This document shows positions 1 through 64,000 of a stretch of DNA of 64,000 nt, one piece after another. A program made the position numbers and the translations under genes. The DNA comes from Mucispirillum schaedleri ASF457 (lineage in GTDB: Bacteria > Chrysiogenota > Deferribacteres > Deferribacterales > Mucispirillaceae): the NCBI RefSeq assembly GCF_000487995.2, contig NZ_CP097562.1, positions 1,671,001 through 1,735,000 of the forward strand. Direction: 5' to 3'. How positions within the stretch are numbered: the stretch's first letter is position 1; each line of letters starts with the position of its first letter. The notes under the pieces are model-generated. The model was not told where the DNA came from. It was given only the letters and a program-made list of their open reading frames with translations, and did no database searches.

Positions 1-1151
1 AAGGCAAAGATGCTAATATAGAATATCTTTTTGAAAAACCTAATATAAAACCACAACTTTTACCAAATGGTAAAGTAAATTATAGAGAGTTTACAAAATT
101 TATCTTTGTAAGTAAAGACCAGCTTATTATAAAACGCACTCCACCAGATAAAGGCATGGATGGCAGAGATATTTCTGGTAATATAATAAAAGCTCAAGAG
201 GGTATAGATAAAAGTGTAGAAGTAGTTGAAGGAGTATACTCTAATTTAGAGAAAACTGAATACCGCTCAAAATATAATGGTCATATAATATTAAGCGGCA
301 ATACAGTAAGTGTTTTGCCTATGCTGCAGGTTAATGGTGATGTAAATATGCATACAGGCAACCTAAGATTTGAGGGGACTATTCAAATTACAGGCAATGT
401 TCAGTCAGGGTTTATTATTGATGCTGATGATATTATAGTAGATGGTATAGTTGAAAATGCTGAATTAAAAGCATCTAATTCTATTATTATAAAAACAGGA
501 GTTAAGGGTATTATCAATAAAGGCTCTATCAAGGCAGGTGGCAATATTTCAGTAGGATACTGTGAAAATGCAAATATTTCTGCAGGCGGCGAGCTAAGTA
601 TTGAGAAATACTGCTTTAATTCAAATATAGAAGCAGCACAGGTTACTGCTCTTGGTAAAGATACAATTATCAGCGGTGGAGTATTAGATATATTTTCTGA
701 ACTGCATGCTACACATTTAGGCTCAAAAAATTCTGGTAAAATGGAAATTAATCTTGGTTATTCACCACTTTTGCAAAATAAGGCAGAGAAAATCAAAGTT
801 GAAATAAATCAGTTAAGCGAATCTATGGAAAAGATAAATGATGTTTTATCAAAATTAAATATCAAGGACCCTAAAATAAAAAGCAATCCAAAAGTAAAAA
901 TGCTGATTGACAGCTCTGATGCTTTTAAACGCAGACTTCCACTGCTTGAAAGAAAGTATAATGATTTAATGCAGAAATCTGTTTGTGATGCACCTAAAAT
1001 AATAGTGGAAGATATAATATATCCTGGTGTTGAAATTAAAATGTTAAATATTTCAAGAAAAATAAAATCAGAAATGAGCCGTGTAGAATTTACATATAAT
1101 GAGATTTCAAGAGAAATAACAAATAAACCTATACAAAATAGAGAAGTATAA
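1..1151 (+). CDS. FapA-like (DUF342) protein, 5' end outside window
   Basis: The reading frame is open from the first bases, so the N-terminus lies outside the window; about 382 residues are visible. The segment PPDKGMDGRDISGN matches the start of the FapA/DUF342 beta-helix domain, in which a proline-rich turn precedes G-x-DGRD-x-x-GN. Regularly spaced Ile/Val/Gly residues follow, as expected for a right-handed beta-helix. The last third is predicted coiled coil (NKAEKIKVEINQLSESMEKI onward). FapA-family proteins are cytoplasmic polymer-forming proteins; some bind or localise motility and signalling partners, but none is established here. It is followed 37 bp later by the ATPase gene and probably shares its transcript. 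The family call is firm, the role is unknown. Confidence 0.75.
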   Translation, partial: GKDANIEYLFEKPNIKPQLLPNGKVNYREFTKFIFVSKDQLIIKRTPPDKGMDGRDISGNIIKAQEGIDKSVEVVEGVYSNLEKTEYRSKYNGHIILSGNTVSVLPMLQVNGDVNMHTGNLRFEGTIQITGNVQSGFIIDADDIIVDGIVENAELKASNSIIIKTGVKGIINKGSIKAGGNISVGYCENANISAGGELSIEKYCFNSNIEAAQVTALGKDTIISGGVLDIFSELHATHLGSKNSGKMEINLGYSPLLQNKAEKIKVEINQLSESMEKINDVLSKLNIKDPKIKSNPKVKMLIDSSDAFKRRLPLLERKYNDLMQKSVCDAPKIIVEDIIYPGVEIKMLNISRKIKSEMSRVEFTYNEISREITNKPIQNREV

Positions 1152-1188
1152 TAGATATATAAAACAGATAGAGGCATACAAGAAAAAA

Positions 1189-2664
1189 ATGAGAACATTT
1201 ACAGAATTTTTTGGCTTTTACCAAGACCCTTTTAAAAGAACTCCTGATGTAGATTTTTACTACCCAACACAAATGCATATAGAGGCATTAGATACTTTAC
1301 AGTATTTAATACATTCTGATGAGCCATTTGCTGTTTTAACAGGGGAGCCCGGCACAGGTAAAACTATTACTATTAAAAAATTTATTAATGAGCTGCCATC
1401 AAATATAGTTTCTGCATATATATTATTTCCAAACCTTACTCCAGAGGAGCTTTTTATGGCAATACTGGAAGATTTTAATATACATGTAGATAAATCACTT
1501 ACTAAAAATGCTCTTTTTGCAAAACTTCGTGATTTTTTAATAGAGATAGGCTCAGAAGGTAAAAAAGCGGTTATTATTATTGATGAGGCACAAAATCTGC
1601 CAAATGAAACTCTGGAAGAACTGCGTCTTTTATCTAATTTGGAAACAGAAAAAGACAAACTTTTAAAAATCATTTTAGCAGGTCAGCCAGAGCTTGATGA
1701 AAAATTAAATGAAGAAAGTTTAAGACAGCTAAAACAGCGTGTAACTTTATATGTTAAACTTGATAATATTAAGCAGGAAGATATAAAAAATTATATTTAT
1801 TCCCACCTTGAAAAAGCTGGTAAAAGTTATGTAAAAATCCACAGTGGAGTTGTTAAGCGTATTGCTAAAATTACAAAAGGTAATCCTAGGCTTATAAATA
1901 CTCTTATGGAAAGAACAATTATTGCTGCTTTTTTAGATAATTCTCATACTATTAATGAAAACCATTTAATAAGTGCATTATCCAGTGTTAATAATGTAAT
2001 GGCAACAGTTCATAAGAAAAAGAGCGGTAAAGCAAAACATACAGTTATTGCAGCAGTTATCGGATGTCTTGCATTATTAGTCGGCTTTTTAGGTGCAGAT
2101 AAAATATTTAATTTAAAAACTGAAAAACCTGCTGCACAAATTGCTGTAAATACTTATACTCCACAGGCAGCAGAAAATACTGCACCAGCAAAGGAATATA
2201 CTGAGAATGCATTAAATAATAATGATATATATACAGATATTACAGCAGAGACCGTGGAAAATAATGCAGCATTAGTGCCAGATAATCAAGAAACTGCAAA
2301 TATTACAGAACAGTATGCTGCAAATAATACAAATCAGCATACTGAAAATATTCAAATAATTCAAACTACACCTTATGTTCCTACGGTTTCGCAAGATGTA
2401 AATAATATTTATCAGGCAGAAGAACAGCCTGTAATAGAAGAACCAGAACCTGTTGTTAATAGACCAAAAGATGTGTATATACTAGCTGATTCTTTAAATG
2501 TGCGTGCAATTCCAAGTCTTGAATCTGCCCGTATTGCATCTGCAACAGTTGGTCAGAAATACGAGTATGTTTCTGAAAATGAAAACTGGGTGCAGATACA
2601 AATTTCACCAATACTTACAGGCTGGGTATTTAAACAGTATGTAAGCATTTCAGAAAGACCATAG
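1189..2664 (+). CDS. ExeA/GspA/MshM-like AAA ATPase with C-terminal SH3 domain
   Basis: 491 residues. An N-terminal AAA domain has Walker A GEPGTGKT at residues 52-59, Walker B VIIIDEAQ near 128-135 and the ExeA-family opening FFGFYQDPF. A single membrane span lies at about 280-300, followed by a long Ala/Asn/Thr/Gln-rich linker and a bacterial SH3 domain (about 425-490, LNVRAIPSLESARIASATVG). This layout matches ExeA/GspA and MshM proteins, which couple cytoplasmic ATP hydrolysis to peptidoglycan-binding modules in secretin or type IV pilus assembly. Here the wall-binding module is SH3 instead of the more usual peptidoglycan_binding_1 domain. No other secretion gene is nearby, so the partner machine is not known. 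Confidence 0.8.
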   Translation: MRTFTEFFGFYQDPFKRTPDVDFYYPTQMHIEALDTLQYLIHSDEPFAVLTGEPGTGKTITIKKFINELPSNIVSAYILFPNLTPEELFMAILEDFNIHVDKSLTKNALFAKLRDFLIEIGSEGKKAVIIIDEAQNLPNETLEELRLLSNLETEKDKLLKIILAGQPELDEKLNEESLRQLKQRVTLYVKLDNIKQEDIKNYIYSHLEKAGKSYVKIHSGVVKRIAKITKGNPRLINTLMERTIIAAFLDNSHTINENHLISALSSVNNVMATVHKKKSGKAKHTVIAAVIGCLALLVGFLGADKIFNLKTEKPAAQIAVNTYTPQAAENTAPAKEYTENALNNNDIYTDITAETVENNAALVPDNQETANITEQYAANNTNQHTENIQIIQTTPYVPTVSQDVNNIYQAEEQPVIEEPEPVVNRPKDVYILADSLNVRAIPSLESARIASATVGQKYEYVSENENWVQIQISPILTGWVFKQYVSISERP

Positions 2665-2673
2665 GGAAATAAA

Positions 2674-4020
2674 ATGAATATTGTTATAGTGGGTGCTGGT
2701 GAAGTCGGCACTCATATTGCATCACAGCTTGTGGCAGAACAAAAAGATGTAGTTATCATAGAAAAAGACCCAGAATGTGCTGCAAAAGCATCTAATATGC
2801 TAGACTGTCTTGTGATAACTGGAGAAGGCTCAAATGTAGATATTCTTAAACAGGCAGGAGCAGAAAATGCAGATATTTTTATTGCTGCTACAAGTGTAGA
2901 TGAAGTAAATATGATATCCTGCTTTGTGGCAGGCAGTGCATTTAATACACCTGTAAAAATAGCCCGTGTAAGAAATGTTGACTATATGCGTGGCGGGCTT
3001 TTAAAAAATTCATCAATTGGTATAGATTACCTTGTAAATCCGGAAATTGAAGCTGCTTTTGATATTGTGCAGACAGTTCTGCATGGTGCATCAAGTGGTA
3101 TATTTGCATTTCAAGGAACAAATGCCCAGCTGCGTGACTTTTTAGTAAAGGATGACAGTATTTTTAACGGAGTATTAGTCAAAGATATACGCTCTATTAT
3201 TGACCAGAATTTTATTATAGCAGGTGTTTTGCGTAATGAAATGCTGCATATTCCAAAAGGTGATTTCCAAATCTTAACAGGTGACCATATATATATTGTT
3301 GCTCTTGGCAAATCTTTTAATAAAATATTAACTCGTGCCGGTATGACTGTTGATAAGCTCAAAAGAATAGTGCTTGTAGGTGGTGGATTAATTGGCAAGC
3401 ATATTGCAGGTATGCTTATTGAAGACGGCAAAGATGTTCGTATTATTGAAAAAGATTATGAAAGGTGCAAGGAGCTTTCTGCTCTTTATCCAGAAGCTAC
3501 TGTTATTAATGGCAATATTTCAGACCAGGATGTATTTGAAGAAGAAAATATTGCTTATACTGATGCCATAATTACAACAACTCAAAGCGAAGAGTTAAAT
3601 ATTCTTGCAGGGGTTTATGCAAAAAGCAAGGGTGTAAAACGAGCTGTAGCATTAATTGATAAATTAAACTATACCACTCTAGCTACAAATTTAGGAATAG
3701 ATTCCTGCATTAGTGCTAAACTTAGTTCAGTAGATGCAATACTTAAATTTATCCGTAAAGGAAATATTAAAAATGTATATACAATATTTGAAGGTCAGGC
3801 AGAAGCTATTGAGTTTATAGTTGGCAGCAGTAATAAGAATATTATAGGCAAAAAAATAATGGATTTAAAATTTCCTTCAGGCTGTCTGATTATTGCAGTG
3901 CAGCGTCATAGAAAAACAATTATTCCAACAGGTTCACTTGTAATAGAAGAAGGGGACAGTATTATTACATTTGCAGCTCATGATGAAATAAGCAGGCTTG
4001 AGGAGCTTTTTAATAAATGA
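2674..4020 (+). CDS. trkA: Trk potassium uptake NAD-binding regulatory subunit TrkA
   Basis: 448 residues with two consecutive RCK (TrkA_N plus TrkA_C) units, as in classical TrkA. The nucleotide-binding loops VGAGEVGTHIA (about residues 6-16) and VGGGLIGKHIAG (about 235-246) each begin a Rossmann fold. TrkA is the cytoplasmic gating ring of the Trk/Ktr potassium channel and binds NAD(H) or ATP. Its stop codon overlaps the start of trkH by 4 bp (ATGA), so the two subunits are translationally coupled. It starts 9 bp after the ATPase gene with a GGGAAA-type ribosome site. Assignment is secure. Confidence 0.95.
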   Translation: MNIVIVGAGEVGTHIASQLVAEQKDVVIIEKDPECAAKASNMLDCLVITGEGSNVDILKQAGAENADIFIAATSVDEVNMISCFVAGSAFNTPVKIARVRNVDYMRGGLLKNSSIGIDYLVNPEIEAAFDIVQTVLHGASSGIFAFQGTNAQLRDFLVKDDSIFNGVLVKDIRSIIDQNFIIAGVLRNEMLHIPKGDFQILTGDHIYIVALGKSFNKILTRAGMTVDKLKRIVLVGGGLIGKHIAGMLIEDGKDVRIIEKDYERCKELSALYPEATVINGNISDQDVFEEENIAYTDAIITTTQSEELNILAGVYAKSKGVKRAVALIDKLNYTTLATNLGIDSCISAKLSSVDAILKFIRKGNIKNVYTIFEGQAEAIEFIVGSSNKNIIGKKIMDLKFPSGCLIIAVQRHRKTIIPTGSLVIEEGDSIITFAAHDEISRLEELFNK

Positions 4021-5507
4021 TACACCAGTTAAGATTAATATTACGACCTATTGTATTTATTAACTTAATACTTTCATGTTTTATGGGTTTTTGTGGTATC
4101 TACGCACTTATTTATAGTGAACATAATGAGGCTGTATCTTTTTTTCAAACAATGGCTGTAATTATTATCTTATCTGCTGTTTTTGCTTTTTTTTCAAAAA
4201 GCAGAGAGAAAAAAAGTATTACAATAAGAAGCGGTTTTGTGCTTGTTGTGTTTATATGGGTGTTTACATGTATTGTTGGTGCACTTCCATATTATGTATC
4301 AGGTGCAATGTCTAATATATATGATGCAATATTTGAATCTGCTTCTGGATTTACAACAGTAGGTGCATCTATTTTGTCAGATATAGAAGGGCTGCCAAAA
4401 TCTATTCTTTTATGGCGGGCAATTTCTCACTGGATGGGTGGTGGCGGAATAATTGTATTATCAGTTGCAATACTTCCACTTTTAGGTATTGGCGGCACCC
4501 ATCTTATGCATGTAGAAACAACAGGTGTTACAAAGGAAAAGCTTACTCCACGCATAACTCAGACTGCAAAATATATATGGATATTATATCTTTCATTAAA
4601 TATTATAGGTATAGTGCTGCTTTCTTATGGCGGAATGAATCTGCTTGATGCTTTTACTCATGCGTCAAGTGCTATTGCAACAGGTGGCTTTTCTAATAAA
4701 AATAATTCAGTTGCATATTTTTCATCAGCATATATTGACTGGGTTTTAACAGTATTTATGTATATTGGCTCACTTAATTTTTTAGTATTAATAAAAACTG
4801 TTCGCGGTAATTTTAAAAGTATAATAAATGATTCTGAAATAAAGTTTTTTACACTGATTATAGTTTTAATATCTGCATTAGTTTCCATTTTCTTATATAT
4901 TCAGCCAAATGGGTTTACTGGAATGGATGGAAAAACTTATACATCTTTATTAGATGCAGTAAGGTTTGGCACATTTCAGGTAGTGTCAGTTATCAGCACA
5001 ACAGGTTATGCAACAGCAGATTATAATTTATGGCACCCAGCTGCTCAAATATTAATATTTGTGCTGTTTTTTATTGGCGGTTCATCTGGCTCTACAAGCG
5101 GTGGTATAAAAGTTATCCGCCATATTATTATGATTAAACAGGCAGTAATAAATATAAAATCTCTCATACATCCAAAAGGTGTTTTTACAATGCGTCTTAA
5201 TGGAAACCCTGTATCTAATAAAGTAGTTATTACTGTTATGGGTTTTATTGTGGTTTATATGGTTACTTTATTTGTCGGTGCATTTATTGTAGCATTAAGC
5301 GGAGTAGTTACACCAACTGAAGCACTTGGTGCAATGCTTGGCTGCCTTGGCACTGTTGGACCCGGTTTTGGAGCATTAGGACCTGCAAGTAATTACGGAT
5401 TTCTGCCAGACTTTGTAAAATTAACTCTTTCTATATCAATGATTATAGGTCGTTTAGAATTATTTACTGTATTTATTCTTTTCAGTCCATGGTTTTGGAA
5501 AAAATGA
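4017..5507 (+). CDS. trkH: Trk potassium uptake transmembrane subunit TrkH
   Basis: 496 residues, highly hydrophobic, with the four pseudo-repeats (M1-P-M2) of the SKT potassium transporters. The four selectivity-filter loops are visible as SGFTTVGAS, AIATGGFS, ISTTGYATAD and GTVGPGFG. A Gly/Ser-rich stretch (GGSSGSTSGGIK) corresponds to the intramembrane gate loop of M2 in repeat 3. It starts inside the trkA stop (ATGA). TrkH forms the pore of the inner-membrane potassium channel regulated by TrkA. Its own stop overlaps the probable hypF start. Confidence 0.95.
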   Translation: MIHQLRLILRPIVFINLILSCFMGFCGIYALIYSEHNEAVSFFQTMAVIIILSAVFAFFSKSREKKSITIRSGFVLVVFIWVFTCIVGALPYYVSGAMSNIYDAIFESASGFTTVGASILSDIEGLPKSILLWRAISHWMGGGGIIVLSVAILPLLGIGGTHLMHVETTGVTKEKLTPRITQTAKYIWILYLSLNIIGIVLLSYGGMNLLDAFTHASSAIATGGFSNKNNSVAYFSSAYIDWVLTVFMYIGSLNFLVLIKTVRGNFKSIINDSEIKFFTLIIVLISALVSIFLYIQPNGFTGMDGKTYTSLLDAVRFGTFQVVSVISTTGYATADYNLWHPAAQILIFVLFFIGGSSGSTSGGIKVIRHIIMIKQAVINIKSLIHPKGVFTMRLNGNPVSNKVVITVMGFIVVYMVTLFVGAFIVALSGVVTPTEALGAMLGCLGTVGPGFGALGPASNYGFLPDFVKLTLSISMIIGRLELFTVFILFSPWFWKK

Positions 5508-7771
5508 TTACACGGCAGATAACAATACAAGGAATAGTGCAGGGAGTAGGGTTTAGACCTTTTATAAAAAATTTAGCAGACAGTATGCAAATAAAAGGCT
5601 CAGTCATCAATACAAGTATGGGAGTTATTATAAAAGCAAACCTTTGGGATGATGAGCTTGATAAGTTTATTATAAAAATAAAGGAAAATGCACCTGCTTT
5701 ATCCCATATTGCAAGTATTGATATAAAAGATATTAAGCATATAGATTATAATAATTTTTCTATTGAAACTTCAAAAGAGTTAGGAGGCATTACTCTTATA
5801 CCGCCAGATATTGCAGTATGTGATGAATGCAGAAGCGAAATTTTAGATATAAGTGAAAGAAGATTTTTCTACCCATTTACTAACTGCACAAACTGCGGAC
5901 CAAGATATTCTATAATTGAAAAACTTCCCTATGACAGATGCAATACTACAATGAAAGATTTTAAAATGTGTGATGACTGTTATGATGAATACACAAATAC
6001 AAGCGATAGAAGATACCATGCTCAGCCTGCAGCATGTGGGGAATGCGGTCCAAAAGTAACCCTTAACTATAAGGGCAGAATAATTGAAAATCAGGAAGAA
6101 GCCTTTAAAAAAACAGCAGATTATATTGATAATGGCGGCATTGTGGCTGTTAAAGGTTTAGGCGGCTATCATTTAATATGCAGTGCAGAAAACGATAGTG
6201 CAGTATTAAAATTAAGGCAGTTAAAAAAACGCAATACTAAGCCTTTTGCAGTTATGGCAGAAAATATTCAGACTATTAAACGATATGCAGTTATTCCAAA
6301 AATTGTGGAAGATACTCTTAAAAGTGCAGAAAGTCCAATAGTTATTTTTGAATGGTTCAGGCGGCCGTTTTCTGATTATGTATCACCTGATTCAAATAAA
6401 ATAGGCATAATGACAGCATATACTCCACTTCATATTATATTATTTCAGTATATGAAAACAAAATTTATTATAGCTACAAGCGGAAACCATAGAGATGAGC
6501 CTATTGCTAAAAATCAGTCAGAAGCAGAAAAAAATTTAAGTGAATTTACTGATGTTTTTCTGCATCACAGCAGGGAAATTTTTCAAAGAGTAGATGACAG
6601 TGTATGTGCATTAGCTGATTATGGCTATATACTTTTCAGGCGGGCAAGGGGCTATGCTCCATATCCTGTTGCACTAAAAAATGATAATCAGGAAGAAATA
6701 TTTGCAGCAGGGGCAAACCTTAAAAGCTCACTGCTCTTTTATAAATCAGGTTTTGCGTTTTTAAGCCAGTATATTGGTGATTTAGACAATATTGAAACAG
6801 AGCAGATGTATGAAGAAGTGCATAATAATATGAAGTCACTTTTTAATATTAACCCATCTGCTGCAATAGTTGATTATCACAGCCAGTATCGCTCTACAGT
6901 TTTTGCAGAAAATAAATATAAAAAAATATATAAAGTGCAGCATCATACCGCCCATTTTGCATCATGTCTTGCAGAAAATTCATATTATGATAATGCAGTA
7001 GGGATAGTTATGGATGGTTTTGGATTAGGGGCAGACAATAAAGCATGGGGTGGGGAAATATTTGTAAAAGAAAAAAATATTATTACAAGATATGCTCATA
7101 TAGAAAATTATATTCAGCCGGGGCTTGATTCTGCTGCTAAAAACCCTGTCCGTATGGTTATATCATACCTTTATACTGAAAATCTGCTTGATAAAATAAT
7201 GGATAAGTTTACATATTCAGGATATACTTGCGAGCAGGAAGTATCACTTATAAAAATGGCAGTTGATAATAGAATAAATTCTATAGAAACAAGTGCAGCA
7301 GGCAGGCTTTTTGAAAGTGCAGGTTCACTTGTTTTAAATAAACGCTCAAATGAATATGAAGGCGAGCTTGCTGTTTTATTTGAAAACTATGCCTGTAAAG
7401 ATATAAAAGAAAGCTATAATTTTTTGTATGAAGATAATAAAATAAAGCTTTCAAAAGTATTTGAAGAAATGGTAGATGATATATTAAATAATCAGGATAT
7501 TAAAATAATTTCATCAAAATTTCATAACGGCTTTGCAAATGTTATATATGATATTTGTGTTGATATTAGGAATAAATTCGGTATTACAGCTGCTGCACTA
7601 TCAGGCGGTGTTATGCAGAATATATTTTTAAGCAGTAAAATATATAATATGCTTACAAAGGATGGTTTTATAGTTCTTACCCATAAAAAAGTCCCTGCAA
7701 ATGATGCTGGCATTGCATTAGGTCAGCTATACTGCTGTCTTAATAATATTATATTAAAAAGTGTAGAATAA
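5504..7771 (+). CDS. hypF: [NiFe]-hydrogenase maturation carbamoyltransferase HypF
   Basis: About 755 residues with the complete HypF domain order. An acylphosphatase domain carries VQGVGFRPF. A double zinc finger has CDEC, CTNCG, CDDC and CGECG pairs. A YrdC-like domain follows, then a Kae1-like domain with the metal-binding histidines in HHTAHFASCL. HypF makes thiocarbamate on HypE from carbamoyl phosphate, the source of the cyanide ligands of the NiFe centre. I chose ATG 5504 (ATGA overlap with trkH) because the acylphosphatase fold begins at once; an in-frame ATG at 5489 is possible. No other hyp gene is present, so the rest of the set must lie elsewhere. Confidence 0.95.
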   Translation: MITRQITIQGIVQGVGFRPFIKNLADSMQIKGSVINTSMGVIIKANLWDDELDKFIIKIKENAPALSHIASIDIKDIKHIDYNNFSIETSKELGGITLIPPDIAVCDECRSEILDISERRFFYPFTNCTNCGPRYSIIEKLPYDRCNTTMKDFKMCDDCYDEYTNTSDRRYHAQPAACGECGPKVTLNYKGRIIENQEEAFKKTADYIDNGGIVAVKGLGGYHLICSAENDSAVLKLRQLKKRNTKPFAVMAENIQTIKRYAVIPKIVEDTLKSAESPIVIFEWFRRPFSDYVSPDSNKIGIMTAYTPLHIILFQYMKTKFIIATSGNHRDEPIAKNQSEAEKNLSEFTDVFLHHSREIFQRVDDSVCALADYGYILFRRARGYAPYPVALKNDNQEEIFAAGANLKSSLLFYKSGFAFLSQYIGDLDNIETEQMYEEVHNNMKSLFNINPSAAIVDYHSQYRSTVFAENKYKKIYKVQHHTAHFASCLAENSYYDNAVGIVMDGFGLGADNKAWGGEIFVKEKNIITRYAHIENYIQPGLDSAAKNPVRMVISYLYTENLLDKIMDKFTYSGYTCEQEVSLIKMAVDNRINSIETSAAGRLFESAGSLVLNKRSNEYEGELAVLFENYACKDIKESYNFLYEDNKIKLSKVFEEMVDDILNNQDIKIISSKFHNGFANVIYDICVDIRNKFGITAAALSGGVMQNIFLSSKIYNMLTKDGFIVLTHKKVPANDAGIALGQLYCCLNNIILKSVE

Positions 7772-7849
7772 TATATACTGTTTAAAGCGGAAATAATTAA
7801 TAAACATCTTTCATTATAGTTTACATTTATTACTTTTTTATTAAACTAC

Positions 7850-7878
7850 TTGTTAAATTTTCCGATATAGTGTATTAT
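7850..7878 (+). promoter_or_regulatory. Predicted sigma-70-type promoter of the DUF4340 gene
   Basis: TTGTTA (7850-7855), 17-bp spacer, TATTAT (7873-7878). Transcription would start near 7885, just ahead of the AAGGAGG ribosome site of the gene at 7901. Seen by consensus match only. Confidence 0.45.
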
Positions 7879-7900
7879 TAAAAAAATCAAGGAGGATTTT

Positions 7901-8764
7901 ATGCTGTGGGCTAATATTGGAATTATTGTTTTAGTGTTAATTTTAGCAAGTATATATTTTCTCCCATACAGAAAGCTTAAAGGAAAAGTTTTTAAAAAAC
8001 TTTTGCCAGATCCGTCAGGCATTACTGCTATGGAATATAGAACAGCGGCATACAGCCTGCAGTTGGAAAAGCGAAACGGAATATGGTATATTATAGATTC
8101 TGACTGGGAAGCAGATAAATCAAGAGTTACAAAATTATTAAACAGACTGCGTGATTTAAATGTTGATGAAAGGATAACAGGGTCTCAAGATGACCCAGAA
8201 TTCAACATTGGCAGTAACGGATATTTAATATTAGATTATGAAGGCAAAATTACTAATATTGCAATAGGAAACAGGGTGGAGCATGACGAAGATTATGTTT
8301 ATATTACAAAATCTGGTGACCCTGATATATTAGTTGTTCATTCGGGTGCATTAAGTCTTCTTTCAAAAGATGGTCAAAGTTTTTCTGATACTGTTATTTT
8401 TGAAGCATATTATCCGCAGATAAAAAGTGTGGAAGCAAGTTTAGGCAGTGATTATTTTACACTGCACTGCACTGAAAATGGCTGGCTGATTGATGGAAAA
8501 AATCTTATAAAAGAAGAAAAAGCACAGACTTTTATAGAAACACTTCTTGCTGCAGAAGCTTTAGGGTTTGTAGAAGATGAAAATATTAAACTTCCGCAAA
8601 GACCAACAGCAACAATTACAATGAAAGTAAACAGACGCAGTGTAATAAGATATTTCTTTGCAATACCAAGCCTGCAGGATAAATTTTTAATGCCTTTAAA
8701 GGGCAGAATACTCTATGTAGAAAAAGATGTGGTAAAACAAATCTTTGCTTTTACAGGCAGATAA
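7901..8764 (+). CDS. DUF4340 domain protein, membrane-anchored
   Basis: 287 residues with one N-terminal membrane span (about residues 5-23) and a short Lys-rich linker. The body resembles DUF4340 (LQLEKRNGIWYIID... then INIGSNGYLILDYEGK-type beta repeats). DUF4340 proteins are often found near ABC-2 and gliding-type export genes, but no such neighbour exists here, so the role is open. A perfect AAGGAGG ribosome site and its own promoter support a single-gene unit between hypF and a repeat-filled gap. Confidence 0.7.
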   Translation: MLWANIGIIVLVLILASIYFLPYRKLKGKVFKKLLPDPSGITAMEYRTAAYSLQLEKRNGIWYIIDSDWEADKSRVTKLLNRLRDLNVDERITGSQDDPEFNIGSNGYLILDYEGKITNIAIGNRVEHDEDYVYITKSGDPDILVVHSGALSLLSKDGQSFSDTVIFEAYYPQIKSVEASLGSDYFTLHCTENGWLIDGKNLIKEEKAQTFIETLLAAEALGFVEDENIKLPQRPTATITMKVNRRSVIRYFFAIPSLQDKFLMPLKGRILYVEKDVVKQIFAFTGR

Positions 8765-8829
8765 TTTCGTTTTTATTATAGTTTATAAAGTGGATTAGTC
8801 TAATTTTTTGGATAAATTCAGTATCTTAT

Positions 8830-9070
8830 CTATCCTTTATTTTCAAATTTTATCCAGCTACGGACTTTTGATTCCATCGCTACTCGCTCGGAAAGTCCTT
8901 GCGTCGCAAAAACGGGGTCTTGCCCATGTTAATGGCAAGCTGTTTTCTATACTCGGAGCGGAGCGTAGTAAAAGATGCTCCCCATGAATTTGAAAAAATA
9001 CGCTTGGTCGCAGTAAATGCTCCCGTCACTTTCGCTATGCGACGGGACTTCCTGTCCCTACATTGTCTTG
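8830..9070. repeat. Dispersed 240-bp repeat R1, copy a
   Basis: Closely similar to 20630-20855. Shared landmarks in order: TATCCTTTATT, TCCAGCT, AAAGTCCTTGC, TCGCAAAAACGGGGTCTTG, the hairpin CTTGCC-CAT-TTAAT-GGCAAG, TATACTCGGAGCGGAGC, then GGACTTCCTG. It is richer in GC than its surroundings. Small open frames on both strands run through it but have no ribosome site and are not frame-conserved between copies, so I treat it as non-coding. Each copy is followed directly by a copy of the palindromic repeat R2. Confidence 0.7.
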
Positions 9071-9088
9071 CTGAACCTGATTTTGTGT

Positions 9089-9206
9089 TATACTGAGATT
9101 GATTTACAAGAGAAGTATATAAAAACAAGATAGTTTAAGCATATTATGCTCTGCTGTAATAGATATAATTTAGATTTTTCGCCTTTAAAAATCAGGCTCA
9201 AAATAG
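9089..9206. repeat. Palindromic repeat R2, copy a
   Basis: A diverged member of a roughly 115-bp imperfect palindrome. The left arm resembles TACTGAG...GAAGTATATAAA; the right arm is TTTAGATTTTTCGCC followed by AGGCTCAAAAT. The family consensus arms pair as TCATNNTGAGCCT...GGCGAANNATCTAAA with TTTAGATTTTTCGCC...AGGCTCAAAATGA. It resembles a REP or MITE element more than a gene. Confidence 0.65.
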
Positions 9207-9377
9207 CTGCAAACCAAAATCTTATATTTCAAATTCCTTTTGTTATTTTATCAATAATTTGTGTGTTTTTATAAAAAATTTTATTTGATATATTTATTAT
9301 GCTTTATTTTCTTGCAAAATATTATTATAATCATTTCATATTTTTATAAGATTATTTATATGTATTTGGAGGATAAA

Positions 9378-10373
9378 TTGAATAATAAAGTAGCAGTTAT
9401 AGGTGGCGGCAGTTTTGGAACAGCTTTAGCAACACTTGCAGCCTCAGACGGCAGAGAAGTAGTAATGTATGTTAGAGAAGAAGAAATAATAAAAGCTATT
9501 AATGAAGCTCATGTAAATCCGGTATTTTTACCTGATTTATTACTTCCTAAAAATGTATCAGCAAAACCAATGAGTGATATAGAAAACTGTGATGCAGAAT
9601 ATATTATATGGTCAGTGCCTTCTCAGTTTACAAGAAGTATGGCAAAAACTTATGCAAAAAGTTTAACTGGTAAAAATATTCTGCTTGCTACAAAAGGTGT
9701 AGAAATATCATCAGGGCAGCTTATGCTTTCTGTTATATCAAGCGAAGTAACAGCAAAATACTCTGTGCTTTCAGGACCTTCTTTTGCAAAAGAGCTGGCT
9801 CGTAAAAAGCCTACTTCTGTCTCTATTGCTTCATATTCTGCTTCTCTTGCTAAATGGTGGCAGGAAACTCTGTCCTGTGATTATTTCAGAGTATATACTA
9901 CTGATGATATGATAGGGCTTGAAGTAGGCGGTGCAGTTAAAAATGTAATAGCCATTGCAACAGGTTTAAGTGACGGTATGGGGCTTGATAATAATGCAAG
10001 AGCTGCATTGATTACAAGAGGGCTCGCAGAAATTACACGCTTTGGGCTTGCATACGGTGCAAAAAGAGAAACATTTGTGGGGCTTTCAGGTCTTGGAGAT
10101 TTAGTTTTAACATGCACTGGTGAGCAGTCAAGAAATTACAGTGTTGGCAAACTTTTAGCTCAGGGTAAAGATATTGATGAAATAACTCACTCTATCAAAA
10201 TGGTAGCAGAAGGTGTGCCTACTGCAAAAGCTGTATATTTAGCAGCACAGGAAAGAGGTGTGCAGATGCCAATATGCACAGAAGTGTATAAAATAATATA
10301 TGAAAGAAAAAATTCTAAAGATTCTGTAAGAGATTTAATGACAAGACCATTGACTATGGAAATGCCATATTAA
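9378..10373 (+). CDS. gpsA: Glycerol-3-phosphate dehydrogenase [NAD(P)+]
   Basis: 331 residues from a TTG start. The NAD(P)-binding loop VIGGGSFGTALA follows only seven residues after the start, as in GpsA. The catalytic-Lys region is AVKNVIAIATGLSDGMGLD, with GLSGLGDLVLTCT towards the C-terminus. The reading frame is open about 117 bp further upstream, but that stretch is AT-rich and hydrophobic with no ribosome site. GGAGG at 9368-9372 sits 5 nt before TTG 9378 and decides the start. GpsA makes sn-glycerol-3-phosphate for phospholipid synthesis. It begins a cluster with ilvE and polA. Confidence 0.93.
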   Translation: MNNKVAVIGGGSFGTALATLAASDGREVVMYVREEEIIKAINEAHVNPVFLPDLLLPKNVSAKPMSDIENCDAEYIIWSVPSQFTRSMAKTYAKSLTGKNILLATKGVEISSGQLMLSVISSEVTAKYSVLSGPSFAKELARKKPTSVSIASYSASLAKWWQETLSCDYFRVYTTDDMIGLEVGGAVKNVIAIATGLSDGMGLDNNARAALITRGLAEITRFGLAYGAKRETFVGLSGLGDLVLTCTGEQSRNYSVGKLLAQGKDIDEITHSIKMVAEGVPTAKAVYLAAQERGVQMPICTEVYKIIYERKNSKDSVRDLMTRPLTMEMPY

Positions 10374-10406
10374 GATAATTAATAATAAAGAGAAAAGGAG
10401 AAAACT

Positions 10407-11333
10407 ATGTCAGCTGTAAGTAATGATAGTAAAATTTGGATGAATGGAAAATTAGTGGCAAAAGAAGATGCAAAAATATCTGTTTTAACTCACACACTTC
10501 ACTATGGTGTAGGTGTATTTGAAGGCATACGCTGCTATAAAACAGAAAATGGTTCAGCAGTATTCCGTTTAAAAGAGCATATACAAAGACTTCTTGATTC
10601 TGCACGCATTTTCATGATTGACCCGGGATATTCTATTGATGATTTATGTAAAGCGACAGTTGAAACAGTTATTGCTAATAATTTAGAAGAATGTTATATC
10701 CGTCCGATTATTTATCTTGGTGATGGCGGACTTGGAATTAAAATAGATGAAAAATATCCAGTAGAAACTGCTATTGCAGCTTGGAACTGGGGTGCTTATC
10801 TTGGGGAAGAAGGTCTTGCAAAAGGTATTAAAGTATGCACATCTTCTTTTAACAGATTTCATGTAAATTCTACTGCAACTCGTTCTAAAACATGCGGTAA
10901 CTATGTGGCTAGTGTTTTAGCAAAAAGAGAAGCAGTTATCAGCGGATATGATGAAGCATTATTTTTAGATACTGAAGGTTATGTGGCAGAAGGCAGTGGC
11001 GAAAATGTGTTTATTGTTAAAAATGGCAGACTTATCACTACACCTATGACTTCTATTTTAAGAGGTATTACAAGAGATTCTATTATCATATTAGCTCGTG
11101 ATTTAGGCTATGAAGTTATTGAACAAAGGTTTACTAAAGATGATTTCTACCTTGCAGATGAAGCGTTTTTTACTGGCACAGCAGCAGAAGTTACTCCTAT
11201 AAGTCAGCTTGACGGAAGAAAAATAGGCACTGGTGCAAGAGGGGAAATCACTGGTAAATTACAATCTGCTTTTTTTGATATAGTTAAAGGCAAAAATAAA
11301 AAATATACTGACTGGTTATATCCAGTAAAATAA
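10407..11333 (+). CDS. ilvE: Branched-chain amino acid aminotransferase
   Basis: 308 residues of the fold-type IV PLP aminotransferase family, typical IlvE length. The PLP lysine lies in RSKTCGNYVAS. The phosphate/PLP-binding region includes LDTEGYVAEGSGENVF and GITRDSIIILA, and FFTGTAAEVTPI is the family signature near the C-terminus. The start follows AAAAGGAG at good spacing. The enzyme catalyses the final transamination of Ile, Leu and Val synthesis. The polA start follows 3 bp after the stop. Confidence 0.95.
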   Translation: MSAVSNDSKIWMNGKLVAKEDAKISVLTHTLHYGVGVFEGIRCYKTENGSAVFRLKEHIQRLLDSARIFMIDPGYSIDDLCKATVETVIANNLEECYIRPIIYLGDGGLGIKIDEKYPVETAIAAWNWGAYLGEEGLAKGIKVCTSSFNRFHVNSTATRSKTCGNYVASVLAKREAVISGYDEALFLDTEGYVAEGSGENVFIVKNGRLITTPMTSILRGITRDSIIILARDLGYEVIEQRFTKDDFYLADEAFFTGTAAEVTPISQLDGRKIGTGARGEITGKLQSAFFDIVKGKNKKYTDWLYPVK

Positions 11334-11336
11334 TAT

Positions 11337-13724
11337 ATGGCAGAAGATTTTAATAAAGACAGAGTTACAGTTTTAATAGACGGTAACTCTGTCATATACA
11401 GAGCTTTTTATAATGTTCCCCCTTTAACAGCTGGTGGAGTGCCTACAGGTGTTATACATGTATTTTTATCTGTTTTAGAAAAATTAAGAAAAAACCCTGA
11501 AATATCAGATATTATTATTATATTTGATGCAAAAGGTAAAAACCGCCGTCATGAAATGTTTGAAAGTTACAAAGCAACAAGGCAGGCAATGCCGGAAGAT
11601 TTAATATTGCAGCTAAATATTTTAAAAGAAATGCTGCCCTATACTGGATACCCTATATACTGCATAGAGGGCTATGAAGCTGATGATGTAATAAATACAC
11701 TATCCCAGACTATTAATAATAAAGTATGGATAGTTACAAAAGATAAAGATTTACATCAGCTTGTAAATGATAAAGTGCAGATATATGACTATCAAAAAGA
11801 TGAAATAATAGACAGGGAAAAGGTTTATGAAAAATTTGGCTTATATCCGGAATCTATTCCAGATATGCTTGCTTTAATGGGAGATACCAGCGATAATATT
11901 CCCGGCATTGCAGGCATAGGACCAAAGACAGCTAAAACTCTGCTGGATAATTATAAAAGCCTTGATAATATTTTTAATAATGTAGAAAATTTAAAAGGCA
12001 GAATAAAAGAAAAAATAATGCAGGGAAAGGAACACGCATACCTTAGCCGTGAGCTTGTAAAACTTTTCTTTATTGAAAATATGCTGCCATATCACATAGA
12101 AAGAGATGAAGAAAAACTGAAATATTATTATGAGCTTTATCAGTTAAAACAGCAGCTTTCATCATTAAATACAGCATCATCTGTAAAAGCATTAGAATAT
12201 AAGCCAGTAAAAAGTGTAGAAATAATGGCTTATTTAAATGATAAAATATATGCAGTAGATGAAACGGCTTACTATGAATATGAACAAGGTGAGCCATTAT
12301 ATTATTACGATATAAAATCACTTATTAAAAAAGGCATAAATATTCCAGAAAAAGCATTTGATATTCTGCTTGCTGATTACCTTATGGACCCAGATGCTGG
12401 CGGCATAAGACAGTTAAAAGATGAAAGTGAAGGTGAATTTTTTGCAAAACTATATAAGAAACGCAGAGATTTATTTAATAAATTAAAAGAAAATTCTCTT
12501 GATAAGCTTTATTATGATATGGAACTGCCAGTTGCTCGCATTTTAGCAGAAATGGAGCAGACTGGTATTATGATTAATGCTGAAAATATAAAATCAGTTG
12601 CTGAAAAATTAAAAACTTTTGTGGATATAGAATATGATAATATAAAAGATATGGCAGGGCAAGAGCTTAACCCTAACTCTCCAAAGCAGTTATCCGCATA
12701 TCTTTATGATAAACTAGGCTTAAAAGGTATTAAAAAAAATAAAAGCGGTTATTCTACAGATGAAGATACATTAAAAGATTTAAGAGTAACTTATCCAGAG
12801 TATGATAATTTTATTTCTTCCATATTAAAATACAGGGAAATAAATAAGCTTTATTCTACATATACTCTTAATATGCTGGAATATGCAGTAGATGATAGAA
12901 TACATACAGAATTTAAGCAGACAGGCACAGCAACAGGCAGGCTTTCTTCTATTAACCCTAATATGCAGAATATACCACAAAAGGGCGAATATGCTGAAAT
13001 TTTAAGAAGCTCATTTGTTGCAAAACAAGGCTGCAGACTTGTTTCTCTTGATTATTCTCAAATAGAATTAAGAATACTTGCTCATTTATCTCAGGATGAA
13101 AATTTAATCAAAGCCTTTAATGAAAATAAAGATATTCACACAATGACAGCTCACAGTATATTTCATTTATCGCCAAATGATGTGGTAACTCATGATATAA
13201 GGAGGATAGCAAAAGCTGTTAATTTTGGCATACTTTACGGACTTTCTTCTTTTGGACTTGCAAGAGATACAAAAGTTACAAGAAAAGAAGCTCAACGCTT
13301 TATTGACGGCTATTTTGCCCTTTATCCAAAAGTAAAAATATTTATAGATGAGATAATTAAACAGACCAGAGAAAAAGGTTACTGCAGCACTATTTTAGGC
13401 AGAAAACGAAATATCCACGATATTAACAGCCGTAATGCAAATATCCGCACAAGAGCTGAGCGTATGGCAGTAAATGCACCAATACAGGGCAGTGCGGCAG
13501 ATATAATTAAACTTGCAATGATTAACTGTGATAAATACATTAAAGATAATAATATAGATGCAAAATGTATTCTGCAAATCCATGATGAACTGATTTTTGA
13601 AGTAAATGAAAATATTATATCAGATTTTACTCATAAAATGACAAATATTATGGAAAAAGCTGTTTCCCTGTCTGTTCCGCTTTTAGTAAATGCAGAAACA
13701 GGTGATAACTGGGGACAGCTGTAA
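11337..13724 (+). CDS. polA: DNA polymerase I, with apparently inactive 3'-5' exonuclease domain
   Basis: 795 residues, shorter than the 928-residue E. coli enzyme. The N-terminal 5' nuclease (about 1-290) is intact: VLIDGNSVIYRAF, GYEADDVI, MGDTSDNIPGI and GIGPKTA. The polymerase domain has motif A DYSQIELRILAHLSQ, the O-helix RRIAKAVNFGILYGLS and motif C QIHDELIFEV. The middle segment (about 295-370) is short and I cannot find the DxE and YxxxD residues needed for proofreading, a state also known in Taq polymerase. It would serve Okazaki-fragment processing and repair. It is tightly spaced behind ilvE. Confidence 0.95.
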   Translation: MAEDFNKDRVTVLIDGNSVIYRAFYNVPPLTAGGVPTGVIHVFLSVLEKLRKNPEISDIIIIFDAKGKNRRHEMFESYKATRQAMPEDLILQLNILKEMLPYTGYPIYCIEGYEADDVINTLSQTINNKVWIVTKDKDLHQLVNDKVQIYDYQKDEIIDREKVYEKFGLYPESIPDMLALMGDTSDNIPGIAGIGPKTAKTLLDNYKSLDNIFNNVENLKGRIKEKIMQGKEHAYLSRELVKLFFIENMLPYHIERDEEKLKYYYELYQLKQQLSSLNTASSVKALEYKPVKSVEIMAYLNDKIYAVDETAYYEYEQGEPLYYYDIKSLIKKGINIPEKAFDILLADYLMDPDAGGIRQLKDESEGEFFAKLYKKRRDLFNKLKENSLDKLYYDMELPVARILAEMEQTGIMINAENIKSVAEKLKTFVDIEYDNIKDMAGQELNPNSPKQLSAYLYDKLGLKGIKKNKSGYSTDEDTLKDLRVTYPEYDNFISSILKYREINKLYSTYTLNMLEYAVDDRIHTEFKQTGTATGRLSSINPNMQNIPQKGEYAEILRSSFVAKQGCRLVSLDYSQIELRILAHLSQDENLIKAFNENKDIHTMTAHSIFHLSPNDVVTHDIRRIAKAVNFGILYGLSSFGLARDTKVTRKEAQRFIDGYFALYPKVKIFIDEIIKQTREKGYCSTILGRKRNIHDINSRNANIRTRAERMAVNAPIQGSAADIIKLAMINCDKYIKDNNIDAKCILQIHDELIFEVNENIISDFTHKMTNIMEKAVSLSVPLLVNAETGDNWGQL

Positions 13725-13742
13725 AAATATCAGGAGCATTAA

Positions 13743-14819
13743 ATGTCTAACATAAGCAATTTATTAAAAGAAAATTATGACCTTAAAAATGAACTTGAAA
13801 GTATGGTTATGCGTGTTAAAGAAAATGAAGCTAAACATAATGGTTTTAAAGTTGTTCAATTTTCTATGCTTTTAAGTGATAATCTTGAAGAAATAGACAG
13901 TAAGCCTATGCACTATATTGAAGAAATATTTGATATTGAAAGAGCAGTGCTTTTTATTAAAAAAGACTCTATGGCTGTAGTGCAGAATTATGCAAATAAA
14001 GGTGTGCGAGTGCGTGTTATTGAAAGTGATGCTTTTTTATATACATTTTTAGGCAGCGATACTCGTTCTGGCACAGATAAATCTGTTATACATAAAGATT
14101 TTCAGCTTATGCCATCAGATGAAAACTATTCTTATGTGCTTGCACCAATTACTGATAATGGCAGAATAGTTGCAGCACTTGGGTTTTATTCGCAGGATAA
14201 AAACAGATTTTCAAGTGATTATAATTTTGATTTTGTAGAAGAGCTTGCATTAATTGCTTCTATTGCTCTTAAAAAGCTGGATAATGCTTTTTTACTTGAA
14301 ATGCAGGCAAATACTGACTATTTAACAGCTCTGCCTAATAAATTTATATTTGATTTAACTGGCAGGTCAAGTTTTGAAGAATATAAGAAAAATGGCAGAA
14401 ATTTTGCCTTTATTATGTTTGATTTAAATAATTATAAATATATTAATGATAAATTTGGTCATTTAGCAGGAGATGAAATACTTAAAATGATATCTTATGC
14501 TATGAGAAGCCAGATAGGCGATTATGATATACTTGGCAGGTTTGGCGGCGATGAGTTTTATCTTTTTACAGAAATAACTGATAAAAATGCTCTGCATGAT
14601 TATATTATAAAAATGCAGAATGCTGTTGAAAAAATTGTATATGAAGAAGATAAAAATATGATATTTGGTTTCAGCGGAGGTGTAGTTACTGCAAATGAAA
14701 GAGATTTTGCAGGCTTTGATGATATTGTCCGCCTTGCAGATACAAGGCTTTATGAAGCCAAAACTCATATTAAAAAAGAGCATGGAATATCTATAGAAAG
14801 TGTTATAGTAGGGATATAA
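13743..14819 (+). CDS. DUF484/GAF-like sensor diguanylate cyclase
   Basis: 358 residues. A short N-terminal helix and a DUF484/GAF-like sensory domain (about 1-185) are followed by a GGDEF domain (about 190-355) with an intact signature in GRFGGDEFYLF, so c-di-GMP synthesis from GTP is plausible. The usual RxxD inhibitory site five residues upstream reads GDYD, lacking the Arg, so feedback inhibition through the I-site is unlikely. No membrane span is seen; a cytosolic ligand is probable but unknown. It lies between polA and hisD, with a ribosome site CAGGAG before the ATG. Confidence 0.85.
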   Translation: MSNISNLLKENYDLKNELESMVMRVKENEAKHNGFKVVQFSMLLSDNLEEIDSKPMHYIEEIFDIERAVLFIKKDSMAVVQNYANKGVRVRVIESDAFLYTFLGSDTRSGTDKSVIHKDFQLMPSDENYSYVLAPITDNGRIVAALGFYSQDKNRFSSDYNFDFVEELALIASIALKKLDNAFLLEMQANTDYLTALPNKFIFDLTGRSSFEEYKKNGRNFAFIMFDLNNYKYINDKFGHLAGDEILKMISYAMRSQIGDYDILGRFGGDEFYLFTEITDKNALHDYIIKMQNAVEKIVYEEDKNMIFGFSGGVVTANERDFAGFDDIVRLADTRLYEAKTHIKKEHGISIESVIVGI

Positions 14820-14820
14820 T

Positions 14821-16089
14821 ATGATAATAAATAAAAATGATAAAAAATTAGATGATATTAAAAACCGCGGAGCAGCTATGGAGGGCGATTATCTGCATAC
14901 TGCTTCTGAGATTATATCAAATGTGCGAAAAAATGGCGATAAAGCATTATTTGAGTATACTAAAAAGTTTGATAATTTTGATATTAATAAAGATAACATA
15001 AAAGTCAGCAGGCAGGAAATAGAAGAAGCCTATGATAATACTGATGAAAAGCTGATAGAGAGTATAAAGAAAGCCCATGATAATATACTAGCATTTCATA
15101 AACTGCAAATGGAAAAAACATGGCTTTATGAAACAAAACATGGTGCATTACTGGGTCAAAAAATTACTCCCCTTGACAGTGCTGGAATATATGTGCCGGG
15201 TGGAAAGGCGGCTTATTTTTCTTCTGTTTTAATGAATGCTCTTCCTGCTGTTGCTGCAGGTGTAAAAGATATATCCATGTTAAGCCCTGCCGTAAATGGT
15301 AAAATTAATAGTGCAGTTTTAGCAGCAGCTGATATATGCGGTATAAAAGATATTTATAAAGTTGGTGGTGCTCAGGCAGTAGCTGCTTTTGCATATGGAA
15401 CAGAATCTGTTAAAAAAGTAGATAAAATAACAGGTCCCGGAAATATATATGTAGCAATGGCTAAAAAACTTGTTTTTGGTGTATGTGATATTGATATGAT
15501 AGCAGGTCCCAGCGAAATATTGATTATAGCAGGGGATAATGCAGAGCCAAAATATGTGGCTGCTGATATGCTTGCTCAATGTGAGCATGATGAGCTTGCC
15601 TCAGCCGTTACTATTGTCTGGAATAAAAAACTGGCAGAAGAAATTGAAAAAGAAGTAAAAAAACAGCTGGAAATTCTGCCTAAAAAAAATATCGCAAAGG
15701 TATCTATTGAGAAACATTCTGCTATTATTTTAGTAGATAATTTAGATGAAGCATGTGAAATAGCAAATAATATTGCACCTGAGCATTTAGAGCTATATAT
15801 AGATGATGCTTTAAGCCATATTGGTAAAATTCGCCATGCAGGAGCAATATTTGTAGGCAGCAATTCACCTGAAGCAGCAGGGGACTATTTTGCAGGCCCT
15901 AACCATGTGCTTCCAACAGGCGGCAGTGCAAAATTTTTCTCACCACTTGGCACTTATGATTTCTTTAAGCGTTCAAGCATTATTTACTATAATAAAGCAT
16001 CTTTGCAGGCAGGAAGTGATGATATTATCACAATGGCAGAAAATGAAAATCTGCAAGGCCATGCAAATAGTATAAAATTCAGGGTTTAA
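14821..16089 (+). CDS. hisD: Histidinol dehydrogenase
   Basis: 422 residues, family-typical. Signatures include SAGIYVPGGKAAYFSS, the segment KITGPGNIYVAMAKK, and the zinc and catalytic region MIAGPSEILI...QCEHDELA. The C-terminal PEHLELYIDDA and GDYFAGPNHVLPT are also present. HisD oxidises L-histidinol to histidine in two NAD-dependent steps. It starts 1 bp after the diguanylate cyclase stop, so it ends this cluster. No other his gene is in the window. Confidence 0.96.
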   Translation: MIINKNDKKLDDIKNRGAAMEGDYLHTASEIISNVRKNGDKALFEYTKKFDNFDINKDNIKVSRQEIEEAYDNTDEKLIESIKKAHDNILAFHKLQMEKTWLYETKHGALLGQKITPLDSAGIYVPGGKAAYFSSVLMNALPAVAAGVKDISMLSPAVNGKINSAVLAAADICGIKDIYKVGGAQAVAAFAYGTESVKKVDKITGPGNIYVAMAKKLVFGVCDIDMIAGPSEILIIAGDNAEPKYVAADMLAQCEHDELASAVTIVWNKKLAEEIEKEVKKQLEILPKKNIAKVSIEKHSAIILVDNLDEACEIANNIAPEHLELYIDDALSHIGKIRHAGAIFVGSNSPEAAGDYFAGPNHVLPTGGSAKFFSPLGTYDFFKRSSIIYYNKASLQAGSDDIITMAENENLQGHANSIKFRV

Positions 16090-16104
16090 GATATAAATTA
16101 AGGT

Positions 16105-16254
16105 TATTCTGGGCTTGATTTATAAGCTAAATATCTAAAACAGATAATTTAAATATACTATACTATTGTGTAATATAATATAGTATAATTTAGATTTTTC
16201 GCATTTAAAAATCAGGCTCAAAATGACTGCTGTATAAAATTTTTGGGTAAATTC
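16105..16254. repeat. Palindromic repeat R2, copy b, with an IS3-end-like tail
   Basis: The right arm TTTAGATTTTTCGC...CAGGCTCAAAATGAC is almost identical to other R2 copies; the left arm is degraded. It is followed at 16235-16254 by TAAAATTTTTGGGTAAATTC, nearly the same as the right terminal repeat of the IS3-family element at 28650-30101. No transposase is present here. The rest of the 16090-16492 interval is AT-rich with no other recognisable feature. Confidence 0.6.
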
Positions 16255-16492
16255 CAAAAAATTTTATAATAAGACAGCAAATTAATTTCTTTTTCTGTAA
16301 AGTGCAAGTCTATTTAGATATGTTATTTTAAGCATAAACCGAAAAATCTAAAATATTAATACTTAAATAAATAATCTTATATTATTATATTATTATAATA
16401 AATGCAGACTATAATAAAAATAGACAGATTATGATACTGCATTATTTATATAATTCTTGACCATATAATAAAAAAACAGTAATAATATCTGC

Positions 16493-17113
16493 ATGGAAAA
16501 ATTATTACAAACTTTTACACTTAAAAAAACTGTGGCAAAACCTTTGGGCTATGTTCGTTTTGGGCTTTTCTTTTTAACATTTTTAATAGCCCGTATACCT
16601 TTATGGTTTGTAATAATATGTGCTTTTTTATTAAACGGCACTATTGGTATTACTTATACAGTATTTCTTTCATTTGCTGTTATAATTTGCAGAATATTTA
16701 TTGATTCAGAAATAGCAGGCGGCAGCAGAAGTTTTTTATTTTTTTTAGGGATGTATCTTTTAAGGGGACTGGGAGCATTGCTTTTTTATTTTACAGTGTT
16801 TGGAATAATAATATATATTATTGCACCGCATAGTGATACTGTTGGCAAAATATCAATGTTTTTTGTAATAATACTGCTTTACTACTTTATGTCTGGAAAC
16901 AGAATTAAGGCATACTGGAATGGATACTATATTCCTTTTAAGATTTCTTTAATAGTAAGTTTTCTATGGCTTTATCTTGCATTTATACCTGATAATTTAT
17001 TTATGAATGCAATGGTAGTGCTTTTGATATATATTTTAGAATTTTATAATCTGTTATATAATAAGCCTCTTGGAATGCTTCCAAACAGGTATACAATTAA
17101 TAGTTTAATATAA
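16493..17113 (+). CDS. Integral membrane protein of unknown function
   Basis: 206 residues with four or five hydrophobic segments (around 28-60, 60-75, 90-120, 125-140 and 155-185). I recognise no family. There is no ribosome site in front of the ATG, while TTGACC (16457-16462) and TAATAA (16480-16485) are 17 bp apart and end only 7 bp before the start. The message would be leaderless or nearly so if that promoter is used. It converges on the ribbon-helix-helix gene. Protein-coding use is supported by the long hydrophobic open frame, not by homology. Confidence 0.55.
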   Translation: MEKLLQTFTLKKTVAKPLGYVRFGLFFLTFLIARIPLWFVIICAFLLNGTIGITYTVFLSFAVIICRIFIDSEIAGGSRSFLFFLGMYLLRGLGALLFYFTVFGIIIYIIAPHSDTVGKISMFFVIILLYYFMSGNRIKAYWNGYYIPFKISLIVSFLWLYLAFIPDNLFMNAMVVLLIYILEFYNLLYNKPLGMLPNRYTINSLI

Positions 17114-17121
17114 CTATAATC

Positions 17122-17346
17122 TTATTTCACTAAACCCAGCTCACGCATTACTGATGAATGAGTATATGCTCTTGGGTTACGGCTGTATTTATTTATAGCA
17201 GTTTCATATACTTCCATATCCATTTCATCTTTAATTCGTTCCAGTATGGTATTTTTTATAAACTCAGCAGTAGATATATTATTTCTGACTGCACATTTTT
17301 CAAGCATGGCGGTTTCTTCTGCTGTTAACTCAAGTGATAAGTTCAT
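17122..17346 (-). CDS. Ribbon-helix-helix, DUF6290/RelB-like small protein
   Basis: 74 residues. The N-terminus MNLSLELTAEETAMLEKCA followed by an ISTAEFIKN-type helix is the pattern of MetJ/Arc-fold antitoxins of the DUF6290/RelB group. AGGAGG at 17352-17357 directs the start at 17346; an in-frame start 30 bp upstream lacks such a site. Antitoxins of this group usually precede a RelE-type toxin in one operon. Here the downstream gene is convergent, so the gene is an orphan. It could be a solitary repressor or a surviving antitoxin. Confidence 0.6.
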   Translation of the reverse strand: MNLSLELTAEETAMLEKCAVRNNISTAEFIKNTILERIKDEMDMEVYETAINKYSRNPRAYTHSSVMRELGLVK

Positions 17347-17484
17347 AAAAGCCTCCTGATAGAGAGTATAAACCAAAATTTAAATTTTTTGCAACCTGAA
17401 ATTTTAAACAAGATTGTAAAATTTGTAAATAGCGGCCTTAATATTTATATTATCGCTTGAAAGCATTAATAACTTTATAAGATT

Positions 17485-18174
17485 TTAAAATAATTTTTCA
17501 GGGTCTTCTATGGGGTAACCTTTTTGAGCAAGAGCGATGACAATATCTTTTATTATTTTTTCTTCGCTGAACATATTTTCTCCATCAGCTGCCTGAATTA
17601 TTACCCAGTTTTCATCTTGAGCCATTTGTTTATACATTTGATATACTTTATCCATATAGCTGTCATTAGCTTCATGTATATCTTTTGCTGCATCAGTATA
17701 TGACCTTTTGCCTTTTAAAGCTACCATTCTGCCTGCTATTACAGGGTCAACATCTAAAAATATTATAACATCAGGTGAAGGCATTTCTAAAATATTATAT
17801 TCAAGCCTTTTTACCCAGTCGGCAAATGTTTTACGCTGATTTTCTGGAAATTTTACTGCCTGATGAGCAATATTTGACGGAACATATCTGTCAAAAATAA
17901 TATTTGAGCCACTGTTAATATCTTTCATAATTGATTTTCTCATCTCAAACCTGTCCATAGCATAAAGCATAACAGGAAATTGAGGCGGCACTTCATCTAA
18001 TGAGCCAAAACCTCCGTTTAAATATTTGCCTACTTCAAGTCCAAAATTAGTGCCTTTGTAGTTTGGAAAACTGTATAATGCGTTATCTATACCTTTTGCA
18101 CTCATTTTTGCAGATAATATTTGAGATTGAGTTCCTTTACCAGAGCCGTCTAATCCTTCAAATGCGACTATCAT
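17485..18174 (-). CDS. tmk: Thymidylate kinase
   Basis: 229 residues. P-loop EGLDGSGKGTQ at the N-terminus, DRYVPSN (DR-Y/H motif for dTMP binding) near residue 95, and a LID region around GKRSYTDAAKD. It phosphorylates dTMP to dTDP. The sequence resembles the longer Tmk-like subgroup rather than the 205-residue E. coli form, so related deoxynucleotide kinases cannot be fully excluded. It is transcribed divergently from nikR. Confidence 0.85.
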   Translation of the reverse strand: MIVAFEGLDGSGKGTQSQILSAKMSAKGIDNALYSFPNYKGTNFGLEVGKYLNGGFGSLDEVPPQFPVMLYAMDRFEMRKSIMKDINSGSNIIFDRYVPSNIAHQAVKFPENQRKTFADWVKRLEYNILEMPSPDVIIFLDVDPVIAGRMVALKGKRSYTDAAKDIHEANDSYMDKVYQMYKQMAQDENWVIIQAADGENMFSEEKIIKDIVIALAQKGYPIEDPEKLF

Positions 18175-18321
18175 ATTTCACCTTTTATATTAATTAATAA
18201 TTAAATTTATATATTATTTTTTATGTGTATGCAATGAAAGTTTTTTGTGTAAGTTAGGTTCCAGAAAAATAATGAACTCATTTAAATGTGGATTGTTTAA
18301 GATAAATAGGGTAAAAAAATC

Positions 18322-18349
18322 TTGACTATAAAAAAAATAAGAGTAATAT
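18322..18349 (+). promoter_or_regulatory. Predicted nikR promoter
   Basis: TTGACT (18322-18327), 16-bp spacer, TAATAT (18344-18349). Transcription would begin near 18357, about 20 nt ahead of nikR. No clear NikR operator of the E. coli GTATGA-N16-TCATAC type is visible, so autoregulation cannot be read from the sequence. Confidence 0.45.
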
Positions 18350-18378
18350 GTTAAACTAACCTAAAATGCTTATGTGGG

Positions 18379-18789
18379 ATGAAGATGTCAGAATTAACAA
18401 GATTTGGGGTATCTCTTGATAAAGATTTGCTGGAACTGTTTGATAATCAGATAAAAGCACAGTCTTATGAAACTCGTTCAAAAGCAATATCAGATTTAAT
18501 AAAAGAATATGTTGAATCAGATATTATTAATGCAGATGGTGTGCTTGCAGGTGCTGTAACATTCCTATATAGTCATCATAATAAAGATTTGGTATCTAAA
18601 CTTTTAGAAGTGCAGCATGACAGTCATGATTTAATAATTTCTATGCAGCACATACATTTAGACCATGATACATGTCTTGAAATACTTGCCATTCGCGGAG
18701 AAAGCAGTCTTGTAAAATCGCTTTATTACAGAATAAAAGCATTAAAGGGTATTAAACTGGCATCAATCAGTGCCACAGGCATATCATAA
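18379..18789 (+). CDS. nikR: Nickel-responsive transcriptional regulator NikR
   Basis: 136 residues. An N-terminal ribbon-helix-helix (LTRFGVSLDKDLLELFD) is followed by an ACT-like metal-sensing domain. The four high-affinity nickel ligands align with E. coli NikR His76, His87, His89 and Cys95: the stretch HDSHDLIISMQHIHLDHDTC has them at the correct spacing. NikR represses nickel uptake genes when nickel is sufficient; with hypF in this window it points to nickel enzymes such as [NiFe]-hydrogenase. The start may be this ATG or the ATG 6 bp downstream; neither has a strong ribosome site. Confidence 0.93.
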   Translation: MKMSELTRFGVSLDKDLLELFDNQIKAQSYETRSKAISDLIKEYVESDIINADGVLAGAVTFLYSHHNKDLVSKLLEVQHDSHDLIISMQHIHLDHDTCLEILAIRGESSLVKSLYYRIKALKGIKLASISATGIS

Positions 18790-18819
18790 TTTTTATTGTG
18801 CGTTATAAGGAGTTATAAG

Positions 18820-20361
18820 ATGAAAACGCTAAGTATTGTTTATACAGTTATTGCTTTAATAGTAACATTAATATTAGCAGCAGCTACAGATTTTCATGCA
18901 GGAATAGGGGCTGTTGTAATATTTCTTCTTTCTGTAGCAATAAATGTAGCAAAAGATGCAATTTTTTACAAACAAATGAAAATATTAAATGACTATATTG
19001 ATACAGCATTGATAAGCTGTCCAGCTCAGCCTCCACAGACTGCAGGTCGTTTTACTTACATTGGTGCACATGTTCATGAATTATCCAGTAAATTATGTGC
19101 ACTAGGAGCAAATTTTAGAAATGCTCAAGTGCGAGTAGCTTCTGCTGCTGGAGATTTAGTATCAGTGCAGACAAATCTTTATGATAATGTGATGACTGTA
19201 AACCAAAGTTTAGAAACAGCAAGTGAAGAAATTTGTGATTTAAAAAATACAGCAGAACATGTAAAATCAATATGTGATGATTCTCAAAAAGCTGCTGAAT
19301 TATGCCTTGCAAAAACAAGTCAGGCAGGTACAGCTATGGAAACAAATATATTAAAAATGAAGCAGATAGAAGAAACTGTTGACTCTATTGTTGCTACAAT
19401 GGGAGATTTCGTCATTTATTCTAACGATATTAAGCAGAGTATTGGAAATATTACAGATATTGCAGACCAGACAAATCTTTTAGCATTAAATGCAGCAATT
19501 GAAGCAGCTCGTGCAGGGGAATCTGGCAGAGGGTTTGCAGTAGTTGCAGATGAGGTGAGAAAACTGGCAGAAAAAACTACATCATTTACCGCAGAAATAG
19601 AAAAAGTTGTAGATAAACTTCACTCAAGAACATCCGATATTTCAACACAGGTAAATATAAATGCCGAACAGGTAAAAGAAACTATCGGCATAACAATGGA
19701 TACTGGTGCAATAGTTATAGATATTCGTGATGAAACTAACGGTATGCTTAAAATTACAAAAAGTATTGTAAAAGCTATGAATGACCAGTATGATGGTATA
19801 GAAAATATTACAAAATCTATTGAAAAAGTATATGAAGAAAATGGTATTGCATTAAACAGAACTCTTGAAAGCCAGAAACTTGGTAACAACCTTGACAACA
19901 TTGCAGCAGAAATGAAAGAAAGTTCAAAAGGTTATTCTGCTGGAGAAGGTCAGTTTATGACATTTACTTCTTCACTTTCTGTAGGTTATAATGCAATTGA
20001 TGAGCAGCATATTAGATGGATAGATTTAATTAATGCAGTATATAGTTCTCTTTCTTCAGGTTCATCAAAAGAAAAACTTGGTAAAGTATTAAAAGATTTA
20101 GTTGACTATACTGTATGGCACTTTGGATTTGAAAATAAAATGATGACAGAGTATAATTATCCAGATAAAGAAAGCCACATGAAACTACATAAAGATTTTA
20201 TTGCTGAAATCAAAAAACTTGAAAGCAGATATGATGCGGGTGAAGATATTATGGGAGTAAATGTCCTTGAATTTTTAAAAGACTGGCTTTCTGACCATAT
20301 TATGAAAATTGATACACGACTTGGTGCCTACCTTGAATCAAAAGGTGCAAAACCGATATAA
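18820..20361 (+). CDS. Methyl-accepting chemotaxis protein with C-terminal hemerythrin domain
   Basis: 513 residues. Two closely spaced membrane spans (about 3-22 and 26-48) leave almost no periplasmic loop. The signalling hairpin tip [26 protein letters not shown] is canonical. The C-terminal 125 residues are a bacteriohemerythrin with all di-iron ligand motifs: DEQH, HFGFE, HMKLH and HIMKID. Similar fusions such as DcrH bind O2 at the hemerythrin di-iron site, so this is probably a cytoplasmic oxygen or redox sensor for aerotaxis. ATG 18820 is chosen because AAGGAG at 18807-18812 precedes it; the frame opens 24 bp earlier without such a site. Confidence 0.92.
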
Positions 20362-20383
20362 AATTATAATGAAATATTTATTA

Positions 20384-20412
20384 AAAGCTGGGCTTATGCT
20401 CAGCTTTTTTTA
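20384..20412 (+). terminator. Rho-independent terminator of the hemerythrin chemoreceptor gene
   Basis: AAAGCTGGGC / GCTCAGCTTT stem (one G-U pair) with a TTAT loop, followed by a T run. Confidence 0.8.
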
Positions 20413-20456
20413 TGTCTGAATGAGAATATATTTTTTGATGTTTTCATACATTGTTT

Positions 20457-20573
20457 TACTGAGCTTAAAATATAGCGAAGTATCTAAAAAATATATACTT
20501 AAAATATATTATATGCTGTTGCAATATGTATAATTTAGATTTTTCGCCTTTAAAAATCAGGCTCAAAATGACT
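20457..20573. repeat. Palindromic repeat R2, copy c
   Basis: Left arm TACTGAGC...GCGAAGTATCTAAAA, AT-rich centre, right arm TTTAGATTTTTCGCC...AGGCTCAAAATGAC. Together with copy d it brackets R1b. Confidence 0.75.
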
Positions 20574-20629
20574 TGTAATGTTAAAACTGTATGTCAATAC
20601 TGAGTTTGAAATATATCAAAGTATTTTAA

Positions 20630-20855
20630 TTTATCCTTTATTAAAAAATACTGTCCAGCTGCTGACTTGTAATTCTATCACTACTTGCTCGTAAAGTCCT
20701 TGCATCGCAAAAACGGGGTCTTGCCCATATTAATGGCAAGCCGTTTTCTATACTCGGAGCGGAGCATAGCAAAAAACGCTCACCCTGTATTTTTTAAATC
20801 ATACTCTGCTAAAATAAGTTCGGCTATCGCTTACTTTCAGACAGGACTTCCTGCT
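20630..20855. repeat. Dispersed repeat R1, copy b
   Basis: Second copy of the repeat at 8830-9070, including the CTTGCCCATATTAATGGCAAG hairpin and TATACTCGGAGCGGAGC. The 3' half is more diverged. It lies between R2 copies c and d, so the 20362-21028 interval (667 bp) is a terminator plus R2-R1-R2. Confidence 0.7.
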
Positions 20856-20865
20856 TCTTTCTATG

Positions 20866-20977
20866 TCATACTGAGCCTTTGGCGAAGTATCTAAAAATAT
20901 ATACTTAAAATATATTATGTGCTGTTGTAATATGTATAATTTAGATTTTTCGCCTATAAAATTAGGTTTAAAATGAC
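20866..20977. repeat. Palindromic repeat R2, copy d (best-preserved left arm)
   Basis: TCATACTGAGCCTTTGGCG... and ...TTTTTCGCCTATAAAATTAG can fold into one long hairpin. The inner arms GGCGAAGTATCTAAA and TTTAGATTTTTCGCC pair at 13 of 15 positions. Confidence 0.75.
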
Positions 20978-21028
20978 TGTTGTAATACAAAATTTTTAGG
21001 TGAATCCACTTTTTAAAACATTATCTAA

Positions 21029-21811
21029 TCATTTTGATTTGCAGTAATTTTTTAATTGTTCCATATCCAATACAAAATCATTAAGATTATCTTTTGATGC
21101 TTTTTCTGTTTCTACAGAAATAACTGAATTTTCTGGAATAAGCGAAAAAAGCACATTAAAGTCAAAACTGCCTTTGCCTATATTATAATGCTTATCTATT
21201 TTGCCGTTTATTTCACCATCGCTTATATGAAACATATATGGCTTTAAACTTATAAATTCTTTTAAAAAAGATACATAATCAATATTTAAACTGTTTGCTG
21301 CACATATTCCATGACCTATATCTAAACATAAGCCTGCACCGCTTTCCTGCATAATATATTCTATCTGCTCAGGATTATATCCAACACAAACATCATATAA
21401 TGAAAGAGCTGATGTTTCTACTGCCACATGATACGGCTTATTTTCTATTAAAATTCTTTCATCATTAATCATTCTTATCTGGCGGGCAGTCTGCCTGTAA
21501 TCTCCTTTTATACCCGGATGAAATATTATTTTATCAGCATTAAGATAGTCTGCATATTTTAATGCTTCATAAGCAAGTTTTATATTGTCATTCAGCTTTT
21601 CTTCACATGAAAAATCTATACCGTGCATAAAATGGGGTGCATGGATAATGTATGGAATATTTAATGATTTCCATAACTCTGCATATTCATCAAAAGATGA
21701 TGGGATAGCATAAAGCTCTATATAGTCATAGATATTTTCATCATAAAGTTTTTTTGCAGTATCTATATAGTTTTCATTTACAGACCAGAGCTTTAATCCA
21801 AACTTATACAT
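21029..21811 (-). CDS. Sugar phosphate isomerase/epimerase-like TIM-barrel protein
   Basis: 260 residues of the AP-endonuclease-2/xylose isomerase-like TIM-barrel family. Metal-site motifs appear in order: HAPHF, IIFHPG, IENK, CLDIGHG, MFHISDG, HYNIGKG and VETEK. These match the endonuclease IV-like His/Glu/Asp ligand pattern. Substrate cannot be deduced; the family includes sugar isomerases, inosose dehydratases and nucleases. It starts 5 bp downstream of glmS and is probably co-transcribed with pyrG-glmS, which may hint at amino-sugar metabolism. Confidence 0.75.
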   Translation of the reverse strand: MYKFGLKLWSVNENYIDTAKKLYDENIYDYIELYAIPSSFDEYAELWKSLNIPYIIHAPHFMHGIDFSCEEKLNDNIKLAYEALKYADYLNADKIIFHPGIKGDYRQTARQIRMINDERILIENKPYHVAVETSALSLYDVCVGYNPEQIEYIMQESGAGLCLDIGHGICAANSLNIDYVSFLKEFISLKPYMFHISDGEINGKIDKHYNIGKGSFDFNVLFSLIPENSVISVETEKASKDNLNDFVLDMEQLKNYCKSK

Positions 21812-21816
21812 AACTA

Positions 21817-23655
21817 TTATTCCACAGTAACACTTTTTGCCAGATTTCTTGGCTGGTCTATTTCTCTGTTATTAAGCTTTGCTATGTGGTATGCAAAAAG
21901 CTGCAGTGCGATAACTGATAAAAACGGGAATAAATGGTCTTCCACATTAGGAAGCACTATTACATCTTCCACTCTGTTATCTAATAGTTTAAAGCCTTTT
22001 TCATCAGTTACTGCTAATGCTTTTGCTCCCCTTGCCATAACTTCTTCACAGGCATTTACCATTTTATCAAACAGGCTGTCTGCAGGCATAATGCTGATAA
22101 CTGGCATTTCTGCATTAATTAATGCAATAGGTCCATGTTTGATTTCTCCTGCAGGGAAACCTTCTGCCTGCAGGTATGTGATTTCTTTTAATTTCAATGC
22201 ACCTTCTAATGCAATAGGATAGTTTACATTTCTGCCTAAAAATACAAATGTTTTCTGCTGATAATATTTTTCTGCAAGTTTTGAAATATAAGCATCTGCA
22301 GAAACTGCTGTTTCTACTGCAACTGGAAGTTTTGCTAGTTCATTAAGAAGTTTATCTTTTTTCTGTTCATTTATACTGCCTGCTGCATCTGCAATTAATA
22401 CTGCCAAAGAAAATAATGCTGCAAGCTGTGCAGTAAATGCTTTTGTTGATGCAACACTTATTTCTGAACCGCATTTTGTATAAAAGGTATGGTCGCTCAT
22501 TCTTGCAAGTGTTGAGCCAAACACATTACATATTGATACTGTTTTAAATCCTGCTGCACGAGCTTTTTCTAAAGCTGATACAGTATCTGCTGTTTCGCCG
22601 CTCTGGCTTACAAATACTGCTAATGTTTCATCTGGCATTGCTGCCTTTCTGTATTTATATTCTGAAGCATATTCCGCCTGACATGGAATATTACAGAATT
22701 CTTCTATCCAGTATTTTGCAACCATTGTTGCATGATATGCTGTGCCACAGCCTATCATTAAAATATTTCTTATATTTTTAAGCTCATCTTTTGTTATACC
22801 AAAAGCTGTGTTTATATCATGCAGCACTGCTTCTATTGTGCTTCTGACTGTTACAGGCTGCTCATTAATCTCTTTAAGCATATAATGCTCATATCCGTTT
22901 TTGCTTGTCCCATCTATTCCATGCTCTAATTCTACTATATTATAGTATTTTTCATGTAAATTATTATCATATATTTTTATTTCATTTTCTTTTAATGCTG
23001 CTATATCATAGTCATCTAAATATATGGCATGCCTTGTCCACTGGTTAAATGCAGAAACATCTGAGCCTAAAAAGTTTTCATTATCCCCTGCACCGCATAC
23101 AAGGGGGCTTTTTACACGGCTTCCTATTATCATACCAGAAGCTTTTTTCCACAGTATGCCAACAGCATAGCTGCCTTCTAATTTTTTAGTAACATCTGCT
23201 GCTGCCTGTAAAAATCTTTCTTCATAATTACTGTCAACTGTTTTTAATTCTTCTTCTAACAGGTGAACAATAACTTCTGTATCTGTTTCTGATTTAAATG
23301 TATGTCCCTTCTTTAATAATTCTTCTTTTAATGACTGATAATTTTCTATTATACCATTATGAACAACTACTATATTGCCTGTGCAGTCTGTATGTGGGTG
23401 AGAATTACATGTGGTAGGCTTGCCGTGAGTTGCCCATCTTGTGTGAGCTATACCTGTTGTGCCTGTTAAAGTGCAGTTTGATGCTTCACTTTCTAATACT
23501 GCCACTTTGCCTACGGATTTAACTATTTTTATACCATCTTTTTCTTCAACCGCCAGACCTGCAGAATCATATCCCCTGTATTCTAATGCTTTTAAACCTG
23601 ATATTAATACTGCTGAGCTTGCTTTATTACCTGTGTAGCCAACTATTCCGCACAT
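21817..23655 (-). CDS. glmS: Glutamine-fructose-6-phosphate aminotransferase (isomerizing)
   Basis: 612 residues. The N-terminal nucleophile glutaminase begins MCGIVGYTG with Cys directly after the initiator Met. Two SIS domains follow (CGTAYHATMVAKYW and the SQSGETADTVSAL phosphosugar loop) and the C-terminus is NLAKSVTVE. GlmS makes glucosamine-6-phosphate for peptidoglycan and LPS. It begins 21 bp after pyrG, leaving no room for a glmS ribozyme, so control must be at the operon level or by protein. Confidence 0.97.
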   Translation of the reverse strand: MCGIVGYTGNKASSAVLISGLKALEYRGYDSAGLAVEEKDGIKIVKSVGKVAVLESEASNCTLTGTTGIAHTRWATHGKPTTCNSHPHTDCTGNIVVVHNGIIENYQSLKEELLKKGHTFKSETDTEVIVHLLEEELKTVDSNYEERFLQAAADVTKKLEGSYAVGILWKKASGMIIGSRVKSPLVCGAGDNENFLGSDVSAFNQWTRHAIYLDDYDIAALKENEIKIYDNNLHEKYYNIVELEHGIDGTSKNGYEHYMLKEINEQPVTVRSTIEAVLHDINTAFGITKDELKNIRNILMIGCGTAYHATMVAKYWIEEFCNIPCQAEYASEYKYRKAAMPDETLAVFVSQSGETADTVSALEKARAAGFKTVSICNVFGSTLARMSDHTFYTKCGSEISVASTKAFTAQLAALFSLAVLIADAAGSINEQKKDKLLNELAKLPVAVETAVSADAYISKLAEKYYQQKTFVFLGRNVNYPIALEGALKLKEITYLQAEGFPAGEIKHGPIALINAEMPVISIMPADSLFDKMVNACEEVMARGAKALAVTDEKGFKLLDNRVEDVIVLPNVEDHLFPFLSVIALQLFAYHIAKLNNREIDQPRNLAKSVTVE

Positions 23656-23676
23656 AATCTATACCTCATATACTTA

Positions 23677-25251
23677 TTACCTGTGATTTTTAACACATGC
23701 TTCAACAAAGCCTGCAAAAACAGGGTGTGGTTTATCAATACTTGATGTAAACTCTGGATGAAACTGGCAGCCAATAAAAAACGGATGGTTTTCTATTTCT
23801 ACAATTTCTGGAAGATTGTCATGAAAAGCAGATATTTTGAGACCAGCTTTTTCAAGCTTTTCAGCATATGCTGGATTAAATTCATATCTATGCCTGTGCC
23901 TTTCTACTATATCTTCCCTGCCATACAGTTTATAAGCAAGGGTATTTTTTTTGATTTTTGCACTGTATTCACCAACACGCTGAGTGCCGCCTATATTTAC
24001 AATTGTTTTCTGATTATTAAGCATTGCAATAACCTGCTCTTTTGCATTATTATCAAATTCGCCGGATGCAGCATCCTTTATGCCTGCCAAGTTTCTTGCA
24101 GCCTCTATTACTGCACACTGCATACCTAAGCATATACCAAAGAATGGTATATTATTTTCCCTTGCATAAGTGATTGCAGAAATTTTGCCTTCTACTCCCC
24201 TGTAACCATAGCCGCCGGGGATAAGAATGCCGTCAAAGCCTTTTATTTTATTAATTAAATCAGTGTCTTCTGCTTCAAAATATACATCTTCTACCTTTAC
24301 TCCCTGATGAAGTCCTGCAAGGTATAATGATTCTGCAATGGATTTATAAGCGTCTTTCATACCTGTATATTTACCAATAACAGCTATGCGGGTAGTTTTA
24401 GTTAATTCCTTTTTTATTATATCAAACCAAGATGTATCAAACTCTTTTTTAGGTGTAAGATTAAGGATTTTCATAACAAGTTTATCTATTCCCTGCTTAT
24501 AAAATGCTTCTGGTATTTGATAAATTGACTGGCAGTCTGTAGCTTCCATAACTGCTTCTTTTCTAACATTGCAGAAAAGAGCTATTTTTTTCTTAACATC
24601 ATCGTCTAAATGTTTTTCGCTTCGGCAGATAATCATATCCGGCATAATTCCCAATTCTCTAAGTTTAGCAACAGAATGCTGAGTTGGTTTAGTTTTAAGC
24701 TCCATAGCTGCTCCTATAAAAGGAACAAGAGTTAAATGTATATGCAGTGCATTCCCTTTACCTTTTTCAAGAGTAAACTGTCTGATAGCTTCTAGAAAAG
24801 GCAGCCCTTCAATATCGCCAACTGTGCCGCCTATTTCTATTAAAGCAATATCAACTTTGCCTTCAAATTTATTGATACGGTTTTTTATTTCATCAGTAAT
24901 ATGTGGAATAACCTGAACAGTATTACCGTTATACTGTCCCTTTATTTCTTTTTCTATTACTGTTTTATATATATCACCTGATGTATTAGTATTATCCTTA
25001 GTAGTTTTCATTCCAAGAAAGCGTTCATAGTAGCCTAAGTCTAAGTCAGTTTCAGCACCATCTGAAGCAACATATACTTCTCCATGTTGATAAGGGTTCA
25101 TTGTGCCCGGGTCCACATTAAAATATGGGTCAAATTTAGCCATAGCAGCACTAAACCCGTTAAGCTGTAACAGCTTTCCAATACTGGCACCAGATACTCC
25201 CTTGCCTAGTGAACTGGCAACACCACCTGTAACAAATATCCATTTAGTCAT
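23677..25251 (-). CDS. pyrG: CTP synthase
   Basis: 524 residues. The amidoligase domain starts KWIFVTGGVASSLGKG (P-loop) and includes the GEVYVASDGAETDLDLG motif. The C-terminal class I glutaminase domain has GICLGMQCAV (nucleophile Cys) and the HPEFTS catalytic His-Glu. It converts UTP to CTP using glutamine. It heads a minus-strand operon with glmS, both glutamine amidotransferases, and is divergent from guaA, a third one. Confidence 0.97.
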   Translation of the reverse strand: MTKWIFVTGGVASSLGKGVSGASIGKLLQLNGFSAAMAKFDPYFNVDPGTMNPYQHGEVYVASDGAETDLDLGYYERFLGMKTTKDNTNTSGDIYKTVIEKEIKGQYNGNTVQVIPHITDEIKNRINKFEGKVDIALIEIGGTVGDIEGLPFLEAIRQFTLEKGKGNALHIHLTLVPFIGAAMELKTKPTQHSVAKLRELGIMPDMIICRSEKHLDDDVKKKIALFCNVRKEAVMEATDCQSIYQIPEAFYKQGIDKLVMKILNLTPKKEFDTSWFDIIKKELTKTTRIAVIGKYTGMKDAYKSIAESLYLAGLHQGVKVEDVYFEAEDTDLINKIKGFDGILIPGGYGYRGVEGKISAITYARENNIPFFGICLGMQCAVIEAARNLAGIKDAASGEFDNNAKEQVIAMLNNQKTIVNIGGTQRVGEYSAKIKKNTLAYKLYGREDIVERHRHRYEFNPAYAEKLEKAGLKISAFHDNLPEIVEIENHPFFIGCQFHPEFTSSIDKPHPVFAGFVEACVKNHR

Positions 25252-25374
25252 AAATGTTTGTTTCCTCTATTTAAAATCATAATTATCTAATCACCATAAC
25301 ATATATATAAATTTTCTTCAAATAATAATTTTAGCAAATAGTTAAATATTTTTAATGCAAAAAAAATATAAATT

Positions 25375-25383
25375 TGTTATACT
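25375..25383 (+). promoter_or_regulatory. Predicted extended -10 promoter of guaA
   Basis: TGTTATACT (TG-N-TATACT) with only a weak -35. Transcription from near 25390 would exclude the upstream part of the open frame, supporting the guaA start at 25430. Confidence 0.45.
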
Positions 25384-25429
25384 GTTTTATCCAGCATTAA
25401 TGCTGTATTGTTTGGAGTTTAAAACTATT

Positions 25430-26968
25430 ATGGATTTAGAAAAAATACTTATTCTTGATTTTGGCGGCCAGTATAGCAAACTGATTGCCAGAAGAACAAG
25501 GGAATGTGGTGTATTCAGCGAAATATTAAGCTATACATCAAGTCCTGAGCGTATTATGGAAAAAGGGTATAAAGCCATTATTCTTTCAGGTGGTCCTGCA
25601 AGTGTGTATGAAGCTAATGCACCACAGTGCGATAAAGCAATATTTGATATGGGTTTACCTGTTCTTGGTATATGCTATGGTGCTCAGCTTATGGCAAATT
25701 TACTTGACGGCTATGTAGAAAAAAGCGGCTCACCTGAATACGGCTCTACTATGGTGCAGGTTGATAAAAAAGCTGCACTTTTTGCATCACCTAATGTGGA
25801 AGATGTTACTGCTACATGGATGAGCCATACTGATTATATTAAAACTGTCCCATATGGATTTAATATTACAGCAAAAACTGAAAACTGCCCTGTGGCTGCT
25901 ATGGAAAATAACAGCAGAAAACTTTATGCAGTGCAGTTTCATCCAGAAGTAACCAACTCTATCCATGGTATGGATATGCTTAAAACATTCCTTTTTGATA
26001 TATGCGGATTTAAAGGTAACTGGAAAATGTCATCATTTATAGATGATGCTGTTGCTAAAATTAAAGAAAAAGCAGGAAATGGCAAAGCATTATGTGCATT
26101 AAGCGGCGGTGTAGATTCTTCTGTTGCTGCTCTTTTAGTTCAGAAAGCTATTGGCGATAGATTAACCTGTGTATTTGTTGACCATGGACTTTTAAGAAAA
26201 AATGAAGGGGATGAAGTAGAAGCAGTCTTTTCTAAATTTGGTTTAAATCTTATAAGAGTTAATGCGGGAGAAAGATTTTTAGCAAAACTTAAAGATGTAG
26301 AAGACCCTGAGCAGAAACGAAAAATTATTGGCAGTGAATTTATTGCAGTTTTTGAAGAAGAAGCAAAAAAACTTGGCTCTGTAGATTATCTTGTGCAGGG
26401 CACAATTTACCCTGATGTTATAGAAAGCGGTGCAGGAAGCTCTGCTATGATTAAAAGCCACCATAATGTTGGCGGACTGCCAGAAACTATGGATTTTAAA
26501 GGGCTTATTGAGCCATTAAGAGAGCTTTTTAAAGATGAAGTCCGCAAAGTAGGTCTTGATTTAGGGCTTCCAGAAAACCTTGTTATGAGACAGCCTTTTC
26601 CCGGACCTGGATTAGGGGTTAGAATTATAGGCAAAATCACTGCTGAAAAAGTTGCAATATTGCAGGATGCAGATGCTGTTTTTAGAGAAGAAATCGCTGC
26701 AGCAGGGCTTGATAGAGAAATAAGCCAGTATTTTGCAGCGTTAACAGATATGCGTTCTGTTGGTGTTATGGGTGATTCTAGAACATATTATTATACTGTT
26801 GGACTTCGTGCCGTTATCACATCAGACTTTATGACTGCAGAGTGGGCAAGAATACCACATGAAGTGCTTGCAAAAACTTCTAACAGAATTGTAAATGAAG
26901 TCCATGGTATTAACAGAGTAGTCTATGATATTACTACTAAACCACCTGCAACTGTTGAGTGGTTATAA
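25430..26968 (+). CDS. guaA: GMP synthase (glutamine-hydrolysing)
   Basis: 512 residues, the usual length. The glutaminase domain has [22 protein letters not shown] (nucleophile Cys) and FHPEV. The ATP pyrophosphatase P-loop is [12 protein letters not shown], and the C-terminal dimerisation domain ends [11 protein letters not shown]. It makes GMP from XMP. The frame is open for 75 bp further upstream, but that part overlaps the predicted -10 element, and [13 protein letters not shown] fits the family start. Followed closely by lpxI. Confidence 0.96.
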
Positions 26969-27003
26969 ATATTTCAAATCATTTTTATTTAATGGATATG
27001 ATT

Positions 27004-27831
27004 ATGACTAAAAGGCATGTTGCAATTATTGCAGGTTATGGTTCATTACCATTAATTGGTGCTAAATATGTTAAAGAAAAAGGTGACGAGCTTTTAATTA
27101 TAGCTTTAAAAGAAAGCTGCACATTAAATGAAGAGTTAAAACAGATTGCTGATTACTACTATGAATTTAGTGTAGGACTTGCAGGCAAAATGTTAAAAAC
27201 ATTAAAAAAACATAAAATAACACATGCTCTGCTTTCTGGTAAAGTGGAAATTAAACTGCTGCACAGCACACGGTTTGATTTAAAAGCACTGCTTATACTT
27301 GCAAAAATAACTTTTAAAAGCACTGATTCTATTAATTTTGCTATTATAAATGAATTAAAAAAAATAAATATTGATATGCTCTCTCAGAAAGAAGTATATG
27401 CTTCTATTATTCCAAAAAGTATGCAGTTTACTGATAAATCTTACTGCGAAGCAGGGCTTAAAGAGACTGTAAAAGAAGGTTTTTTATTTGCAAAACATAT
27501 TGGTGCTCTTGATTTAGGTCAGTCAATTGTAATAAGCAGGCAGGGTATACTTGCAGTAGAAAGTGCTGAAGGGACAGATATTACTTTTGCAAGGGGGTCA
27601 AGCCTTGCAAAAGGCGAAGCTCTGTGCATAAAAACTGGAAAAGCATATCAAGATGAAAGGTTTGATTTGCCTACTGTTGGGCTTGATACATTAAAAAATA
27701 TTGCAGAAAATGGTGGACTTGGGCTTATTATGGAAAGCGGAGAAACAATAGTTGTGGATATGGATAAATGTGTAGAGTATGCAAAAGAAAAAGGGTTGAT
27801 TTTTTCAGCTGTAAGTAAAGATGAACTGTAA
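27004..27831 (+). CDS. lpxI: UDP-2,3-diacylglucosamine diphosphatase LpxI
   Basis: 275 residues of the DUF1009/LpxI family. N-terminal MTKRHVAIIAGYGSLPL; C-terminal domain with RQGILAVESAEGTD and LPTVGLDTLKNIAENGGLG-type motifs. LpxI hydrolyses UDP-2,3-diacylglucosamine to lipid X in lipid A synthesis, replacing LpxH in alpha-proteobacteria and several other phyla. Its presence argues for an LPS outer membrane. Three in-frame ATGs occur at 26992, 26998 and 27004; I prefer 27004 because homologues start directly before the IIAG strand. Confidence 0.9.
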   Translation: MTKRHVAIIAGYGSLPLIGAKYVKEKGDELLIIALKESCTLNEELKQIADYYYEFSVGLAGKMLKTLKKHKITHALLSGKVEIKLLHSTRFDLKALLILAKITFKSTDSINFAIINELKKINIDMLSQKEVYASIIPKSMQFTDKSYCEAGLKETVKEGFLFAKHIGALDLGQSIVISRQGILAVESAEGTDITFARGSSLAKGEALCIKTGKAYQDERFDLPTVGLDTLKNIAENGGLGLIMESGETIVVDMDKCVEYAKEKGLIFSAVSKDEL

Positions 27832-27835
27832 TTTT

Positions 27836-28285
27836 TTATTCTGCTATTTTCATATACCACCTGCCATTTGCAAGTTTTAAAGGGATAACTGCATATTTTT
27901 CCCCTAGCTTTACATCTGCATAATATGTAGTATCATCTATTTTTTCCATACTTATAAACTCCATATCTTTATCACCTAATATAATCTTAAAACTGCCATA
28001 TAAATATTCTTCTGAGCTTAAATTATCAGGTGTAATATTATCCTTATTCAAAGCATAAGACATTATATTAAACAAATCATAATTATCAATATTTGCAGCC
28101 ATATAACTAGAAACAGTATATCTTTCTTCAGGCAGCACCATATTCCAGAAAGCTGGTATATCACCATTATTATAAAATTCTATAATTTCATTTACTGCAT
28201 GTTCTGGGGAGTTTTTATTAGAACAGCCTGAAACAATAAGAAACTGTGTAATTAAAAGAAAACATAAAAATAATTTTTTATACAT
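27836..28285 (-). CDS. Small lipoprotein, DUF4878/NTF2-like
   Basis: 149 residues with a signal peptide and lipobox VSGC at residues 18-21. The following AVNEIIEFYNNGDIPAFWNMV pattern suggests a DUF4878/NTF2-like cone fold, which often carries lipoprotein domains. It is convergent with lpxI with only 4 bp between stops. No function can be assigned. Confidence 0.65.
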   Translation of the reverse strand: MYKKLFLCFLLITQFLIVSGCSNKNSPEHAVNEIIEFYNNGDIPAFWNMVLPEERYTVSSYMAANIDNYDLFNIMSYALNKDNITPDNLSSEEYLYGSFKIILGDKDMEFISMEKIDDTTYYADVKLGEKYAVIPLKLANGRWYMKIAE

Positions 28286-28330
28286 ATTTATATCCTGCCT
28301 TAATATATAATTTCAAATTTAAAAAATACA

Positions 28331-28489
28331 GGTAAATTCTAAAAATGATTTTAGAAAATTGAATAAATAAAAAAGTGGTTGTTAAAACTCTTTAAATAAA
28401 AGAATATTTTCAGCTAAAAAATAAAATAAATTAGCTTTCAGCCACTGATATATACTATACTAAAAAAAGCAAATAATAAACACTTAAAT
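28331..28489 (+). mobile_element. Remnant of the left end of an IS30-family element
   Basis: GGTAAATTCTAAAAATGATT, then AAAAAGTGGTTGTTAAAACTC, later TACTATACTAAAAAAAG and AATAAACACTTAAAT. These follow the same order as the left ends of the IS30-family copies at 35666 and 37235, up to about codon 15 of the transposase. The rest of the element is gone. Confidence 0.75.
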
Positions 28490-28570
28490 CTAAATATAAT
28501 ATGGCAGATAAAAAGACATTAAATAATAAAAATAAGAAAAAACACAAACAGTAGAAGCATAAAAGATGGC

Positions 28571-28649
28571 TCATCCTGAGCCTAAAAGGCGAAGTATCTA
28601 AAAATATAGATAATTTAAATATATCATACACTATTACAATATATATAAT
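28571..28649. repeat. Palindromic repeat R2, copy e, left half
   Basis: TCATCCTGAGCCTAAAAGGC...GAAGTATCTAAA up to ATATAAT, where the IS3-family element begins. The right half resumes at 30102. Confidence 0.8.
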
Positions 28650-28687
28650 TGAACTTACCCAAAAAAGTTGGACGAGCCATATAAGGA

Positions 28688-29251
28688 GTGTATATGGCAA
28701 GAAAATACAGCTATGAGTTTAAGAAGTTTATAGTAACAGTCTTAGAAAGCGGTATAATGAGTGCCAGTGAATTATCAAGATGCTGTAAAATTCATAAAGG
28801 AGTAATATGTAATATCTATAACAGATATAAGCATTCAGGCGAATCAAGTTTACATCATAGCTTTACCCGCAATGAATATAGTAGAGATTTTAAATTAAAT
28901 GTGTTAACTTATAAGGCATCAAATAATTTAAGTTATGAGCAGACAGCACTATATTTTAATATACCATCAGCATCAGTAATATATGACTGGAATAAGTTTT
29001 GCAGTAAGTTTATTGGAGATAATATGTCAGATAAGAATATCCCGAACAGTAAAAAGAGTAAACACTCAAACTCTACTGATATTAAACTCACTAAATCAGA
29101 TGATAGTGAAGAAGTAAGACAATTAAAAGAGAGAATATCAGAGCTTGAAAAAGAGCTTTATTACAAGTCAGCGGAGAATGCATATTTAAAAAAGCTGGAA
29201 GCCTTAATGCAGTCAAAGGAACAGAGAGTTCAACAGAAAAAGCACAAATAA
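28688..29251 (+). CDS. IS3-family transposase OrfA
   Basis: 187 residues. N-terminal helix-turn-helix pairs (YEFKKFIVTVLESG and FKLNVLTYKASNNLSYEQTA) typical of IS150-group OrfA bind the terminal repeats. A C-terminal leucine-zipper-like stretch (VRQLKERISELEKELYYKSA) probably mediates multimerisation. AAGGAG precedes the start. The heptamer A-AAA-AAG at 29188-29194 in this frame permits -1 slippage into orfB. Confidence 0.9.
   Translation: MYMARKYSYEFKKFIVTVLESGIMSASELSRCCKIHKGVICNIYNRYKHSGESSLHHSFTRNEYSRDFKLNVLTYKASNNLSYEQTALYFNIPSASVIYDWNKFCSKFIGDNMSDKNIPNSKKSKHSNSTDIKLTKSDDSEEVRQLKERISELEKELYYKSAENAYLKKLEALMQSKEQRVQQKKHK
29188..29194 (+). promoter_or_regulatory. Programmed -1 frameshift heptamer of the IS3-family element
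   Basis: A-AAA-AAG in the orfA frame (codons TTA AAA AAG). A -1 shift enters the orfB frame at 29194, which is open through to 30078, giving a fusion of about 463 residues, the usual size of the active IS150-type transposase. Confidence 0.85.
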
Positions 29252-29277
29252 TAACTGCATTAAGGCTGTATTACAGT

Positions 29278-30078
29278 TTGGATATCCTGTTGTCTGTGAG
29301 TAATATGAAAAGAAGCACTTACTATTATAATGTTAAAAAGCCTGCTGCATTAGATAAATATGCAGAAGTCAAGACATCTATATTAGAAATATATGAAAAA
29401 TCTAACAAGACTTATGGTTATCCAAGAATATCAAAGGTATTAGAGAAACTGGGTTATACTTATGACAGGAAGACAGTGTATAAATTGATGAAAGAACTAA
29501 AAATTTCATCACTAATCAGGGTTAAGAAAAGGTATAAACAAGGCAGAGTAAGTCATATATGCAGCAATAAATTAAACAGAGCCTTTACAAGTGAGAGACC
29601 ATGTTTAAAATGGGTAACAGATGTGGCAGAGATAAAAATTAATAATGAAAAGGTGTATTTATCAGCAATAATGGATTTGTATAACAGAGAAATAACAGCA
29701 TACAGTGTAAGCAAATATAATAATGAAGAAATGGTAATAGATAATTTAAAACAGGCAATAGATAAAACAAAAGATACAACAGGGTTAATGATACATTCAG
29801 ACCAGGGTATATTATATCAGGCTAATCAATTTAGAAAGTTATTAAAGGAAAATAATATAGAGCAGAGTATGTCAAGGCGTGGCAACTGCTATGATAATGC
29901 TGTTATGGAAAGTTTCTTTGCTACTTTAAAATGTGAATTGGTTTATATTAACAAATTCAAAAATATAGAACAGTTTAAATATGAACTTGAAAAATATATT
30001 GATTTCTATAATAATTACAGAATAAAAGCTAATGGACTTACACCTTTACAGGAAAAAGAAATTTATTTAGTGGCTTAG
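29278..30078 (+). CDS. IS3-family transposase OrfB (DDE integrase)
   Basis: 266 residues from a TTG, although the frame is open back to the slippery site and the natural product is probably the OrfAB fusion. HTH_21 region (YGYPRISKVLEKLGYTYDRK), then the catalytic triad in WVTDVAEI (D), IHSDQGILYQ (D) and NAVMESFFATLK (E). C-terminal FYNNYRIKANGLTP is the family ending. No damage is seen. Confidence 0.92.
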   Translation: MDILLSVSNMKRSTYYYNVKKPAALDKYAEVKTSILEIYEKSNKTYGYPRISKVLEKLGYTYDRKTVYKLMKELKISSLIRVKKRYKQGRVSHICSNKLNRAFTSERPCLKWVTDVAEIKINNEKVYLSAIMDLYNREITAYSVSKYNNEEMVIDNLKQAIDKTKDTTGLMIHSDQGILYQANQFRKLLKENNIEQSMSRRGNCYDNAVMESFFATLKCELVYINKFKNIEQFKYELEKYIDFYNNYRIKANGLTPLQEKEIYLVA

Positions 30079-30101
30079 TTCAAAATTTTTGGGTAAGTTC
30101 A

Positions 30102-30132
30102 AATTTAGATTTTTCGCTTTGCTTAAAATGAC
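30102..30132. repeat. Palindromic repeat R2, copy e, right half
   Basis: AATTTAGATTTTTCGC... followed by TTAAAATGAC, continuing the R2 copy cut by the IS3-family element; the inner part of this arm is slightly shortened. Confidence 0.75.
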
Positions 30133-30164
30133 TGTAATATAAAATTTTTTTTAAAATTCATAAA

Positions 30165-30206
30165 AAACACCTTCCCTTATTTAATTTATAAGGGAAGAGT
30201 TTTTGA
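30165..30206. terminator. Terminator downstream of msrAB
   Basis: Perfect stem CTTCCCTTAT / ATAAGGGAAG, loop TTAATTT. On the minus strand it is followed by GTGTTTTTT, suiting msrAB; on the plus strand AGTTTTTG follows, so it may work in both directions. Confidence 0.8.
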
Positions 30207-30229
30207 GAAGAGGTATGAGAAATATATTA

Positions 30230-31348
30230 CTAATCTACTAGATGTATTAAATGTCCATATCCTTGTGCTTCCATTTCTTCTTTTGGAATAAATTTTAATG
30301 AAGCACTGTTTATGCAGTAACGCATACCGCCTTTATCTTTTGGTCCGTCATTAAATAAATGACCTAAATGAGCATTGCCAGCTTTACTTCTAACTTCTGT
30401 CCTAATCATACCATGGCTTGTATCTCTGTTTTCTTGTAAATCTGTGCCATTTATTGGTTTTGTAAAGCTTGGCCAGCCGCTTCCTGAATCATATTTATCT
30501 TTTGATGAAAAAAGCGGCTCTCCCGTTGTAATATCTACATAAATGCCTTTCTTCTTATTATTCCAGTATTCATTTCTAAATGGAGGCTCTGTGGCATTAT
30601 GCTGTGTTACATTATACTGCATATCTGTTAAAGTATTTTTTAATTCTGCCATATTTGGTTCTGCATATTCTTTTTTATTACTTTCTGCTGCATTTATGCT
30701 TGTATCAACAGCTTTTGCAGCTTCTTCAAATTTATCTTTTCCTATGTGGCAGTAGCCAGAAGGGTTTTTATCCAAATATTTTTGATGATACTCTTCTGCC
30801 TTATAGTAGTTAATAAGTGGCATAAGTTCTACTGCAAGTTTTTTGCCTTTATACTGTTCTGCAAGTTTTTGCAGTGATTTTTCTGCTATTGGTTTATCTG
30901 TTTCATCAATATAGTAAATACCTGTTCTATACTGTGTTCCTTTATCATTACCCTGCTTGTTAATAGAAACAGGGTCTATTACTTTATAATACATATCAAG
31001 TATAAATGGCAGGCTTACTATTTTTGGGTCATATACAATATGCACTGTTTCTGCATGGTTTGTGTTTCTGTAAACTACATCTTCATAAGATGGATTTTCT
31101 GTATACCCATTTGCATATCCTGCATCTGTGGATATTATACCATTAATAGATGCAAAATATTTTTCTACACCCCAGAAACATCCGCCTGCTAAATAAATTT
31201 CTTTATAACCATTTTTCATATCTGTTTTTAAACTTTCTATATTAGAAGGTATATTTTTTTTATCCACTGCCACAGCCATCCCATTTTTATATAATAAAAT
31301 CACTACTGCTGCAAGAAAAGCTAAAAATATTACTGCATATTTTTTCAT
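30230..31348 (-). CDS. msrAB: Fused peptide methionine sulfoxide reductase MsrA/MsrB, exported or membrane-anchored
   Basis: 372 residues. The N-terminal hydrophobic segment (about 5-25) is an uncleaved anchor or signal peptide. MsrA domain: [11 protein letters not shown] with the catalytic Cys, DAGYANG and EEYHQKYL. MsrB domain: [17 protein letters not shown] and [11 protein letters not shown] with the catalytic Cys. The two CxxC zinc sites of many MsrB proteins are absent. It repairs both epimers of oxidised methionine in envelope proteins, so it belongs with the oxygen-handling theme of the hemerythrin receptor. Single gene with its own terminator. Confidence 0.93.
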
Positions 31349-31475
31349 AAAATTTCCTTGTATTTATATTATAATCTTGTATACTGTAATAGAGTATTTG
31401 AAAACTTTTTAAAATAATATCTACATAATTTATACATAATAATAGTAATAGTTATTATTTTTATTTAGTTAGAAT

Positions 31476-32321
31476 ATGAGAAAATTTGTATATTTGTTAT
31501 TAATATTTGTAACAGCATGCGGCGGAGATACTGGTTTAGATGACAGCTCATCTTCAAATGCCTCAGGGTTATATGCTGCACCAATCTTAGATGGTGATTA
31601 TGTTGAAAAACCTGCAACAAGCATAGTTATTAATGTAGACGGGGGGGGGTATACACCAGATAATACATTAATAGAGCTTTCTCCAAATAAACCTGTATTT
31701 GTTGAAGCTGTATTACAGCCTGTTTCAGTGAAAAATGCTTCTTTTTTTGAAAGTATAAGTATGCAGAAAAAAAGTTTTATTGCAACATCATCATGCCATA
31801 CAAGTCTGTATAATGGCAAGTGTCAAACTTCTTTTGTGTATAAGCCGCACTGCAGTGGAGTTGATGCTACATATATTAAGTTACAGGCAGATAAAAGTGC
31901 ACCTGTAATATTAACAGTGACAGGTCATTCAGATGGTTTTAAAGATAACTGTTCTAAATATCAGCTTGATAATATAACATTAAGTGCAGAAAAATCAGGC
32001 CATCGTTTTACATATTCTGGTGAAATATTTTATTTTACAGTAAAAGCTGATAAAGATATACCAGACGGATTTTCATACAGCACAAATGGTGCATTAAATG
32101 GATTTTATTATTCGTATTCCTGCTTTTCAAATGACAATACCTGCTCTGGCTTTGCACAGTTTTTAGGAAAGGTTGGAAAGCATGAATGTAAAGGCGAAAC
32201 AACTGTCTCTTTTAAAATATTTGCAGACCCATTTAACTCAAAAGGTCATACTCCAGCTGCTATCACTCTTTATGGTGCAGGAACTGGAAGAGATGAAAAA
32301 TATCCCTGCCAAATGAAATAA
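31476..32321 (+). CDS. Lipoprotein with in-frame G9 tract, unknown function
   Basis: 281 residues. Signal peptide and lipobox ending VTAC at residue 15, then a Ser-rich linker. Several paired Cys residues suggest disulfides in an exported domain. I recognise no family. Codons 56-58 are GGG GGG GGG (31641-31649), a nine-G run that is extreme for this base composition. Slippage by one base would truncate the protein, so its expression may be phase variable; the sequence here is the in-frame (ON) state. Confidence 0.65.
   Translation: MRKFVYLLLIFVTACGGDTGLDDSSSSNASGLYAAPILDGDYVEKPATSIVINVDGGGYTPDNTLIELSPNKPVFVEAVLQPVSVKNASFFESISMQKKSFIATSSCHTSLYNGKCQTSFVYKPHCSGVDATYIKLQADKSAPVILTVTGHSDGFKDNCSKYQLDNITLSAEKSGHRFTYSGEIFYFTVKADKDIPDGFSYSTNGALNGFYYSYSCFSNDNTCSGFAQFLGKVGKHECKGETTVSFKIFADPFNSKGHTPAAITLYGAGTGRDEKYPCQMK
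31641..31649 (+). repeat. Homopolymeric G9 tract inside a lipoprotein gene
   Basis: Nine consecutive G residues encoding Gly-Gly-Gly. Tracts of this kind drive slipped-strand phase variation in Campylobacter and Helicobacter. Confidence 0.8.
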
Positions 32322-32421
32322 AAAAGTATTAAGTAAAATATAATAAAAGCCGATAACAGATATAGTAGTATATTTATTATATCTGCATGGATGCAGTAAG
32401 CATATAAGCATGGAGGCTTTT

Positions 32422-32742
32422 ATGGATTTATTTATACCTTATATAACAGTGCAGCCTGTCAGCCCTGTAAATGACAGTATTGAAACAAAACCAGATTATA
32501 ATACAACAGCTGTTTCTCAAAACAGCGAATTTCAAAAAATATATTTTGAAGAGCTTGCAAGAAAATATTATGAAGAAGATGGCAATTTTAATGCAATATC
32601 AAATATAGCTCGTATTCACTACGAAGAATATTATGGCGGCGGCTCTACACCTTTGAAAAGATGGAAAATATATTTTTCTAAATATAATGTATTAGTAAAT
32701 ATTGAAGATAATAACGGTCAGCTTCATATTAAAGCTGCATAG
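32422..32742 (+). CDS. Small hypothetical protein
   Basis: 106 residues, no recognised family. The start is set by TGGAGG at 32411-32416; an ATG 12 bp upstream lies inside that ribosome site. The central part is acidic and Tyr-rich (EELARKYYEEDG, RIHYEEYYGGG) and the C-terminus looks like a short beta-sheet. The 5' leader carries a possible hairpin (CAGATATA...TATATCTG near 32357-32386). No signal peptide or membrane span. Confidence 0.55.
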   Translation: MDLFIPYITVQPVSPVNDSIETKPDYNTTAVSQNSEFQKIYFEELARKYYEEDGNFNAISNIARIHYEEYYGGGSTPLKRWKIYFSKYNVLVNIEDNNGQLHIKAA

Positions 32743-32833
32743 ATTATATTGAAAAATAATAAAAATATAAAATACTTCATAAAATTTTAATACACAGCAT
32801 TTTATATTTTCATAAAAAAACATTAAGATTTGC

Positions 32834-33583
32834 TTATCTTAAAGCAATTATTCTTGCCATATCAGGTCTGCCAGGCTCTTTATTTGGCTCCATTTTTACA
32901 AGCACTCTTATATAATTTTCAAGCCTGCCATACATATTAGTTTCACTATTACGCATTTCTTCAACAATAGCATCTTTATTAACTGCATCATAATCTACCA
33001 CACCAACATGAGTAGAGCCGCTTTCAAGCTCTACAACAATAAGTTTGCCTTTTATGCGGATAATAGATGCTTCTAATGGGTCGTTGTCTAATTCATTTAC
33101 ATTTTTATTTTTCTGCTCTAAAAGATTATGTCTGTATTCTGATATAAATGTCATTATTTTATTTAAATCCTGTTTCTGCATGCCATAGGGAGAAACTTGA
33201 TAAGCAATAGTATCATCAATATCGTTAAAGGAATTTTTAACAACAATATATACATTTTCCAGTATATTTGTAATAAGTTGATTTTCTTCCAGCTTTTCAT
33301 TTTCATGCAGACTAAGGTTTATATGCAGATAGAGTGCTTTATCAGCTAATAAAAGCATATCAGGTTTATGTTTAATAAAAGCAGCAGCCTTACTGTTATC
33401 TGTATTTATTGTAACATGAATACCTAGTTTTGCACCATTTTCATTTTCTACAATAAAATTTAGTTTACTTATGTTATCCTGACTGCTGAGAGCAGTAATA
33501 GATTTAAATTTATCTTTTAGGTAAAACTGTAAAAGATAATCTATTACATATCCTTGACCTATATATTTACTGCTTTGAACCAT
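32834..33583 (-). CDS. Hypothetical cytoplasmic protein
   Basis: 249 residues from the ATG preceded by GGGAG. The frame is open 60 bp further and would add a hydrophobic N-terminus, but that part has no ribosome site. It is a mixed alpha/beta protein with no motif I know. The C-terminal half contains IIRIKGKLIVVELESGSTHVGVVDYD, resembling a small beta-barrel. Monocistronic and convergent with the preceding plus-strand gene. Confidence 0.55.
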   Translation of the reverse strand: MVQSSKYIGQGYVIDYLLQFYLKDKFKSITALSSQDNISKLNFIVENENGAKLGIHVTINTDNSKAAAFIKHKPDMLLLADKALYLHINLSLHENEKLEENQLITNILENVYIVVKNSFNDIDDTIAYQVSPYGMQKQDLNKIMTFISEYRHNLLEQKNKNVNELDNDPLEASIIRIKGKLIVVELESGSTHVGVVDYDAVNKDAIVEEMRNSETNMYGRLENYIRVLVKMEPNKEPGRPDMARIIALR

Positions 33584-34056
33584 AAATAAACTCCCTAATA
33601 ATAGTAGATATGAATATGTTTTTATGAAAAAGCAAGAGAACATATCCTTTAATATGTATATAATATAATAATAAAATATAGAAATTTATACATATTTTTA
33701 TATAAAAGTCAATCAGTAAAAAACAAAATAAAAACAAATATAATATTTTATTAAATTTGTCTATATCAAATAATAAACATAAAATTTATTATCTTTTTAT
33801 TAACTTGATGAAAAAGTATTGTAACATATAGAGCATTATAATAAAAATACTACTGAGCTTTTTTGTTAATATATTTTCAAATTTTATATATTGTAAAATT
33901 TTCAGTATAAGTCATATTATGATTATCAGTAATTTTAAATCATCCTTACAAATTTAAACTATAAAATAATAATATAATAATATAATAATGCAGTATTATA
34001 GTATTTTTATTGAGTTAATGTAAAAAATATATTATATTTATTATTGAGAGGCTGTA
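33584..34056. other. AT-rich gene-free interval
   Basis: 473 bp, over 80% AT. It contains three tandem AATAATAT-like units near 33965-33990 and the probable divergent control regions of the two flanking genes. No RNA gene or clear hairpin was seen. Confidence 0.5.
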
Positions 34057-35025
34057 ATGAAAAAACGAGCAATATTATTAATCTTTATATTATTGACTGC
34101 TGCATGCAGCAAAGATAACAGTAAACCAGACTTGCAGGATACATCTAATTATAATGCAGATAATAAAGCTGCATTAAGTCATAATGAAGTAAAAGGCAGG
34201 CATGAGCAAATGACTGCACCTGAAAAAAATCCACGCAGGGCTTTAGAGCAGCTTGGGTTTTGGAATAAGAAGTATTATAAGCTGGAGTATAACCCTTTAT
34301 ACGGCTATTGTTATCAGCATCTATTTCCTTCTATGGATACATCACAGGAAAAAGATGTTATTCCATTTCATGTAAAAACACAGCCCTTTGACCCTATGGT
34401 TATTTTTATTGTGAATAAAGTAGCATATAAAAATGGAGAGTTTGAGCTTTCTGGCACTATTAATGACATTAAATATATAGTGCATATAAAAGTGCAGGAT
34501 GGTAAAACAATAAATGTCCGCCTTGGTGAATTTGAAATTAATGAATCTTATGATTTATCAAGCGGTATAGCTTATTCTTCTTTTATTAATACATACGCAT
34601 ATCAGGATGAGCCAGTGTTTGATTTATCATTATATGATACATGTGAAGAACAGGATATTGCAATTATATCAGATATTTCAGATAAATTAACTGATGATAA
34701 AGTTCAGGAGCAGCATGGTATAAATGTAAAAACAGAAAAAGGCTTAGACTGCTGGGGTAAATGGGCAAATGTTAATAACAAACAGAATGTATATTACGAA
34801 CTGGATAAAGAAAAGCTTCTTTTTAAAGATTACAGCGAACAGATTTTTTCAAACGGTAGTGTAAGAACAAATGTTATAGAAGATATGACATATAAAAACG
34901 GCATATTTTATTTTAATTTTGAAGATAGTGAGTTAATAGGCCATATGTGCCTGCCGATAGATAATAATACATCTATGTGGGTGCTTGATGATGTAAACTT
35001 AGGTATTTTTGAAAAATATAAGTAG
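34057..35025 (+). CDS. Lipoprotein of unknown function
   Basis: 322 residues. Signal peptide with lipobox LTAAC (Cys 17), a low-complexity linker, then a largely beta-type exported domain. No family recognised. TTGAGAGG precedes the start at suitable spacing. It is the last intact chromosomal gene before tRNA-Leu and the mobile region. Confidence 0.65.
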   Translation: MKKRAILLIFILLTAACSKDNSKPDLQDTSNYNADNKAALSHNEVKGRHEQMTAPEKNPRRALEQLGFWNKKYYKLEYNPLYGYCYQHLFPSMDTSQEKDVIPFHVKTQPFDPMVIFIVNKVAYKNGEFELSGTINDIKYIVHIKVQDGKTINVRLGEFEINESYDLSSGIAYSSFINTYAYQDEPVFDLSLYDTCEEQDIAIISDISDKLTDDKVQEQHGINVKTEKGLDCWGKWANVNNKQNVYYELDKEKLLFKDYSEQIFSNGSVRTNVIEDMTYKNGIFYFNFEDSELIGHMCLPIDNNTSMWVLDDVNLGIFEKYK

Positions 35026-35147
35026 TGATTATTTTATAACATATTGATATATAAACCTTTTAAAATTTTTTAAAAAATATAAAAAACTGCTTGACAAAAT
35101 ATAGAAAATCGTGTTTTATATAAATCTCTTAAAGAGAGTAAATGTCT

Positions 35148-35232
35148 GCCCGAGTGGCGGAATTGGTAGACGCAAGGGACTTAAAATCCCTCGGGTATTT
35201 CACCTGTGCCGGTTCGATTCCGGCCTCGGGCA
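35148..35232 (+). tRNA. tRNA-Leu (TAA anticodon)
   Basis: 85 nt with a long variable arm. Acceptor stem GCCCGAG / CTCGGGC plus discriminator A; anticodon loop CTTAAAA gives TAA; T-loop GGTTCGATTCC. A promoter TTGACA (35091-35096) with an AT-rich -10 about 18 bp on precedes it. A chromosomal tRNA at the left edge of a decayed mobile region. Confidence 0.97.
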
Positions 35233-35651
35233 TTTTTACTGTCATTAATTAATAGGCTGTTGCTAATATAAGGTCATTAATCAGTAATATTTATTTAATT
35301 CTATACAAATCAAATAAGCATATCCGTTGCTCGTTGCATTTTTTTAATATCCACTAAAATTTTATGATATATGATATACAGGATTATTTTTAATACTGTA
35401 TATGTTATTTACTGGAAGATTTTTTTTTAAAAATTACAGTAAATAATATTTAACATTAAAATTGATATGAAGCAGTATTAAATATTTCAGATAAAGTTAG
35501 ATATTTTAAGCAGAGTAGCATTTTTAACCAACATATTATTAAATAATATAATAAGACTTATAAGTTAAATTTAAGCATTATCCTTTTATAATATCTAATA
35601 TTAGATTAGCAGCAGATAATATAACAATAAAAATTAATAAGATTGTCCTTT
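35233..35651. other. Degenerate AT-rich interval with one long inverted repeat
   Basis: No confident gene apart from a 28-codon peptide frame at its right end. An inverted repeat TTATTTACTG...CAGTAAATAA near 35406-35450 could form a hairpin. Confidence 0.4.
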
Positions 35652-35664
35652 GTTTTTCACTCAT
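35578..35664 (-). CDS. Candidate small hydrophobic peptide (28 residues), separated from its leader by IS30
   Basis: Starts MSEKQRTILL, continues as one strongly hydrophobic span and ends in DIIKG. Size and shape resemble type I toxin peptides such as TisB. The ATG lies within the 14-bp duplicated target of the IS30-family copy, so the original upstream region now lies at 36836 and beyond, ahead of the small-RNA candidate at 36895. The ribosome site is weak. Low confidence that it is a gene. Confidence 0.25.
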   Translation of the reverse strand: MSEKQRTILLIFIVILSAANLILDIIKG

Positions 35665-35665
35665 T

Positions 35666-36835
35666 GGTAAATTCTAAAAACGATTGCGAAAAAGTGAATA
35701 AATAAAAAAGTGGTTGTTAAAACTCTTTAAATAAAATAATATTTTTTAGCCAAAAAATAGAGTAAGAGAGGTAACAACCACAAATGGATACTACACCAAA
35801 AAATCGTAAAAATAAACACTTAAATGCATTTGAGTGTTATAAATTAGAAGGTCTGTTGAAATCCAAAGTTAGTGTGTTGGAAATAGTGTAGATATTATGC
35901 AGGTCTAAAAGCACGATATACCGAGAAATAAAGCGAGGGACAGTGGAATTTCTCAACAGTGACTTGAGTGTAAGGAAAGAATATAGTGCATACTATTCTC
36001 TAAATATAAGGCAAGGTTTAATGAGTAAAACAGGTAGGAAATTACAATATAACATTGAATATGGCTTATTAGACTATATACAGAGTAAGTTAGATGAGAA
36101 GTATTCCCCAGATGTTATATCTGGAGAGTTAAGGCATCAGTGTATATCAACAATAAGTACCCAAACAATATATAACTATATATCATTAGGACTATTAGAA
36201 AGTATAGAATATAGAAAATATACTAAACAATGTAAAAGTAATCCACGAACAGCCTATAATAATACACGCGGCAGAAGTATAGACGAACGACCATTTGAAC
36301 TGAAAGAGCGACTATATGGCAATTGGGAGATGGATACAGTGGTGGGCAAACAAGGCAGTAAATCAGCCTTACTGGTGCTTACAGAACGAGTATCACGGTT
36401 TGAAATAATAATCAAATTAAGAAATAAAACACAGAAAAGTATAATAGCAGCATTAGATAAGTTAGAAAGAAAGTATAAAGATAAATTCAGCTTAATATTT
36501 AAGAGCATAACAGTAGATAATGGTGTAGAATTTTTAGATATGGCAGGTTTAGAAAAATCAGTGTATGATAAAGTATCTAAACGAACAACTATTTATTATG
36601 CTCACCCTTATTGCTCTTGGGAGAGGGGAAGTAATGAGAATAATAATAAACTTATAAGGAAATTTATTAAAAAGAAAACTGATATTAAAAACTTTTCAGC
36701 TGCTTATATTAAAAAAATACAAGACTGGATGAATAATTATCCTAGAAAATTATTTAATTATAAATCGGCTAATGATATATTTTATGAGAACTTAAACAAC
36801 TGCTTAAAATGTTGCAATCGTTTTTAGATTTTACA
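35666..36835 (+). mobile_element. IS30-family element, nearly complete, with long target duplication
   Basis: 1170 bp. The terminal repeats share TCTAAAAACGATTGC internally and begin GGTAAAT (left) or TGTAAAA (right, inverted). The 14-bp direct repeat GTTTTTCACTCATT flanks it at 35652-35665 and 36836-36849. Most IS30 members duplicate 2-4 bp, but long duplications are known (IS1630 of Mycoplasma). The transposase has one internal stop. An inverted repeat GTGGTTGTTA (35710-35719) / TAACAACCAC (35772-35781) ends 2 nt before the transposase ATG and could hide the start from read-through transcripts. Confidence 0.85.
35784..36827 (+). pseudogene. IS30-family transposase with a nonsense codon
   Basis: 347 codons, one of which (TAG, 35889-35891) is a stop; the copy at 37350 has GAG there. 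The remaining frame from 35943 lacks the N-terminal helix-turn-helix but keeps the DDE triad: WEMDTVVGK (D), ITVDNGVEF (D), SWERGSNENNNKLIRKF (E). Without the DNA-binding part it is probably inactive. Confidence 0.85.
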
Positions 36836-36860
36836 GTTTTTCACTCATTTTCTTTTACTC

Positions 36861-36889
36861 TTGACAAAATCACGAAGAAAGGTTAAATT
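36861..36889 (+). promoter_or_regulatory. Strong predicted promoter of a small RNA
   Basis: TTGACA (36861-36866), exactly 17 bp, TAAATT (36884-36889). The -35 is a perfect consensus. Confidence 0.55.
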
Positions 36890-36894
36890 ATGGG

Positions 36895-37018
36895 TAGAGA
36901 CACATGGTTATATACCATGTATCTCCATTTTTTAAAGCAGCTCTCTAATAAGCCTTATGATTTCAATGATTGCTAGCACAATCATTGAAATGTCAGCCAA
37001 TGAGAGCTTTCTTTTTTT
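36895..37018 (+). ncRNA. Candidate structured small RNA (about 124 nt)
   Basis: Downstream of the consensus promoter. Hairpin 1 is GAGACACATGGT / ACCATGTATCTC (36897-36925). A perfect 13-bp stem, ATTTCAATGATTG / CAATCATTGAAAT, with a 6-nt loop lies at 36960-36991. An outer AGCTCTC / GAGAGCT stem is followed by a T run ending near 37018. The ATG at 36890 also opens a 28-codon frame (MGRDTWLYTM...), so a peptide is possible. It lies between two IS30 copies in the decayed island. No known RNA family is recognised. Confidence 0.5.
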
Positions 37019-37073
37019 ATCACACTATATAAAACTTTTCCCAGCAATACTTTTGTTTTCTAACTATTCAAAT

Positions 37074-37086
37074 TTTAGCTGCTAAA
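37074..37086. promoter_or_regulatory. KorB-type operator site 1, TTTAGCTGCTAAA
   Basis: Perfect palindrome apart from the central base, extended to AATTTTAGCTGCTAAAATT. Matches RK2 KorB operator TTTAGCSGCTAAA except for the central base. It lies outside the integrase-bounded element, near an integrase relic, so it probably belonged to an older related element. Confidence 0.55.
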
Positions 37087-37125
37087 ATTTATATAATGAC
37101 TAGTTTATAAGTATTACACCACATA

Positions 37126-37234
37126 ATTATTTTATTATCAATATTTCTAAAAAACAATGCTAATATAAAAGTTATACAGTATATGATGGGATACATCTTA
37201 TTGCAGCAGCAGAACAATATTTAGCAAATGACAG
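37126..37234 (+). pseudogene. Relic of a tyrosine integrase C-terminus
   Basis: Frame 1 reads LLSIFLKNNANIKVIQYMMG, matching TTLLHNGTNIKVIQHMLG of the intact integrase at 38855. After a frameshift it reads LIAAAEQYLAND, matching SIAMTERYLAND including the catalytic Tyr. The IS30 copy at 37235 begins immediately after AND. So a second, related element once ended here. Confidence 0.7.
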
Positions 37235-37874
37235 GGTAAAATCCAAAAACGATTTCAAAACAATTGAGTCAAAAAAAGTGGTTGTTAAAACTGTTTAAAT
37301 AAAATAATATTTTTCAGCCAAAAAAATAAAAAGGAGTTAACAACCACTAATGTATACTACACTAAAACGACAAAAAAATAAACACTTAAGTTCATCAGAA
37401 TGCTGCAAACTAGAAATATTATTAAAATCAAAAATGAATGTAAGTGAGATATCGGAGTTATTAGAAAGAGACAAAAGCACAATATACCAAGAAATTAAAC
37501 GGGGTCTGGTAGAGTTTCGCAACAGTGACTGTAGTGTAAGAAAAGAATACAGTGCCTATTATTCATTAAACATAAGGGGACAGTTAATGAGTAAAACAGG
37601 GCGAAAGTTGTTCTATGAAAAAGACAGTTTGTTATTAAGTTATATACAAAGTAAGTTAGACGAGAAGTATTCCCCCGATGCCATATCTGGTGAATTAAGG
37701 CATCAGGGTATATTAACAATTATTAAAAATTTTTCAGCTGCTTATATTAAAAAAATTCGGGGACTGGATGAATAATTATCCTAGAACATTATTTAACTAT
37801 AAATCGGCTAATGATATTTTTTATGAGAACATAAAACAATGCTTAAAATCTTGCAATTGTTTTTGGAGTTTACA
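37235..37874 (+). mobile_element. IS30-family element with internal deletion
   Basis: 640 bp with recognisable ends (GGTAAAATCCAAAAACGAT... and the inverted TGTAAACTCCAAAAACAAT...). Compared with the 35666 copy about 540 bp covering the catalytic core are missing, with the join near 37722. The sequence is diverged from the other copy, so it is a separate insertion. No target duplication is visible. The GTGGTTGTTA / TAACAACCAC hairpin before the ATG is conserved and here encloses AAGGAG. Confidence 0.8.
37350..37865 (+). pseudogene. IS30-family transposase, internally deleted and frameshifted
   Basis: An intact N-terminal helix-turn-helix (NKHLSSSECCKLEILLKSKM..., VSEISELLERDKSTIYQEIKRG) is joined to the last 50 codons; a further 1-bp insertion near 37755 shifts the tail (NNYPRTLFNYKSANDIF) out of frame. 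No catalytic residues remain. The leftover 141-residue frame could still make a DNA-binding peptide. Confidence 0.8.
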
Positions 37875-38693
37875 AGCACGAAAAGAATAGTAAAAAATAG
37901 TAGTAAATTTATGCGATTTCACATATAGTGTATAAAAAAATATGTAACATGTATTTAAAAAGATAAATCATTAATAATATTACATAAAAATAGATAAAGA
38001 TTAAAAATAAATGTGTATCTAATACGATTATTCAAATAAATATTTGGCAGGCTCAATATGTGTGAACAGACTGGGATAATGCTTCAATAGAAATTTTCGA
38101 ACATACAGTAGAAGAATATATACCATACATTAAACCTAGATAATTTGCAGTATAAAGCCTCTATATGCAGGCTATTTTTTTGAAGATGCTGCAATATTCA
38201 ACCCCCGCACCCATGTTTGAGAAGATGCTCCCGCTCCTTGCCTTTTCTTCCCCAACAACTCGTAAAAAAATAATTATTTTATAAATTATTAATCTAACCA
38301 AACAAATATAAAAACACCATACCAACACAAACAAAATATAAAACAAAGCTGCACAATGCATTAATATTAAAATTCAATAATAAGCCAAACAATTTCATAT
38401 AATAATAGATTAACCAAACTATTTTAAAATAAATGCTGCTGCATTGCATTTTTTTTTGCAAAAATTATACATTTCCTGCGGGCTTCACTCCCGCACGGCA
38501 ATTTTTAGTACAGAAAGAACCTATTGAGGAAATTTAGCAGTGATTTTTACTGCTAACTTCCAACTGGGGGGGGCATGGGGCTTGCTCTGTTTTTGAGAAA
38601 AATGTAAGAAACTGTGTAGATATATGTAATAAAAATAAGTGTAATTTAAGTGTAATTATATAATTAGAATACATTGTTTACTGCACTAGATGC
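37875..38693. other. Decayed interval with gene relics, a terminator and a G8 tract
   Basis: No intact gene. 38069-38143 encodes a 24-residue C-terminal-like fragment DWDNASIEIFEHTVEEYIPY... ending in a stop and followed by a terminator. A GCGGG / CCCGC hairpin lies near 38478-38494 and a G8 tract at 38566-38573. Two tandem copies of TAAGTGTAATT lie at about 38637-38659, close to tRNA-Arg, possible integrase arm sites. The open frames here have no homology or ribosome sites. Confidence 0.5.
38156..38181 (+). terminator. Small terminator after the 38.07-kb gene relic
   Basis: AGCCT / AGGCT stem, loop CTATATGC, followed by seven T residues. Confidence 0.55.
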
Positions 38694-38718
38694 AAAAAAA
38701 GCCTTGAATAATCAAGGT
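38694..38718 (-). terminator. Terminator of tRNA-Arg
   Basis: Perfect CCTTGA-TTAT-TCAAGG hairpin followed by C and a T7 run on the minus strand, 10 nt beyond the tRNA 3' end. Confidence 0.8.
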
Positions 38719-38727
38719 ATTAAGAAA

Positions 38728-38801
38728 TGCCCCTGACAGGAATTGAACCTGTGGCCTGCGGATTAGGAATCCGTCGCTCTATCCAACTGAGCTACAGAGG
38801 C
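38728..38801 (-). tRNA. tRNA-Arg (CCT anticodon)
   Basis: 74 nt. Acceptor GCCTCTG / CAGGGGC (one T-G pair) plus discriminator A; D-arm AGCTCAGTTGGATAGAGC; anticodon loop TTCCTAA gives CCT; T-loop GGTTCAATTCC. A single-copy tRNA of this kind is a common integration site. The adjacent integrase lies on its 5' side, which is the less usual geometry. Confidence 0.96.
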
Positions 38802-38854
38802 AGATTACATCTGATTATTTTATATTAGAAAAACTTAATACAAGTATTATATGA

Positions 38855-39784
38855 TTAAGCTTTATTAGAACTTCTATTTATAAAGCATAATTTATTGCTT
38901 GCGTCAAGCTCTTTTTTGCTATCATTTGCTAAATATCGCTCTGTCATTGCAATAGAGCTGTGTCCTAACATGTGCTGTATGACTTTAATATTGGTGCCAT
39001 TATGCAAAAGAGTTGTAGCAAAAGTTCTTCTTAAATCATGAAATCTAAAATATTTAATATCTGCCTGCTTTAATGCACTTTTAAAAGACCTTTTTACTTC
39101 TTTTGTTTTAAATACATATTCACCATTATCATATTCAAGCATATATTTATTTAATTCATCAAGCAAGTCTTGATGCAAACATATAAGCTGTCCCTTACCT
39201 GACTTTGTTTCACAGCCATCAAGCTGGTAAATATTACCTTGAATGTTTGATTTTTTCATATTTACTATATTGCTGTATCTCATACCAGTATATAATGCTG
39301 CTAACACTATGTAATAAAGCTCTTTATTCTTACTTTTTTTACAGGCTTCAAGTAGTGCATTCACTTCAAATTCATTTAATGCCCTGTTTCTGCTTTCTTC
39401 TTTATATTTTTTTATATATTTTACTGGATTTTCTTTTATCAGTTTATCTTTAATTGCAGTATTAAATATATGGCTTAAACAAGAACGATAACGATTTTGA
39501 GTAGCCTGTGTAATCTTTCTATCCTTTTTTAAAAGGTTAAAGAAATTAACAATATCATTTTCTGTTATATCAAAAATTGCTTTTTTTACAAATGTATAGC
39601 TTGTAATTATTTTTAATTTGCCTAAGATATCCCTAAAATTTCTTTCTGTCTTGGAATTTCTTTGAAAAGGAATATAAGTATCATTAATATACCTTTCTAA
39701 TGTGATTTTTTCATTATCTGTATTATCAGACATTAATACAGATGTTAATTCATTGATTTGTTTTAAGATTTCTGATTTTGTCAT
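38855..39784 (-). CDS. int: Tyrosine recombinase/integrase of the conjugative element
   Basis: 309 residues. An N-terminal SAM-like core-binding domain is followed by the catalytic domain with Arg in YTGMRYSNI, HDLRRTFA (HxxR), HMLGHSSI (second His) and nucleophile Tyr in TERYL. It is encoded 53 bp from tRNA-Arg and points at it, as expected for an island integrase. The ribosome site AAGGAG is enclosed by a 9-bp hairpin (39794-39823), which may limit translation. Related to the relic at 37126. Confidence 0.93.
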   Translation of the reverse strand: MTKSEILKQINELTSVLMSDNTDNEKITLERYINDTYIPFQRNSKTERNFRDILGKLKIITSYTFVKKAIFDITENDIVNFFNLLKKDRKITQATQNRYRSCLSHIFNTAIKDKLIKENPVKYIKKYKEESRNRALNEFEVNALLEACKKSKNKELYYIVLAALYTGMRYSNIVNMKKSNIQGNIYQLDGCETKSGKGQLICLHQDLLDELNKYMLEYDNGEYVFKTKEVKRSFKSALKQADIKYFRFHDLRRTFATTLLHNGTNIKVIQHMLGHSSIAMTERYLANDSKKELDASNKLCFINRSSNKA

Positions 39785-39793
39785 AGTGTGTCT

Positions 39794-39823
39794 CCTTGCT
39801 GTTTTTTGCTAAATACAGCAAGG
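39794..39823 (-). promoter_or_regulatory. Hairpin enclosing the int ribosome binding site
   Basis: CCTTGCTGT / ACAGCAAGG perfect 9-bp stem with a 12-nt loop. On the minus strand the right arm ends in AGCAAGG, which overlaps the int Shine-Dalgarno AAGGAG. There is no T run, so it is not a simple terminator. Confidence 0.5.
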
Positions 39824-39838
39824 AAATTACCACATAGA

Positions 39839-40303
39839 CTAAAATACCAAATACATAATAAGCAGCGAAAGAATAATATTACCAGCAAGTAATAATTTTA
39901 CATAAAAATTGCTTGTGATAAACATATTATTTTTTTCTTCATTAGCTTTGCTTAATTTATTTATTTTATCAGCAATAAAGTATAAAGTTTCCTGCACTTT
40001 TTCATCAGTTGATATTTTAATTTCATTAGTTAGGAATTGCACTTTTGAAAGAAATTCTTTATCATCTTCAATTTTTTTATTATCTAAATAGGCTTTAAAT
40101 TCATCAATCACATCTCTTTGCTGCTGTCCTGCATTATCTATCCTATTATCAAGTTCTTCTGCATATTCTTTAAAGACATATTTTGCAATAGTATAAAACA
40201 TTAGAACAGGGTCATTATTTTCAATAATGGATTCATTATTTAAAGCAATAGTTTTGATTAATTCTTCAAACTCTGCATCATCAATTTTATATATTTTACT
40301 CAT
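39839..40303 (-). CDS. Tail-anchored hypothetical protein of the element
   Basis: 154 residues, mostly helical and charged with coiled-coil character, ending in one membrane span (about residues 132-153, VKLLLAGNIILSLLIMYLVF). The start is ATG 40303 behind AAAGGTGA; a GTG 9 bp upstream is less likely. It lies between the parAB operon and int. No recognised family; a membrane-tethered partner for partition or transfer is speculative. Confidence 0.5.
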   Translation of the reverse strand: MSKIYKIDDAEFEELIKTIALNNESIIENNDPVLMFYTIAKYVFKEYAEELDNRIDNAGQQQRDVIDEFKAYLDNKKIEDDKEFLSKVQFLTNEIKISTDEKVQETLYFIADKINKLSKANEEKNNMFITSNFYVKLLLAGNIILSLLIMYLVF

Positions 40304-40353
40304 TATCTTCACCTTTGATTTAATAATTTTATTCTTTCAACACTTCCATCAGC

Positions 40354-40569
40354 CTATATTAGCTCTGAATATGTAGAAAGCATAACATCTTTGAAAAAGT
40401 CAATTCCTCCATCTTTTAATTCTTTTTCAAGCAATTTTAAAATTTCGTGCAGTGCAGCATTATGCATAAAAATCAAGCTGCTTATATCACCATTAATTTT
40501 AGAATATACCTTTTTATTTTTATCAATTATTACTCTTAATTCTGCATAATTATTATGATTATTTCTCAT
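40354..40569 (-). CDS. Small hypothetical protein overlapping parB
   Basis: 71 residues starting MRNNHNNYAELRVIIDKNKK. Its ATG lies inside the last codons of parB (ATGAGAAATAA), indicating translational coupling in the parA-parB operon. The N-terminal beta strands and amphipathic C-terminal helix do not identify a family. Confidence 0.5.
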   Translation of the reverse strand: MRNNHNNYAELRVIIDKNKKVYSKINGDISSLIFMHNAALHEILKLLEKELKDGGIDFFKDVMLSTYSELI

Positions 40570-41629
40570 TTTGAACTCGTATCTTATACACAAATTTAAG
40601 CATATCTGAAAGTTTATTATTTTCAAAAAGATATCTATATAATTCATCTGATAGCATAATTAAAATCTTATCATCAGAATTACAAATATTTTTTGTATAT
40701 AAATCAAGATAAATATCTTTATACCACATTTGTCTATTTTCTTTCATATTCTGCTTATTAGAAGTCTTTTTTATTGATGTATCTATGTTATCTATATTTT
40801 CAGTAATTCCTATTTCATATGCATTAAAATGATTTTCAGCAATATCATTATCATCTTTTTCATTAGTTTCTAATTCTTGAACTATTTCATTGATATTAGT
40901 CTCTGCTAGTTCATCTAAATAATCTCCAATATTTGGTCTAGCTAAATCTTCATCTGTAATAATAGATTTATTATCATCATTGGATAAGTTATTTAATTTC
41001 TCAATAATATTTCTACTAATATTATCAATACTTTTAATATAATCAAGTGCTGCTGCATATATATCTGGCTCTGCATTATTGAGAAATTTATTAATTTCTA
41101 CAATTAAAGTAATATCTTTTGTTTTTGGAGTAAGCAGTTCTTTAATATAATTATCAATTTTTGCATAATTATAGTATAATGTAATGTATGAGTTACTTTT
41201 AGATAATGATTTAGCAATATCTTTCTTTTTCTTTTTTTGAACATCAATCAAATATTTGATAGTTTCTGCTATTTCATCAAAATTCAGCTCTTGTCTTTGC
41301 ACATTTTCTACCAGTTGCTTTTCAAATATGTCTTCAAAATTAGTATTAACTATGACAGCAGGTATTGATTTTAATCCTGCCTGTTTAGCTGCTCTAAATC
41401 GTCGTTCTCCATAACAAATTCTATAAACATTATCATTTTTAAATAATGTTATAGGTGAAAGCACTCCATGCAGTCTGATTGATTCTGCTAAATCATCTAT
41501 ATTATCAAATATTTTTCTTGGCTGGGTAGGGTCAATTTCAATTTTATCTAAATCTATTTCCTGAAATTTTTCTTCATTAGCATTCATTAGTAAATCACTT
41601 GTTTTTTTAATATCTTTTAAAAAATCCAT
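40559..41629 (-). CDS. parB: ParB/KorB-like partition and regulatory protein
   Basis: 356 residues. The ParB/Spo0J core is clear: IEIDPTQPRKIFD, SIRLHGVLSPITLF, CYGERRFRAAKQAG (CTP-binding C-motif region) and ENVQRQELNFDEIA, then a helix-turn-helix (KKKKDIAKSLSKSNSYITLY). ParB proteins are CTP-dependent clamps loaded at palindromic sites; RK2 KorB is a member that also represses transfer genes. Six KorB-like operator palindromes near this element make a KorB-type dual role plausible. It starts 11 bp behind parA with ribosome site AAGGGG. Confidence 0.88.
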   Translation of the reverse strand: MDFLKDIKKTSDLLMNANEEKFQEIDLDKIEIDPTQPRKIFDNIDDLAESIRLHGVLSPITLFKNDNVYRICYGERRFRAAKQAGLKSIPAVIVNTNFEDIFEKQLVENVQRQELNFDEIAETIKYLIDVQKKKKKDIAKSLSKSNSYITLYYNYAKIDNYIKELLTPKTKDITLIVEINKFLNNAEPDIYAAALDYIKSIDNISRNIIEKLNNLSNDDNKSIITDEDLARPNIGDYLDELAETNINEIVQELETNEKDDNDIAENHFNAYEIGITENIDNIDTSIKKTSNKQNMKENRQMWYKDIYLDLYTKNICNSDDKILIMLSDELYRYLFENNKLSDMLKFVYKIRVQNEK

Positions 41630-41640
41630 ATAATTACCCC

Positions 41641-42375
41641 TTACATTTTTGCATATATTGTGTCAAATACATTAATTAATTCTTTTTTATGTTTTGAATT
41701 ACTTTTAAAGAAAGAAGTCTGGCTTGCACTAGCATTTGCTAAATCATTTCTATATTTAATAAATGGCAAAAATAAATCCTGACCATATTCAGAGTATAGT
41801 TTTTCTAAATTTTTACTTTGCCTTTTATTTGTAGTAATTACACGAGAAGGCAGCACACCAAGAAAAGACATATCATTATTTCTATTTTTTTTGATATTGA
41901 ATATAGTATTAAGCATTAGAGATAAGCCTTGTAATGAATATATTTCAAGCTCAATAGGAGTTATTACATAATTTGATAACTCAAGTGAATATATAAGTTT
42001 ATTAGACAGCACAGGTGCAGTATCTATAAGAATATAATCAAATAAAGTATATAAATATTTTAGATTTTGCAGATAGTTAATAGAGTTATCAAATTCATTT
42101 TCATTTGATAAATCAATAGTAGATTTGAAAAGATTTATTTCATCTTTTTTTATTCCAGAAATTTTAGCCGCTAAAATATTTACATCATCAGTAAAAAGTG
42201 AATAAGTATCGCCAATAATATTAGCATTACATAATGAGTATGAACAATTAGCTTGAGTATCTGTATCAATAACTAATACAGATTTATTTTTAAAATCCTT
42301 TAAATAATAAGCAAAATTAATTAAAAAAGTAGTCTTGCCAACGCCACCTTTTTGGTTTGCAACAGTAAATATCAT
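41641..42375 (-). CDS. parA: ParA partition ATPase
   Basis: 244 residues. Deviant Walker A QKGGVGKTT at residues 8-16, A' motif VIDTDTQANCSYS and Walker B ILIDTAPVL. No N-terminal DNA-binding extension, so it is the type Ib/Soj/IncC-short kind. It segregates ParB-bound DNA over the nucleoid, useful while the excised element replicates. One KorB-type operator (42163-42175) lies within the coding sequence, over codons for LAAK. Confidence 0.93.
   Translation of the reverse strand: MIFTVANQKGGVGKTTFLINFAYYLKDFKNKSVLVIDTDTQANCSYSLCNANIIGDTYSLFTDDVNILAAKISGIKKDEINLFKSTIDLSNENEFDNSINYLQNLKYLYTLFDYILIDTAPVLSNKLIYSLELSNYVITPIELEIYSLQGLSLMLNTIFNIKKNRNNDMSFLGVLPSRVITTNKRQSKNLEKLYSEYGQDLFLPFIKYRNDLANASASQTSFFKSNSKHKKELINVFDTIYAKM
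42163..42175. promoter_or_regulatory. KorB-type operator site 2, TTTAGCCGCTAAA, inside parA
   Basis: Exact match to the RK2 KorB consensus TTTAGCSGCTAAA; within the parA reading frame, so it could also act as a partition site. Confidence 0.65.
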
Positions 42376-42738
42376 ATTGACACTCCATTATTTTATTTTT
42401 GTATTATGATTTAATACTGCTTTAAACTGAACTAATATTGAAAAGCTATTAAAAAAACTGAAAATATAATATTTAGCTATATATTAAGTGCAGATAATCA
42501 TCAGAACAAGAGCTTATAAATTTGGTTTTAAGCAGTTACATGCCCATTTACAAGATGCAGGGGCGTGTTTCTGCTCATTTATACTTAATTAATGATACTA
42601 TAAATATTATAATAAATTTTGAAAAGTAGGAAAGAAATTTTTGTAATGACACTTTTTTAAACTGAATAAGGAGTAAAGAGAAAAAGTGAACTAAAACGGT
42701 AGATTTTAATAAGACACCTGTGAAGTATTTTTTTCATG
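42376..42738. other. Control region upstream of parA
   Basis: 363 bp without a gene. It has a GTTCAGTT-type promoter motif (42411-42432, minus strand), a second TTCAGTTT site near 42650-42663, and a 45-bp imperfect inverted repeat at 42531-42575. Confidence 0.5.
42531..42575. repeat. Long imperfect inverted repeat upstream of parA
   Basis: AGCAGTTACATGCCCA and its partner arm GGGGCGTGTTTCTGCT match at 13 of 16 positions around a 13-nt centre. It is the most GC-rich spot in the region. It could be a centromere-like, replication or RNA element. Confidence 0.45.
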
Positions 42739-43242
42739 TTATATTAATTTTATTTCATCCAAATTTATATTGTTGTTAGTTGTATCTATAATATGTTCTT
42801 CAAAACCCATATATTTACATAATTCTTTATATCTTTTTATTTCTGCTTCCTGCATTTTATATAATAAATCAATATCATACTGTTTATTATCTCTAGCTAA
42901 TATTCTATCTTGAATATGATGAATTTCACAGACCACAAGGAACATTTTTGTTATATTCATTTCATAATATATATCTTTTGGAACATTTTGAATGATGCCT
43001 TTACTTAAAAGTGTATAATGTCCATCTAAGATGATTGAGTTATATTTATCTTTTAGATGTTGTAATTCAGCTATTAAAACATTTTGATTAGAATTGATAC
43101 TTTTCACTTCTTTATTTTTTTGAATACCTTGATTAATTAACTCTCCTGCTGAAAAATGTTTTATACTTAATTGACTTGATAATCGTTTACATAGAAATGT
43201 TTTTCCAACTCCATGTATACCGCCAAAAAAATGTATATTCAT
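42739..43242 (-). CDS. Small P-loop nucleotide kinase-like protein, third gene of the GNAT-ASCH operon
   Basis: 167 residues. P-loop FGGIHGVGKTFLCKRL at the N-terminus, then FSAGELI (substrate helix of adenylate-kinase-like enzymes), Walker B-like SIILDGHYTLL and a LID-like RDNKQYDIDLLYKMQ segment. It belongs to the broad AAA_17/AAA_33 kinase group; the substrate is unknown. Its ATG lies one base after the ASCH gene stop, so the two are coupled. Nucleotide or nucleic-acid end phosphorylation is a reasonable guess only. Confidence 0.65.
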   Translation of the reverse strand: MNIHFFGGIHGVGKTFLCKRLSSQLSIKHFSAGELINQGIQKNKEVKSINSNQNVLIAELQHLKDKYNSIILDGHYTLLSKGIIQNVPKDIYYEMNITKMFLVVCEIHHIQDRILARDNKQYDIDLLYKMQEAEIKRYKELCKYMGFEEHIIDTTNNNINLDEIKLI

Positions 43243-43243
43243 A

Positions 43244-43618
43244 TTAATGTTCTACATCCCAATACATAAATGATTGTGGAGCCTTAAACTGTTTAATTAT
43301 ATCTTTAGGCTCAAGTTCATATTGTTTAATATTTCCAATTTTTATCGCATAAGCAATTTTTCTGTTATAAAAATATTTATCAAAATAGTCCTGTGTAATA
43401 CCAGCAAATTCCTGTGTTATTTGCCAAATATTTTCAGGTGTATCATATAAAATGCCATCAATTTCAAATTCGCCAATAATTTTACAAAATGGAGTTGTTT
43501 TATAAATTACAACTGTATCAACATTCTTTTTGAATATTGCTTTACGATATTCATATTTTTTATTACCTTTAATAATACTTTCAACAAATTTTGGTTTAAT
43601 AGATAATAAGACCTTCAC
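43244..43618 (-). CDS. ASCH-domain (PUA-like) protein
   Basis: 124 residues, essentially a single ASCH domain: LLSIKPKFVESIIKGNKKYE followed by RKAIF and a KIIGEFEIDGIL strand pair. ASCH domains have a PUA-like fold and are thought to bind RNA or modified nucleotides; some have amidohydrolase or nuclease activity. The gene overlaps the end of the GNAT gene by 23 bp and abuts the kinase gene, forming a compact three-gene unit. Confidence 0.8.
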   Translation of the reverse strand: MKVLLSIKPKFVESIIKGNKKYEYRKAIFKKNVDTVVIYKTTPFCKIIGEFEIDGILYDTPENIWQITQEFAGITQDYFDKYFYNRKIAYAIKIGNIKQYELEPKDIIKQFKAPQSFMYWDVEH

Positions 43619-44660
43619 TTACTCCACCTAATTCACAAATTCTTTTGAATTGCTCTTTTGTCATCTGCATTAATCCTGCATATGCTTCTCTATCTATATT
43701 AGCTTTTTCAATTAAATCATGTCTTGTAATTCTTTTATCTAATGCGACATTATATGTCATTTTTATAACATAGTTATTTTTATTGGCAAATTCTATTTTT
43801 AGCTCTTTTTCAGAAAAAATACTATATTTAGAGTAATCCAAAAATTCATCAATATTTTTAAATGAATTTATACTTTTATTTTTATCTACAATACAAATAG
43901 ATGTGGCAACAGACGAATATTCTGCACTTTTTCCTTTTTCTGCTGTTCTATATATTACTACTACATCATTTCTAGAAATTTGTTCCATTCCTTGCATTCT
44001 TGCAATATATATCTTCTTTATACTATTAGCAGGAGTTACATCATTAATTAATTGGTTAAGTATATGATTTTCTGTTCTTAAGGCAGAATCTGGAAAAAGT
44101 TTTGTATGATATTCAGGATAAATACCCAAAAGCCATATATTATTGTCCTGCACATTAACAACTGGATAATCTAAATAAATATTGTTATTTTGAGTAACAA
44201 AATTTTTTAAAAATACTTCTTCTCTACCATTATCGGTTATTTTTTCACCATACTTGATAAAGCCATATTCACATAATCTTTTTATAAGTTTCTCATGTTT
44301 TTCAAATACTGTAACATAAACATATTTAATACTATTTGCAATAGCCATATCAAAAATTTTTTTGATATATCTATCAGAAAGTTTCGTTCCATGTGCTTCT
44401 ATTTTAAATGTTCCAACTTTTAAAACTTTCTTGTCATTTAAAGATGGACTTATATCAACTATTGGACCATTCTCTATTTTTAAATACATAAAACCTATTA
44501 AATTATTGTCATTATCGTATGTCACGAAAACTGTTTCATCTCTTTTTTTGCTGAACCAACTAGTAAATTCAGAATAGCTATTTTTTAAATCATTAAAAAA
44601 AGGAACATTAATATCTATATCTTTGAATTTAGATAGTTGAATAACAGGGTCTTTAAGCAT
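43596..44660 (-). CDS. GNAT acetyltransferase fused to a PUA-like (EVE/ASCH-type) domain
   Basis: 354 residues. The N-terminal half (about 20-150) has GNAT features: FVTYDNDNNLIGFMYLKIENG, KVGTFKIEAHGTKLSDRYI (acetyl-CoA loop region) and the RLCEYGFIKYG ending. The C-terminal half (about 195-345) reads like a second PUA-fold domain (IKKIYIARMQGMEQISRNDV, VVIYRTAEKGKSAEYSSVAT). The start at 44660 is set by GAGG; an open frame 75 bp upstream lacks a ribosome site. The promoter region carries the 17-bp motif (44698-44714) and a KorB-type site (44743-44755). Function unknown; a base- or RNA-modification or defence role is inference. Confidence 0.65.
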   Translation of the reverse strand: MLKDPVIQLSKFKDIDINVPFFNDLKNSYSEFTSWFSKKRDETVFVTYDNDNNLIGFMYLKIENGPIVDISPSLNDKKVLKVGTFKIEAHGTKLSDRYIKKIFDMAIANSIKYVYVTVFEKHEKLIKRLCEYGFIKYGEKITDNGREEVFLKNFVTQNNNIYLDYPVVNVQDNNIWLLGIYPEYHTKLFPDSALRTENHILNQLINDVTPANSIKKIYIARMQGMEQISRNDVVVIYRTAEKGKSAEYSSVATSICIVDKNKSINSFKNIDEFLDYSKYSIFSEKELKIEFANKNNYVIKMTYNVALDKRITRHDLIEKANIDREAYAGLMQMTKEQFKRICELGGVSEGLIIY

Positions 44661-44697
44661 AGATGCCTCATATGAATTAATTAGAAATATATTTATG

Positions 44698-44714
44698 TAT
44701 AATGTATATACAAA
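44698..44714. promoter_or_regulatory. Shared 17-bp promoter/operator motif, copy 1 (GNAT operon)
   Basis: TATAATGTATATACAAA on the plus strand, identical to 59626-59642. It contains the palindrome TGTATATACA and lies 38-54 bp upstream of the GNAT ATG, where it may supply the -10 element. Confidence 0.55.
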
Positions 44715-44742
44715 AATATATTCAAATGCAAGCATAAAAAAT

Positions 44743-44755
44743 TTCAGCCGCTAAA
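44743..44755. promoter_or_regulatory. KorB-type operator site 3, TTCAGCCGCTAAA
   Basis: One mismatch to TTTAGCSGCTAAA. Lies about 85 bp upstream of the GNAT operon start, next to its promoter motif. Confidence 0.5.
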
Positions 44756-44814
44756 CTTTTTTGTATTTTTAATAAATTCAGGATGATTTTTGAAAAATCA
44801 ATTGAAAATTTTAC

Positions 44815-44842
44815 TTGAAATAAAATTAAAATTGTATATACT
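44815..44842 (+). promoter_or_regulatory. Promoter of the antisense RNA
   Basis: TTGAAA (44815-44820), 16 bp, TATACT (44837-44842). Confidence 0.6.
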
Positions 44843-44848
44843 GAAGAT

Positions 44849-44918
44849 AGTTGGAGCGGTTAGCTCCATTAAGATTTTTTATTTTAAAATCCGCTTGTTG
44901 CTACCAAGCGGTTTTTTT
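44849..44918 (+). ncRNA. Candidate antitoxin RNA of a type I toxin-antitoxin locus
   Basis: About 70 nt. 5' hairpin GGAGC-GGTTA-GCTCC (44853-44867), then CTCCATTA (44864-44871), which is perfectly complementary to UAAUGGAG, the ribosome-binding region of the small peptide message on the other strand (45015-45008). It ends in the shared hairpin CCGCTTG / CAAGCGG with a T7 run. The convergent layout, shared bidirectional terminator and repeats near the 5' ends closely match the par/Fst locus of pAD1. Confidence 0.6.
44891..44918. terminator. Bidirectional terminator between toxin mRNA and antisense RNA
   Basis: CCGCTTG-TTGCTAC-CAAGCGG followed by T7 on the plus strand; on the minus strand the same hairpin is followed by ATTTTAAAAT. 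Confidence 0.7.
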
Positions 44919-44921
44919 ATG

Positions 44922-44999
44922 TTATTTTTTAAGCTTATATATTAGATAAGCTAGGGCTGTAACTAAAATTATAATTGTAGTCCAGCTTTCTTGTAACAT
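44922..44999 (-). CDS. Candidate type I toxin: 25-residue membrane peptide
   Basis: Begins MLQESWTTIIILVTALAY and ends in a Lys-rich tail (YKLKK), one membrane span with a positive C-terminus, as in Fst/Ldr-type toxins. GGAG at 45011-45008 is 8 nt before the ATG. The leader contains UAGCUUAUC, which can pair with GAUGAGCUU over the ribosome site, so the message may be self-inhibited. Promoter TTGAAA (45097-45092), 17 bp, TATAAA (45074-45069). No homology search was possible. Confidence 0.55.
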   Translation of the reverse strand: MLQESWTTIIILVTALAYLIYKLKK

Positions 45000-45068
45000 A
45001 AGCTCATCTCCATTATAATATTTATTATTAATGTGATAAGCTAACCGCTTTTTCCAACTACCCATCTT

Positions 45069-45097
45069 TTTATATCATTAAAATTATATAATTTCAA
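45069..45097 (-). promoter_or_regulatory. Promoter of the candidate toxin message
   Basis: TTGAAA, 17-bp spacer, TATAAA on the minus strand. The start near 45062 gives a leader beginning GGGTAGTTGG, the inverted counterpart of GATAGTTGG at the antisense RNA 5' end. Confidence 0.6.
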
Positions 45098-45143
45098 TTA
45101 AAATATCTTTTTTTTAAATCTTTTTCAAAAAATATCAAAAATA

Positions 45144-45168
45144 GTTCAGTTGCCATCAGTATATAAAA
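45144..45168 (+). promoter_or_regulatory. trbB promoter region with shared GTTCAGTT motif
   Basis: GTTCAGTTGCCATCAGTATA followed by TAAAA; closely similar to GTTCAGTTGAATACTGTATA upstream of trbJ and GTTCAGTTTAAAGCAGTATT upstream of parA. Confidence 0.5.
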
Positions 45169-45184
45169 TACAGGTGATAGAAAT

Positions 45185-46138
45185 ATGATTAAAGAAGAAA
45201 ACAAACGAAATATTGAAATGATAAAAAAGACATTAGGTTCAATTTTTATGGAAAAATTACAAGACCCTAATGTAATAGAGATAATGTGTAACAGCGATGG
45301 TTCATTATGGATAGATGAGCTTGGAGTTGGTATGTCCAAAGTAGGCAGTATTAATCCATATAATGTTCAAGCTGCAATCAATGTAATAGCCTCAATGCTT
45401 AAAATAACAGCTACAAAAGAAATGCCTATTATTGAGGGTGAGTTTCCATTAGATAATTCAAGATTTGCAGCACAACTTCCACCAGTAGTTGCAAGCCCTA
45501 CATTTGCTTTAAGGAAAAAAGCAAGTCTAGTATTTACATTAGAAAACTATGTTGAAAAAAATATGATGACTGAACACCAAAAAGAAATAATAAAAGAAGC
45601 CATAAGAGAACATAAAAATATAGTCATAGTAGGTGGCACAAGTTCTGGCAAAACTACATTAACTAATGCCTGTATAGATTATATGTCAAAAATTGCAAAC
45701 GAAGAAAGAATAATCATTATAGAAGATACTGGAGAGATACAATGTAAGGCTGTTAATTCAGTTCTTTTTCATACAACAGTTCATACATCTATCACAGATT
45801 TATTAAAAACTACATTAAGAATGAGACCTGATAGAATAATTATTGGGGAAGTTAGAGACCATACAGCATTGGATTTGCTTGATGCCTGGTCTACAGGACA
45901 CCCCGGGGGAATATCTACAATCCATGCTAATAATTCATTGCAGGCACTTGATAGAATAGAGGGGCTTGTATCTCGTCATAATAATGCACCTGATGATAAA
46001 AAATCGGTAATAAGTAATGCAGTTGATTTAATAATAAATATAAGAAAGACAGGCTTAAATAGGAAAGTAGAAGAGATATTAGAGTTAGAAGGTTATGACA
46101 AGAATAAAAATGAATATATTTTTAAATATATAAAATAA
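45185..46138 (+). CDS. trbB: Conjugal transfer ATPase TrbB (VirB11 family)
   Basis: 317 residues. Walker A GGTSSGKTT at about 149-157, an Asp box (IIIIEDTGEIQ), RMRPDRIIIGEVRD and the Walker B-like/His box (TGHPGGISTIHAN). Hexameric cytoplasmic ATPase of type IV secretion, powering pilus biogenesis and substrate transfer. It is the first gene of a trb operon whose order matches plasmid RP4. AGGTGA precedes the ATG. Confidence 0.93.
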   Translation: MIKEENKRNIEMIKKTLGSIFMEKLQDPNVIEIMCNSDGSLWIDELGVGMSKVGSINPYNVQAAINVIASMLKITATKEMPIIEGEFPLDNSRFAAQLPPVVASPTFALRKKASLVFTLENYVEKNMMTEHQKEIIKEAIREHKNIVIVGGTSSGKTTLTNACIDYMSKIANEERIIIIEDTGEIQCKAVNSVLFHTTVHTSITDLLKTTLRMRPDRIIIGEVRDHTALDLLDAWSTGHPGGISTIHANNSLQALDRIEGLVSRHNNAPDDKKSVISNAVDLIINIRKTGLNRKVEEILELEGYDKNKNEYIFKYIK

Positions 46139-46160
46139 GTTTTCAGATGGAGGAAAGAAA

Positions 46161-46499
46161 ATGAAAACAAGAATTCTATTAGTAATTTTAATGTTAGTTG
46201 TAACAAGTTCATTAGCTTATGCTGGAGGCACACTGCCTTTTGAAAGTGGGCTTACAAAAATCAGTAATTCTTTGTCAGGTCCTGTTGCAATCAGCATTGC
46301 AGTCATAGCATTTGCAGCTGCTGGTATAATGTATGTATTTAATCCAGATGCAACTGCTTTAATAAAAGGGCTAATAGGTTTGTGCATAGCATTAGGTGTA
46401 ATGTTTGGTGGAAAAGTATTTGTTGATTTAATCGCCAAGCCATCAAGTTCAGGTTGTATTATTACACAAGACTACATTGATAAAATGCCAAAGAGTTAA
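46161..46499 (+). CDS. trbC: Conjugal pilin TrbC (VirB2 family)
   Basis: 112 residues. Signal peptide with cleavage after SLAYA (about residue 21), then two hydrophobic segments (about 40-60 and 65-85) as in VirB2/TrbC pilins. In RP4 the TrbC C-terminus is trimmed and the pilin cyclised; here the tail is KPSSSGCIITQDYIDKMPKS. GGAGG ribosome site. Position 2 in the trb order supports the call. Confidence 0.85.
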   Translation: MKTRILLVILMLVVTSSLAYAGGTLPFESGLTKISNSLSGPVAISIAVIAFAAAGIMYVFNPDATALIKGLIGLCIALGVMFGGKVFVDLIAKPSSSGCIITQDYIDKMPKS

Positions 46500-46501
46500 A
46501 T

Positions 46502-46792
46502 ATGGATAATAAAATTTATAGATTTGGCTGGCGACCAGTTCTTTTTATGGGTGGTGATAGGGAGTTAGTATTACTAACTGCCCTATTCTCTGGAATGATT
46601 ATGTTTTACAGCTTTGACCTAGTGCTTTTCATAATAGCTTTTACTCTTTTTATGGTGTCATTAAAAGCATTTAGAATGATAGCCAAAGCTGACCCATTAA
46701 TGAAGAATGTATATTTAAGACATACAAAATATAAGGGGATTTATTTAGCAAAAAGCACCCCTTATGTAGTTAGCAATAAAATTTATAAATAA
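46502..46792 (+). CDS. trbD: Conjugal transfer protein TrbD (VirB3 family)
   Basis: 96 residues. The N-terminal YRFGWRPVLFMGGDRELVLL is the typical VirB3/TrbD opening, followed by a membrane hairpin and a short C-terminal region (MKNVYLRHTKYKGIYLAKST). Inner-membrane subunit acting with VirB4. It starts 2 bp after trbC. Confidence 0.88.
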   Translation: MDNKIYRFGWRPVLFMGGDRELVLLTALFSGMIMFYSFDLVLFIIAFTLFMVSLKAFRMIAKADPLMKNVYLRHTKYKGIYLAKSTPYVVSNKIYK

Positions 46793-46802
46793 ATGGTGCT
46801 GT

Positions 46803-49427
46803 ATGTATATGCTGCTTTTAGGAACAAGTATATTTTTTACTGTTATGTCAGGTATAGTTCTTTTATTAATATTTTTAAGGCTGATAGATATAAACAGCTT
46901 TTTTAAAACAAACACATTTAAAAGGCGGGAAGAAGGATTTAGTGATTTACTACAATATGATACTGTAATTGAAGATGGTATTATATTATTAAAAAATGGC
47001 TCATTGCTTTCTGGATTTTACTATAAAGGCTTGGATATGTCTGAACTAGCAAGAGAAGACCATGATATAATGACAGCAAGAATATCTAAGGCAATATTTG
47101 AATTAGGTTCTGGCTGGGCAGTTAATTTTGATGCAATCAGGCTTGAAAGCAGGAACTATCCAGACAGAGCATTTTCGTCATACAACAAAGAAATTAGTTT
47201 TGCCATTGATGAAGAAAGAAGAGAGCTGTTTTCAACTCGTGGGACAATGTTTAGAACAGAAAACTTTCTAACAGTAACATATACACCACCAACTCTTGTA
47301 ACAAACAAAATTGTAGATATGATGTATACTCAGGATGAAAATGGTGAACCATTATCATATTATGATAAAAATTTAATCCATTTCAAAAATAAGTTAAATG
47401 CTTTTTTTGCAATATTATCTACAATTTTTAAGATAGAAAAATTAGGAAATACTACATACATATCAGAAGATGGCTCTAAACACAAAAGAGATGTGTTTTT
47501 AGAATATCTGCATTACTGTGCTACTGGTAAAGTGCAGACAATCAATACACCAAATAATATAAATATCAGCCTTGATTCTATAATATGCGGTGAGGATTTT
47601 ATTACTGGAATTTATCCAAAAATTGGGAAGTATTACATAGCAGCAGTCGCCATTGATGGTTTTCCAGCAGAAAGTTATCCAACTATATTAAACAGGCTTT
47701 CAGATATACCAGTAACTACAAGATTTTCAACAAGATTTATATGTATAGACAAGCTGGAAGCAGAAAAGAAACTAGATACAATCAAAAAGCGTTGGCAGCA
47801 GAAACAACGGGGTATGATGCAGGTTATTTTAAATCAACAGCAGACAGATACTAATACAAATTGGGATGCAGTAGAAATGACTCAGGATGCAATAGAAGGC
47901 ATCACGCTGCAAAATAGTGAAAGAGCAATATTTGGCTATTATACAGCCAACATTATACTTATGGAAGAAAACCAAGAAGTATTAGAGAAATGGTCATTAG
48001 AGATAAAGAAAATAATAAGTTCATTAGGTTTTAATGCAAGAGTGGAAACTGTTAATACAGTAGAAGCATTTTTAGGTAGTCTTCCAGGACATAATATAGA
48101 AAATGTTAGACGATTTTTTATTCATAGCTTAAATTTAGGTGATTTAATTCCAAAACATTCTGTATGGACTGGTTATGAAAATACACCATGTGATAAATTT
48201 CCAAAAGAAGCACCCTGTCTTATGGAATGTATCACAACTGGCAATACACCATATCATTTAAATCTGCATGTAAAAGATGTAGGACATACTTTAATAGTTG
48301 GTCCAACAGGGGCTGGGAAATCTACTTTATTATGTATGATAGCTGCTCAAGCATTTAGATATAAAGATGCTACTGTATTTTCATTTGATAAAGGTATGTC
48401 TATGTTTGCATTAAATCAGGCATTAGGTGGAGTTCATTTTGAAATAGGAAGTGATGACAGCACTGTATCTTTTGCACCTTTTAATTATATAGATACTCAA
48501 GAAGAACGGTCTTGGCTTGTATCATTTGTAGAAAACATATTACAGCTTAATAAGTTAGTAATAACACCAAATATAACAGCAAGTATTCATGAAGCTATAA
48601 ACAGGCTTTATGAAGTAAAACAGGCAAATATAGTCAATGGTGAAGAGTTTTATATAAGCATAACTGATTTTATAGCACAGTTACATAATCAAACAGTAAA
48701 TTTGCAAGAAATACTAAATCAGTATGATATAACAGGTGCTTATGGTGGTTATTTTTCATCTACAAAAGATAATCTAAATTTTTCCAGCTTTTCAGTGTTT
48801 GAGTTAGAAAAGTTAATGAATTTGGATGATAAAATAATGCTTCCAGTTCTTGATTATTTATTCCGTAAAATAGATTTAAGGCTTAAAGGACAGCCAGCCT
48901 TTTTATTAATAGATGAAGCATGGATTGCTTTTAAAAACCCTGTATTTTCAAAAAGAATAATAGAATGGCTAAAAGTATTCAGAAAAAGAAACTGTTCAGT
49001 TGTGCTTGCTACTCAAAATTTAGCAGATACATCAACAAGTGAAGCAGAAACCTTATTAAGTGAACTAATTATATCTACTGCAAGTAAAATATTCCTGCCT
49101 AATGCAGCAGCTATTAAAGATGAATTTAAAATCATTTATCATAAATTTGGACTTAATGAACAGCAGATAAAAATAATAGCTAATGCAATTCCTAAACGAC
49201 AGTATTTTCATTACACAGAAGAGGGCAGCAGGCTTTTTGAACTTGCAATAGGAGAACTGGCTTTAAAGTTTGTCGCCATATCTACTATGCCAGAAATAAA
49301 TATGATTAGAAATTATATAAATAACTATGCTGATAAGTGGGTATATCATTACTTATCAGATAATGGAATAGATTTAAATAGATATTTAACATATTTCAGT
49401 TCAGGAGCAGCAGATGGAAATATTTAA
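46803..49427 (+). CDS. trbE: Conjugal transfer ATPase TrbE (VirB4 family)
   Basis: 874 residues. An N-terminal membrane segment and CagE/TrbE/VirB4 domain are followed by an ATPase domain with Walker A VGPTGAGKSTLL (about residue 500) and Walker B AFLLIDEAW (about 700), then VVLATQNLADTS. The largest energising subunit of the type IV system. ATG 46803 or the in-frame ATG 6 bp on may be used. It overlaps trbF by 14 bp. Confidence 0.94.
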   Translation: MYMLLLGTSIFFTVMSGIVLLLIFLRLIDINSFFKTNTFKRREEGFSDLLQYDTVIEDGIILLKNGSLLSGFYYKGLDMSELAREDHDIMTARISKAIFELGSGWAVNFDAIRLESRNYPDRAFSSYNKEISFAIDEERRELFSTRGTMFRTENFLTVTYTPPTLVTNKIVDMMYTQDENGEPLSYYDKNLIHFKNKLNAFFAILSTIFKIEKLGNTTYISEDGSKHKRDVFLEYLHYCATGKVQTINTPNNINISLDSIICGEDFITGIYPKIGKYYIAAVAIDGFPAESYPTILNRLSDIPVTTRFSTRFICIDKLEAEKKLDTIKKRWQQKQRGMMQVILNQQQTDTNTNWDAVEMTQDAIEGITLQNSERAIFGYYTANIILMEENQEVLEKWSLEIKKIISSLGFNARVETVNTVEAFLGSLPGHNIENVRRFFIHSLNLGDLIPKHSVWTGYENTPCDKFPKEAPCLMECITTGNTPYHLNLHVKDVGHTLIVGPTGAGKSTLLCMIAAQAFRYKDATVFSFDKGMSMFALNQALGGVHFEIGSDDSTVSFAPFNYIDTQEERSWLVSFVENILQLNKLVITPNITASIHEAINRLYEVKQANIVNGEEFYISITDFIAQLHNQTVNLQEILNQYDITGAYGGYFSSTKDNLNFSSFSVFELEKLMNLDDKIMLPVLDYLFRKIDLRLKGQPAFLLIDEAWIAFKNPVFSKRIIEWLKVFRKRNCSVVLATQNLADTSTSEAETLLSELIISTASKIFLPNAAAIKDEFKIIYHKFGLNEQQIKIIANAIPKRQYFHYTEEGSRLFELAIGELALKFVAISTMPEINMIRNYINNYADKWVYHYLSDNGIDLNRYLTYFSSGAADGNI

Positions 49428-50178
49428 AAAAATGAAAACTAAAAAGGATGATTACGAATACAAAGAAAATCCTAATTTAAATGCAAAGAATGTATGGAAC
49501 TCTAGAATTTCAGAGTTTTTTTGGAAATATAGAGCATGGCAATTATTAGCACTTATATCTTTGCTTATTGCATTTGTTGCTGTTAGTGGTGTTATTTATA
49601 TTGGTAGTCAGTCAAAATTTATCCCTTATATTGTAGAGGTTAATAAACTTGGTGAAACAATAGTTGTAGGCAGAACACAAGTAGGAACAATTAAAGATCC
49701 TAGAATAATAAGAGCAAAAGTAGCAAATTTTATTGATACATTAAGATTAGTGTCAGTAGACCCTGCTTTGCAGAGAAATTACATATATAAAACTTATGAA
49801 AGTTTAAGACGGGGCGATCCTGCTTTTGAAAAAGCTAATATTTTTTATCAAGATAATAAAACCAACCCTTTTAAGTTAGGTAAAAACATATCAAGAAATA
49901 TAGAAATAAAAAGTTTGAACCGCCAGACTGATGAAACATATCAAATAGACTGGCTGGAAAAAACTTATGACAAAAAAGGGATACTATTAAATGTAAAAGA
50001 GTTTAGGGCATTAGTTACAGTATTTTTATCTCATATTGATGTAGAATCAGTAGATCAGTTAATAGATAACCCATTGGGAATTTATATAAGAGATTACAAC
50101 ATATCAGAATTAAAAACATCTGATAATTCCATAATAAAAAATGACAGTAAGGAAGTGTATGAAGATGAAAGCAAATAA
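49414..50178 (+). CDS. trbF: Conjugal transfer protein TrbF (VirB8 family)
   Basis: 254 residues. A cytoplasmic N-terminus, one membrane span (about 43-65), then the periplasmic VirB8 domain beginning SKFIPYIVEVNKLGETIVVG. It nucleates the inner-membrane core of the transfer channel. AGGAG lies close before the ATG inside the trbE end; its own end overlaps the trbG leader. Confidence 0.9.
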   Translation: MEIFKKMKTKKDDYEYKENPNLNAKNVWNSRISEFFWKYRAWQLLALISLLIAFVAVSGVIYIGSQSKFIPYIVEVNKLGETIVVGRTQVGTIKDPRIIRAKVANFIDTLRLVSVDPALQRNYIYKTYESLRRGDPAFEKANIFYQDNKTNPFKLGKNISRNIEIKSLNRQTDETYQIDWLEKTYDKKGILLNVKEFRALVTVFLSHIDVESVDQLIDNPLGIYIRDYNISELKTSDNSIIKNDSKEVYEDESK

Positions 50179-51058
50179 AATAATACTAATAGTATTGCTA
50201 ATAATATTTATTTCTATAAAGGATAGTTATTCTCAAACAATAGGAGAAATATTATCAAGTTCAGAGTCAAGCATAAGTGCAAGTATTAACCTTTCATCTA
50301 ATGAAAAAAAAGCATTACAGATAGTAAATGAATGGACAAAAGGTAATAGAGTTTCACCTATAACAAAAGGCAATAATGGTGAAATTGAAATGATTTATGG
50401 TTTATCACAACCACATATATTAACAGCTATATTGCAGGTTACAGATATACAGTTTGAGCAAGGTGAAACAATTACATCAATTCATTTAGGTGATACTGCT
50501 AGATGGAGTATGGAGCATATAAAAGCAAACACTATTTATGGTTATCAAGACCATATAATAGTCAAGCCAAAAGATATAAATTTATTAACATCTTTGGTGG
50601 TAGTAACAGATAAAAGAACATACCATTTGCAGCTTAAAAGCACTGAACGGCAGTATTATCCTATGGTTAAATTTCATTATCCATCAAGCCTTATAGTTAG
50701 AAGCAATAGAGAAGAAATGACAGTAAAAACAAAAGAAATATCTATGAAAGACATAACGACTGGCTCTTATTTAAAAGATTTAAGTTTTGGATACACTATA
50801 AAAGGCAATGCAAAATTTAAGCCAGTAAGGGTATATAATGATGGTTTAAAAACCATTGTAGAACTACCAAGAACTATTAATTCAAGCAATATACCAATAC
50901 TTATGACATTAGAGCCAGAGAGCAAAAAACCAGTTATTGTAAATTACAGGTATCAAAATAATAAATTTATTGTAGATGCTGTATTTGATAAAGCTATTTT
51001 AATTTCTGGTGTAGGAAGTAAACAAAAGAAAATAACACTTATCAGAGAGGTAGAATAA
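50165..51058 (+). CDS. trbG: Conjugal transfer protein TrbG (VirB9 family)
   Basis: 297 residues. Signal peptide MKANKIILIVLLIIFISI; the beta-rich VirB9 domain includes GETITSIHLGDTARW and a C-terminal VPV-type beta sandwich. Periplasmic/outer-membrane core component. AAGGAAG at 50149-50155 best fits ATG 50165; ATGs at 50159 and 50141 are in frame. Confidence 0.9.
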   Translation: MKANKIILIVLLIIFISIKDSYSQTIGEILSSSESSISASINLSSNEKKALQIVNEWTKGNRVSPITKGNNGEIEMIYGLSQPHILTAILQVTDIQFEQGETITSIHLGDTARWSMEHIKANTIYGYQDHIIVKPKDINLLTSLVVVTDKRTYHLQLKSTERQYYPMVKFHYPSSLIVRSNREEMTVKTKEISMKDITTGSYLKDLSFGYTIKGNAKFKPVRVYNDGLKTIVELPRTINSSNIPILMTLEPESKKPVIVNYRYQNNKFIVDAVFDKAILISGVGSKQKKITLIREVE

Positions 51059-51059
51059 T

Positions 51060-51518
51060 ATGCAAAAAATATTATTAGTGATGTTATTACTTATATTATC
51101 TTCTTGTGCTATAGCAGTAAATGATAAAAATATAGTAACTGTTAAGCTGAATAATAAAATGTATGAAATCATAGCAAAAGATACTATTGATATGATGGAA
51201 AAATATATCACACCAAGCACATCAAATCTTATTGTATACAGTAAACAAAATGCTTTTCTAAATAATTTAGAGCAGCATTTCAGAATAGCTGGGTACTCTA
51301 TTTTTGTAACACCAAAAGAAGAAATAATATTAAAAGAAAGTGATTATGTATTCAGTTATGTATTAGATATGATAGATAAATCAAAAGTAGAAAAAAATAT
51401 TATTCAAACATTAAGGTATACATTTTCAATCAATAAAAACAGCTGCTCTAAACTGTATAAAGTCAATAATGGTAGTGAATTATTATTTAAATCAGACTGG
51501 GTATGTTTAGGAGAATAA
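51060..51518 (+). CDS. trbH: TrbH-like lipoprotein of the transfer apparatus (VirB7-like)
   Basis: 152 residues. Signal peptide and lipobox LSSC (Cys 16). It lies between trbG and trbI, exactly the position of trbH in RP4. Outer-membrane lipoproteins here stabilise the VirB9/VirB10 core. Sequence similarity to TrbH is not obvious; the call rests on lipobox, size and gene order. Confidence 0.7.
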   Translation: MQKILLVMLLLILSSCAIAVNDKNIVTVKLNNKMYEIIAKDTIDMMEKYITPSTSNLIVYSKQNAFLNNLEQHFRIAGYSIFVTPKEEIILKESDYVFSYVLDMIDKSKVEKNIIQTLRYTFSINKNSCSKLYKVNNGSELLFKSDWVCLGE

Positions 51519-51519
51519 G

Positions 51520-52989
51520 ATGGCTTATTTAGATGGTCGTATCAAGCAGGTCTTAAATGCTATTAGTGTAAAGAAATTAACTAATACTCCAAAAATAGCA
51601 ATCATATTGTTTTTATTAATAGTGTTTGGTTTAACATTACTTGTAATTTTAAATGCTGATAAAAGGACAAAAGGTGAAATTCAAACAACAGAATTAAAAG
51701 TAGAAGAAACAGAAGAATATGATGATAAATTTGTAAAAAATCAAGCTGACCTTTTAGGATATGACGAAAATGATGGTAGTAATAAACCTAAAAATTTAAA
51801 AAAAGAAGAATATGAAAAGATATTTGCACAAGACCCAGCTTTTCAATATTCAAAATCAAGTAGTAATTCAGAAAATAGTGAATATTTAGAAACTGATTTT
51901 TTAAAAGAAGCAGGACTTAGTGTAGAAGATGAAAAAAAGGCTGATGAAATATTATCATTACTTGAAGAAAAAACAGATATAGCAAAAGATACCCCAGCAC
52001 TACCTGTATTAATATTACTTGATAAAAACACATATGCTTATGGTGTTGCTGGAAGTGATGAACAATATCCAAGTGGCTTAAAGCCAGATAATATTATGCG
52101 GACAGCATATTTAACACCAGAGCAAAAACAGGCAATGAAGGAAGCACAGCTTGCAGAAGCTCAGGCAAAATATCAAGAATTACAAGATGCTCTAAAAAGT
52201 CCTACAAAAGTTGTTGATAAAAGTGATGAAAATAAAAAAGTTCAAAACGAGCAGGAAGTATCCATGCCATCATATGCTGATAATCTAAAAACTGCTATGG
52301 AATATGCAAATACTATGAGACAGGAACAAGAAAGTAAACCAAAAGATGTTTTAGATATTGATGACGGCTTTACATTAAATGCACAAATCAAAAAAGCAAG
52401 GCAGGGAGAAATAAAAACTGGTTTTGTTATACCTGCTACACTGCTGACAGAAATAGAAAGTGCATTAAAAGGTATGGTTATTGGACAAGTAAGGCAGTCA
52501 GTGTTTGATACGGCAACAGGAGATATGCTTTTAATTCCACAAGGGACAAAATTAATAGGAGATTATCAATCAGATGTTCAATTTGGAGCAAAGAGGATTT
52601 TTGTAAGCTGGAAACGGCTTGTATTTCCTAATGGTTCATCCATTGATTTAGGAAATATGCCAGGAGCTGATATGGCTGGTACATCAGGATTTAAGGATAA
52701 ATATGACAGCCACTTTTGGAAAATGTTTGGTAATGCTTTATTGTTCAGTTTTGTGCTTGCTGGTGTGAATATGACACAAAGCCCTGATTTAATTAATCAG
52801 TTTATCCCAGTTATTGGCAGAAATGCAACAAGCTCTTTAAGTGAAAGTGTTGGTCAGTCATTAGGTGAAACATTATCACAGATGATACAGAAAAATTTAA
52901 ATTTAGCCCCTGATATAACAATCAGGTCTGGTTATCTTTTTAATATAATGATTACAAAAGATTTTGTTTTACCAGAATATATTGAATAA
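51520..52989 (+). CDS. trbI: Conjugal transfer protein TrbI (VirB10 family)
   Basis: 489 residues. One membrane span (about 25-45), a long acidic/Gln-rich periplasmic linker, then the VirB10 beta-barrel: LNAQIKKARQGEIKTGFVIP, LIPQGTKLIGDYQSDVQFG and KRIFVSWKRLVFPNGSSIDL. It spans the envelope and senses ATPase activity to open the channel. Starts 1 bp after trbH. Confidence 0.95.
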   Translation: MAYLDGRIKQVLNAISVKKLTNTPKIAIILFLLIVFGLTLLVILNADKRTKGEIQTTELKVEETEEYDDKFVKNQADLLGYDENDGSNKPKNLKKEEYEKIFAQDPAFQYSKSSSNSENSEYLETDFLKEAGLSVEDEKKADEILSLLEEKTDIAKDTPALPVLILLDKNTYAYGVAGSDEQYPSGLKPDNIMRTAYLTPEQKQAMKEAQLAEAQAKYQELQDALKSPTKVVDKSDENKKVQNEQEVSMPSYADNLKTAMEYANTMRQEQESKPKDVLDIDDGFTLNAQIKKARQGEIKTGFVIPATLLTEIESALKGMVIGQVRQSVFDTATGDMLLIPQGTKLIGDYQSDVQFGAKRIFVSWKRLVFPNGSSIDLGNMPGADMAGTSGFKDKYDSHFWKMFGNALLFSFVLAGVNMTQSPDLINQFIPVIGRNATSSLSESVGQSLGETLSQMIQKNLNLAPDITIRSGYLFNIMITKDFVLPEYIE

Positions 52990-52993
52990 AAAT

Positions 52994-53006
52994 TTTAGCT
53001 GCTAAA
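52994..53006. promoter_or_regulatory. KorB-type operator site 4, TTTAGCTGCTAAA
   Basis: Within AATTTTAGCTGCTAAAATT, directly behind trbI and about 60 bp before the GTTCAGTT promoter motif of trbJ. It divides the trb operon into two possible transcription units. Confidence 0.6.
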
Positions 53007-53055
53007 ATTCTATTATCTAGAAAATATAAACAAATATGGAAATGAAATAATAAAG

Positions 53056-53077
53056 GTTCAGTTGAATACTGTATATA
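53056..53077 (+). promoter_or_regulatory. trbJ promoter region with shared GTTCAGTT motif
   Basis: GTTCAGTTGAATACTGTATA then TATTAAAT, similar to the trbB region; trbJ starts about 20 nt downstream. Confidence 0.5.
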
Positions 53078-53095
53078 TTAAATAGGAGAAGAAAT

Positions 53096-53878
53096 ATGAA
53101 AAAGTTAATATGTTTTATTGTAGTAATGTCATTTATTATGGTTTCTAAAAGCGATGCTGTTATGCTTACCGAAGATGTAGCTAATCTGCCACATAATATT
53201 TTGACTGGTGTCAATACAATGCAATCTATTACAGAAGCAGTTAAGCAGTATAAGCTTTTAATGGACGAATACAAGATGATGGCAAAAAATATGGCAGCAC
53301 CTTATTTTTGGGTTTTTAATGAAGTTAAAAACTTTGATAAAAATATTAATAAGTATAAAGAGCAGTATAAAAAGTATGGAGATAAGGCTGTATGGGAAGA
53401 GCATTTTGCTTCGCTTTTAGACCCTGATACATATGCAACAAGTCCATGTTTTAAATTTGGTGGCTGTTCACCAGAAGAAAATGCAAAAATGAGAGCTAAT
53501 AGAGAGCTGGCTCTAAAAAATGCAGCAGAGGTAAGCAGGAACTTTGTAAATAGATTTAATGAATTATCAGATGAATATAAAAAAAGGCTTAGCATTATTG
53601 AAAAAGTATCAAAGAACAGCGAACAGGCAGATGGTCAATTAAAAGCTATTGGAGCAAGTAACGAGTATTTGCATACATTAAATTCTGCTATTGTAGAATT
53701 AACTGCAAAGTTTGATACTTTTCTTGATGCATACAATGCTATGAATATGATTGAAATAGAAAAGCATAGAAGAACAGATGCTATGCTAAATAACCAGCAT
53801 AATAAAGTAAATATCAATATGCCAACTGATAACAGGCTGTTATTTCTGGATATTATGAAACCTACAGGTTTTAGATAA
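53096..53878 (+). CDS. trbJ: Conjugal transfer protein TrbJ (VirB5-like)
   Basis: 260 residues. Signal peptide (cut near SKSDA), then long alpha-helical periplasmic regions (MQSITEAVKQYKLLMDEYKM and the helix before LNSAIVELTAKFDTF), as in TrbJ/VirB5. A Cys pair in SPCFKFGGCS suggests a disulfide. Proteins of this family sit at the pilus tip and mediate contact. AGGAG precedes the ATG. Confidence 0.85.
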   Translation: MKKLICFIVVMSFIMVSKSDAVMLTEDVANLPHNILTGVNTMQSITEAVKQYKLLMDEYKMMAKNMAAPYFWVFNEVKNFDKNINKYKEQYKKYGDKAVWEEHFASLLDPDTYATSPCFKFGGCSPEENAKMRANRELALKNAAEVSRNFVNRFNELSDEYKKRLSIIEKVSKNSEQADGQLKAIGASNEYLHTLNSAIVELTAKFDTFLDAYNAMNMIEIEKHRRTDAMLNNQHNKVNINMPTDNRLLFLDIMKPTGFR

Positions 53879-53889
53879 AAAGGTATTTT

Positions 53890-55203
53890 ATGAAAAAATA
53901 TCTATATATTTTCATACCTTTATTATTATTTTTTATTTTGTCTAGTGATGTATTTGCAAAAGATATTAATGAAATACAATTTAAATTTGATTACATAGAA
54001 GATGTTAAACAACAAATAGCAGAACATTCAGAAAAATGGATGGCACATATAAAAAAGGTTGCATTAAATCTTTTTTATATTCTAGCTGGGATAAGTTTTA
54101 TATCAAAATTCATTTTAGATGTAATGAGTAAAGGTGAAATAGATGCAAAAGAAAGTATTTCATTTATAGTAAAATTTATTATTACAACTGGATTTTTTTA
54201 TTATCTGCTTGATAACGGTGTAGCATTAGCTCAATCAATCACAACAGGCTTTACACAACTGGCAACTGATGCCGCTGGTGGAAGACCAAAATATAATAAA
54301 CTTATAGCACTTGGTTTTGATTTATTAAAAGCTGGGGAACATATAAGCTGGCATGACTGGGAAATTAAATTTATCCATTTTGTAATGTCTGTTTTAACTC
54401 TTGTATTTTTAATGATTATGTCAGCTAATCTTGTAATAGAAGAAATAGCAGCTGCTATAATGATATATGCAGGGTTCTTTGTGCTGGCTCTTGGTGGTAT
54501 GGACTATACAAGAGAAAGTGCTGTAAATTTTTTTAAAGCTGTTCTTGGAATATCATTAAAAATATTAACCATTATTCTTATTATGACAATAACAGTTGGA
54601 ATTATAGATTCTGTTACAAAAAATTTCAATCTAAATAGTGGTAAAGCTGTATTAGGTGATTTAATTATATATTATGATTTAGTAGCCTTTTTAACAGTAT
54701 TTTTTCTAACATTATTATCTTTAAAAATTCCTGATGCTGTATCAAACCTTGTATCATCTGCATGGGGCAATATGTCTGGTTTAACATTAATGGGTGGTGT
54801 AGCACTTGCCACTAATATTGCACAAAAAACAGCTAATGCCGTCAATTCTACATTCAGAGGGGCAAAAAATGCTCATGCTGGATACAAAGACTATAAGAAA
54901 AATAAAGAGATAGGACAAAAGAAAAAAGAAGCAGAATCAAGAGGAGAAGATACTTCATTAAATCCTATGTTCAATAAGCAAAAAAATGCAAGTGGTGGAG
55001 CTTATTATGGTGGCAAAGCAGTTGCTGCTGGTGCTGATGCGTTTGGAAGTGTATCAAAAAAATTAAGTAATGTATTTGGTAATTCAAAAGAAATGTCTGA
55101 CACTGTGCCTAATAATAATCAAGACCAAAGCGGAAACAGTAATGCAGCAAATGATGATACACCAAAAACAAATGATAAACCTAATAACGATAAATCTAGT
55201 TAA
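53890..55203 (+). CDS. trbL: Conjugal transfer membrane protein TrbL (VirB6 family)
   Basis: 437 residues. Signal peptide, then about six membrane spans (55-75, 85-105, 150-175, 185-205, 215-240 and 258-280), then a Gly/Ala-rich and finally Asn/Asp-rich hydrophilic tail (about 310-437), typical of TrbL. Polytopic inner-membrane channel subunit. AAAGG before the ATG. No trbK-like entry-exclusion gene lies between trbJ and trbL. Confidence 0.9.
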   Translation: MKKYLYIFIPLLLFFILSSDVFAKDINEIQFKFDYIEDVKQQIAEHSEKWMAHIKKVALNLFYILAGISFISKFILDVMSKGEIDAKESISFIVKFIITTGFFYYLLDNGVALAQSITTGFTQLATDAAGGRPKYNKLIALGFDLLKAGEHISWHDWEIKFIHFVMSVLTLVFLMIMSANLVIEEIAAAIMIYAGFFVLALGGMDYTRESAVNFFKAVLGISLKILTIILIMTITVGIIDSVTKNFNLNSGKAVLGDLIIYYDLVAFLTVFFLTLLSLKIPDAVSNLVSSAWGNMSGLTLMGGVALATNIAQKTANAVNSTFRGAKNAHAGYKDYKKNKEIGQKKKEAESRGEDTSLNPMFNKQKNASGGAYYGGKAVAAGADAFGSVSKKLSNVFGNSKEMSDTVPNNNQDQSGNSNAANDDTPKTNDKPNNDKSS

Positions 55204-55214
55204 AGGAGATATAA

Positions 55215-55745
55215 GTGAATAAAATAATAATTTATATAATAATATTATGCTTGTTAAATTCCAGCTCTATTTATGCAAAAGATTTTCCAGTAAATAATGA
55301 ATTTACTGTTAAAGAGCGGATAGATTGTGCCGTGCAGGCAAGCATAAAATATAATGTCCCTGTTGATGTATTACTTGCAATATCATCTATTGAAAATGGC
55401 AATATAGATACAATAAGCAAAAACACAAACAATACTTATGATTATGGAGTTATGCAAATCAATTCGGATTATATAAAAGATTTAAATAGTAAATTAAATC
55501 TTAATATATCTTATACGGATTTTCTAAAAAGAGATTGTTTTTCATTTCAAGTAGCAGCTTATAAACTTAAAGAACATATTAAATTTGACAAAGGCGACCT
55601 GCTTACAAGACTTGCAATGTATCACTCAAAAACACCAAAATATAATGAAATTTATAAGAAAAAAATAGTTTTTCACTCTAAATACTGGAGTGATTTTTTA
55701 CAAAAAAATAATTTTAAACTGTATCTATATTCAGAAATACAGTAA
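55215..55745 (+). CDS. trbN: Lytic transglycosylase TrbN-like (VirB1)
   Basis: 176 residues from a GTG start preceded by AAAGGAG. Signal peptide, then an SLT domain: LLAISSIENGN with catalytic Glu, DYGVMQINSDYI and the later AAYKLKEHI / RLAMYHSKTPKY segments. It locally opens peptidoglycan for the transfer channel. Position after trbL matches trbN of RP4 (trbM absent). Confidence 0.87.
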   Translation: MNKIIIYIIILCLLNSSSIYAKDFPVNNEFTVKERIDCAVQASIKYNVPVDVLLAISSIENGNIDTISKNTNNTYDYGVMQINSDYIKDLNSKLNLNISYTDFLKRDCFSFQVAAYKLKEHIKFDKGDLLTRLAMYHSKTPKYNEIYKKKIVFHSKYWSDFLQKNNFKLYLYSEIQ

Positions 55746-55755
55746 GGAGGAATAA

Positions 55756-58077
55756 ATGAAATTATTTTTTAAAAACTTAAAACAATATCAACTTAAAACT
55801 ATTCCTAAATTGATTATTTTAAGTTTAGCAGTAGTCATAACAGCTTTTATGTATGCTTGTGATAAAGGAACAGACAGTGTGGATTTTGAGCATTATTTAG
55901 ATGCTAACGACCGCCGTATAGTTCATTTTAATGCAAAAGGTAAAAGTGATTATGGTGATTTTGAGTATCAATGGCAATTTGGAGATGGTTCAGTTGGCAC
56001 AGGTAAAGAAATAACTCATGAGTTTGGTGATTTTGGTAAATTTACTGTAATACTTACAGCTACAATTGAAAAGAGCAATATTGAAACAAGTATAGTAAAA
56101 GAGATTGAAGTAGTTATTCCAAAAATCACTGGTTTAGACTTTGAAGTTACACCGGATAAAAAGAACCCAAGACTCTACAATTTCCGAGCAGTATCTAATA
56201 CAGATTATGGTAACATAGAATATGATTGGGACTTTGGCGACGGTATGACTACAAGTGGTGATAATGTTCAGTATGGTTTTGAATATTTTGGTGATTATGA
56301 AGTATCATTAAAAGCTACTATTTCAGAATATGAAAAAGTATCAAGTGTAAGCAAACAATTTGTAAAAGTTGCAGCCCCTAGTATTACACGATTGGATATA
56401 TATGCAGTTCAAGACGATTACAACCCATTTTTGTATCATTTTAAGCCAATAGCAGAATCAAGCTGGGGAACACTAGCATATGAATGGTCATTTGGTGATG
56501 GAAAATATGCTTATGATGAAGAAGTGCAGAATATTTATTCAAATTATGCCTCATATGCTGTAAAAGTTAAAGCTACAATAAAGGAAACTGGGACAGTAAA
56601 AGAATTAGTGAAAACAATTGAAGTAGAACAGCCAATATTTAAGCATTATGAGATAACCTATACAGTAGACCCTAATGACCCATTAAAAGTATATTTTACA
56701 ATAGAAAATAAAGATGGTGAAAGTGAAGATATGAGCCAGCAGGATAGTTTTAGGTGGGAATTTAGTGACGGCAACACTGCATCAGGTTTAAGAGTAAATT
56801 ACAGATATGAAAGCTATGGCGAAAAAACAGTATATGTAACACTACGAACAGCACAGCAGACACAGAAAACACTTACTAAAACATTTACATTAGAAACGCC
56901 AGCAATTAAAAATATTAAGCCAAGTGGTAAACCATCATATAAAGCAGGAAATATTGTTCAGTATAATGTAGTTGCTGATAGTGAATTTGAAGATGAAATA
57001 GAATATAAATGGGAATTTAATGATGGCACAATAAAAAGTGGAAGAATAGTTGAAAGGGATATGTCATACTGGGCTGATATAGAAGCAGGCACACCAGGAC
57101 AGATAAAAGAAGAAGTATATGTTACTGCCAGCATACCAAGATTAAATGTGAAAGTTAGGGACTTATATGAAATTTATGTTATAAAACCTAGTATAAAAAA
57201 TGTAGGAATAAACTGTGTAAATAATGGTTATGTCACGAATGAATTTATTTGCTCACCTAATGATAACGGCACATTTCCAACAATTGCTGGTGGCGGTGGT
57301 GGTAAAATAGAATACGAATGGGTATTTAACGGGCAGTCATACAATGGAGCAAATCAAAGATTTAAAGTAGATAGTTTGGCAGAATATCCATTAACTTTAA
57401 TTGCTACAATTGAAAATACAAATATAACAAAACAGGATAGAATTTCATTGAAAACAGTAGGTAAAGAACCATACATCAGCTGTTATACACAACCAGTTGA
57501 AGACACTGCGGAAAATGCGTTATTAACAACCTGCACCCCTACATATGATACTAATTTTTATACTAATGTTAGAATAAAATGGGATTTTGGTGATGGTTCA
57601 CAACCTTATAATACATTAGACAGAGAAAAACAAACACATAGATATAAGAAAGCTGGTGTTTATCCTGTTAAAATAACATTTCTTTCTACACAAAGTGGAA
57701 ATGAAAAAATGTATGCTGAAACTGAAGCATTAGCTATGGTAAAACCAGTTGCAAGTGGTAGAATTTGGAAAAGCAGTTATCAAACAGGCGGAGCTAATAA
57801 ATGCGGTAATATTTATTATTATTTTTATAGGGGTTATTTTGATAATAATTTTCATTTATTTAATCAAGATGATTTCACTATAACAAATGAATTTAATGCA
57901 AGTGGTAGTTGTGAATGTCAGGGCGTAAAAGGGACAAATAATGTATGGTATAGTAACGGAAAAGAAATACAAGGTGGTTGTTGGGGTAATTATAATAGTC
58001 AAACAATTAAGACTACTATATGCAAAAAAGGAACAACTAATATAGACTATGAATGTGTAAGTAATTTTGATAATTAA
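55756..58077 (+). CDS. Large PKD-repeat lipoprotein in the transfer operon
   Basis: 773 residues. A long hydrophobic leader with lipobox MYAC (Cys 35), then about seven PKD-like beta-sandwich repeats marked by YQWQFGDG, YDWDFGDG, YEWSFGDG, FRWEFSDG, YKWEFNDG, a degenerate YEWVFNG and IKWDFGDG. A Cys-rich C-terminal domain follows (CGNIYYYFY, CECQGVKG, CWGNY, CKKG). It would project from the envelope as a stalk with a disulfide-bonded head, suggesting an adhesin for mating-pair contact. RP4 has no equivalent. Ribosome site AAGGAGG, 10 bp after trbN. Confidence 0.75.
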   Translation: MKLFFKNLKQYQLKTIPKLIILSLAVVITAFMYACDKGTDSVDFEHYLDANDRRIVHFNAKGKSDYGDFEYQWQFGDGSVGTGKEITHEFGDFGKFTVILTATIEKSNIETSIVKEIEVVIPKITGLDFEVTPDKKNPRLYNFRAVSNTDYGNIEYDWDFGDGMTTSGDNVQYGFEYFGDYEVSLKATISEYEKVSSVSKQFVKVAAPSITRLDIYAVQDDYNPFLYHFKPIAESSWGTLAYEWSFGDGKYAYDEEVQNIYSNYASYAVKVKATIKETGTVKELVKTIEVEQPIFKHYEITYTVDPNDPLKVYFTIENKDGESEDMSQQDSFRWEFSDGNTASGLRVNYRYESYGEKTVYVTLRTAQQTQKTLTKTFTLETPAIKNIKPSGKPSYKAGNIVQYNVVADSEFEDEIEYKWEFNDGTIKSGRIVERDMSYWADIEAGTPGQIKEEVYVTASIPRLNVKVRDLYEIYVIKPSIKNVGINCVNNGYVTNEFICSPNDNGTFPTIAGGGGGKIEYEWVFNGQSYNGANQRFKVDSLAEYPLTLIATIENTNITKQDRISLKTVGKEPYISCYTQPVEDTAENALLTTCTPTYDTNFYTNVRIKWDFGDGSQPYNTLDREKQTHRYKKAGVYPVKITFLSTQSGNEKMYAETEALAMVKPVASGRIWKSSYQTGGANKCGNIYYYFYRGYFDNNFHLFNQDDFTITNEFNASGSCECQGVKGTNNVWYSNGKEIQGGCWGNYNSQTIKTTICKKGTTNIDYECVSNFDN

Positions 58078-58080
58078 AAA

Positions 58081-58108
58081 CAGGAGGCTGGTTTTTACCA
58101 GCCTCCTG
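58081..58108 (-). terminator. Hairpin overlapping the stop codon of the 58.1-kb lipoprotein gene
   Basis: Perfect stem ACAGGAGGCTGGT / ACCAGCCTCCTGT with a 4-nt loop; on the minus strand it runs into GTTTTTAATT. The TAA stop of the minus-strand gene sits at the loop, so its last codons form the terminator. Confidence 0.75.
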
Positions 58109-58787
58109 TACCATACATTCTATTAAAACATATTTCTTTTATGCATTGCGAATCATCTGGATAATCTATTATTAAATCTCCAAAAATTCTTTGACCTAGA
58201 TACTCTTGCATTAAATTAGTAATATTTGCAGATATTATATTAAACTCTATAGACCCTTTTTGATAAGTTGATTGTTTATAATTTTGTAATTCCATATTAT
58301 TTGCGAGTACTATTTTGTATTTTACATTATTATCAATGTTTTGTAATTTGATAAAAAAATAAGATTCTGCATCCATAAATAAATAATCTTGAAAGTAATC
58401 TATTAGTAACATATCACAATTTTGATTTAGATTTTCTGGAACTGGTTTTAAAACAATTTTTTCACCACATTGCATATTATTATAATAAAAAACTATATCT
58501 TTTTCACCTGAAACTGAATTTTTATTAAATTCTAATAATGGTTCTAGATTGTCAGATTTTATATTTGGTTCTCTTAATGATTGCCACCTTATACTACCAG
58601 CATACTGTCTTTTGCTTTCATCATTTAACTTTATTTTATACTGATTTTGTTTCACTCTTTCATAAGTAAAATCAGCTGATGTTATAGGACAGGTTTCAGT
58701 AACTCCATCGCCATTACTTCCGCTTTCATCAGAACAGCCAACTACTACAAATATAACACCAAATAATAAAAATAACAATTTTTTCAT
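58095..58787 (-). CDS. Lipoprotein of the element, possible entry-exclusion factor
   Basis: 230 residues. Signal peptide with lipobox VVGC (Cys 18), Ser/Gly linker, then an exported domain with about eight Cys. No family recognised. Entry-exclusion proteins in conjugative elements (for example TrbK) are often lipoproteins beside the transfer genes, and no trbK is present, so that role is possible but unproved. Its promoter region has a KorB-type site (58838-58850) and, further up, a 9-bp G/C tract. Confidence 0.55.
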   Translation of the reverse strand: MKKLLFLLFGVIFVVVGCSDESGSNGDGVTETCPITSADFTYERVKQNQYKIKLNDESKRQYAGSIRWQSLREPNIKSDNLEPLLEFNKNSVSGEKDIVFYYNNMQCGEKIVLKPVPENLNQNCDMLLIDYFQDYLFMDAESYFFIKLQNIDNNVKYKIVLANNMELQNYKQSTYQKGSIEFNIISANITNLMQEYLGQRIFGDLIIDYPDDSQCIKEICFNRMYGTGGW

Positions 58788-58837
58788 TTAAAAATACCCC
58801 CTTTAATAACTTATGATTATATACTAATTGATAAAAT

Positions 58838-58850
58838 TTCAGCCGCTAAA
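58838..58850. promoter_or_regulatory. KorB-type operator site 5, TTCAGCCGCTAAA
   Basis: One mismatch to the RK2 consensus, about 50-63 bp upstream of the lipoprotein ATG at 58787. It is directly followed by an overlapping second arm, TAAAATTTTAGCTG. Confidence 0.55.
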
Positions 58851-58863
58851 ATTTTAGCTGTAA

Positions 58864-58879
58864 TTTGTATATACATTAT
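58864..58879. promoter_or_regulatory. Shared promoter/operator motif, copy 3 (opposite orientation)
   Basis: TTTGTATATACATTAT, the reverse complement of 16 of the 17 bases at 44698 and 59626. It lies next to the G9 tract and KorB-type site 5. Confidence 0.5.
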
Positions 58880-58881
58880 TC

Positions 58882-58890
58882 GGGGGGGGG
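58882..58890 (+). repeat. Homopolymeric G9 tract in an intergenic region
   Basis: Nine G residues between the vapD gene end and the promoter of the lipoprotein gene. Length changes could alter promoter spacing. Confidence 0.75.
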
Positions 58891-58923
58891 AATGCAAGAG
58901 AAAACTTTAAAATATTATAAAAA

Positions 58924-59271
58924 TTATCTTTCAAGTCCTTTGTTTTTATTAATTTCCTTTTCCTGTTTTTTCGCATCATCAAAAATATATTTTAAATCAT
59001 AAGTTGCACCAATTTCAGTAACATCATATTTTTGAATACAATCTTTCAACCATTTAAATTTCTGATTTAATTTTTCGGTTACACTTATTGCAGAGAACTC
59101 TGATATAGGTTCTCTTGAAACATATCCAGAATACTGTCTGTGTTCAAATCCATTATCTTCCATAAATACTTTTATTGCAGAATATGCTTGATGAGTATTT
59201 TTAAAATGTTTAAGTAATTCTTTTGTATCTAAATCAAAATTAATTGCTCTTTTTGTTTCTTTTTTTCTCAT
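58924..59271 (-). CDS. vapD: VapD-family endoribonuclease (toxin)
   Basis: 115 residues. RAINFDLDTKELLKHF, then HQAYSAIKVFMEDNGFEHRQ and ISVTEKLNQKFKWLKDCI, matches the VapD family, whose Cas2-like ferredoxin fold has RNase activity in Haemophilus and Helicobacter. A charged tail (KKQEKEINKNKGLER) is extra. It begins 3 bp after the upstream partner gene, indicating a toxin-antitoxin pair that could stabilise the element. Confidence 0.82.
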   Translation of the reverse strand: MRKKETKRAINFDLDTKELLKHFKNTHQAYSAIKVFMEDNGFEHRQYSGYVSREPISEFSAISVTEKLNQKFKWLKDCIQKYDVTEIGATYDLKYIFDDAKKQEKEINKNKGLER

Positions 59272-59274
59272 TTA

Positions 59275-59595
59275 TTAAACCCAAACACCTTCATTTTCAT
59301 TTTTAAAATGTTCTATTAAATTTTCATCACCTTCTTCTTTATTTATCCAAGTCCACTCTTTTACATTTTTTGTAAACCATTCTGCTTCAACTAACTTATG
59401 AAAATTAAATATAGCAAGAGCTGCTAAATCTTTTTCATTACCTTGACAAATATAGGTATATTTATTTTTTTTAATAAGACCAGCATATTCTGCCAGCTCA
59501 TCAATATTTTGATAAACTTTATCTAAATCATATTTCCCTTCTCTTCTGATTTTATCTTCATCCATAACAATTCTTGTGCCTCTTTTGTAATCCAT
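59275..59595 (-). CDS. Probable VapD partner (VapX-like antitoxin)
   Basis: 106 residues, acidic, with a Trp-rich C-terminal part (EAEWFTKNVKEWTWINKEEG). No firm family. Gene order (small gene immediately before vapD) matches VapXD of Haemophilus influenzae. TTGGAGG precedes the ATG and the shared 17-bp motif lies 31-47 bp upstream. It may autoregulate the operon through that palindrome; this is inference. Confidence 0.55.
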   Translation of the reverse strand: MDYKRGTRIVMDEDKIRREGKYDLDKVYQNIDELAEYAGLIKKNKYTYICQGNEKDLAALAIFNFHKLVEAEWFTKNVKEWTWINKEEGDENLIEHFKNENEGVWV

Positions 59596-59625
59596 ATTGT
59601 GCCTCCAAAATTAAAATTTGTTTCT

Positions 59626-59642
59626 TATAATGTATATACAAA
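59626..59642. promoter_or_regulatory. Shared 17-bp promoter/operator motif, copy 2 (vapD operon)
   Basis: TATAATGTATATACAAA, identical to copy 1 and in the same orientation relative to the downstream operon. Confidence 0.55.
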
Positions 59643-59688
59643 TATACCATTTTTAAGAATATTATACAAGAAAATTTATTTAAGCACT

Positions 59689-59717
59689 GCTGCATAATTA
59701 TCCACAAGTTATGCAGC
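59689..59717. repeat. Hairpin with a DnaA-box sequence in its loop
   Basis: GCTGCATAA / TTATGCAGC perfect 9-bp stem; the 11-nt loop contains TTATCCACA (59698-59706), an exact E. coli-type DnaA box. It lies in the 181-bp gap between vapX and the ArdC-primase gene and could act as terminator or as part of a replication region. Confidence 0.5.
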
Positions 59718-59776
59718 AAATATTTTTTATATATCAAATAAATATACTATTTGATTAAAATTTAAGCATTATCTGA

Positions 59777-62545
59777 TTATAAGGAATGAAAAGTCTCTAC
59801 TGTAATAATTTTTCCTTCTTTTGTAGTTCTTACTCTGCCTTTTGAATTATCTTTTACAACTATCTGGTTTTTTTCCTTTTCCTGCTTTTGTGTTTTATCC
59901 AGCTTCAAAACAGGCTGCAAAGATTTCTGAATATTTTTTAATGCTTCATCACGAGACAGCCCATATTTAGAAACAATATCATTAAAATCACCAGCAACTT
60001 CTTTACCATTGATTTTTGGAACTGTTACAGTAACATTTTTGTATTTATCACATACAGCATTAGCAGCATTTAAACCAATATTACCAACTTTATTAGTTAA
60101 ATCATTATCAGCTGCAATTATTATATTCATTTCTGGATATTTATTAGTAATTGCTTTGACAGTATGTTCAAGATTATTTGCACTCATTGCAGCTATAACT
60201 TTTAATTCTGGTTCTTTCACTGCTTCATTAATACTTGCAGCAGTAGCATAACCCTCTGTAATAATGATTGATTTAGCAGATTTTAAATCAGATATATTAC
60301 CATCTACAATATGAAATGCACCAACTTTATTTGTATTTTTAGCAAATCTTTTTTCGCCATTCTCATCAATATATTGTGCTGATTTTAATCTGCCATCTAT
60401 ATTAAAAAGTGGAATCGTGATAGTGCTATCCTGACCAGCATATATATTTTTTGTTGGCTCTATCATTTTATTAGATAAATAAGTATGTTCTGATACAGCT
60501 TCTTTATTCATAAATTTAGCATATATTGCTTTTTCTGCCTTTTCAGTTAATATTTTATCCTGCTGCTCTCTTTCTGCTTTTTTAGCCTGATACAATGCTT
60601 TCATTTCTGCCTTTTCTTCCTGCGAGATACCATACTCTTTTGAATTCCATTTGATTTCTTCTCCCGTGCGGTTATTCATAAAATAACCATTTGCTACACC
60701 ATCAGCGTGAAGCACATAAAAACCTGACTGTTCTTTATCTTTATCACCGTCAACTGCTATTCTATGCTTTTGACCATCTGCAATAACAGTATTTTCTAAT
60801 ACACCAGCAGATTTTATGCGGTCTAAAAATTCTTCTTCAATATTTAAAGGCATATCATACTGAACTTTATTATCAATATTTTTTATATCCCATTTAAAAA
60901 ATTTTTCTTTTTCTTCATTCTTGCAATACCAAAATTTGCCATCTTTATCCCATTCAGCACCAAGAGTTTTTGCCTGGTCTTTTTCATCATACGGCACAGC
61001 AAGGATATATTTTTTTTCCTGCTTATATGCTATTTTATTTTGCTGCATTTGCTCTTTTCTAGAAGCTAAATCTTGTTCATTAACTTTTTCCCATTTTTCA
61101 AATAAAGAGATATTTACATCAGCAGGCACAAACCAACACATATTATTTCTATCCCATTTTGCACCAAGTGATTTAGCTTCATCTTTTTCAGCTTTTGGGA
61201 CATTTATATAAGTAACAGAGTTATTTTTATCTACATTTATTTCTGGTGTTTCTTTTTCCATAGTCTGCTCATTAGTATTTACTTGTTGCAGATACTCTAA
61301 ATATCTATCTTCTTCTTTTTTAAAGTCTAGCAACTCATCATTAGGTACCATTTTGATATATTCTAAAGCATCAGAAACTTTTTCTTTTCCTCCAAATTCA
61401 TAATCGCCTATATCAATTCTAATTCTCCCTGTATCATATTCTTTATAACTGAATGCAAATCTAGTTTTATAATAGTAATCTCCATCAATATCTTCCCCAC
61501 TCAATTTCCTTTCTTGAATTTTATTTTGCTCAATATCTGACTTTACTAATTTGTCTAAAAATTTATAAGCCTCTTCACCTCTTAATATAGTATCTTCTTT
61601 GATTCCAAAATCCATTTCAGACCATGCAAAATTTATAACTAAATCTTTGAAAAAGCCTTTTTCTTTGTCATTTTCTAATATTAATTCATTTCCTAAAATA
61701 AGTTTAGCTGCCTTATCAGCTTCTTTTACTGCGTTATATAAAAATGATGGTTCATCTCTTATTGCTTTTGCCCACGATTTTAAATAAGCAATATTATTCT
61801 TGTCTGGCTCATGACCTAAACCGCATTGAGTGCCTACAAGAAAGGAAGTAATTTCAGCGACAAGTTCTTCTTTTGCATAGCTTTCTGTGCCAAATGTGCC
61901 AGACATATTACGATTATTTCTGCTTGAATGACCTGTCCAGTGTCCAAGTTCGTGTAAAGCAGTTCTATAATATTCTTCACTGTTTACAAACTGCTCTTTT
62001 AAAGGAAGAGTAATTGTATCTGTTACAGGGCTGTAATAGGCTCTGTCTTGTGCTTTATGCTTAATTTTAGCTCCAGAATTATTTAAAATTTCTTCAGCTT
62101 TTTCAATAGGGTTAAAATCTATTTTTTTAGGCTCATAAGCTGGCAGTCCTTCGCACTGCTCCGCATTAAATACCACACTCCATACAGCTCTTGGTTTTTC
62201 AAGTTTCTCTGTAACCACAATTTCTTCGCCTGTTTCTTTATCTATTTCTTTTCTTGTTTCAGTAGTCTGTAGATACATGATAGGTGTTCCTTTTTCACCA
62301 GCTCTAACTTTTGCATTCTGTTCCGCAGCCTGTAAAAAAGTAAGCCATCTGGCATCTTCATAACCTCTATCTGTTGCAATATCTATTAAGTTCAACATAT
62401 TCATTCCGTTATATTCTTTACCAGTTTTTATATTAAATGGTAAAAATCCATTACTGCTCCACGATTTTTGCCATGGGGCTTCATTTTTTTCTATCAGGTC
62501 AGCAAATTTATTTGCCAGCTCATAGTATTTGTTTGTTTTACTCAT
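59777..62545 (-). CDS. ArdC/zincin-Toprim fusion: antirestriction and primase-like protein
   Basis: About 922 residues. The N-terminal ArdC ssDNA-binding domain (YELANKFADLIEKNEAPWQK, FNIKTGKEYNGMNML) is followed by a zinc-peptidase-like domain with HELGHWTGH, as in ArdC and TraC1-type proteins. Two DUF5710-type repeats (YINVPKAEKDEAKSLGAKWD; VPYDEKDQAKTLGAEWD) and a C-terminal Toprim domain (IIITEGYATAASI, IIIAADND) complete it. Such proteins enter the recipient with ssDNA, protect against restriction and may prime synthesis. ATG 62545 behind GAGGTGGA; overlaps the upstream small gene by 8 bp. Confidence 0.87.
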   Translation of the reverse strand: MSKTNKYYELANKFADLIEKNEAPWQKSWSSNGFLPFNIKTGKEYNGMNMLNLIDIATDRGYEDARWLTFLQAAEQNAKVRAGEKGTPIMYLQTTETRKEIDKETGEEIVVTEKLEKPRAVWSVVFNAEQCEGLPAYEPKKIDFNPIEKAEEILNNSGAKIKHKAQDRAYYSPVTDTITLPLKEQFVNSEEYYRTALHELGHWTGHSSRNNRNMSGTFGTESYAKEELVAEITSFLVGTQCGLGHEPDKNNIAYLKSWAKAIRDEPSFLYNAVKEADKAAKLILGNELILENDKEKGFFKDLVINFAWSEMDFGIKEDTILRGEEAYKFLDKLVKSDIEQNKIQERKLSGEDIDGDYYYKTRFAFSYKEYDTGRIRIDIGDYEFGGKEKVSDALEYIKMVPNDELLDFKKEEDRYLEYLQQVNTNEQTMEKETPEINVDKNNSVTYINVPKAEKDEAKSLGAKWDRNNMCWFVPADVNISLFEKWEKVNEQDLASRKEQMQQNKIAYKQEKKYILAVPYDEKDQAKTLGAEWDKDGKFWYCKNEEKEKFFKWDIKNIDNKVQYDMPLNIEEEFLDRIKSAGVLENTVIADGQKHRIAVDGDKDKEQSGFYVLHADGVANGYFMNNRTGEEIKWNSKEYGISQEEKAEMKALYQAKKAEREQQDKILTEKAEKAIYAKFMNKEAVSEHTYLSNKMIEPTKNIYAGQDSTITIPLFNIDGRLKSAQYIDENGEKRFAKNTNKVGAFHIVDGNISDLKSAKSIIITEGYATAASINEAVKEPELKVIAAMSANNLEHTVKAITNKYPEMNIIIAADNDLTNKVGNIGLNAANAVCDKYKNVTVTVPKINGKEVAGDFNDIVSKYGLSRDEALKNIQKSLQPVLKLDKTQKQEKEKNQIVVKDNSKGRVRTTKEGKIITVETFHSL

Positions 62546-62699
62546 CTTCCACCTCGTCAAACCTTGCATTTAATGCATATTCTTCTGATACTGCTGTTTC
62601 AACTTGCAAGCCTAAAATATCAGCTTCATCAGGGGTAAGTTCTACCACTGCTCCCGGGATGTCTAAATCTATTAGTTTTTGTTCCAAAATTTCATTCAT
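62538..62699 (-). CDS. Small acidic protein co-translated with the ArdC-Toprim protein
   Basis: 53 residues, starting MNEILEQKLIDLDIPGAVVE, very acidic at the C-terminus (DEVEDE). GAGGTGAAA ribosome site. Its stop overlaps the ArdC ATG (GATGAGTAA). Short acidic frames at this position recur in conjugative elements, but I cannot name a function. A KorB-type site lies about 30 bp upstream. Confidence 0.6.
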   Translation of the reverse strand: MNEILEQKLIDLDIPGAVVELTPDEADILGLQVETAVSEEYALNARFDEVEDE

Positions 62700-62727
62700 A
62701 ATTTCACCTCATTTATTTTTTTATAAT

Positions 62728-62740
62728 TTTAGCCGCTAAA
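62728..62740. promoter_or_regulatory. KorB-type operator site 6, TTTAGCCGCTAAA
   Basis: Exact match to the RK2 KorB consensus, extended to AATTTTAGCCGCTAAAATT, between topB and the ArdC operon and overlapping the likely promoter of the latter. Confidence 0.65.
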
Positions 62741-62744
62741 ATTA

Positions 62745-64000
62745 TTAATCCTTTTTTGCTAATTCTTTATTGTATATTGGTTCGCCATTATTATCTTGGT
62801 AGATTGTTTTGCATTTCGGATAAGCAGAACAGCCCCAAAACCAGCCATTTTTTCCATTTCTTCTAACAAGTTTGGAGTTGCACTCTAAACAGCGATACTG
62901 CTCTGATGGAACAGCTTTTTCCCTAATAGTTAAATCTGGTTTACCTTTATCATCATTAAATGTTTTGCTGCATTCTGGATTTTTACATTTCCAGTAAGCA
63001 CCATATTTGCCTCTGAATTTTAAAAGCTCACCTTTTTCGCATACTGGACAAGACACACTTAAATATACATCAGGTTCACCATTATTATCTTGATAAGATA
63101 CTTTACATTCTGGATAAGTAGAGCAGCCCCAGAAATAACTGCTTTTATCTTTACCTTTTCTTTTAACAAGATAGCCAGTATCGCAGTTAGGGCATTTTTG
63201 AGCATTGCTTTTAAATACTGCTTCGCTTGATGTTATTTTATCTATTTCTTTACTTGAAAACTCTGTTATAGAGTTAATAAAGTCATCAAGTTTTGACATA
63301 TTTGTATTAATTTCTTTTATATCTTCATGCCATAAGGCTGTCATATCTGGATAAGTGATTTCATCTGATAAAAGTGATATAAGCTCTTTACCTAAATCAG
63401 TAGATACTATATTTTTCTTGTCATCTTTAATATAGCCCCTGTCATATAATGTTTTAATGATCGCTGACCTTGTAGCAGGTGTGCCTATACCACCGCTTTC
63501 ACCAGCCTTGTCTTTATCTTTTTCTTTTAAAAACTGTTTTGTTTTTTCATTTTTGCAGTAAACAGCTACTCTTTTTAAATCATTTAAAAAGCTGTCAGTT
63601 GTGTATAACTTTTTAGGCTTTGTTTCTTCTTTTAAAGAAATAAAGTCTATTTTCTCTACTGGTTTTTCTTCATAGATTTTGCTGTAATCAAAATTACCTG
63701 ATACTGTTTCATCTTCTTCTTTTTCTGATAATATTCCTTTCCAGCCTGCATCTAACAGCTGCCTGTGATTATTAATTAAATAATCATCATTAATTTTAAT
63801 TGTAATTGTATGCTTTAAATATTTTGCTGGTGGTAAAAACTGCATAACAAAACGATTGGCTATTAATAAAAATACTTTCTTTTCATCATCTGAAAATGCA
63901 GAAAAATCCAGTTTTGTTTCTGTTGGAATAATAGCAGTGTGTGCTGTTGTTTTTGATGAATTAAATGCTTTTGATTTTATATCTATATTTGCATTATTTA
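62745..64000 (-). CDS. topB: DNA topoisomerase III (TopB), 5' end outside window
   Basis: The frame is open to the window edge (about 417 residues visible). Type IA features: HTAIIPT, EKKVFLLIANRFVMQFLPPA, GIGTPATRSAIIKTLYDRGYI and TALWHEDI. The C-terminus has three zinc ribbons: CPNC...CSTYPEC, CPVC...CKNPEC and CLEC...CSAYPKC. Conjugative-element TopB resolves DNA after transfer or replication. The catalytic Tyr lies in the missing N-terminal part. An internal ATG at 63845 is not the true start. Confidence 0.92.
   Translation of the reverse strand, partial: NNANIDIKSKAFNSSKTTAHTAIIPTETKLDFSAFSDDEKKVFLLIANRFVMQFLPPAKYLKHTITIKINDDYLINNHRQLLDAGWKGILSEKEEDETVSGNFDYSKIYEEKPVEKIDFISLKEETKPKKLYTTDSFLNDLKRVAVYCKNEKTKQFLKEKDKDKAGESGGIGTPATRSAIIKTLYDRGYIKDDKKNIVSTDLGKELISLLSDEITYPDMTALWHEDIKEINTNMSKLDDFINSITEFSSKEIDKITSSEAVFKSNAQKCPNCDTGYLVKRKGKDKSSYFWGCSTYPECKVSYQDNNGEPDVYLSVSCPVCEKGELLKFRGKYGAYWKCKNPECSKTFNDDKGKPDLTIREKAVPSEQYRCLECNSKLVRRNGKNGWFWGCSAYPKCKTIYQDNNGEPIYNKELAKKD

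Follow-up and report, generated by a model that had tools for sequence, protein, structure and literature searches.

Slipped-strand mispairing is the standard mechanism by which homopolymeric tracts change in length. In Neisseria porA and Bordetella fim, the homopolymer lies between the -35 and -10 hexamers, where tract length sets their spacing. Phase variation through G or C tracts is known from Campylobacter and Helicobacter. In the PhasomeIt survey of Campylobacter, 53% of tracts were G9 and 26% were G10 (PMC6321876), while poly-G/C phase variation in Helicobacter is represented by H. canadensis (PMC2823697). Two further reports concern respiration. The dmsEFABGH genes of Shewanella serve extracellular DMSO/iodate respiration (PMC11302344), and an uncharacterized DMSO-reductase-like system of Mucispirillum schaedleri was reported to be upregulated in inflammation (PMC5285517). 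Here, we describe a G9 tract in a lipoprotein gene of M. schaedleri and compare it with these systems.

Results

We analyzed a 64-kb stretch of DNA (the window), which spans positions 1671001 to 1735000 of a genome that consists of a single contig of 2,347,083 bp. Features of the window are numbered from its first base and all others by genome position. The locus has the following features:

31476..32321, + strand: 281-aa lipoprotein gene; family restricted to Mucispirillum among 40 relatives, with no Pfam family
31476..31520, + strand: signal peptide with lipobox VTAC and Cys at codon 15, from the sequence and a lipobox pattern match
31617..32318, + strand: predicted folded beta domain, residues ~48 to 281, from a structure model (mean pLDDT 72, 8-sequence alignment)
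31641..31649, + strand: G9 tract, codons 56 to 58, Gly-Gly-Gly; proposed slippage switch, currently ON

An earlier note on this DNA had reported three runs of eight or nine G in a window of roughly 30% GC and had placed one of them, as an in-frame Gly-Gly-Gly, in the lipoprotein gene. Both observations were confirmed. The GC content is 30.5%, and exactly three runs of at least six G or C occur in the window (G9 at 31641 to 31649, G8 at 38566 to 38573, and G9 at 58882 to 58890), with none of length 6 or 7 in the 64 kb. Exactly 55 codons of the open reading frame precede the first of these tracts and 223 follow it. Past the tract, frame translation of the other two frames reached a stop after 3 and 6 codons. 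The claim that a slip would truncate the protein thus stood, with early stops in both frames; the length computed from the frames for a one-base slip is ~62 to 64 residues, close to the ~58 that had been given. Judged by this consequence for the frame, a change in tract length would switch expression of the lipoprotein on or off. In the structure model, a disordered N-terminus (residues 1 to 45) is followed by the beta domain, and the tract falls in a turn near the domain start, a position from which a slip would be predicted to remove nearly the entire folded domain. We found no meaningful PDB sequence match for the protein, and a fold search returned only low-quality beta-sandwich matches (TM ~0.25). 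A promoter scan around the gene was uninformative (9 sites versus 6.3 in shuffled sequences).

To place the tract in its genomic context, we counted G/C runs across the whole contig. There were 84 runs of at least 6, 54 of at least 7, and 49 of at least 8. The exact lengths were bimodal with a peak at 9 (length 6, n = 30; 7, n = 5; 8, n = 6; 9, n = 33; 10, n = 8; 11, n = 2). Against the 49 observed runs of at least 8, a decay model fitted to shorter runs predicts ~0.5 per genome and an order-1 model ~2.3, and the three G runs of this size in the window compare with 0.04 to 0.19 expected under order-1 to order-4 Markov models. The G9 at 31641 is therefore a repeat beyond chance, of a length (at least 8 G) that is hypermutable. 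The spread of tracts along the chromosome is uneven: positions 616 to 585472 (585 kb) lack a G/C run of at least 8, and 48 tracts are distributed across the rest.

Similar tracts occur in related genomes. Other Mucispirillum genomes carry 18 to 43 each, apart from a single genome of 57% completeness, which has 2. Counts are 1 to 5 in one sister genus, 73 in another, 1 to 18 in most of the remaining order, and 28 to 74 in some members of one family (f4). Phasomes seem to have been gained or lost repeatedly within the order. We also noted that four order relatives (G011, G017, G024, and G037) have 28 to 74 poly-G tracts and that near neighbors have few. Some sequencing methods err on homopolymer lengths, and a chance run or an artifact of base calling or assembly would on that account be conceivable at 31641. 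We find this explanation scarcely credible, given how few runs are expected per window or per genome and that independently assembled relatives show the same enrichment, together with the promoter design described below.

From the sequence retrieved around each of them, the 49 tracts were sorted into 29 coding tracts, ~9 poly-C tracts in promoter spacers, and 2 tracts at ribosome-binding sites. The remainder comprise one at a gene boundary (1451584), the possible promoter tract at window position 58882, and seven without a clear target; one of these seven lies downstream of tsf, in a hairpin that resembles a terminator. Near the target-less tracts 1250658, 1517590, and 1921193, we observed a motif (CATTTTGAGCCTG and similar sequences) that recurs between genes.

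Among the coding tracts, 23 genes were ON and 6 were OFF. Each OFF gene is frameshifted exactly at the tract, and an open frame of 192 to 1117 codons follows; intact downstream frames, some of more than 1,000 codons, argue against old pseudogenes. The affected genes belong to classes typical of phase variation. They encode PKD and Big_2 lipoproteins, MBOAT acyltransferases, GT2 and GT9 glycosyltransferases, sulfatase-domain proteins, ATP-grasp proteins, HsdS, a histidine kinase, an M66/TagA-like lipoprotein, a MucB/RseB-like protein, and DmsA-like reductases. As in the window gene, the tract follows a lipobox and short linker in an OFF lipoprotein gene at 1050366 and in the reductases. The HsdS gene, for a type I restriction specificity subunit, is OFF with a G8 at 680945, and its orthologs carry G9; this tract could possibly give phase-variable methylation. 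The M66/TagA-like lipoprotein at 1558496 has a ricin-B-type lectin domain and a poly-C tract in mid-gene, and is ON.

Other tracts lie upstream of genes, in two arrangements:

863224, 1217443, 1327554, 1567066, 1791300, 1805189, 1933216, and 1982866: poly-C spacer promoters, near consensus, mostly before lipoprotein genes
843007 (chemoreceptor gene, G10) and 2307925 (T6SS VgrG gene, G9): ribosome-binding-site tracts

In the first arrangement, the poly-C runs of the ~9 tracts separate near-consensus TTGACA and TATAAT-like hexamers; tract 1921193 has a poor -10. Lipoprotein genes lie downstream of 6 of the 9, and one such gene is also frameshifted within its signal peptide. Ten of 40 genomes contained a strict version of the pattern, with 35 occurrences between them, versus one occurrence of a reversed control; nine of the ten are Mucispirillum and the other belongs to a sister genus. 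The spacer was 15 bp in 25 of the 35 promoters. Many of them have TGA before TATAAT, which could act as an extended -10.

A recurrent coding target is a set of five-gene operons:

~1-9000, 1005500-1014400, 1061500-1070700, and 2270700-2280500: respiratory operons, each with a G9 at the junction between the signal and catalytic parts of the reductase

Each of the four operons has genes for a DmsA-like TAT protein that carries a lipobox-like Cys, a ferredoxin resembling DmsB, a chaperone resembling TorD, a barrel-like protein of 513 aa, and a cytochrome with five CxxCH motifs (pentaheme, not ten). The reductase gene is OFF in three and ON in one. The reductase genes have their first 47 codons and the tract in common. 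Identities are 33 to 42% between catalytic subunits, 96 to 99.8% between barrels, and 98 to 100% between cytochromes. A fifth copy of the barrel gene carries its own G9 (1548466). The catalytic subunits gave molybdopterin and TAT matches, and their matches to the dmsA/dmsB families fell below curated cutoffs; on this basis they are predicted to be of DmsA/DmsB type and exported by TAT. The 513-aa protein resembles an outer-membrane barrel, with a weak structure model (pLDDT 53). The poly-G tracts appear to control whole respiratory operons.

We then compared tract length and state between species, using assemblies of two relatives and reductase loci from others, a comparison among species and not within a population. 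A tract was found at the orthologous position at ~11 loci, and several differed in length (8, 9, or 10), including the G8 versus G9 of the HsdS gene and G10 versus G9 at the 1451584 boundary. Reductase orthologs were the clearest case, with G8, G9, and G10 and both ON and OFF states. In the 1014143 group, whose bodies are 85 to 98% identical, G9 left the gene OFF in three species and G10 left it ON in a fourth (G009). In the 2270982 group, two genes were ON and two OFF. A search of viral contigs for within-species tract variation found nothing.

These differences bear on the possibility that the tracts act during expression, through transcriptional slippage or programmed frameshifting that would give every cell a mixture of products with no heritable switching. 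Homopolymer runs can make polymerase or ribosome slip, and the intact downstream frames of the OFF genes would also fit recovery of the frame in this way. However, tracts in promoter spacers cannot operate so, the ortholog lengths differ in the DNA itself, and the usual substrates for such slippage are poly-A/T runs. We consider this account highly improbable. Phase variation of the tract class, as read from sequence comparison, is well supported, and it is the best reading of the G9 at 31641 because that tract belongs to the genome-wide set that peaks at 9. For this tract itself, we infer phase variation from its membership in the class.

The homologs of the window lipoprotein allow a different view of its tract. 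The family is present in 8 of 10 Mucispirillum genomes and nowhere else among the 40 relatives, and the seven homologs are 41 to 74% identical. A tract conserved across the family was rejected: none of the seven has a G run at this site or a Gly there. The G9 is therefore not a conserved switch, and this lineage either gained or retained it. The same sites without a tract would fit a fixed linker of three Gly where the folded domain begins, one that stays constant even should other tracts switch. The G9 is in frame with the gene ON, and Gly would be tolerated in the turn predicted by the structure model. Yet no homolog has the Gly, and GGG accounts for 8.6% of Gly codons, which makes a series of three unlikely through codon choice. 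The tract also has the very length, 9, at which a class with demonstrated ON/OFF differences peaks genome-wide. We regard a stable linker as unlikely and retain slippage-based switching as the preferred reading.

The other two tracts in the window lie outside genes:

38566..38573, + strand: G8 tract, intergenic, near an integrase gene and tRNA-Arg
58882..58890, - strand: read as G9 on the + strand and as poly-C in the gene sense; a lipoprotein gene begins 95 bp further on
58095..58787, - strand: lipoprotein gene (230 aa) that follows the 58882 tract

We looked for a target gene for the G8 tract and found none. By its sequence, the tract at 58882 is a possible promoter-spacer tract, with weak hexamers (TTGCAT and TATACA) that fall outside the good promoter matches. 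The stretch from 38727 to 42375 and onward has a tRNA-Arg and, after it, genes for an integrase and for ParA/ParB-like proteins. The region from 38727 onward is probably an integrative element, which may hold the 58882 tract.

Discussion

We think it probable that the G9 at 31641 is a contingency tract, one of the loci that make up a genome-wide poly-G/poly-C phasome, and that it switches the lipoprotein reversibly. Slipped-strand mispairing during replication would add or remove one G, and the shifted frame would run into a stop within 3 to 6 codons. Cells would then alternate between the full lipoprotein (G9, ON) and an N-terminal fragment of ~62 to 64 residues. We infer the slippage rate, the reversibility, the surface display, and the population variation of this tract. 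Across the phasome, switching would take three routes: change of reading frame, change of -35/-10 spacer length, and change at ribosome-binding-site tracts. Loss of mismatch repair was rejected as a cause as far as MutS is concerned. MutS1 is intact in this genome, so slippage is not raised through its loss. Intact MutS1 is likewise a feature of other bacteria that phase-vary, Neisseria among them.

The suggestion in the earlier note that phase variation was likely is supported by the genome-wide class of 49, the OFF genes at tracts, and the differences between orthologs. The count that it had proposed of runs of at least 8 gave 49 against the 0.5 to 2.3 expected, and the gene classes included lipoproteins, enzymes of glycan modification (glycosyltransferases and O-acyltransferases), HsdS, VgrG, a chemoreceptor, and reductases. 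Its parallel with epsilonproteobacteria was right about mechanism; the organism belongs to a different lineage, the Deferribacterota.

For the respiratory operons, we lean slightly toward the view that Mucispirillum phase-varies anaerobic respiration, with random tract changes setting the terminal reductase of each cell and hence a stochastic repertoire of electron acceptors in gut mucus. Under this proposal, a conserved TAT-lipoprotein leader would be joined through a poly-G switch to a diverged DmsA/DmsB/TorD-like core, and the opposite end would hold barrel and cytochrome genes that are nearly identical between operons. The terminal reductase chosen by tract state would possibly be located on the outer surface.

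Our literature searches turned up no account of phase-variable genes in Mucispirillum or elsewhere in its phylum, nor of control of respiratory operons by such tracts in Mucispirillum. The kind of switch is an established one; its occurrence in this phylum and its respiratory targets appear to be new. Mucispirillum is a core symbiont of mouse-gut mucus and is used in defined mouse communities. If it has a phasome the size of that in Campylobacter, clonal inocula would be phenotypically mixed, and respiratory enzymes would join the list of phase-variable targets.

The closest parallel is with Campylobacter and Helicobacter, which share with Mucispirillum a similar number of G/C tracts per genome, many and mostly within reading frames, a peak at 9, surface and glycan genes as targets, and mixed ON/OFF states. 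Mucispirillum differs from them in its phylum, in its recurrent poly-C promoter-spacer design, in the respiratory reductase operons among its targets, and in being described here at the level of sequence only. Its poly-C tracts lie between -35 and -10 hexamers, as in porA and fim; unlike those promoters, ~9 per genome follow a common near-consensus design, and most spacers are 15 bp as assembled. Like dmsEFABGH of Shewanella, its reductase operons combine DmsA- and DmsB-like subunits, a TorD-like chaperone, a barrel-like protein, at most a candidate counterpart of the MtrB/DmsF-type barrel, and a multiheme cytochrome. In contrast to the Shewanella operon, they have a poly-G tract at the signal/catalytic junction and five CxxCH motifs instead of the ten of a decaheme DmsE, and they occur in several copies that have diverged from one another except in the barrel and cytochrome genes, which are nearly identical.
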